Shown here piece after piece: positions 1-36,975 of a stretch of DNA of 36,975 nt; the stretch's first letter is position 1; every line of letters starts with the position of its first letter. A program made the translations under genes and the position numbers. Source of the DNA: an uncultured bacterium (GTDB lineage: Bacteria; Actinomycetota; Actinomycetes; S36-B12); NCBI GenBank assembly GCA_903934925.1, contig CAIZPS010000127.1, positions 1 to 36,975 of the forward strand. The letters are read 5' to 3'. Under the pieces are notes generated by a model. It was not told where the DNA came from. It saw only the letters and a program-made list of their open reading frames with translations, and did not search any database.

Positions 1-1
1 C

Positions 2-841
2 TGCGATCTGTTCCTGCCACTCTTCGATCAGACTGCAGGGGTCGACGGACGCGTCTCCATCGAAGTCGATCCACGCCTGGCCCGCGACACGCACGCCACC
101 GTGGAACAGGCTCGCGAACTGTGGCGCATCGTGGACCGACCTAACGTCCTGATCAAGATCCCGGCCACTCCCGAGGGGCTGCCCGCGATCACCGAGGTCA
201 TTGGCTCGGGCATCAGCGTCAACGTCACCCTCATCTTCTCCGTCGAGCGATATGAGGCGGTGGTGGAGGCTTACCGGGCCGGGCTCGAGCTGGCGCGCGA
301 GCGCGGCCACGACCTCTCGACCATCCACTCGGTGGCCAGTTTCTTCATCAGCCGAATCGACACCGAAGTCGACGCTCGCCTGCGTGCACTTGCGTCGCCC
401 ACAGCCCTCGCCCTGCTCGGACAGGCCGCCGTGGCCACAGGACGCCTCGTGTGGGCTGCCCACCTGCGCAGCCTGAGTTCTCCCGAATGGCAGTCGGTGG
501 CCACCGCGGGTGGCCCGCCGCAGCGTCCGCTGTGGGCGTCGACGGGCGTCAAGGATCCGAGCATGGCGCCAACACGCTACGTGTTCGATCTCGTGGTCGA
601 CGGCTGCGTGAACACCATGCCCGAGGCCACCCTTCGCGCGGTCGCGGACAACGGTCCGGTGCCCACGGACACCATCTCGGGGACCGAGGCGGCATCAGGT
701 GCCGTGTGGAGCGCGCTGGAAGGCGTCGGGATCAGTCAGCAGGACGTCAGCGCAACCCTCGAGCGGGAGGGTGTCACGAAGTTCATCGACTCGTGGGAGC
801 AGTTGCGTGCCACGGTTGCGGCCGCGGCAGCCGGAGCCTGA
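2..841 (+). CDS. tal: Transaldolase, 5'-truncated by window start
   Basis: Frame open from position 2 (CDLFLPLFDQTAGVDGRVSIEVDPRLARDTHATVEQARELW...IKIPATPEGLPAI...SVNVTLIFS); stop TGA 839-841; directly followed by zwf. Confidence 0.95.
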   Translation, partial: CDLFLPLFDQTAGVDGRVSIEVDPRLARDTHATVEQARELWRIVDRPNVLIKIPATPEGLPAITEVIGSGISVNVTLIFSVERYEAVVEAYRAGLELARERGHDLSTIHSVASFFISRIDTEVDARLRALASPTALALLGQAAVATGRLVWAAHLRSLSSPEWQSVATAGGPPQRPLWASTGVKDPSMAPTRYVFDLVVDGCVNTMPEATLRAVADNGPVPTDTISGTEAASGAVWSALEGVGISQQDVSATLEREGVTKFIDSWEQLRATVAAAAAGA

Positions 842-842
842 C

Positions 843-2387
843 ATGGGTTCCTCCCACGCCGATCAGCACCGAAATCCTCTGCGTGACCCGCTGGACCAGC
901 GCCTGCCGCGGGTGGCAGGCCCCTGCGGCGTGGTGCTCTTCGGCGTCACCGGTGATCTGTCGCGCAAGAAGGTGATGCCGGCCATCTACGACCTCGCGAA
1001 CCGGGGACTCCTTCCGCCAGGATTCGCGCTCGTCGGCTTCGCCCGCCGCGACTGGGCGGACGAGGACTTCGCACAGCTCGTTCACGACAATGTTCGCGAG
1101 CACTCCCGGACTCCCTTTCGCGAGGAGGTCTGGGACCAGTTGTCCCAGGGCATCCGTTTCGTCGAGGGCGACCTCGGTGATCCCACGGCGTACGCCCGGC
1201 TCAAGGCCACAGTCGACGAGCTTGACGCCACCCGCGGAACGGGCGGCAACCACGCCTTCTACCTGTCGATCCCTCCCGGGTTGTTTCCCGTCGTCCTGCA
1301 GCAGCTCCAGGCCTCGGGCCTTGCCCAAAGCGACCCAGGGTCGTGGCGCCGGGTAGTGATCGAGAAGCCCTTCGGTCATGACCTCGCAAGTGCAGAGGAT
1401 CTCAATCGCATCGTTGGTCAGGTGTTCGACTCCGGATCGGTGTTCCGAATCGACCACTACCTGGGCAAGGAGACGGTGCAGAACATCCTGGCCGTGCGTT
1501 TCGCAAACACCATGTACGAGCCGCTTTGGAACAGCAACTACGTCGACAACGTGCAGATCACGATGGCCGAGGACATCGGGATCGGAGGTCGCGCCAGCTA
1601 CTACGACGGCATTGGAGCCGCGCGTGATGTGATTCAGAACCACCTCCTGCAGCTGCTTGCCCTGACCGCCATGGAGGAGCCGCTGTCCTTCTCTGCCGAC
1701 GATGTTCGCATCGAGAAGGAGAAGGTTCTGCGGGCGATCCGCGTTCCCCGCGACATCTCCCGGCACACCAGTCGAGGACAGTACGCCCACGGGTGGCAGG
1801 GGGGAATTCCCGTCCTCGGCTACCTCGAGGAGGAGGGCATCTCCCCCGGCAGCACGACGGAGACGTTCGCCGCCATGCGTCTGGATGTTGACAATCGCCG
1901 CTGGGCGGGCGTGCCGTTCTATCTACGCACAGGCAAACGTCTTGGCCGTCGGGTCACCGAGGTCGCCGTCGTCTTCAAACGAGCTCCGCACCTGCCGTTC
2001 GCCGAGACCGCCGTTCAGGAACTCAGCCAGAACGCCTTCGTCTTTCGAATCCAGCCGGACGAGGGCATCACGGTGCGCTTCGGCTCCAAGGTTCCGGACA
2101 CCACGTCGATCCAGGTGCGCGACGTCACGATGGACTTCCAGTACGGCGACTCCTTCGTCGACACCAGTCCCGAGGCTTACGAGAGACTGATCCTCGACGT
2201 CCTGCTCGGGGACCCCCCGCTGTTCCCCAGGCATGAGGAGGTCGAGCTGGGCTGGCGCATCCTCGACCCGGTCCTGGACTACTGGGCCGCACATGGTGCA
2301 CCCGAGCAGTACGCATCAGGTGGGTGGGGGCCGGGTTCGTCGTACGAGATGATCGCCCGCGATGGGCGGGTATGGAGAAGGCCGTGA
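843..2387 (+). CDS. zwf: Glucose-6-phosphate 1-dehydrogenase
   Basis: ATG at 843 inside the 699-2387 ORF; VVLFGVTGDLSRKKVMPAIYDLA, RIDHYLGKETVQN; 515 codons. Confidence 0.96.
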   Translation: MGSSHADQHRNPLRDPLDQRLPRVAGPCGVVLFGVTGDLSRKKVMPAIYDLANRGLLPPGFALVGFARRDWADEDFAQLVHDNVREHSRTPFREEVWDQLSQGIRFVEGDLGDPTAYARLKATVDELDATRGTGGNHAFYLSIPPGLFPVVLQQLQASGLAQSDPGSWRRVVIEKPFGHDLASAEDLNRIVGQVFDSGSVFRIDHYLGKETVQNILAVRFANTMYEPLWNSNYVDNVQITMAEDIGIGGRASYYDGIGAARDVIQNHLLQLLALTAMEEPLSFSADDVRIEKEKVLRAIRVPRDISRHTSRGQYAHGWQGGIPVLGYLEEEGISPGSTTETFAAMRLDVDNRRWAGVPFYLRTGKRLGRRVTEVAVVFKRAPHLPFAETAVQELSQNAFVFRIQPDEGITVRFGSKVPDTTSIQVRDVTMDFQYGDSFVDTSPEAYERLILDVLLGDPPLFPRHEEVELGWRILDPVLDYWAAHGAPEQYASGGWGPGSSYEMIARDGRVWRRP

Positions 2388-2419
2388 GGCCTCGACCCAG
2401 AAACCGGAGAAGGCCGTGA
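2384..2419 (+). other. Putative minicistron 1 (GTG AGG CCT CGA CCC AGA AAC CGG AGA AGG CCG TGA; MRPRPRNRRRP)
   Basis: GTG overlaps zwf stop as GTGA; GGAGAAGG upstream; TGA overlaps next GTG. Confidence 0.5.
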
Positions 2420-2451
2420 GGCCTCGACCCAGAAACCGGAGAAGGCCGTGA
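2416..2451 (+). other. Putative minicistron 2 (MRPRPRNRRRP)
   Basis: Same layout as minicistron 1, 32 bp downstream. Confidence 0.5.
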
Positions 2452-2483
2452 GGCCTCGACCCAGAAAGCGGAGAAGGCCGTGA
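2448..2483 (+). other. Putative minicistron 3 (MRPRPRKRRRP)
   Basis: Same layout; its TGA overlaps the opcA GTG at 2480. Confidence 0.5.
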
Positions 2484-3379
2484 TCCGACTCGATGACACG
2501 AGCGGCGGCGCCGTGGCGGCCGCGATCGCAGCGGAGCGCCACCGCAACGGTTCCCCTGCCACGGGCATGGTGCTGACGCTGCTGATCATGAGCGATGAGG
2601 AGTTCGAGTCGGACGCGACGGCTGGTGCGGTCGCTGCAGCACGCGAGCATCCCATGCGGATCGTGACGCTCATTCCGCGCCCCAGCCGTCAGGCGCCACG
2701 CCTGGATGCCGAGATCGCCGTGGGCGGTGATGACGGCCCGGGCGAGGTTGCCGTCATGCGCCTCCGCGGCGAATTGGCCGAGCATGCGAACTCGGTGGCG
2801 ATCCCCCTGCTGCTGACAGACACCCCCGTCGTCGCATACTGGCCGTCATCCGCTCCTGATGTGCCGGCAGACGATCCGATCGGTCGGCATGCCCAGCGGC
2901 GGATCACGGATACCTCGACGGCCGACGACATCTCAGGCGAGCTGCAGCGACGCAAGGTCGGCTACCGCCCCGGTGACACCGATCTTGCCTGGACGCGCCT
3001 CACCCCGTGGCGTTCGGCGCTGGCGTCCGTGATGGACCAGGGCGATCCGCGCGTGTCTGCTGTGACAATCAGTGCTGAGCCGGACAATCCCAGCGCAGTG
3101 CTTCTGCAGGCGTGGCTCGCCACGGCGCTTCGCGTGCCCGTTGACCTGATTGCGTCGCGAGGGCCGGGCATCACCGCTGTCGTCATGTCTACCGCGGAGG
3201 GCGAGATCTCCATCGAGCGACCGTCAGGTGACACGGCCACCCTTCGTCGTCCCGGCACGGCCGAATCGCGGATCGCCATGCCTCGGCGCGATATCGCCGG
3301 ACTGCTGTCCGAGGAGCTTCGCCGCCTTGATCCTGATGACGTCTACGGCAATGTCCTCGCGCACCTGGCTCTGCCGTGA
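2480..3379 (+). CDS. opcA: Glucose-6-phosphate dehydrogenase assembly protein OpcA
   Basis: 299 aa, GTG start; lies between zwf and pgl; RPSRQAPRLDAEIAVGG...LLLTDTPVVAYWPSSAP. Confidence 0.93.
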   Translation: MIRLDDTSGGAVAAAIAAERHRNGSPATGMVLTLLIMSDEEFESDATAGAVAAAREHPMRIVTLIPRPSRQAPRLDAEIAVGGDDGPGEVAVMRLRGELAEHANSVAIPLLLTDTPVVAYWPSSAPDVPADDPIGRHAQRRITDTSTADDISGELQRRKVGYRPGDTDLAWTRLTPWRSALASVMDQGDPRVSAVTISAEPDNPSAVLLQAWLATALRVPVDLIASRGPGITAVVMSTAEGEISIERPSGDTATLRRPGTAESRIAMPRRDIAGLLSEELRRLDPDDVYGNVLAHLALP

Positions 3380-4143
3380 TCGTTGACGTACTGCGTCACG
3401 CCAGTGCTGCTGGACTTGCCGAAGCGGTCGCGGGTCGCGCGATCACCACGCTGGTCGAGCAAGTCAGCGAAGCCGGAATCGCACATCTGTGCCTCACCGG
3501 CGGAGGAATCGGCACCGCCGTTCTCGATGCCCTGCGTGAGTCTGGCGCCGCTGACTCGATCGACTGGGCCCGCGTGCACGTCTGGTGGAGTGACGAGCGA
3601 TTCGTTCCCGCGGGAGACGCCGATCGGAACGACTCTGCTGCCCGTGCTGCTCTGCTGAACCACGTTGGCATTCCCCCGGCGAACATTCATGCAATGCCCA
3701 CACCAGATCAGGTGGACGGGAATGTAGAAGCTGGAGCCCAGGCTTACGCCCATGAGCTTGCGCGGTTCGCGCGTGCCGACGCAGCGGTTCCGTCCATGGA
3801 CATCCTGCTGCTCGGAATCGGGCCGGACGGCCACGTTGCCTCCCTATTCCCGGAGATGCCTGCGCTCCACGATCATCGGCCCGTTGTGGGAGTGCACGGC
3901 TCTCCCAAGCCGCCACCCCAGCGCATGACGATGACGCTGCCCGCGATCTGCGCTGCCAAGCAGGTGTGGATTCTCGCCTCCGGCGAGGCCAAGGCCACCG
4001 CCGTACGGCTCGCCCTGACGGATGAGGCCGGCCCCCTCCAGGTACCGGCGGCCGGAGCACGCGGTCGGGTACGCACCCTGTTCTGCCTGGACGAGGCTGC
4101 CGCATCGGGTCTGCCCCCGGACATGGGACGTCCCTCAGCCTGA
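3376..4143 (+). CDS. pgl: 6-phosphogluconolactonase
   Basis: HVWWSDERFVPAGDADRND, LLLGIGPDGHVASLFP; GTGA overlap with opcA. Confidence 0.94.
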   Translation: MIVDVLRHASAAGLAEAVAGRAITTLVEQVSEAGIAHLCLTGGGIGTAVLDALRESGAADSIDWARVHVWWSDERFVPAGDADRNDSAARAALLNHVGIPPANIHAMPTPDQVDGNVEAGAQAYAHELARFARADAAVPSMDILLLGIGPDGHVASLFPEMPALHDHRPVVGVHGSPKPPPQRMTMTLPAICAAKQVWILASGEAKATAVRLALTDEAGPLQVPAAGARGRVRTLFCLDEAAASGLPPDMGRPSA

Positions 4144-4156
4144 CCTGCGCCCTGAA

Positions 4157-4259
4157 GCTCGGACTACGCCTCGCGCACCCCCGGGCTCGGGCTACGCCTC
4201 GCGCGCCCCCGGGCTCGGACTACGCCTCGCGCACCACCGGGCTCGGGCTACGCCTCGCC
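4157..4259. repeat. 28-bp tandem repeat, about 3.7 copies, between convergent pgl and rbpA
   Basis: GCTCGG[A/G]CTACGCCTCGCGC[A/G]CC[C/A]CCGG starts at 4157, 4185, 4213, 4241; last copy contains the rbpA stop codon. Confidence 0.95.
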
Positions 4260-4583
4260 GCGCAACTTCGCCAGGGCCTCTTCCAGGATCGCCGCGCCGT
4301 CCTTGTCCGAGCGCCGCTCCTTCACATAGGCGAGGTGGGTCTTGTAGGGCTCGATCTTGGGGGGCGCCGGTGGGTTCTCGCGGTCAGGGCCGGCCGGGAG
4401 CCCGCAGCGCGGGCAGTCCCACTCCTCCGGAACAGCGGCGTCCGCGGCGAAGCTCGGCCGACTCTCATGCCCCCGGGAGCACCAGAACGAGATCCACACC
4501 CGAGGTGCGGCCTCGCCCCGCTCGGCCTCGCCCATGGGGCCTGCGCCGACGCGACTCCCGCGGATTGCACTGCCACCAGCCAT
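4248..4583 (-). CDS. rbpA: RNA polymerase-binding protein RbpA
   Basis: FWCSRGHESRPSFAADAAVPEEWDCPRCGLPAG...KTHLAYVKERRSDKDGAAILEEAL; GGAAGGA upstream of ATG. Confidence 0.88.
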   Translation of the reverse strand: MAGGSAIRGSRVGAGPMGEAERGEAAPRVWISFWCSRGHESRPSFAADAAVPEEWDCPRCGLPAGPDRENPPAPPKIEPYKTHLAYVKERRSDKDGAAILEEALAKLRGEA

Positions 4584-4596
4584 GTTCGTCCTTCCG

Positions 4597-4842
4597 TCAG
4601 GCCGTGCTTACGAGGAGCCCCACGGCGATGATGCACGCCGCCCACACCAGTCCGATTCCGACCGTGAGCCGGTCGAGATTCTTCTCCGCCACGGACGAGC
4701 CGCCCACGGATGAACTCACGCCGCCTCCGAAGAGATCGGAGAGGCCGCCGCCCTTGCCCCGATGGAGCAGGATGAGCACGACCAGCAGCACGCTGGTGAT
4801 CACCAGGATCACGGCGAGCACAATCGTGAATGCGGTGATCAT
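4597..4842 (-). CDS. secG: Preprotein translocase subunit SecG
   Basis: Two TM segments, HRGKGGGLSDLFGGG; upstream of rbpA, downstream of tpiA. Confidence 0.93.
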   Translation of the reverse strand: MITAFTIVLAVILVITSVLLVVLILLHRGKGGGLSDLFGGGVSSSVGGSSVAEKNLDRLTVGIGLVWAACIIAVGLLVSTA

Positions 4843-4905
4843 TCGACGCTCCCGAGAAGTCAGGTCACTCCGGCAGTGCCGGACTACCAGAGGATAGACG
4901 TACGG

Positions 4906-5703
4906 CTAGGACACCAGTTCGGGTGGGTGCAGGCGGAAGCGCACGATCCCGACAAACTCGTCAGGGTCCAGGCTCGCTCCGCCGACCAGCGCGCCATCGA
5001 CATCCGCCCTGGCCATGATGCCCGCAACGTTGGACGCCTTCACGGAGCCTCCGTAGAGAATGCGCACCGCCGCAGCCGCTTCGGCCCCGAAGGTCTCGCC
5101 CACCCGCGCGCGGATAGCCGCGCAGACCTCCTGCGCGTCGTCCGGTGTCGCGACCTCACCGGTTCCGATGGCCCACACTGGCTCGTAGGCGATCACCAAT
5201 GACGCCACCTGACCAGCGGTCACGCCCTGCAGGTCAGCATCGAGTTGCCCCAGCACGTGGGGAACCTGCTGGCCCGCCTGCCGGATCTCGAGCCCCTCGC
5301 CCATGCACACGATGGGTGTCAGGTTGCTGCGCAGGGCCGCGTGGACCTTGGCATTCACGACCTCGTCGGTCTCGCCGTTGTACTCGCGGCGCTCGCTGTG
5401 GCCGACGGTCACAAAGGTGCACCCGAGCTTCTCCAGCATCGGACCGCTGATCTGGCCGGTGTAGGCACCAGAGTCCTTCTCAGCGATGTCCTGGGCCCCA
5501 TAGAGGATGTCGTAACGATCTCCGTCGACGAGCGTCTGCACGGAGCGGATGTCGGTGAACGGAGGCAGCACTGCGACGTCGACCGCCGCGAAGTCGGCAT
5601 CATTCAGGGCGAAGGCCAGCTTCTGCACGAGGGCGATCGCCTCGAGGTGGTTCATGTTCATCTTCCAGTTGCCCGCCATCAGCGGCTTGCGGTCATGCGC
5701 CAT
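4906..5703 (-). CDS. tpiA: Triosephosphate isomerase
   Basis: [57 protein letters not shown] overlap with pgk. Confidence 0.96.
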
Positions 5704-6902
5704 CAGGCGGTCTCCTCCAGTACGGCCAGCCCGGGCAGCGTCTTGCCCTCGAGGAATTCCAGGCTCGCTCCACCTCCCGTGCTGATGTGGGTGAATCGGT
5801 CCTCGTCGACATCGAGGATGCGCACGGCAGCAGCCGAGTCGCCTCCCCCGATGACGGTCATGGCAGCTGACGCCGCCATCGCACGAGCCACCGCGAGGGT
5901 GCCGGCGGCGAACGGGGTCATCTCGAAGACGCCCATCGGGCCGTTCCAGACCACCGTTCCTGCATCCTGGATCCGCGCAGCAAAGAGCTCCCGTGTGCGC
6001 GGACCGATATCCAGCCCCATCCATCCGTCCGGGATGGCGTCAGCGGAGACCACCTCCGTCTGGGCATCCGCGGCGAAGCGATCAGCCGCCACGATGTCGA
6101 CAGGCAGCACGAGCTCCACCCCACTGCTCAGCGCCTGCTCGATGAAGCCGCGAACCGTCTCGACTTGATCGGCCTCGAGCAGCGAGGTTCCTACCCCGTG
6201 GCCCTGAGCCGCTAGGAAGGTATAGGCCATCCCGCCGCCGATGAGAAGGCGATCCACCCGGGTGATCAGACTGCCGATCACGCCCAGTTTGTCGCTGACC
6301 TTCGAACCGCCGAGCACGACAACGAAGGGACGAGCCGGCTCCGCCATGATCGCGCCGAATACCGAGGCTTCCTGATGCACCAAGCGGCCCGCCGCATTGG
6401 GCAGCAGGCGGGCTACGTCGGTGACCGATGCCTGATTGCGGTGGACGACACCGAACCCGTCCGACACATAGACATCCGCGAGCGCTGCGAGCTCGGCCGC
6501 CAGGGCCTGCCGCTCCTCCGGCACCTTGCTGGTTTCGCGGGCATCGAAGCGGATGTTCTCCAGGAGCATGACATCACCCCACTTCAGGGTGGCAGCAGCC
6601 GCCGGCGCGTCAGCCAGATTGACAAGGGATACGGACGCACCCAGAAGCTCTCCGAGGCGCTCGGCAACCGGTCGGAGGCTGAGCTCGGGGACGGCCTCCC
6701 CTTTCGCCCTGCCAAGGTGCGCCACCACGATCACGCGGGCGCCGTTGCTGCGCAGGTGCTCGAGAGTCGGGAGAGCGGCCCGGATGCGGCCATCGTCGGT
6801 GATGACCCGCACGCCATCGGGGCCGTCAGCGAGGGGGACGTTGAAGTCCGCCCTGACCAGCACGGTCTTCCCGGCGACGTCGATGTCGTCGAGCGACTTC
6901 AT
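5703..6902 (-). CDS. pgk: Phosphoglycerate kinase
   Basis: [37 protein letters not shown]. Confidence 0.97.
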
Positions 6903-6911
6903 CCGCTGACC

Positions 6912-8009
<1,098 letters not shown>

Positions 8010-8035
8010 TCAGGCGCGGGCCCGAGGCTGTCCGA

Positions 8036-9112
8036 TCAACGGCTGTCCATGGACCCGGAGGGGGGCAGAGCCGCGCCCAGCCGCCCGAGGTTGGCCCACC
8101 AGTCGGCCCGGTTCTGCACCTCCTGACGGGCTCGCTCGACCACGGCGATCGGATAGTGCGCCGTCACCGAGATGAGAGCCTCGGTGAGGGCCGCCACGTC
8201 ACCGGTCGGGAAGGTGAATCCCGTGATCCCCTCCTGCACCCAGTCCAGGTTGCCCGGAGTCTGGCTCACGATCGCCGGGGTCCCGCAGGCCATTGCCTGC
8301 AGCAGGGTGACCGACGTGCCGTCGGTCTCCGCGGCCGACACGTAGCAGGCCGCTCGCCCGAGAAGGGGAACCAGGTCGCGCTCATCGACCCGGCCGATGA
8401 AGCGGACACGGTCGGCAATCCCCAGCGCCTGGACGAGGTCGTGGAGCTTCGCCGTCATGGAGCCCTCATGGCCGACGATCAGGTAGGGGTCGGGGAAGTC
8501 CTCGTGCACATCGCGACGGCGGGGAATGGCCGCGAAAGCCCGAACAACGTCGGAAACCCGGTAGAGCGGCTCGTGGGCACGCAGCGACACGACGAGGGGC
8601 GCGTGCGGGGGCACCCCGAGCAGGAAGGCATCAATCCACGGCCCGTGGAACTCGAACACCGACAGGTCCACTCCCCACGGAAGGTAGGTGATCGCCGTGA
8701 CCGGCAGACCGGCCCGCTCCGCAATGGCCTGATTCCAGGTGGAGTCGACGATCAGCCCATGCAGTCGTGACAGCCATGACAGGTCCGTCTCCCTGCGATC
8801 GGCTTCCATCAGGTCATAACCCCAGGAGAGGCCGACGAGGGTGACGTCGAGATCGACCAGGGATGACGTGACGGAGTCCAGGGGCCCCGCCAGGACCGGA
8901 AGGCCGCCAACCGCCGCCGCAGCAACAGCCTCGCGCAGTTCGAGAACATCGCCCACGTCACGCCCGAGCGAGATCACGAAGGGAATACGACCCACTTCAA
9001 GCAGCGCAGCGACCCAGCGCTCGTCATGCACACCCCACCCTCGGGTCACGTACACGCAATCACGATCGCCGACCGGCTCCTGATCGGAGGCCGCCCTCCC
9101 CCGAGAGGTCAC
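8036..9112 (-). CDS. Family 4-like glycosyltransferase
   Basis: GT-B C-terminal pattern [11 protein letters not shown]...[51 protein letters not shown] start overlaps whiA stop. Confidence 0.82.
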
Positions 9113-10089
9113 GGCAGGACGAGATCCGGACCCAGCGCTGCCTCGGTGTCCGGAATGCCGAGCTCGGCCGCGCGCTTGTCCGCGAGAGCCAGGAGACGCC
9201 TGATCCGGCCCGCGATCGCGTCCTTGGTCATCGGCGGATCCGCCAAGGCACCGAGCTCCTCGAGACTGGCCTGCTGATGCTCCAGCCGCAGGCGACCAGC
9301 GGAGAGCAGGTGCTCGGGCACATCCGTGCCGAGGATCTCCATGGCCCTCTGCACGCGGGCGCCGGCGGCGACTGCGGCTCGAGCGGAACGGCGGAGATTG
9401 GCGTCGTCGAAGTTCGCGAGACGATTTGCGGTGGCCCGGACCTCGCGGCGCATGCGCCGCTCCTCCCACGCGAGCACGGACTCGTGCGCTCCGAGACGGG
9501 TAAGCATCGCCCCGATGCCGTCGCCGTCGCGGATCACCACGCGGTCCACTCCCCTGACCTCGCGCGACTTCGCCGGGATTCCAAGGCGCCGCGCCGCGCC
9601 GACCAGAGCAAGAGCCGCTTCCGGACCAGGACAGGTGATCTCAAGGGAGGAGGATCTCCCTGGTTCCGTCAGTGATCCGTGGGCGAGAAAGGCGCCGCGC
9701 CACGCCGCCTCAACATCGCACACGCCACCCGCCACGATGGCCGGAGGAAGACCGCGCACCGGGCGCCCGCTTCCGTCGACGACCCCGGTCTGTCGCGCGA
9801 GGGCCTCGCCCCCATCGACGACGCGCACCAGGTAGCGAGATCCCTTGCGCAGGCCGCCGGCCTGCACCAGCACGACTTCTGCCTCGTGGCCGTACACCTC
9901 GAAGACGTCCTTGCGCAGGCGACGAGCAGCAGCACCTGTATCTAGCTCAGCCTCGATGACGATGTGGCCGCCGACGATGTGCAGTCCGCCGGCGAAGCGA
10001 AGGATGGTCGAGACCTCGGCCTTCCGGCAGCAGGACTTCGCCAGGTCGACTCGGCTGAGCTCGTCCTTGACCGCCGACGTCATCGCCAT
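9109..10089 (-). CDS. whiA: DNA-binding protein WhiA
   Basis: [53 protein letters not shown] pattern; next to yvcK and rapZ. Confidence 0.95.
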
Positions 10090-10181
10090 GCTCCCGCTAC
10101 CCCTTCCAGCCAGGTCGTTCTCGACGACTGCGTCCCTGGGCCAGAACACAAGGATCCGGTGCCCACGGCCCGCAGGACACC

Positions 10182-11162
10182 CTAGGCCAGCACCGTGTCG
10201 AAGGCGACGGCGAGGCGCTGCGGATCATGCATGCCGGCCTGTCCTGCGTCGGGACGACTGACGCTCATGAGGAAGGGCTCTGCTCCGAGATCGGCACAGG
10301 AGCGACGCAGTGCAGTCAGATCCTCCACGTGATCGCGATCGGCGATGACCGTGTCGACGCGTAGATCGGGCAGGTAGTTGTACAGGACGTCCAGGTAGGT
10401 GTGGGCTGCGAAGCCCGTGGTCTCACCCACCTGGGGATTGAGGTTCAGCACGACTATGCGTCGCGCAGGGCTCTCCGCGATGGCACGCGCCAGTTCGGGG
10501 ATCACCAGGTGCGGCATGACCGACGTGTACCAGGACCCAGGCCCAAGCACGATGGCATCTGCTTCACGCACGGCTTGCACAGCCTCTGGGCAGGCCGGAG
10601 GAGCAGGAGGATCCAGGGCGATGTGCAGAACGTCACCCGGGGTCGTCGCGACAGCCACCTGGCCGCGGACCTCAGCGACCTGATCGGGGCGCTCGGGATC
10701 ATGGCCGAGCACCTCCGCCACGATGGTCAACGGCACGGTTGCGCAGGGAAGCACCCGCCCGTTTGCGCCAAGCAGCGCCCCCACCCAGTCGAGACCGGTG
10801 ACCGCGTCACCGGTCTGCTCCCACAGAGCCGTGATCAGGAGGTTCCCGACCGAGTGACCGGCGAGCTCTCCCGACCCACCGAAGCGATGCTGAACGACCT
10901 GCTCCCACGTGCGACCCCACGCGTCATCGCCGCACAGGGCCGCCAACGCCATGCGAAGGTCGCCCGGCGGGAGCACTCCGAACTCCGATCGGAGTCGCCC
11001 GCTCGATCCTCCGTCATCAGCAACGCCAACCACGGCAGTGAGCTGGTCTGTCACGCGCCGGAGGGCTGCAAGCGATGACGCCAGTCCGTGCCCACCTCCG
11101 AGAGCAACCACATTTCGCCCTCCCGAGGTGGGCGTCAAGCGCATGCGTCCGTGTCGGCTCAC
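10182..11162 (-). CDS. yvcK: Gluconeogenesis factor YvcK/CofD-like protein
   Basis: [19 protein letters not shown]...[18 protein letters not shown] overlap with rapZ. Confidence 0.95.
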
Positions 11163-12040
11163 TCTCGGCCCAGGTCTCGGTGGAAGGTGCGCACGACTAC
11201 GTCATCGAGTTGCAGCCTCCGGGCGAGCGCTTCGACCAAGGCGACACTGCGATGCTTGCCGCCCGTGCAGCCCACAGCGACGGTGACGTACCGCTTGCCC
11301 TCGCGCAGGTAACCACTGGACACAATGCGGACGAGGGAGTCGTAGGTCTCGATGAACTCCATGGCGCCGGGTCGCGACAGAACATCTGACGAGACCGGCA
11401 CATCAAGCCCGGTCAACGGGCGCAACTGCTCATCCCAGAAGGGATTCGGCAGGAAGCGCGCGTCGGCGACCATGTCGGCATCCACCGGGATCCCGTACTT
11501 GAAGCCGAAGGACATCACCGTGCACGTGAGGCGCGGCGGCTCTCCAGCCTCAAAGGCCTGCTCGATGCGCCTCCTGAGCACGTGCACGTTGAGCGACGTC
11601 GTGTCGATGACGAGATCGGCGCGCGCCCGAAGGTCAGCGAGCATCTGCCGCTCCGCCTGCAGGCCGTCGAGGATCCGCTGCCCAGCCTGAAGGGGGTGGG
11701 GGCGGCGTGAGCTCTCGAAGCGGCGCACCAGAGCCTCATCGGACGCCTCGAGGAATACGGTCCGCAGGCTCACCCCCTCGTCAGGGAGAGCATCGACAGC
11801 GTCGGACAGCTCGCGGAAGAAGGTTCCGCCTCTCGCGTCCACGACAACCCCGACCCGGTCCACATCTGGCGTGCGACGGGCAAGATCGACGGCGGAGACC
11901 AGGAGAGATGGCGGCATGTTGTCGATGACGAACCAGCCCATGTCCTCAAGTGCTCGGGCCGCCGTCGAGCGCCCTGCACCGGACATTCCCGTGACGAGGA
12001 CGAGATCGAGCCCGTGCTGCATGGCCGCATCATCCCGCAT
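11159..12040 (-). CDS. rapZ: RNase adapter protein RapZ
   Basis: LVLVTGMSGAGRSTAARALEDMGWFVIDNMPPSLL; VGCTGGKHRSVALVEALA; start 12040 or 12046. Confidence 0.95.
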   Translation of the reverse strand: MRDDAAMQHGLDLVLVTGMSGAGRSTAARALEDMGWFVIDNMPPSLLVSAVDLARRTPDVDRVGVVVDARGGTFFRELSDAVDALPDEGVSLRTVFLEASDEALVRRFESSRRPHPLQAGQRILDGLQAERQMLADLRARADLVIDTTSLNVHVLRRRIEQAFEAGEPPRLTCTVMSFGFKYGIPVDADMVADARFLPNPFWDEQLRPLTGLDVPVSSDVLSRPGAMEFIETYDSLVRIVSSGYLREGKRYVTVAVGCTGGKHRSVALVEALARRLQLDDVVVRTFHRDLGRE

Positions 12041-13934
12041 GACCATCAGCCTCCCCCGCATGCAGGGCCGCGTGGATCGCAGCAGCCAAGGACGGTCCGA
12101 TGCCCGGCGCCTCCTGAAGTTGCTCGATACTCGCGGCCCGCATCGCCCGAACCGAGCCGAAGTGCCGCCGAAGTGCCGTCGCGCGCGTCTTTCCGAGCCC
12201 CGGGACGTCATCGAGGACACTCGCGGTCGACCGCCTTCCGCGACGCTGGCGATGGTGCCCGATGGCCCGCCGATGGGCTTCGTCGCGAATGCGCTGGAGC
12301 AGGTACAGCGCCTCGCTCGTGCGCGGCAGGATCACCGGGTCCTCATCCCCGGGCAGCCAGACCTCCTCGAGTCGCTTCGCCAGCCCGATCACCATCAGGT
12401 CCCCGACTCCTGTCGCCATGAGTTCATCCTGCGCCGCCCTCACCTGAGGAGCACCACCGTCGATGACGAGCAGGCTCGGCGGGTACGCGAACCGCGTGGG
12501 TGATCCCGTTTCGGTCGCCTCGGAATCAGATTCAGGACGCTCAACCGCGCTCGCACGACCGAAGCGCCGCCGCACCACCTCGGCCACTGACGCGAGGTCG
12601 TCCGCACCCGGCGTGCGGATGACATACGAGCGGTAGTCGGACTTGCGCGGCAGCCCGTCCTCGAAGACCACAAGCGACGCGACGGTGTCCTGCCCCTGGA
12701 GGGTCGACACGTCGATGCACTCGATGCGAAGTGGCGGCTCCGACAGGCCCAGCGCATCCTGCAGCTCCTGCAGCGCCAAGCTCCGCGTGGTGAGATCACC
12801 GACGCGGCGGGCCGTATGGAGCCTGAGCACATTCTGCGCATTCTCGACGGCCGTCGACATGAGGGCACGCTTGTCACCACGCTGCGGAATGCGTACGGCC
12901 ACCTTCGCGCCCCTCAATCCGGTGAGCCATTCGGCCACCGTGGACGGATCATCAACCGCCACCGAGGTCAACACCTCACGGGGAGGGCGCACCACGTCCG
13001 CGTCCGAATAGATCCGCTGGACGGCACGCTCCACGTACCCGCCGCGGGTGAGGTCTTCCGCCTTCTCCAGCACGAACCCGCGCTCGCCGACGATGCGTCC
13101 CTCGCGCACATGAAAGACCTGCACCGCCATCTGGAGGTCGTCCTCGAAGACTCCGATGACGTCCGCGTCCGTGGCATCGTCGAAGACCACGGTGTTTCGC
13201 TCCAGCGCCCGGCTCAGCGCCTGCCACCGGTCGCGCAGTCGAGCCGCCTCCTCGTAGTCCTGCGCATCGGCCGCGCTTCGCATGCGCTGCTCGACGCCGC
13301 GAATGAACGAATCAGTGTTGCCGTCGAGGAAGGTGCACAGGTCGTCGACGAGAGTCCGGTAGTCCTCAGGAGTCACCCGGTCGACGCAGGGAGCGCTGCA
13401 TTTGTCGATGTAGCCGAGCAGACAGGGGCGGCCCACCTGGGCTGCACGCCGAAAGACTCCGTCCCGGCAGGTGCGCACGGGGAAGACGCGCACGAGCTGG
13501 TCGAGGGTCTCTCGGATGGCCCACGCATGGGCATAGGGGCCGAAGTACCGGGAGCCCTTGCGCTTGGCCTCTCGCACTACAGCGGCACGTGGGTACTCGT
13601 CACTCACTGTGACGGCGAGGTAGGGGTAGCTCTTGTCGTCTCGGTACTTCACATTGAAACGCGGGTCATGCTCCTTGATCCACGAGTACTCCAGGGACAG
13701 GGCCTCCACCTCGGTGCGCACCACCACCCAGTCGACGCTGGATGCCGACGTGACCATCGAACGAGTGCGCGGATGCAGTCCGTCGAGGGCAGCGAAGTAC
13801 GAACTCAGTCGAGAACGCAGATTCCGTGCCTTGCCGACGTAGATGACGCGCCCAGAGGCATCACGAAACCGGTAGACGCCCGGCTCGGTGGGAATCGCAC
13901 CCGGAGCAGGTCGGTAGGAAGCCGGATCGGTCAC
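12030..13934 (-). CDS. uvrC: Excinuclease ABC subunit C
   Basis: PGVYRFRDASGRVIYVGKARNLRSRLSSYF; C-terminal HhH; GTG start at 13934. Confidence 0.96.
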   Translation of the reverse strand: MTDPASYRPAPGAIPTEPGVYRFRDASGRVIYVGKARNLRSRLSSYFAALDGLHPRTRSMVTSASSVDWVVVRTEVEALSLEYSWIKEHDPRFNVKYRDDKSYPYLAVTVSDEYPRAAVVREAKRKGSRYFGPYAHAWAIRETLDQLVRVFPVRTCRDGVFRRAAQVGRPCLLGYIDKCSAPCVDRVTPEDYRTLVDDLCTFLDGNTDSFIRGVEQRMRSAADAQDYEEAARLRDRWQALSRALERNTVVFDDATDADVIGVFEDDLQMAVQVFHVREGRIVGERGFVLEKAEDLTRGGYVERAVQRIYSDADVVRPPREVLTSVAVDDPSTVAEWLTGLRGAKVAVRIPQRGDKRALMSTAVENAQNVLRLHTARRVGDLTTRSLALQELQDALGLSEPPLRIECIDVSTLQGQDTVASLVVFEDGLPRKSDYRSYVIRTPGADDLASVAEVVRRRFGRASAVERPESDSEATETGSPTRFAYPPSLLVIDGGAPQVRAAQDELMATGVGDLMVIGLAKRLEEVWLPGDEDPVILPRTSEALYLLQRIRDEAHRRAIGHHRQRRGRRSTASVLDDVPGLGKTRATALRRHFGSVRAMRAASIEQLQEAPGIGPSLAAAIHAALHAGEADGHAG

Positions 13935-13945
13935 CGTGGAAGAGG

Positions 13946-14380
13946 TCAGCTGAGAATGACGGAGCCGCCGTCGACCGTGACGCCAGCCGGAGTGAGACCC
14001 TGCTGAGAGGGACCCTCGAGCACCGCACCGTCCGTCCCCGAGAAACGCGAGCCGTGACACGCGCAGATGATCTCGTTGTCGACGACCTCCGAGACAAGGC
14101 AGCCCTGGTGGGGGCATATTGCGGTGAAGGCCTTGAAGTCACCCTCCGTCGGCTGGGTGATCACGACCGCGGGCTCCTCGACGATGAGGCCACCCCCGAC
14201 CGGGATGTCGGCGGTGCTGGCCAGGGGGTCAGCAGCCGAGGTGACCTGCGAGGAGTCGCCCGCAGGAGCCTCCGAGGCAGCGGACTCCACAGGCGCCGCC
14301 TCCTCGCTCGACCCGCAGGCCGCCACGACCGCAGCGGTGGCGACAACCCCGCCTGAGACGAGCAGCGTCCGTCGTTCCAT
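13946..14380 (-). CDS. Rieske [2Fe-2S] lipoprotein, possible Tat signal
   Basis: MERRTLLVSGGVVATAAVVAAC lipobox; CPHQGC and CACHGSRF ligand motifs; GGGAGG upstream. Confidence 0.88.
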   Translation of the reverse strand: MERRTLLVSGGVVATAAVVAACGSSEEAAPVESAASEAPAGDSSQVTSAADPLASTADIPVGGGLIVEEPAVVITQPTEGDFKAFTAICPHQGCLVSEVVDNEIICACHGSRFSGTDGAVLEGPSQQGLTPAGVTVDGGSVILS

Positions 14381-14478
14381 GACCAACCTCCCGATCCTGT
14401 GCTCTTCCCGGCAGTGTGCCATGCCCGGACTTGCGGCGCCCGGTGCCGGGTCAGTGGCTACCTCGTGGCCTCGGTCGC

Positions 14479-17361
14479 TCAGGCCTTCCTTCTCCTGCTC
14501 GGCTTCGCGGCCGCAGGACGCACTCCGAGCATCGGCGCGAGAAAGGCGCCGGTATGGCTGCCCGGAACTGCGGCCACCTCCTCAGGCGTTCCCTCAGCCA
14601 CGACAGTGCCTCCTCCCGAGCCGCCCTCGGGGCCCATGTCGATGACCCAGTCTGCCGTCTTGATGACATCGAGGTTGTGCTCGATCACGATGATGCTGTT
14701 GCCCTTGTCGACCAGACTCTGCAGCACGCCGAGGAGCTTGCGGATGTCCTCGAAGTGCAGCCCAGTGGTCGGCTCGTCGAGTACGTAGACCGTGCGTCCG
14801 GTGGAGCGCTTCTGCAGCTCGGCCGCGAGCTTGACCCGCTGCGCCTCACCGCCACTGAGCGTCGGCGCTGACTGCCCCATGCGCACGTAGCCGAGGCCGA
14901 CGTCGACCAGAGTGGACAGGTGCCGCGCAATGGGCGGAACCGCACGGAAGAACTCCAGCGCCTCCTCGATGGGCATGTCGAGCACCTGCGAGATCGTCTT
15001 CCCCTTGTAGTGCACCTCGAGGGTCTCGCGGTTGTAGCGGGCTCCGTGGCACACCTCGCAGGGCACGTACACGTCCGGTAGGAAGTTCATCTCGATCTTG
15101 ATCGTGCCGTCGCCGGCACACGCTTCACATCGCCCACCCTTGACGTTGAAGGAGAACCGGCCCTGCTGGTACCCACGGACCTTCGCCTCAGGGGTCTCGG
15201 CGAACAGGCGTCTGATGTGGTCGAAGACGCCCGTATACGTGGCGGGATTGCTGCGCGGGGTACGCCCGATGGGGCTCTGGTCCACGTGCACGACCTTGTC
15301 CACGTGCTCGAGACCGGCAACCTTCTTGTGTCGCCCCGGAACAGTGCGTGAACCGTTGAGTTCACGCGCGAGCACGTTGAACAGCACATCGTTGACCAGC
15401 GTGGACTTGCCTGATCCGCTCACTCCCGTGATGGCCACGAAGAGCCCCAGTGGGAAGGTCACCGACACATTCCGGAGGTTGTGCTCCTGCGCCCCGTGCA
15501 CCACGAGGGATCGATCTCCGCGAGGACGGCGGATAGCGGGCATCTCGATGCTCCGCTGTCCGCTGAGGTACTGACCCGTCACCGACTCCGGGTTGGACAT
15601 GAGGTCGGCAACCGGGCCACTCACCACGACGCGCCCACCATGCTCGCCGGCACCCGGTCCGATGTCGACGACCCAGTCGGCCGCTGAGATGGTGTCCTCG
15701 TCGTGCTCGACCACAATGAGCGTGTTGCCCAGATCACGCAGCCTCAGCAGAGTGTCGATCAGGCGTCGATTGTCTCGCTGGTGCAGGCCGATGCTCGGCT
15801 CGTCGAGCACGTAGAGCACACCGACCAGGCCGGATCCGATCTGCGTCGCCAGCCGGATGCGCTGCGCCTCACCACCCGCAAGCGTGGCCGCCCCTCGGTC
15901 GAGGGAGAGATAGTGAAGACCGACATCGACGAGGAAGGCGAGCCGCTCGTTGACCTCCTTGAGCACCCGGCTGGCGATCGTCGCATCGCGCTTGGACAGC
16001 CGCATCCCCGCAAGCAGTTCCGCCGCCTCGCCGATGGGCAGTGATGCGATGTCGGCGATCGAGTGACCCTCGATGGTCACGGCGAGCGAGATCGGCTTGA
16101 GCCTGGCACCGTTGCACGCCGGGCACGGCACCTCCCGCATGAAGCCCTCGAAGCGCTCTCGGCTGGCATCGGAATCTGCCTCCGCATGCCGGCGTTGGAC
16201 GAACGGAATCACGCCCTCGAAGGCCGTGTAGTAGGAGCGCTGGCGACCGTAGCGATTGCGGTAGCGCACATGGATCTCAGTCGGATGCCCCTCGAGCAGC
16301 GCCTTGCGCGCACTCTTGGGCAGGTTGCGCCACGGCGTTTCCATGCTGATGCCGAGCTCCTCGCACATCGCCTCCAGCAGACGGCGGAAGTAGTCCGAGA
16401 CCTGGCCGCGCGACCACGGTGCCAGGGCGCCGTCGTCAAGGGAGAGGTCCTCGTCGGGAACGACCAGCTCAGGGTCCACCTCCCGGCGGGTCCCCAGGCC
16501 CGTGCATTCGGGGCACGCGCCGAACGGGGAGTTGAAGGAGAAGGAGCGCGGCTCCAGTTCCTCGAAGGACAGTCCGTCCTTCGGGCAGGCCAGGTGCTCG
16601 CTGAAGACCTGCTCACGATGGGGGTCGTCCTCAGCCAGGTCGACGAAGTCGAGCACTACGAGACCGGCCGAGAGGCCCAGCGCCGTCTCGACCGAATCCG
16701 TCAGCCGCCGACGCGAGCTCGCCTTGACGGCGAGACGGTCCACGACCACCTCGATCGTGTGCTTCTCCTGCTTCTTCAGGGTCGGCGGCTCGTCGAGGGC
16801 GATCACGACACCATCGACGCGGGCACGCGAGTAGCCCTGGGACTGCAGCTGGCGGAACAGGTCGACGTACTCGCCCTTGCGCTCCCGCACCACGGGCGCC
16901 AGCACCTGGAACCGGGCTCCTTCATCCAGTTGGAGGACGCGGTCGACGATCTGCTGGGGTGTCTGACGCGAGATGACCGAGCCGCAGACAGGGCAGTGCG
17001 GCACACCGATGCGAGCGAAGAGCAGTCGGAGGTAGTCGTACACCTCGGTGATCGTGCCCACGGTCGATCGCGGGTTGCGCGATGTGGACTTCTGGTCGAT
17101 CGACACGGCGGGTGACAGACCCTCGATGAAGTCCACGTCGGGCTTGTCCATCTGCCCGAGGAACTGACGCGCGTACGAGGACAGGCTCTCCACGTAGCGC
17201 CGCTGACCCTCCGCGAAGATCGTGTCGAAGGCGAGGCTCGACTTGCCGGATCCCGAGAGCCCGGTGAAGACGATCAGCGCATCGCGAGGTAGGTCCACCG
17301 AGATGTCCTTGAGGTTGTGCTCACGCGCTCCACGCACGACGAGTCGCTCGCCCACAGGCAC
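14479..17361 (-). CDS. uvrA: Excinuclease ABC subunit A
   Basis: [35 protein letters not shown]; two ABC modules; CxxC zinc motifs; start 17361 or GTG 17355. Confidence 0.97.
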
Positions 17362-17402
17362 CTCTTCCCGGATATGGTTCCGACGACGGATCGGAGGTCT
17401 GA

Positions 17403-18053
17403 ATGTATAACGGACGGGTCACCGTCGCTGGTCCGGCGGATGTCCACGAGCTGCCGCGACTGATCATCAGCAAGATCGCAGTCGGGCCCTACGACAACAA
17501 CACCTACGTGCTGCGCTGCCGGACGACCGGGGCCCAGGTTCTCGTCGACGCAGCCGCCGAACCCGGACGCATCATGGACCTCATAGGCCCCCAAGGCGTG
17601 GCGCTCATCATCACCACGCACCGTCATCCGGACCACTGGCAGGCCCTTCAGGAGGTCAAGGACCTCACGGGTGCGCCCACCGCCGCCCATATCGACGACG
17701 CCCCCGGCATTCCCGTGCCCACCGACGTTCTCCTGTCCGATGGCGAGCGGATCACCTTCGGTGCCTGCTCACTGGAGGCCATCCATCTGGTCGGGCACAC
17801 CCCCGGTTCCATCGCCCTGCTCTACGACGACCCCGAGGGTCCCCCGCACTTGATCACCGGGGACTGCCTGTTTCCGGGGGGAGTGGGCAAGACGCACTCC
17901 CCCGACGACTTCGACTCGCTGCTCGCCGACGTCGAGGCCAGGCTCTTCGACCGACTCCCGGATGAGACATGGGTGTACCCCGGTCACGGGTGGGACACCA
18001 CCATCGGCGCCGAGCGGCCACACCTTGCCGAATGGCGCGAACGTCGCTGGTAG
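17403..18053 (+). CDS. MBL-fold metallo-hydrolase (glyoxalase II-like)
   Basis: [39 protein letters not shown] 5 nt before ATG. Confidence 0.9.
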
Positions 18054-18134
18054 GGCACGGCCTGGCGACGCGCCTTCCGTCACGATCTCGCCGACCCGTT
18101 CTCCCAGCGCAATCCCCGGGAAGGCCACTGCGAT

Positions 18135-18149
18135 TAGCCTGCTGTCATG
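18135..18149 (+). promoter_or_regulatory. Putative leaderless promoter: TAGCCT-N6-ATG of GNAT gene
   Basis: TAGCCT 18135-18140, GCTGTC, ATG 18147. Confidence 0.6.
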
Positions 18150-18734
18150 GTCCAGGTACGCGAGGCAACCGCCGAGGACACGGATGCGCTCACTGCCATG
18201 GTGGCCGCAGCCTTCTCCAGCGAAGCCGGCTGGGGATACATGCTCGGCCCAGGCAACGTCGACGCGATGCGCGCGTTTGCCCGCGCGCTCCTCATTCCCA
18301 AGATCCGCCGACGGACCGCCTGGGTCACGGACGACTGTCTGGCCCTCGCCATGTGGGAACTACGGTCGACGGACCTTTCCGTCGACGAGGACCACGAGTC
18401 GCTGTGGGCGGAGTGCCGCACCGAGATCGGCGAGGAGGCATGGAGGCGCATCGCCAACTACGACGCAGCGGTGAACGCAGCTGCACCCGCCCGGCCGTAC
18501 TGGTATCTCGAGGTGCTGGCCACCCATCCCGACGTCCAGGGTCGTGGCCGCGCAACTGCGCTGCTGCACCCCGGCTTCGAGGTCGCCGACGCCAACTGCT
18601 GGGACTCCTGGCTGGAAACGTCCGTCCCCAGGAACAAGGCCTACTACGAGGCACGCGGATTCACCGAGAGCCGGGAGTTCGATGTTCCGGGCGGACCGAC
18701 GACGTGGTGGATGTGTCGGCCGTCTGGCCCGTGA
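18147..18734 (+). CDS. GNAT family N-acetyltransferase
   Basis: LEVLATHPDVQGRGRATALL acetyl-CoA motif; NKAYYEARGFTESREF. Confidence 0.9.
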   Translation: MVQVREATAEDTDALTAMVAAAFSSEAGWGYMLGPGNVDAMRAFARALLIPKIRRRTAWVTDDCLALAMWELRSTDLSVDEDHESLWAECRTEIGEEAWRRIANYDAAVNAAAPARPYWYLEVLATHPDVQGRGRATALLHPGFEVADANCWDSWLETSVPRNKAYYEARGFTESREFDVPGGPTTWWMCRPSGP

Positions 18735-18809
18735 TCCGGAAGAGATCGCGATCGGGACGGCGAGTACCCCATTGCCGAGGTGACGCGAGTTGGTCTGGTG
18801 ACCGGGAGG

Positions 18810-19844
18810 TCAGCCCTCGGCCGACTCCTCGTCGTGCCGCGGCTCCGTGAGCCGGCCAGCGTGGGCCACGGCCGTCGGGTCCTTGCGGACCTTGAGCCAC
18901 GAACCCACGGCGACCACGGCGAGCACGAGACCGATGAACGCGAGGCTGATGTTCGTGGGGATCTTGGGGACCGTCTCCGGCCAGGTCTCGTGCCCCCAGG
19001 TCAGCACCAGCTTGATGCCGATGAAGACGAGGATCACCGCCAGGCCGAGTGACAGGTAGACGAGCTTGTCGAGCAGGCCCTTCAGCAGGAAGTACAGGGC
19101 GCGGAGGCCGAGCAGGGCGAACGCGTTGGCCGCGAATACCAGGTAGGGCTCCTGCGTCACGCCGAACGTCGCCGGGATCGAGTCCAGCGCGAAGAGGACG
19201 TCGGTGGAGCCGATGGCGATCATGACCAGAAGGAGCGGCGTGATGGCCTTGCGCCCATCGATCCGGGTGAAGAGCTTCGTGCCGTCGTAGTGGTCGCTGA
19301 CGAGGAACTTCTTGCGCACCACGCGCACGACGGCGTTGTCCTTGGGCTCCGGATCCTCGTTGCGGTGGCGGGCCAGCTGGATCCCGGTCCAGATCAGGAT
19401 GGCGCCGAACAGCACGAAGGTGAAGGAGAAGGCCGCAAGGGCCGCCGCACCCACGGCGATGAAGATGGCCCGGAGGATCAGGGCGAGGATCACGCCGATG
19501 AGCAGGACCCGCTGGTGCAGTTCTATCGGGACTGCGAACTGAGCAAGGATGATGATGAAGACGAAGAGGTTGTCGACACTGAGGGACTTCTCGACCAGAT
19601 AGGCAGCGAAGAACTGCGTGCCCATGTCGCTTCCCTGCCATACCCACATCGCGATGCCGAAGGCGATGGCGATCGAGATGTAGAAGATCGACCAGAACAG
19701 CGCCTCCTTGAACTGGACCTCATGCGGCTTGTGGCTGACGGTCACGAAGTCCAGGACGATGAGCCCGATGATGCCCAAGATCGTCACGGCCCACAGGCCG
19801 AGAGTGACATCCACGAACGGGTCCTCCCTGTCGATGCGCGACAC
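18810..19844 (-). CDS. TerC/Alx family integral membrane protein
   Basis: EKSLSVDNLFVFIIILAQF, GSTDVLFALDSIPATFGVTQEPYLVFAANAFALLGLRALYFLL. Confidence 0.93.
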   Translation of the reverse strand: MSRIDREDPFVDVTLGLWAVTILGIIGLIVLDFVTVSHKPHEVQFKEALFWSIFYISIAIAFGIAMWVWQGSDMGTQFFAAYLVEKSLSVDNLFVFIIILAQFAVPIELHQRVLLIGVILALILRAIFIAVGAAALAAFSFTFVLFGAILIWTGIQLARHRNEDPEPKDNAVVRVVRKKFLVSDHYDGTKLFTRIDGRKAITPLLLVMIAIGSTDVLFALDSIPATFGVTQEPYLVFAANAFALLGLRALYFLLKGLLDKLVYLSLGLAVILVFIGIKLVLTWGHETWPETVPKIPTNISLAFIGLVLAVVAVGSWLKVRKDPTAVAHAGRLTEPRHDEESAEG

Positions 19845-19900
19845 ATGCCGCAGAGTGCGAGGCTATCTGGTGCCCGCGGGTGCGGCAGCATGGCCGCCCC

Positions 19901-21973
19901 TCAGGCGGTCCCGGCCTCCTGCATTCCCCGAAGCTCGCGCTTGAGCTCCCCCACCTCGTCCCGCAGCCGGGCCGCAAGTTCGAAGTGCAGTTCAGCGGCA
20001 GCCTCGTGCATCTGGGCTGTGAGGTCCTCGATGAGGCGCCGGAGGTCGTCACCCGCCAGCGACCTTCCGGCTGCCCGAGATCTCGGCGCCCCTTCAGAGG
20101 CACGCGACTGCGCGAGCAGCTCCTGCGTATCCGCGTCCTCGCGCGCGAGGAGATCCGTGATGTCGGCGATCCTCTTTCGCAGGGGCTGGGGGTCCAGGCC
20201 GCGTTCGAGGTTGAAGGCGACCTGCTTGGCCCGTCTTCGGTTCGTCTCGTCGATGGCCCGCTGCATGGAGGGTGTCACCTTGTCGGCGTACATGTGCACC
20301 TGACCCGACACGTTTCGTGCCGCGCGCCCGATGGTCTGGATCAGGGAGGTCTCGGAACGCAGGAAGCCCTCCTTGTCGGCATCGAGGATCGCCACGAGTG
20401 AGACCTCCGGAAGATCGAGACCCTCACGGAGGAGATTGATGCCGACGAGGACGTCGAAGACGCCCATGCGCAGTTCGCGGAGCAGCTCCACCCTGCGCAG
20501 CGTGTCCACCTCCGAGTGCAGGTAGCGAACCCGGATTCCGTGCTCCAGGAGGTAGTCCGTGAGGTCCTCAGCCATGCGCTTCGTGAGAGTGGTCACGAGC
20601 GAGCGCTCGCCTCTCTCGGCGCGATCCCGCACCTCGCCCATGAGATCGTCGATCTGGCCCGTCGTGGGCTTCACCACGATCTCCGGGTCAATGAGACCTG
20701 TTGGCCTGATGACCTGCTCCACGACATCACCCTCGACTCGCGTCAGCTCATAGGGCCCGGGCGTCGCCGAGAGGTAGATCGTCTGGCCGATCCGCTCCTG
20801 GAACTCCTGCCAGCGAAGGGGTCGATTGTCCATGGCGCTGGGCAGTCGGAAGCCGTGCTCCACCAACGTCCTCTTGCGACTCATGTCCCCCTCGTACATC
20901 GCACCGATCTGCGGCACAGTCACGTGCGATTCGTCGAGGACGAGCAGGAAGTCCTCGGGGAAGTAGTCGAGGAGGCAGTTGGGCGGCGATCCCTGATCAC
21001 GCCCGTCGATATGCCGTGAGTAGTTCTCGATGCCGGCACATGTTCCGACCTGACGCATCATCTCGATGTCGTATGTGGTGCGCATGCGCAGCCTCTGCGC
21101 TTCGAGCAGGCTTCCCTGTCCTTCCAGCTCGGCGAGGCGCTGCTCCAGCTCCGCCTCGATGCCCGCGATTGCCCGCTCCATGCGCTCGGGGCCCGCCACG
21201 TAGTGGGTCGCGGGGAAGACATAGATTTCCGTGTCCTCGGTGAGGATCTCGCCGGTCACCGGATGCAGGGTCATGAGTCTTTCGATCTCGTCACCGAACA
21301 TCTCGATCCGAACCGGATGCTCCTCGTACACCGGAAAGACCTCGACGGTGTCGCCACGCACCCTGAAGGTGCCCCGCTGGAAGGCGATGTCGTTGCGCGT
21401 GTACTGGATGTCGACGAAGGCCCGAAGGAGGGTGTCACGGTCGATCTCGTCGCCCACCCGCAAGCGCACCATGCGGTCGACGTACTCCTGAGGCGTCCCG
21501 AGGCCGTAGATGGCCGAGACGGTCGCGACGACGATGACATCCCGGCGCGTGAGAAGGCTGTTCGTGGCCGAGTGCCGCAGGCGCTCAACCTCCTCGTTGA
21601 TGGACGAGTCCTTCTCGATGTACGTATCGCTCTGCGGGATGTATGCCTCGGGTTGGTAGTAGTCGTAGTAGGAGACGAAGTACTCGACTGCGTTGTCGGG
21701 CATGAGTTCGCGGAACTCGGTGGCGAGTTGAGCCGCAAGGGTCTTGTTCGGCGCCATGACGAGTGTCGGTCGCTGGAGGCGCTCGACCAGCCAGGCCGTC
21801 GTCGCGCTCTTGCCCGTTCCGGTCGCGCCGAGCAGCACGATGTCCTGGTCGCCGGCCTCGATGCGTCGGGCGATCTCCTCGATGGCCTGCGGCTGGTCAC
21901 CCGACGGCTCGTAAGGCGCCTGAACCGAGAAGGGCGCCACCCGTCTCTGGAGGTCGGTGACGGGCCGGGTCAT
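19901..21973 (-). CDS. uvrB: Excinuclease ABC subunit B
   Basis: [56 protein letters not shown]-terminal UVR motif. Confidence 0.97.
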
Positions 21974-21985
21974 AAGGGCAGGCTA
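21971..21985 (-). promoter_or_regulatory. Putative leaderless promoter: TAGCCT-N6-ATG of uvrB
   Basis: - strand TAGCCT GCCCTT ATG. Confidence 0.6.
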
Positions 21986-22020
21986 GGCGATCCGCCGCCG
22001 GGTCACCCTGCCGCAGGCGC

Positions 22021-22773
22021 TCAGTGCAGGATGGACGGCAGGGAGGGCACGTCGGTGGAGTCGATGGTGCGCCACTGGTAGACCCAGCCGTAGCCGTTGC
22101 CCTGCGACAGGTCGCTGTCCACCCGGTCCGGGCGGACAGCGAGCGCGAGGCGGCGCTGGGGCACGAAGCCGACCACTCCGTAGTTCTTCAGCTCATTCGG
22201 CTGCATGGCGATGACCATCATCCGGGCCAGCACCCCCTCCTCGGGCGCGCCGGTCTCCTGCCGCACGAGGTAGACCAGGCCGGCGCCACCGTCCTTCGCG
22301 AACCCCGTTGGCGTGAGTGTCGTGACCCACTCCCTGCCGCGGAGGTCGCGACGCCCGGCAGCCCGGCAGTCGAAGTCCGACGCCCGATCGCGCTCGATCG
22401 TCAGCTTCTTGCGCGAGGCCGCCGTGCGCGTGCACGCGCGGTCCCCCGCGACGTAGGTCACGGTCGGCTTGGTGCCGAATCCAGACGACGCCGCGCGCGT
22501 TACCCGACCTCGCTGGGTGATCACGCTGCGGAATAAGGCGCCCTCCATCTCCTCAAACGCCCACCCCCGGAAGCTCCCCTTCGACACCGCGGCAATGACG
22601 CGGTCGAAGTCCCGGACCGCGGGCAGCGCGAGGAAGGCTTCGTGGGTGTGCGGAGTCCACAGCACCCCGTCCGCGTCGGCCACCGGCGTCGAGACGTCGG
22701 CTTCTGCAGCCGCGGGAGCAAGCACCCACGCACAGGCCGCGAGAGCGAGCAGAGCCGGAAGACGAAGTCTCAT
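22021..22773 (-). CDS. Uncharacterised secreted protein
   Basis: Sec signal MRLRLPALLALAACAWVLAPAAAEA; ATGA overlap with coaE stop; no family recognised. Confidence 0.75.
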   Translation of the reverse strand: MRLRLPALLALAACAWVLAPAAAEADVSTPVADADGVLWTPHTHEAFLALPAVRDFDRVIAAVSKGSFRGWAFEEMEGALFRSVITQRGRVTRAASSGFGTKPTVTYVAGDRACTRTAASRKKLTIERDRASDFDCRAAGRRDLRGREWVTTLTPTGFAKDGGAGLVYLVRQETGAPEEGVLARMMVIAMQPNELKNYGVVGFVPQRRLALAVRPDRVDSDLSQGNGYGWVYQWRTIDSTDVPSLPSILH

Positions 22774-23363
22774 GAGGCCCAGCCCTGCCACAGCGCGTCG
22801 ACCTGACGCGCGGTGGCCTCACGGTCGCCGCTGTTGTCTATGACGACGTCCGCCATGGCACGCCGCTCCTCACGGCTGGCCTGCACCTGCATGCGACGCC
22901 GGACGTCGTCCTCGTCCAGGCCACGCAGCGTCACGGCCCGCTCGACCTGCATCTCCTCCGGCACGTCGACCACGACGACGACGTCGAAGTGGTCCTGCTG
23001 CCCGGTCTCGACCAGCAGCGGCATGTCGTAGACCACCACGGACGCCCCCCTGGCCGCGGCGCTTGCGATCCTTCGCTCCGACTCAGCCCGGATGGCCGGG
23101 TGCATGATCCCATTGAGACGTGCAGCAGCCTCCGGGGCCGCGAACGCCACTCTCGCCAGTTCGCCGCGATTCAGGGAGCCATCCTCGCGCAGGATCCCCG
23201 GACCGAACTCCTCGACGAGCTGTGCCAGGACAGGCTCACCTGGTTCGACGATCTCCCGCGAGATGGCATCGGCGTCGATGACGACGGCGCCGTGCTCGGC
23301 CAGCAGTGTCGCCACTGTCGACTTGCCGGCACCGATCCCACCGGTGAGCCCGAGCCGCAGCAT
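22770..23363 (-). CDS. coaE: Dephospho-CoA kinase
   Basis: MLRLGLTGGIGAGKSTVATLLAEHGAVVIDADAISREIV. Confidence 0.96.
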   Translation of the reverse strand: MLRLGLTGGIGAGKSTVATLLAEHGAVVIDADAISREIVEPGEPVLAQLVEEFGPGILREDGSLNRGELARVAFAAPEAAARLNGIMHPAIRAESERRIASAAARGASVVVYDMPLLVETGQQDHFDVVVVVDVPEEMQVERAVTLRGLDEDDVRRRMQVQASREERRAMADVVIDNSGDREATARQVDALWQGWAS

Positions 23364-23375
23364 GCACCCACCCTA
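23361..23375 (-). promoter_or_regulatory. Putative leaderless promoter: TAGGGT-N6-ATG of coaE
   Basis: - strand TAGGGT GGGTGC ATG. Confidence 0.55.
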
Positions 23376-23382
23376 GAACGCA

Positions 23383-23420
23383 CGAGGCGGGTCAGGCCCC
23401 CAAGGACCCGACCCGCCTCG
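23383..23420 (-). terminator. Stem-loop terminator candidate downstream of rpsA
   Basis: CGAGGCGGGTC/GACCCGCCTCG perfect 11-bp stem; weak T-tract. Confidence 0.7.
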
Positions 23421-23430
23421 AGACGGAGTG

Positions 23431-24888
23431 CTACTCGCCCGTGAGCTTGTCGCGCAGAGCCTGCAGGGCCTCATCCGATGCGAGCGTCCCGGAGGAGTCC
23501 TCCGGAGTGGACGAGTACGAGGACGGCGCCTCGCCGGACTCCAAGGCTGCCGCCTGGTCCGCCGCACGAGCGTCGTCGACCTGCTTGCGGTGAGCCTCCC
23601 AGCGCGCGTGGGCCTCGGCGTACTGCCGCTCCCACTCCTCGCGCTGGCCCTCCGAACCCGCCCGCCACTCGCCCGTCTCGGGGTCGAAGCCGTCCGGACC
23701 GATGTACTCACCGGCATCGTTGAACGCCGGAGCCATGCCGTAGAGGTACGGGTCGAACTCCTCGCCCGAGATGCCGTCGCCGGAGTCGTTGGCCTGCTTC
23801 AGCGACAGGGAGATCCGGCGCCGCTCGAGGTCGATGTCGATGACGCGCACGAAGATGTCGTCGTTGACCTGGACGATCTGCTCGGGCAGCTCGATGTGCC
23901 GCTCGGCCAGCTCGGAGATGTGCACCAGGCCCTCGATGCCCTCCTCCACACGCACGAATGCACCGAACGGGACCAGCTTCGTGACCTTGCCGGGCACAAC
24001 CTGGCCGATCTGGTGCGTGCGGGCGAAGTGCTGCCAGGGATCCTCCTGGGTGGCCTTGAGCGACAGGGAGACGCGCTCGCGATCCATGTCGACGTCAAGA
24101 ACCTCGACCGTGACCTCCTGGCCGACCTCGACCACCTCGGACGGGTGGTCGATGTGCTTCCAGGACAGCTCGGACACGTGCACGAGGCCGTCGACCCCAC
24201 CGAGGTCTACGAAGGCGCCGAAGTTGACGATGCTCGACACGACACCGTTGCGGATCTGACCCTTCTGCAGCTGTGTGAGGAACGTCTGACGCACCTCGCT
24301 CTGGGTCTGCTCCAGCCACGCACGACGCGACAGCACAACATTGTTGCGATTCTTGTCGAGCTCGATGATCTTCGCCTCGAGGGTCTTCCCGACGTAGGGA
24401 AGCAGGTCGCGCACGCGACGCATCTCGACGAGCGAAGCGGGCAGGAAGCCTCGCAGGCCGATGTCGAGGATGAGCCCGCCCTTGACGACCTCGATGACCT
24501 GGCCCTCGACCACGCCGTCCTCGTCCTTGATCCGCTCGATGGTGCCCCAGGCGCGCTCGTACTGCGCACGCTTCTTGGACAGGATCAGTCGACCTTCCTT
24601 GTCCTCCTTGGTGAGGACGAGGGCCTCGACGTGGTCGCCCACGGAGACGACCTCACCAGGGTCGACGTCGTGCTTGATGCTGAGCTCGCGGGACGGGATG
24701 ACGCCCTCGGTCTTGTAGCCGATGTCGAGGAGGACCTCGTCGCGGTCCACCTTGACGATGGTGCCCTCGACGATGTCGCCGTCGTTGAAGTACTTGATGG
24801 TCGCGTCAATAGCCGCGAGGAAGTCATCTGCGGAGCCGATGTCGTTGACCGCCACCTGGGCGGGAGCTGCTGTCGTAGAGGTGGTCAT
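23431..24888 (-). CDS. rpsA: 30S ribosomal protein S1
   Basis: Four S1 domains (FNDGDIVEGTIVKVDRDEVLLDIGYKTEGVIPSRELS...); actinobacterial MTTSTT start. Confidence 0.97.
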   Translation of the reverse strand: MTTSTTAAPAQVAVNDIGSADDFLAAIDATIKYFNDGDIVEGTIVKVDRDEVLLDIGYKTEGVIPSRELSIKHDVDPGEVVSVGDHVEALVLTKEDKEGRLILSKKRAQYERAWGTIERIKDEDGVVEGQVIEVVKGGLILDIGLRGFLPASLVEMRRVRDLLPYVGKTLEAKIIELDKNRNNVVLSRRAWLEQTQSEVRQTFLTQLQKGQIRNGVVSSIVNFGAFVDLGGVDGLVHVSELSWKHIDHPSEVVEVGQEVTVEVLDVDMDRERVSLSLKATQEDPWQHFARTHQIGQVVPGKVTKLVPFGAFVRVEEGIEGLVHISELAERHIELPEQIVQVNDDIFVRVIDIDLERRRISLSLKQANDSGDGISGEEFDPYLYGMAPAFNDAGEYIGPDGFDPETGEWRAGSEGQREEWERQYAEAHARWEAHRKQVDDARAADQAAALESGEAPSSYSSTPEDSSGTLASDEALQALRDKLTGE

Positions 24889-24966
24889 GAGAAGTAGGGG
24901 GTCATTTCGTCGATGGGCATGCGCGGGCGCACGGTCTGCGGGTGGCAAACCCCACAAGGCTACCCG

Positions 24967-25006
24967 GCCCCCCGATAGGGGGGACAGCCGGTGCCCTGGA
25001 CCGGCT
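24967..25006 (-). terminator. Two adjacent hairpins downstream of polA
   Basis: AGCCGGT-N7-ACCGGCT (24986-25006) and CCCCCC-GATA-GGGGGG; no clear T-tract. Confidence 0.45.
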
Positions 25007-25011
25007 CCGCG

Positions 25012-27702
25012 CTAGTGGGCGGCTGCCTCCCACGAGGGCCCGAACCCCACCGACACGTCGAGAGGCACAGAGAGGTCGGCCGCAGCCCCCATGGCACGGC
25101 GGACGAGCCCTTCGACGGCTGCCCGCTCCCCCGGCCACACCTCCAGAACGAGTTCGTCGTGCACCTGCAGCAGGAGCCTGCTGCGCAACCCCTCGGCCTG
25201 CAGCTCCGCTTCGACGGCGAGCATGCTGACCTTGACGATATCGGCGGCCGATCCCTGGATCGGCGCGTTGAGCGCCATGCGCTCGGCCATCTCCCGCCGT
25301 TGCCGGTTGTCGCTCGTGAGGTCGGGCAGGTACCGCCGGCGGCCCATCATCGTCTCCGTGTACCCCTGGGCTCGGGCCCTCTCCACGACCTCGGCCAGAT
25401 AGTCGCGTACGCCCCCGAAGCGCTCGAAGTAGTCGTCCATCAGGGTGCGCGCCTCGTCGGGGCCGATCTCCAGCTGCTGGGCGAGTCCGTACGCCGAGAG
25501 CCCGTAGGCGAGGCCGTACGACATCGCCTTGATCCGACGCCGCATCTCCGCGTCGACCGCCGAGGGTGCGACCCCGAACACCCGGCTGCCCACGGTCGTA
25601 TGTAGGTCCTCCCCCGAGCGGAAGGCATCGATGAGGCCGTCATCCGTCGAGAGATGCGCCATGATCCGCATCTCGATCTGGCTGTAGTCGGCGGTGAGCA
25701 GGCACTCGTATCCCTCACCGACGACGAAGCACCCGCGGATCCGGCGCCCCGCCTCCGTCCGGATCGGGATGTTCTGCAGGTTGGGATCGGCACTGGACAG
25801 CCGGCCGGTCGCGGCCACTGTCTGACTGAAGGTGGTGTGGATCCGGCCCTCGGCATCAGCGAGGGGAACGAGCCCGTCGACGGTCTGGCGGAGCTTCGAG
25901 CGATCACGCCACGCGAGCAACTGCTCCAGGAGGGGGTCCTGGGTCCGGGCGAAGAGCTGCTGGAGTGCTTCCGCGTCAGTCGTGTAGCCCGTCTTGATCT
26001 TCTTCGTCTTGGGCAGATTGCGCTCACCGAAGAGGATCTCCTGCAACTGCTTCGGGGAGCCGAGGTTGAACGCTCTACCCACGAGCCGATGGGCTTCCTC
26101 CTCGGCCGCGCGCATATCGGCGCCGAACTCGTCCGACAGCGCCCTCAAGCCGGGAACATCGACCGCGATTCCGGCATGCTCCATCGACGCGAGCAGCGGT
26201 ACCAGAGGGATCTCGACCGCATCGAGCAGTGGGCGTACTCCCTGGGCCGTCAGGCGTGGACCCAGCTCCATCGCGAGTCGCCGGATGGCATCCGCATCCC
26301 GGCCGAGTTCGGCGGCAAGATCCGCACCGTCGTCGAAGAGCATCTGCTCCCCGGCAGAATCCTCCTCCCACTGCAGACCGAGGATTCGCTGCGCGACATC
26401 GACGAGCCGGTAGCTGCGCTGGCCGGGCGATTCGAGGTAGGCGGCCAGCGCCGTGTCGATCCGGACGCCGGCGAGTGATCGGCCAACCGTTGCCAGGGCC
26501 AGCGCCGGGCCCTTGCCATCGTGGAGGTCCTTCGCAGCATCGCCCGCGGCGAGCCAGGACAGCACGGCGTCGTGGGTGACGGCGTCCGAGCAGTCGAGGT
26601 AGCCGATCTCCCCGCCTTCGTCGGCAACGGCGATCGCACGGATGCTGCCCCGGCCACGGCCCCAGTCACCCGCCACGGCAACCGCGGGCACTCCACGACG
26701 AGCAGCGAGCCACGTCGACGCCTCCGCACCTGGGATGACCAGCACGTCGAGATCCTCGACATCAGCCTCCGGGCTGGCCTCAGCCGACGGACCCCCCGGT
26801 CGAACCTTGTCGAGACGCTCGCGGAGGGCCCGGAACTGGAGGGTGTCGAAGAGTCGATCGACCTCGGCAGGATCCCAGGGCGTGAGACCGGCATCGTCGA
26901 ACTCAAGGTCAACGGGCACATCGTCGACGAGCGCAGTCAGCCGGCGGTTGACGAGCACCTGCGGCAAGGCCTCCCGCAGTGCATCACCCACCTTCCCCTT
27001 CACCTCGTCGGCGTGGTCGATCAACTCCCCCAGCGAGCCGTACTCCCGGATCCACTTGGCCGCCGTCTTCTCCCCCACCCCCGGGATACCGGGCAGGTTG
27101 TCGCTGGGGTCGCCGCGCAAAGCCGCGTAGTCGGGATACTGCGCCGGCGTCAGGCCGTACTTGTCCTCGATCGCGGTCGGGGTCATGCGGGCCAGCTCAC
27201 TGACCCCCCGGAGTGGATACAGGACGGTCACGCGGTCATCGACGAGCTGGAAGGAGTCGCGATCCCCCGTCACGATGTCCACGGCATCTGCTTGTCCCGC
27301 CGACCGGCGGACCAGGGTCGCGATGATGTCGTCGGCCTCGAACCCGTCGGCCGTGAGCACCGGGATGTCGAGGGCCGCCAGCACTTCCTTGATCAGCTCG
27401 ACCTGGCCCTTGAACTCCTCCGGTGACTTCGCGCGGTTCGCCTTGTACTCGGGGAACTGCTCCGTGCGGAAAGTCTGACGCGACACGTCGAAGGCCACCG
27501 CCACATGTGTCGGGCGCTCGTCTCGGAGCACGTTGATGAGCATCGACGTGAAGCCGAACACGGCATTGGTGGGCTGACCAGTGGTGGTGCTGAAGTTCTC
27601 CACCGGCAGCGCGTAGAAGGCCCGGTACGCAAGAGAGTGCCCGTCGAGGAGCAGGAGCCGCCTCGGTGCCGCATCTGCACTGACGTTCCCACCTTGGCCC
27701 AC
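25012..27702 (-). CDS. polA: DNA polymerase I
   Basis: LLLDGHSLAYRAFYALP (5' nuclease), DYSQIEMRIMAHLS, LLLQVHDELVLEV; GTG start at 27702. Confidence 0.97.
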   Translation of the reverse strand: MGQGGNVSADAAPRRLLLLDGHSLAYRAFYALPVENFSTTTGQPTNAVFGFTSMLINVLRDERPTHVAVAFDVSRQTFRTEQFPEYKANRAKSPEEFKGQVELIKEVLAALDIPVLTADGFEADDIIATLVRRSAGQADAVDIVTGDRDSFQLVDDRVTVLYPLRGVSELARMTPTAIEDKYGLTPAQYPDYAALRGDPSDNLPGIPGVGEKTAAKWIREYGSLGELIDHADEVKGKVGDALREALPQVLVNRRLTALVDDVPVDLEFDDAGLTPWDPAEVDRLFDTLQFRALRERLDKVRPGGPSAEASPEADVEDLDVLVIPGAEASTWLAARRGVPAVAVAGDWGRGRGSIRAIAVADEGGEIGYLDCSDAVTHDAVLSWLAAGDAAKDLHDGKGPALALATVGRSLAGVRIDTALAAYLESPGQRSYRLVDVAQRILGLQWEEDSAGEQMLFDDGADLAAELGRDADAIRRLAMELGPRLTAQGVRPLLDAVEIPLVPLLASMEHAGIAVDVPGLRALSDEFGADMRAAEEEAHRLVGRAFNLGSPKQLQEILFGERNLPKTKKIKTGYTTDAEALQQLFARTQDPLLEQLLAWRDRSKLRQTVDGLVPLADAEGRIHTTFSQTVAATGRLSSADPNLQNIPIRTEAGRRIRGCFVVGEGYECLLTADYSQIEMRIMAHLSTDDGLIDAFRSGEDLHTTVGSRVFGVAPSAVDAEMRRRIKAMSYGLAYGLSAYGLAQQLEIGPDEARTLMDDYFERFGGVRDYLAEVVERARAQGYTETMMGRRRYLPDLTSDNRQRREMAERMALNAPIQGSAADIVKVSMLAVEAELQAEGLRSRLLLQVHDELVLEVWPGERAAVEGLVRRAMGAAADLSVPLDVSVGFGPSWEAAAH

Positions 27703-27727
27703 CCCGAGATCCTATTGTCGTCCCATG
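27700..27727. promoter_or_regulatory. Divergent overlapping leaderless promoters for polA and thioesterase
   Basis: - strand TAGGAT(27714-27709)-N6-GTG(27702); + strand TATTGT(27713-27718)-N6-ATG(27725); hexamers share TA at 27713-27714. Confidence 0.6.
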
Positions 27728-28138
27728 ACCAGCAACCCCGTCCCGCCCGAAAGGATCCCGCTCGGTGCGCTGGGCGAGCGCATGGGCATGAGCCTCGTCG
27801 AATGCTCCGCCGACCGTGTCGTCCTGACCATGCCCGTGGAGGGCAACACGCAGCCCTTCGGCCTGCTTCACGGGGGGGCGAATGCTGTGCTCATCGAGAC
27901 AGCTGGGTCGATCGGTGCTGCGCTCCACGCCGGCCCGGACTCCATGGTGGTCGGCCTCGACATCAACGCCACCCACCATCGGTCCGCTTCCCGGGGCCTG
28001 GTCACCGCCGTAGCCGAGCCGCTGTCCCTGGGCCGCACCCTCACCAGCTACGAGGTGCGCATCACCGACGAGGAGGGCCGACTGCTCGCCACCGGCCGAC
28101 TGACCTGCCTGATTCGCCCCGCCCCGCCACGCGAGTGA
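27725..28138 (+). CDS. PaaI-type hotdog-fold thioesterase
   Basis: QPFGLLHGGANAVLIETAGSIGAALHA...GLDINATHHRSASRGLVTAVAEPL. Confidence 0.9.
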   Translation: MTSNPVPPERIPLGALGERMGMSLVECSADRVVLTMPVEGNTQPFGLLHGGANAVLIETAGSIGAALHAGPDSMVVGLDINATHHRSASRGLVTAVAEPLSLGRTLTSYEVRITDEEGRLLATGRLTCLIRPAPPRE

Positions 28139-28229
28139 CGCATGATGCCGGGGAGGAATGTCCTGTTCCCGGGCGAGCATCGGTCCTTCGCGGTTATGCT
28201 GCGTGGCACTCGCCAGAAGGACCACGGCG

Positions 28230-28328
28230 ATGACACACGGGCAGTCCAGCAGCAGCAGCAGCGAGGGGAGCGGAGCAGCGTGCACAAGCGCGTCGTGGCG
28301 GGACTCCTGGCGCTCTTCGCCGCCGTGA
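28230..28328 (+). other. Candidate leader ORF (MTHGQSSSSSSEGSGAACTSASWRDSWRSSPP) overlapping the likely livH start
   Basis: AGAAGGA-N8-ATG; (AGC)5 at 28248-28262 encodes Ser run; ends inside livH in another frame. Confidence 0.3.
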
Positions 28329-29554
28329 TCGCGCTCATGGTGCTCGCCCAGCCCGCCAGTGCCGATGGCGAGCAGTTGAGCGGACGCATCGAGAATCGGG
28401 TCGAAGGCGTCAAGACACCTCTGGCAGGGGTAACCATCAACGCCGTCGGCGGGGGCTTCGAGGGCTCCGCCACGACGGGCGAGGACGGCACGTGGGTCAT
28501 CCCGGTGCCGGCTCAGGGCGAGTACGCGGTCACTATCGACGTCACGACCCTGCCCGAGGGAGTCGGCCTCACCGACCCCGAGAAGGTCACCTTCGTCACG
28601 ACCGTGAAGCCGCCGAACATCAACCGGGTCGTGATCTTCCCCCTCGGCCAGAGCACCGCTACCACCACCTCGCTGTGGGAGCAGGCTGCTCAGCTCACCG
28701 TTTCCGGCCTCCAGTTCGGGTTGATGATCGCGCTTGGCGCACTCGGGCTCTCGATCATCTACGGCACCACCGGTCTCACCAACTTCGCGCACGGCGAGAT
28801 CCTGACCTTCGGCGCGCTGGCCACCTGGACCTTCAACGCCGGGTTCGGCCTGCCCTTCATCCTGGCGGCCTTCCTGGGCCTCATCCTGACCGCGCTGTTC
28901 GGGTGGCTGAACAACGCTGCCCTCTGGAGACCCCTGCGCAAACGGGGCACCGGCCTCATCGCCATGATGATCGTGTCGATCGGCCTGGCACTGCTCCTGC
29001 GCAACCTGTACCTGTTCTTCTACGGCGGCGACAAGGCCGCCTACGCGGAGTACGCCGGCCTAGCCGGCCTGTCCTTCGGCCCGGTCTCGATCACGCCGAC
29101 CGACATCGTCTCCATGGTCGTCGCCGTTGTGGCCCTCGCAGCCGTCGTCCTCATCATCGGCAAGACTCGGATGGGCAAGGCCACGCGTGCGGTGTCCGAC
29201 AACCCGTCGCTTGCCTCGAGTGCCGGCATCAACGTCGAGCGAGTGATCACCTTCGTGTGGGTGCTCGGAGCGGCACTGGCAGGCCTCGGCGGCATCCTGC
29301 TCGGCTTCACGCAGCAGGTGTCGTTCCAGATGGGCTTCCAGATCCTGCTGCTCATCTTCGCGGCCGTCACCCTGGGTGGTCTGGGCACCATCTCCGGCGC
29401 GATCGTCGGCTCCCTCGTCGTCGGGCTCTTCCTGCAGTTGACGACCCTGGTCATCCCCACAGAGCTGAAGAGCGTCGGTGCGCTCCTCGTCCTGATCGTC
29501 ATCCTCCTCGTCCGCCCCTACGGCCTGCTGGGCCGCCGAGAGCGCGTGGGATAG
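28280..29554 (+). CDS. livH: Branched-chain-type ABC transporter permease (LivH) with N-terminal secreted domain
   Basis: GTG at 28280 preferred over 28142; signal VHKRVVAGLLALFAAVIALMVLAQPASA; permease TM core LSIIYGTTGLTNFAHGEILTFGALATW. Confidence 0.88.
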   Translation: MHKRVVAGLLALFAAVIALMVLAQPASADGEQLSGRIENRVEGVKTPLAGVTINAVGGGFEGSATTGEDGTWVIPVPAQGEYAVTIDVTTLPEGVGLTDPEKVTFVTTVKPPNINRVVIFPLGQSTATTTSLWEQAAQLTVSGLQFGLMIALGALGLSIIYGTTGLTNFAHGEILTFGALATWTFNAGFGLPFILAAFLGLILTALFGWLNNAALWRPLRKRGTGLIAMMIVSIGLALLLRNLYLFFYGGDKAAYAEYAGLAGLSFGPVSITPTDIVSMVVAVVALAAVVLIIGKTRMGKATRAVSDNPSLASSAGINVERVITFVWVLGAALAGLGGILLGFTQQVSFQMGFQILLLIFAAVTLGGLGTISGAIVGSLVVGLFLQLTTLVIPTELKSVGALLVLIVILLVRPYGLLGRRERVG

Positions 29555-29563
29555 GGGGCGGTC

Positions 29564-30559
29564 ATGGATTGGGGATACATCATCTCGGTGATGATCGTCT
29601 CGGCATTCGGCGTCGAGGCGATCGTCTTCGGCCTGGCCGCCATCGGCATCAACATGCAGTTCGGCTACACCGGCCTGCTCAACTTCGGGCAGTCAGCCTT
29701 CATGGCCGTGGGCGGGTACTCCGTGGCCGTCACCGTCATCGAACTAGGAGCCAACTTCTGGTGGGGCGTGGTCATCGCCTTCGCCGTCACGATCGTTCTC
29801 GCGCTGCTCCTCGGCATTCCGACCCTGCGACTGCGCGCCGACTACCTCGCCATCGTCACGATCGCGGCGTCCGAGATCGTCCGCCTCATTCTCCGATCCG
29901 TCACCTTCAAGGAGATCTTCGGCGGCTCCGACGGCCAGTTCAGCTTCGGAGCCGACTTCTTCGCCCTGAGCCCGCTGCCCGAGGACCTCGCCTTCCGCAT
30001 CGGGCCGGTCGTGCTCAACGAGCGTCAGATCTTCGTCCTCATAGTGGGCTGGGCCCTGGTGTTCTTGTCCTGCCTCATCGTCTGGCTGCTGGTCCGATCC
30101 CCCTGGGGGCGCGTGCTCAAGGGCATCCGGGAGGACGAGGACGCTGTTCGCAGCCTTGGCAAGAACGTCTACCTGTACAAGATGCAGGCCCTGGTGATCG
30201 GCGGCCTCTTCGGCGCGATCGGCGGCATCATCTATGCCGTCGGCAATGAGGCGGTGAGCCCGGACTTCTTCGGCACCGACACCACCTTCTTCGCCTACGC
30301 CATCCTGATCCTGGGCGGAGCCGCCCGCGTGTTCGGCCCCGTCCTCGGCACCGTCATCTTCTGGGCGATCATCCAGGGAACCGACGTGTTCCTGCGCTCC
30401 GCCATCGACATCGGGGTGCCTGTGCTCTCGCTCATGACCGGCACTCAGGCGGCCGTCGTCCGCTTCATGCTCGTCGGCCTTGGCATCATGCTGCTGATGA
30501 TCTTCCGGCCACAGGGAATCCTCGGCGATCGAAGGGAGCTGGCTCTCGATGCCCGATAA
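29564..30559 (+). CDS. livM: Branched-chain-type ABC transporter permease (LivM)
   Basis: GINMQFGYTGLLNFGQSAFMAVGGYS; PTLRLRADYLAIVTIAASEIVRL. Confidence 0.93.
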   Translation: MDWGYIISVMIVSAFGVEAIVFGLAAIGINMQFGYTGLLNFGQSAFMAVGGYSVAVTVIELGANFWWGVVIAFAVTIVLALLLGIPTLRLRADYLAIVTIAASEIVRLILRSVTFKEIFGGSDGQFSFGADFFALSPLPEDLAFRIGPVVLNERQIFVLIVGWALVFLSCLIVWLLVRSPWGRVLKGIREDEDAVRSLGKNVYLYKMQALVIGGLFGAIGGIIYAVGNEAVSPDFFGTDTTFFAYAILILGGAARVFGPVLGTVIFWAIIQGTDVFLRSAIDIGVPVLSLMTGTQAAVVRFMLVGLGIMLLMIFRPQGILGDRRELALDAR

Positions 30560-31445
30560 CGCCCCCGAGACACGCAAGGAGGCCGCTCAGCGCGCACTGG
30601 CCGATGTGCCGCGCGTGCCCGGCGCACCCAAGCCCGACCCGATCCTTATCGCCGACGGCGTCGTTCGCTCCTTCGGCGGCCTCACCGCCGTCGACGTCGC
30701 GCACGTCGAGGTCCAGCGCGGTGCCATCACAGCACTCATCGGGCCTAACGGTGCAGGCAAGACCACCTTCTTCAATCTGCTGACCGGCTTCGACACCCCC
30801 AACACCGGCACCTGGCTGTTCAACGGACACGACCTGGCTGGGGTCGCGGCCTTTCGGGTCGCGCGCATGGGCATGATCCGTACTTTCCAGCTGACCAAGG
30901 CCCTGTCGAAGATGACGGTCATGGAGAACATGCGGCTCGGCGCAACCGGCCAGAAGGGCGAGCGCCTGCTGTCCTCGATCTTCGGCTTCCTGTGGTCGGC
31001 CCAGGAGCGCCAGGTCACGGCCAAGGCCGAGGAGCTGCTCAGCCGGTTCAACATGCTCCAAAAGAAGGATGACTTCGCCGGATCGCTGTCCGGAGGCCAG
31101 CGCAAGCTCCTCGAGATGGCCCGAGCCCTGATGACCGACCCCGAGATGGTCATGCTCGACGAGCCCATGGCCGGCGTGAATCCAGCGCTCACTCAGTCCC
31201 TGCTCCAGCACATCAAGGATCTGCGGGAGCAGGGCATGACCGTCCTGTTCGTCGAGCACGACATGGACATGGTTCGCGACATCAGCGACTGGGTCATCGT
31301 CATGGCCCAGGGCAAGGTCATCGCCGAGGGTCCGCCCGATGAAGTCATGCGGGACGAGGCGGTCATCGTGGCCTACCTCGGCGGTCACCACGACAAGGCG
31401 CTCACGTCCAGTGGCGTGTCCTTCACCGAGGAGGCGCACGGATGA
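30549..31445 (+). CDS. livG: Branched-chain-type ABC transporter ATP-binding protein (LivG)
   Basis: IGPNGAGKTTFFNLLTGF, LSGGQRKLLEMARAL, VMLDEPMAGVNP. Confidence 0.94.
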   Translation: MPDNAPETRKEAAQRALADVPRVPGAPKPDPILIADGVVRSFGGLTAVDVAHVEVQRGAITALIGPNGAGKTTFFNLLTGFDTPNTGTWLFNGHDLAGVAAFRVARMGMIRTFQLTKALSKMTVMENMRLGATGQKGERLLSSIFGFLWSAQERQVTAKAEELLSRFNMLQKKDDFAGSLSGGQRKLLEMARALMTDPEMVMLDEPMAGVNPALTQSLLQHIKDLREQGMTVLFVEHDMDMVRDISDWVIVMAQGKVIAEGPPDEVMRDEAVIVAYLGGHHDKALTSSGVSFTEEAHG

Positions 31446-32314
31446 GTGACCAGCTGCCTGGTGACGCCCCGCAGTACGTCTCGCCCCATCAGCGCGAGAC
31501 GGCTCTGGATCTCGATGCCGCACAGCGGGACGAGCCCACCGCCCTCAGCAACTCCGAGATCCGCGACCGCAACGCCCACATCGAGGGCGCGAAGGATGCG
31601 CTGATCGTCGCCGACGACCTCATCGCCGGTTACATCCCGGGCGTCAACATCCTCAACGGCGCCGATCTGTACGCGAAGTCAGGTGAGCTGGTGGGCATCA
31701 TCGGCCCCAACGGAGCCGGCAAGTCCACCCTGCTGAAGGCCCTCTTCGGGCTCGTACGCGTCGGTTCCGGGCGGATCACCCTCGCCGATCAGGACATCAC
31801 GAACGTGCGGGCCGACCGCCTCGTGACCATGGGCATCGGCTTCGTCCCGCAGACCAACAACGTCTTCCCCTCGCTCACGATCCAGGAGAACCTCGAGATG
31901 GGCTGCTACCAGGCGCCGTCGAGGTTCAAGGAGCGCTTCGAGTTCGTCACCGACCTCTTCCCCGCCCTTGGAGAGCGCAGGTCGCAGCGTGCCGGCCAGC
32001 TGTCGGGTGGGGAGCGCCAGATGGTGGCCATGGGCCGCGCCCTGATGATGGATCCCTCGGTGCTGCTGCTGGATGAGCCCTCTGCAGGCCTGTCCCCCAT
32101 CCTCACCGACGAGGTCTTCGTCCGCGTCAAGGAGATCAACGCCACGGGCGTGACGGTGATCATCGTCGAGCAGAACGCCATGCGCTGCCTGCAGATCGTC
32201 GATCGGGGGTACGTCCTTGATCAGGGACGCAACGCCTACACGGGCACCGGGCGCGATCTGGCCACGGATCCGCAGGTGGTGCACCTGTACCTGGGTACTC
32301 TCGCCCAGGCGTAA
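31442..32314 (+). CDS. livF: Branched-chain-type ABC transporter ATP-binding protein (LivF)
   Basis: IGPNGAGKSTLLKALFGLV, LSGGERQMVAMGRALMMDPSVLLLDEPSAGLSP; ATGA overlap with livG. Confidence 0.94.
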   Translation: MSDQLPGDAPQYVSPHQRETALDLDAAQRDEPTALSNSEIRDRNAHIEGAKDALIVADDLIAGYIPGVNILNGADLYAKSGELVGIIGPNGAGKSTLLKALFGLVRVGSGRITLADQDITNVRADRLVTMGIGFVPQTNNVFPSLTIQENLEMGCYQAPSRFKERFEFVTDLFPALGERRSQRAGQLSGGERQMVAMGRALMMDPSVLLLDEPSAGLSPILTDEVFVRVKEINATGVTVIIVEQNAMRCLQIVDRGYVLDQGRNAYTGTGRDLATDPQVVHLYLGTLAQA

Positions 32315-32315
32315 G

Positions 32316-32326
32316 CCCCCCCCCCC
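32316..32326. repeat. C11 homopolymer immediately after livF stop
   Basis: gtaagCCCCCCCCCCCacg. Confidence 0.9.
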
Positions 32327-32416
32327 ACGACCGCCGAATCGCGGCCAGTGGCCCGGCGACCCACCCGCCCAGACGCGAGGAGCACGGCGACCCGTCGGGA
32401 AGCACGCCGGGAAAAG

Positions 32417-32454
32417 GCTGTGGGGGCCGCCCCCGAAGGGACGACCCCCACAGC
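32417..32454 (-). terminator. Intrinsic terminator of the substrate-binding protein gene
   Basis: GCTGTGGGGG/CCCCCACAGC 10-bp stem, followed on - strand by CTTTTCCC. Confidence 0.8.
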
Positions 32455-32466
32455 GTGGGACTGCTC

Positions 32467-33867
32467 TCAGCCGACGTTCGGGCCGATGCCCTGCTTGACC
32501 ATCTCCTGGATGATCTGAGCGGACTCGTCGAAGCCGATGAGGACGACCGCCTCCGGACCCGCAGCCTTGATCTTCGCCACGTCAGCGGCGAAGTCGGTGG
32601 CCTTGGGGTCGTAGACGACGTTGGCGACAACCTCGCCACCGCCCTCGGTGACCGCCTTGGTGACGTTGGCGTTCAGGCCGTCACCGTAGGAGTCCTGGAG
32701 CGACATGATGGCCACCTTGGTGTAGCCGTCCTGCAGCACGAGCGTGCCGACGAACGCGCCCTGGAGGACGTCCGACGGTGCCGTGCGCCAGTACAGGCCG
32801 CGGTCGGGAGCGGTGGTCAGCTCGGGCGAGGTGTTCGCCGGGCTGATCATCAAGACACCCGCATTGGTGACCTGGTCGAGAACCGACAGGGTCGAGCCGG
32901 AGGAGGCGGCGCCGACGAGGATGTCGATGCCCAGCGGCAGGAGACGCTTGACGGTCTGCTTGCCGGTCTCGGTCGAGGTGTCGCCCGAGTCGCCCTCCTC
33001 GAGGACGATCTTGTCGAAGCCCGGAATGCCACCGGCCGCCTCGATGTCCTTGATGGCGAGCTTCACGCCGGCGACCTCGGGTGGGCCGAGGAAGGCGAGG
33101 TTGCCCGTCACGGGAAGGAAGGTGCCGATCTTGAAGACGCCGTCGCCAGCGCCCTCCTGCGGCTTGCCGTCGATCGGATTGGCCTCGCCCTCGGGCACGA
33201 TCTCGCCCGCGAGGTACGTCACCTCAGGAAGGAGCGTGTTGTCCGGGCCGAACTGGTACACGCCGATCGAGGCGCTGGTCGGGTCACCGGCATCCCAGAA
33301 GTTCACGGCACCGGAGCGACCGTTGTAGTCGATCTCCTTGCCCTCCTCCAGGAGCGCGAGGCAGCCCGCGTAGTCGTTGCAGATCTCCGTGCCGTTGGTG
33401 ATCGACACCATCTGCTTGGCCATGTCGACACCGGCGTCGGACTTGGCCTTCGCCGCGGCAAGAGCCGCGAGGACGACCGCGTCGTAGGACTCGGGGGCGT
33501 AGGCGAAGTCGATCAGCTCGGGATCGACCGACAGCAGGGCATCCTTGAAGTCCTGGGTGTTCTCCGCACCCGGGATGGTGCCCTTGACGCCGTCCAGGGT
33601 GCCGGCCGGGAGCTTCTCGCCCAGCGCGTTGCCCGTGTTGCCATCGACGAGGTACAGCGGCACGCCAGCAGCTGCGGGAGCCTCCTCGGCGGGAGCCTCC
33701 TCAGCAGGAGCCTCCTCGGCGGGAGCCTCCTCAGCAGGGGCTTCGGCTGCGGGCTCGCTGGCCGCTGGCTCGGTCTCGGCGGTGTCGCTGCTCCCGCCGC
33801 ACGCGGCGAGGGCAAGCGAGGCCACACCGAGCACGGCAGCGGTCTTGAAGACCGTTGTGCGCTTCAT
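32467..33867 (-). CDS. ABC transporter substrate-binding lipoprotein (Peripla_BP_6/LivJ-like), apparently circularly permuted
   Basis: Lipobox LALAAC; EEAPA linker; then VPLYLVDGNTGNALGEKLPAGTLDGVKGTIPG...IGVYQFGPDNT, then VFKIGTFLPVTGNLAFLGPPEVAGVKLAIKDIEAAGG...YWRTAPSDVLQG...VLIGFDESAQIIQEMVKQGIGPNVG*. Confidence 0.9.
   Translation of the reverse strand: MKRTTVFKTAAVLGVASLALAACGGSSDTAETEPAASEPAAEAPAEEAPAEEAPAEEAPAEEAPAAAGVPLYLVDGNTGNALGEKLPAGTLDGVKGTIPGAENTQDFKDALLSVDPELIDFAYAPESYDAVVLAALAAAKAKSDAGVDMAKQMVSITNGTEICNDYAGCLALLEEGKEIDYNGRSGAVNFWDAGDPTSASIGVYQFGPDNTLLPEVTYLAGEIVPEGEANPIDGKPQEGAGDGVFKIGTFLPVTGNLAFLGPPEVAGVKLAIKDIEAAGGIPGFDKIVLEEGDSGDTSTETGKQTVKRLLPLGIDILVGAASSGSTLSVLDQVTNAGVLMISPANTSPELTTAPDRGLYWRTAPSDVLQGAFVGTLVLQDGYTKVAIMSLQDSYGDGLNANVTKAVTEGGGEVVANVVYDPKATDFAADVAKIKAAGPEAVVLIGFDESAQIIQEMVKQGIGPNVG
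33680..33739 (-). repeat. 4 x 15-bp coding repeat (EEAPA linker)
   Basis: GCCTCCTC[G/A]GC[G/A]GG[A/G] x4 on + strand, alternating as a 30-bp unit. Confidence 0.9.
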
Positions 33868-33891
33868 GCAGTCTCCTTAAGGAAAGGACAG

Positions 33892-33911
33892 GCGACGGCG
33901 GACGCCGTCGC
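33892..33911 (-). other. Perfect 8-bp hairpin at predicted 5' end of substrate-binding protein mRNA
   Basis: GCGACGGC-GGAC-GCCGTCGC; -10-like TAGAGT at 33926-33921. Confidence 0.6.
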
Positions 33912-33937
33912 GTTGCCGACACTCTAAGGGGCCGCTT

Positions 33938-33993
33938 GTTACGCACGGGTAACTAGGGGTCACTTCGTTGGCGGTTCGTGACCGTTCCGTGAC
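33938..33993. promoter_or_regulatory. Cluster of GTNAC half-sites (GlnR/OmpR-family-like operator region)
   Basis: GTTAC-N6-GTAAC (33938-33953); GTGAC on - strand (33963-33959); GTGAC-N6-GTGAC (33978-33993). Confidence 0.45.
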
Positions 33994-34051
33994 CTGAGCC
34001 CGGACCGGCGAGGGTCAGCTGTGCGGCTCGACCCCTACCCCGCTCAGCCCG

Positions 34052-34633
34052 CTACTCCGTGCTGGCCAGCACGAGGGCCGCCGCCTCCGCCAGCGTGATG
34101 CGGCCATCCATGGCCGAGCGCCTGAGGAGGGCGAAGGCCTCGGGCTCGGTGAGGCCAGAGGTCTCCTGCAGCCTCCCCTTGGCGCGCTCGACCACCTCCC
34201 GGGCATCCTGTCGCTCCCTCAGCCCGGTCACCTGGGCGGCGAGCTCGCGCATCTGCTCCCATCGGGCGACGGCCACCTCGATGGCCGGCGGGAGGTCACT
34301 GCGCCCGAAGGGCTTGACGAGATACCCGAGGACCCCGGCATCCACTGCGCGTCGGACGGTCTCCTGCTCACTGAACGCCGTCACCATGACGACGGGAGCC
34401 AGCCCCTCGGAGATGATCTCCTCCGCTGCCGAAAGGCCGTCGCGGCGAGGCATCGCGACATCCAGGAAGACGACGTCGGGGCGCAGTTCCCGGGTTCGAT
34501 CAACGGCCGCCTGGCCGTCAGCCACCTGCCCCACGACGTCGTAGCCGAGTTCGGTGAGGAGCTCGACGAGGTCCATCCTGATGAGAGCCTCATCCTCGGC
34601 AACGAGGACCGTCGTGACCTTCGGGTCGGTCAT
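34052..34633 (-). CDS. pdtaR: ANTAR-domain response regulator (PdtaR-like)
   Basis: VLVAEDEALIRMDLVELLTELGYDVVG receiver; C-terminal RLQETSGLTEPEAFALLRRSAMDGRITLAEAAALVL ANTAR. Confidence 0.92.
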   Translation of the reverse strand: MTDPKVTTVLVAEDEALIRMDLVELLTELGYDVVGQVADGQAAVDRTRELRPDVVFLDVAMPRRDGLSAAEEIISEGLAPVVMVTAFSEQETVRRAVDAGVLGYLVKPFGRSDLPPAIEVAVARWEQMRELAAQVTGLRERQDAREVVERAKGRLQETSGLTEPEAFALLRRSAMDGRITLAEAAALVLASTE

Positions 34634-34645
34634 GAGGACAGCGTA
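34631..34645 (-). promoter_or_regulatory. Putative leaderless promoter: TACGCT-N6-ATG of the ANTAR regulator
   Basis: - strand TACGCT GTCCTC ATG. Confidence 0.5.
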
Positions 34646-34680
34646 GGGCGACGACCCACGCCGACTACCATCGGTGACAC

Positions 34681-34754
34681 GCCCCGGTATCCCAACCGGC
34701 AGAGGAAGCGGTCTCAAACACCGTCCAGTGTGGGTTCGAATCCCACCCGGGGCA
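34681..34754 (+). tRNA. tRNA with anticodon CAA (Leu), short variable loop, CCA not encoded
   Basis: GCCCCGG/CCGGGGC acceptor; GCGGT-CTCAAAC-ACCGT anticodon arm; 5-nt variable loop CCAGT; GTGGG-TTCGAAT-CCCAC T arm; A73 followed by CCC. Confidence 0.88.
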
Positions 34755-34858
34755 CCCCTGAAGGATCGATAACGGTTCAGCACGCGTTGCCTCGTGAGCC
34801 CGAGATCAACCGCTTCGCGCTGCTAGCCTCAGCAGCACCATTCGCGGAAGGATCCCCC

Positions 34859-35359
34859 ATGTCCACATCCACCCGCAGGGCCGCTCTCGCCCTCGCCGCT
34901 GCCGCTACCACGCTGGTGACTCTCACGGCGTGCGGCGGAGCCGCCGAGACGATCACCGAGCAGGTGGTCGAGGAGGCCACGGGCGGTGATGTCGCCATCG
35001 ACGACGAAGGCATCACCATGACCGACGATCAGGGCAACCAGATGGCCATGGGCGAGGGAGTCGCCGTCCCCGACAACTGGCCATCGAACGTCCCCCTCTT
35101 CGACGGCACCCTCGTCATGGTCTCCTCCAACGCGGACGGCACGGCCACGGCGTCGTGGACGACCGAGGGTGACCCCACAGCGGTCGCAGACGCCTACGGC
35201 GCCCAGCTCGAGAGCGCCGGTTACTCCAAGCAGTCCGACGCCAACCTCGACGGCACCATCGTCCGGGAGTACACGTCGGCCGATCTGGTCATCAGCCTGC
35301 TGGCCGGAGAGGCCGATGGCGTCACCGGCCTGACGATGACCGCGATGCCGGCCAACTAG
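34859..35359 (+). CDS. Small secreted lipoprotein, unknown function
   Basis: Lipobox VTLTAC; GGAAGGA upstream of ATG; TAGCCT -10-like box at 34824. Confidence 0.82.
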   Translation: MSTSTRRAALALAAAATTLVTLTACGGAAETITEQVVEEATGGDVAIDDEGITMTDDQGNQMAMGEGVAVPDNWPSNVPLFDGTLVMVSSNADGTATASWTTEGDPTAVADAYGAQLESAGYSKQSDANLDGTIVREYTSADLVISLLAGEADGVTGLTMTAMPAN

Positions 35360-35384
35360 CAGCAGCGCGTGCCGGGGCTGAGCC

Positions 35385-35834
35385 TTACGAGGCAGCCGGG
35401 TCCACCGCGGGATCGAGAACCAGTCGAGGCTTGAGTTCCAGCAGGCGAGCGAGCAGGCCGTTCACGAAGGACGGCGACTCGTCAGTCGACAGTTCAGTGG
35501 CCAAGGTGACGGCCTCAGAGATGGCGACAGCCTCAGGTGCATCCGTGCCCCACAGCACTTCAAAGGCACCGAGCCGCAGGATCGACCGGTCGACGGCCGG
35601 CATGCGGTCGACCGACCAACCCATCGAGTAGCTGCTCAGGAGTTCGTCGATCTGCTCCAGATGAGCGGCCACTCCCTCGACGAGGACGTCGACGTACGGG
35701 TTCATCGCCGCATGGCCGTCCTGCTGTCGCCGCTCCTGCGTCTGGAGCAGGACGTCGAGCGGGGCCACGCCACGGGCATCGGCTTCGAAGAGCACGTCGA
35801 GGGCGCGCTTGCGGGCCTTGCTGCGGGCGGACAT
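35385..35834 (-). CDS. nusB: Transcription antitermination factor NusB
   Basis: MSARSKARKRALDVLFEADARG...VDRSILRLGAFEVLWGTDAPEAVAISEAVTLA...SPSFVNGLLARL. Confidence 0.96.
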   Translation of the reverse strand: MSARSKARKRALDVLFEADARGVAPLDVLLQTQERRQQDGHAAMNPYVDVLVEGVAAHLEQIDELLSSYSMGWSVDRMPAVDRSILRLGAFEVLWGTDAPEAVAISEAVTLATELSTDESPSFVNGLLARLLELKPRLVLDPAVDPAAS

Positions 35835-35849
35835 GGTCGGTGGCCGACG

Positions 35850-36413
35850 TCAGTCGTTGATGCGGCCGAGGTACGACCCGTCGCGGGTGTCGACCTTGAC
35901 CTTGGTGTCCGACTCGATGAACAGCGGGACCTGGATCTCGGCACCTGTCTCGAGGGTCGCTGGCTTGGTTCCCGCGGAGGAGCGATCACCCTGCAGGCCG
36001 GGCTCGGTGTAGGTGATCATCAGCTCGACGGAGGCCGGGAGCTCGCAGATGATCGGGCTGCCGTTGTGCACGGAGATGTTGGCGATCTGATTCTCCAGCA
36101 GGAACTTCGCAGAGTCACCGACGACGGAGTCCGGCACGGCGAACTGCTCGTAGGACGTGGTGTCCATGAAGACCCAGTCATCACCGTCGCGGTAGAGGTA
36201 CTGCATGTCGCGGCGGTCGACCGTCTCGGTCTCGACCTTGGTGCCCGCGTTGAAGGTCTTGTCGACCACCTTTCCCGAGAGCACGTTCTTCAGCTTGGTG
36301 CGGACGAAGGCGCCGCCCTTGCCCGGCTTCACATGCTGGAACTCGACGACGGTCCACAGCTGGCCGTCGAGGTTGAGGACGAGTCCGTTCTTGAGGTCGT
36401 TCGTGGTGGCCAC
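35850..36413 (-). CDS. efp: Elongation factor P
   Basis: [57 protein letters not shown] start 36413. Confidence 0.96.
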
Positions 36414-36432
36414 GTGCCCTGCTCCCAGGTGA

Positions 36433-36975
36433 TCAGGCGCCCACGACACGCAGTTCCGGCGAGCCCGACGTGAGCAAGCGCGGCCCAGCGTCATGGACGA
36501 CGAGGGTGTCTTCGATGCGGACACCGCCCTTCCCCGGCAGATAGGCCCCGGGCTCGACGGTGAACGCCATGTCGGCCTGAATGCTACCCGTGGAGCGGGC
36601 GCTGATCCCCGGCGCCTCATGGATCACCAGTCCCACCCCGTGCCCGAGCCCGTGGGTGAAGCGACCTTCCAGGCCGGCGGCGCGCAACGGGACTCGAGCA
36701 GCCGCATCGATCTCGCACGCCGGCGTCCCTGGACGACACACCGCAATCGCGGCGCTCTGCGCCTCCCGCACCGCCTCATGCAGGTCCACCTGCCATGACT
36801 GAGGGGAGCGCCCCACCACGAAGGTGCGGGTCATGTCCGCGTGGTACCCGGCTACACGGGCACCGGCATCGATCACGAGGAGGTCTCCCTCAGTCAGCGT
36901 GACCGGACCCGGCTGATGGTGCGGGATTGCCGAATGCGCACCGGCCCCGACGATGGTCTCGAAGGCGCGGTCCTC
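36433..36975 (-). CDS. M24 family metallopeptidase (Xaa-Pro aminopeptidase/dipeptidase), truncated at window end
   Basis: [61 protein letters not shown]; frame open to 36975. Confidence 0.93.

Follow-up and report, generated by a model that had tools for sequence, protein, structure and literature searches.

Can the substrate-binding protein of an amino-acid importer carry its two segments in exchanged order and still serve at its usual locus, and how would such an exchange come about? The question is raised by a gene at positions 32467-33867 on the minus strand of the stretch of DNA analysed here, which is 36,975 nucleotides long and is called the window below. The gene was characterized by its single open frame, segment order, conservation in the genus and dN/dS as encoding a permuted LivJ-type substrate-binding lipoprotein of 466 residues. 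All parts of the protein are encoded on the minus strand. The sequence begins with a signal peptide (residues 1-23; 33799-33867) ending in the lipobox LAAC, the cysteine of which, Cys23, is invariant among permuted proteins. A 45-residue tether of EEAPA repeats, also recognized in the sequence, follows (residues 24-68; 33664-33798). The segment that is usually C-terminal comes next (residues 69-226; 33190-33663). A clade-conserved linker of 17 residues (227-243; 33139-33189) then connects the former C- and N-termini, and the usual N-terminal segment is now last (residues 244-466; 32470-33138). The terminator proposed 3' of the gene in an earlier, sequence-only reading corresponds to a real hairpin (32417-32454, minus strand) with a 17-bp stem, a folding energy of -40.3 kcal/mol and a z-score of -4.9, followed by UUUU.

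The order of the segments is evident from profile comparisons. Peripla_BP_6 matches residues 246-463 only, at profile positions 3-217 of 343 (118.5 bits, cut-off 31.7). The protein does not follow the whole profile collinearly: the remaining part precedes the matched one, and this is the permutation itself. When the segments were aligned separately their matches came in swapped order, residues 68-227 matching the end of the ANF_receptor profile (positions 271-350 of 353) with 21.8 bits, below the family cut-off of 25.4. The de-permuted sequence gives one continuous Peripla_BP_6 match over positions 3-311, with 130 bits compared to 118.5 for the native order, and its ANF_receptor match spans positions 6-350. 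Orthologues of normal order, including their C segment, align to each of the two window segments separately and in reversed order. KQGIGPNVG, which precedes the stop codon at the new C-terminus, and GVPLYLVDGN, at the new N-terminal side, flank a single loop, which runs unbroken in canonical orthologues: KQGIGPDKVPLFLVDGN. The sequence-only reading had placed the C-terminal segment before the N-terminal one, and profile order, de-permutation and the structure comparisons given below all bear this out. Its boundaries, 69-226 and 244-466, hold within a few residues.

The permuted order is present in most of the other genus members, with 85-94% identity per segment. It was found in ten further genomes, two of which are cut by contig ends; in G004, strictly, what is visible is limited to an N segment at the end of the gene. 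An eleventh genome, G006, has a diverged permuted copy and a canonical copy, G007 is canonical, and a search of G003 for a binding-protein match found none. The permuted clade is under purifying selection, with pairwise dN/dS values of 0.12-0.17 for residues 69-466, and the linker is constrained as well (0.04-0.28). Chance and assembly error are excluded because the order is conserved in genus genomes of independent studies. The genome to which the window contig belongs is fragmented (302 contigs). Even so, the gene is almost certainly neither a chimera of assembly or binning nor a pseudogene in decay: the same order recurs in the ten further genomes and in records of different studies, the frame is intact and selection is purifying. 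The sequence-only reading had already taken the gene to be intact.

The window protein is confidently modelled with a type I binding-protein fold. Its AlphaFold2 model, calculated from an alignment of permuted proteins together with separate canonical N and C pieces (pLDDT 90.8, pTM 0.89), is as confident as that of a canonical orthologue of the same genus (pLDDT 91.9, pTM 0.90). Foldseek depends on order and requires the same course of the chain in both structures. It aligned the canonical model to the leucine-binding protein 4n0q over 376 columns (TMq 0.76, TMt 0.84), whereas the permuted model aligned over 221 columns only (TMq 0.48), a difference that a circular permutation would be expected to produce.

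Two cut points occur among permuted proteins. The type-A cut separates the KQGIGP helix from the PLYLVDGN strand, and the type-B cut lies about 20-25 residues later. In the numbering of the canonical model, type A falls between helix 209-218 and strand 228-230, and type B between strand 228-230 and strand 252-255. Known LivJ topology and predicted secondary structure suggest that both cuts lie in lobe 2, in loops leading from a helix to a strand; for the window protein this position of the new termini had been proposed earlier, and the models, the homologues and the LivJ topology support it. With every cut, the N-terminus and its lipid anchor would then leave lobe 1 for lobe 2. The 17-residue linker would have to cross from lobe 2 to lobe 1, adding a fourth inter-lobe connection. 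The linker is 17-30 residues long in 28 permuted proteins and never shorter. The median tether length is 22.5 residues in permuted proteins versus 33.5 in canonical ones, with overlapping ranges.

The binding pocket is retained. Residues S79, T102, Y150 and Y202 of LivK (1usg) align to S323, T346, Y394 and F446 of the window protein, and E226 of LivK, which belongs to the swapped segment, is presumably equivalent to D75, as judged by eye (MGPEG versus YLVDG). The pocket columns are almost invariant when 29 permuted proteins and 50 canonical ones are compared. The only exceptions among the permuted proteins are one change of S to T and one of T to A, both in the permuted copy of G006. The window protein resembles LivJ, LivK and other Peripla_BP_6 (HAAT-type) proteins in sequence family, modelled fold, pocket residues, lipoprotein anchor and livHMGF neighbours, but differs from LivJ and LivK in its segment order, its termini in lobe 2 and the added linker. 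Family, pocket and neighbours point to the capture of amino acids for LivHMGF, and the protein would dock on LivHM as LivJ does. The gene very probably encodes a working LivJ-type protein, held by a lipid anchor, that binds amino acids for the livHMGF importer next to it and has been circularly permuted.

The importer genes lie on the plus strand: livH (permease, 28142-29554), livM (permease, 29564-30559), livG (ATPase, 30549-31445) and livF (ATPase, 31442-32314). LivH was recognized by BPD_transp_2 (4e-41) and synteny, its coordinates being those of the longest open reading frame with an uncertain true start; the other three are open reading frames named by sequence and operon order, and are syntenic. 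The locus order, polA, a thioesterase gene, livHMGF with the convergent binding-protein gene, an ANTAR regulator gene, nusB and efp, is identical in permuted and canonical genomes, and the window gene sits where other genomes have the canonical orthologue. No partner gene peculiar to the permuted genomes was noticed. An extracellular N-terminal part of LivH, similar to CarboxypepD_reg (PF13620, residues 79-133, 24.4 bits, below the cut-off of 32.3), precedes the permease domain. A special link between the permuted protein and this unusual LivH, raised in the sequence-only reading, was rejected, since genomes of the order with canonical binding proteins have a similar N-terminal extension.

In most of the genomes examined, whether permuted or canonical, the gene next upstream of the binding-protein gene is that of the ANTAR response regulator (Response_reg and ANTAR; 34052-34783, minus strand), a position that hints at a regulatory link. 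The longest reading frame of the regulator shares its start region with a tRNA gene on the opposite strand (34681-34754, plus strand; Rfam, 53 bits), so the true start of the regulator is probably downstream. The leader of the binding-protein gene (z -2.5) contains a GC-rich 8-bp hairpin (33892-33911, minus strand) immediately 5' of the start codon, which is possibly a target of the ANTAR regulator or a product of chance.

Within its order, the permuted form is restricted to the genus of the window. Searches at the level of class, phylum and family disproved the first impression that the permutation is limited to this genus altogether: permuted orthologues have a patchy distribution over the phylum, and the order, far from being unique to the window protein, is found in many actinobacteria and has seemingly arisen several times. 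Sampling of the class, the phylum and f32 was partial. Type A occurs elsewhere in the families f30 (four genomes), f48 (G517) and f40 (G347 and G255). In family f32, 16 of the 246 genomes sampled are permuted, and they are mixed with canonical ones even inside one genus. Type B was found outside the class, in G609, G841, G789, G806, G693 and G751. Nearly all permuted genes are convergent to livHMGF, as the canonical ones are. The exceptions are the genes of G347 (locus L116) and G255 (locus L117). These two have tethers of 12-13 residues, long branches and no recognizable liv genes within the stretch read, and their proteins may have another role.

In a tree of 79 proteins the type-A groups are separate. 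The f32 type-A proteins are sister to canonical f32 proteins with support of 100/100, the proteins of G517 and f40 are placed elsewhere, and those of the genus of the window (g1) and f30 may form one group. The approximately unbiased (AU) test rejected a single clade of all type-A proteins (delta lnL 179, p-AU 4e-8) and a clade of g1, f30 and f32 (p 0.002). It did not reject g1 and f30 as one clade, nor a single type-B clade. The AU p-values serve as guides because the groups were named after the tree had been seen. The tree and the rejection of a single type-A origin indicate at least three type-A events and at least one type-B event. On these sequence comparisons, the same gene seems to have been permuted several times, apparently independently, at one locus.

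Several origins could be mimicked if one ancient permutation had been followed by gene replacement, or by gene conversion from canonical donors, scattering the canonical and permuted forms. This is the main rival to recurrence, and replacement of the liv cassette does occur at this locus. By their flanking housekeeping genes, G006 and G007 belong to the genus (99/98), with G007 sister to the lineage of the window (100/99). Their livHMGF genes group with other genera (99/99 and 100/100), and so do their canonical binding proteins. The nucleotide profiles show a clear mosaic in G007 and a weaker one in G006. It looks as if a cassette of livHMGF and the binding-protein gene was replaced from other genera at the same locus (L053 in G007, L054 in G006). 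In G007 the signal peptide and tether are still of the resident type, with 87% identity over residues 1-71, and the body of the binding protein is replaced; the breakpoint seems to be within the tether. The permuted gene of G006 adjoins the incoming cassette, has lost its own liv cassette and is diverging fast (branch 1.5-1.7, dN/dS 0.64). The canonical copy of G006 probably arrived with the foreign cassette and left the permuted copy as an orphan. This suggests, by inference, that a permuted protein is maintained only alongside its own LivHMGF. The tandem of permuted and canonical genes in G006 had also been considered as a frozen duplication intermediate, an idea dropped because livHMGF and the canonical protein of G006 group outside the genus.

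A single ancient permutation nevertheless appears improbable. The clades that survive the AU test, g1 with f30 and type B, would accommodate it, but those it requires for type A as a whole, and for g1, f30 and f32, are the ones rejected. Furthermore, the type-A f32 proteins are sister to canonical proteins of their own family, the type-B cut differs from the type-A cut, and G006 alone among the loci read has the permuted and canonical forms together.

A standard route is permutation by duplication, in which tandem copies fuse and redundant ends are then lost (reviewed in PMC3320104). The window gene would have arisen in this way, by tandem duplication, fusion and trimming, and the swap would at the same time have moved the lipid anchor between the lobes and turned the linker into an additional connection. 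Tandem canonical copies are present at the locus in relatives (G103:C83, locus L096, and G099:C11) and could represent the starting arrangement. A fused N-C-N-C intermediate was looked for in the loci examined and was not found.

Whether the permutations were selected is a separate matter. Anchoring by lobe 2 might usefully alter lobe closure or docking on LivHM, and the same gene would then have been permuted in place at least four times in Actinomycetota as a convergent adaptation to lipid tethering; this proposal is a possibility, somewhat less likely than not. The chances are about even that the permutation has no effect, being a neutral by-product of tandem duplication in which the loops tolerate termini and both forms work alike. 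The two forms serve the same locus, share the pocket and overlap in tether length, no partner gene sets the permuted genomes apart, and relatives have tandem canonical copies. Against neutrality, all cuts found fall in two neighbouring loops of lobe 2 though other loops might accept termini; so few events do not permit formal testing, however, and proteins of this kind were themselves the source of the search profile. On present evidence, adaptation is no likelier than neutrality.

Natural permutation of a type I binding protein is already known. Tp0684 (TpMglB-2) of Treponema pallidum, the structure of which has been solved, is naturally permuted, binds glucose and changes conformation; both treponemes and Gram-positive bacteria have homologues. 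Its chain crosses between the lobes a fourth time, and the authors named tethering as one possible cause of the permutation (PMC4990184). The window protein resembles it in being a naturally permuted, tethered type I binding protein with a fourth inter-lobe connection, and its model has the circularly permuted type I fold of Type Ic, or TpMglB-2-like, proteins. By analogy it may work as this kind does; common descent is not claimed. TpMglB-2, compared here by its description only, is of the glucose-binding MglB family with a permuted strand order described in the N lobe, whereas the window protein belongs to Peripla_BP_6, is cut in lobe 2 according to the model and has permuted counterparts, apparently of repeated origin, at the orthologous locus. 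No report of permuted LivJ-type or branched-chain binding proteins was found in the open-access literature.

The surprising part is the recurrence at one locus. Permuted and canonical versions at the same locus, even within a genus, allow direct comparison and amount to replicated natural experiments on chain topology with function kept. The earlier suggestion made for Tp0684, that membrane tethering drives the permutation of binding proteins, becomes testable. The case is also a warning that order-dependent searches, of sequence or of structure, capture only part of permuted proteins. For the design of biosensors, it points to two loops in LivJ-type proteins that have received new termini in nature.
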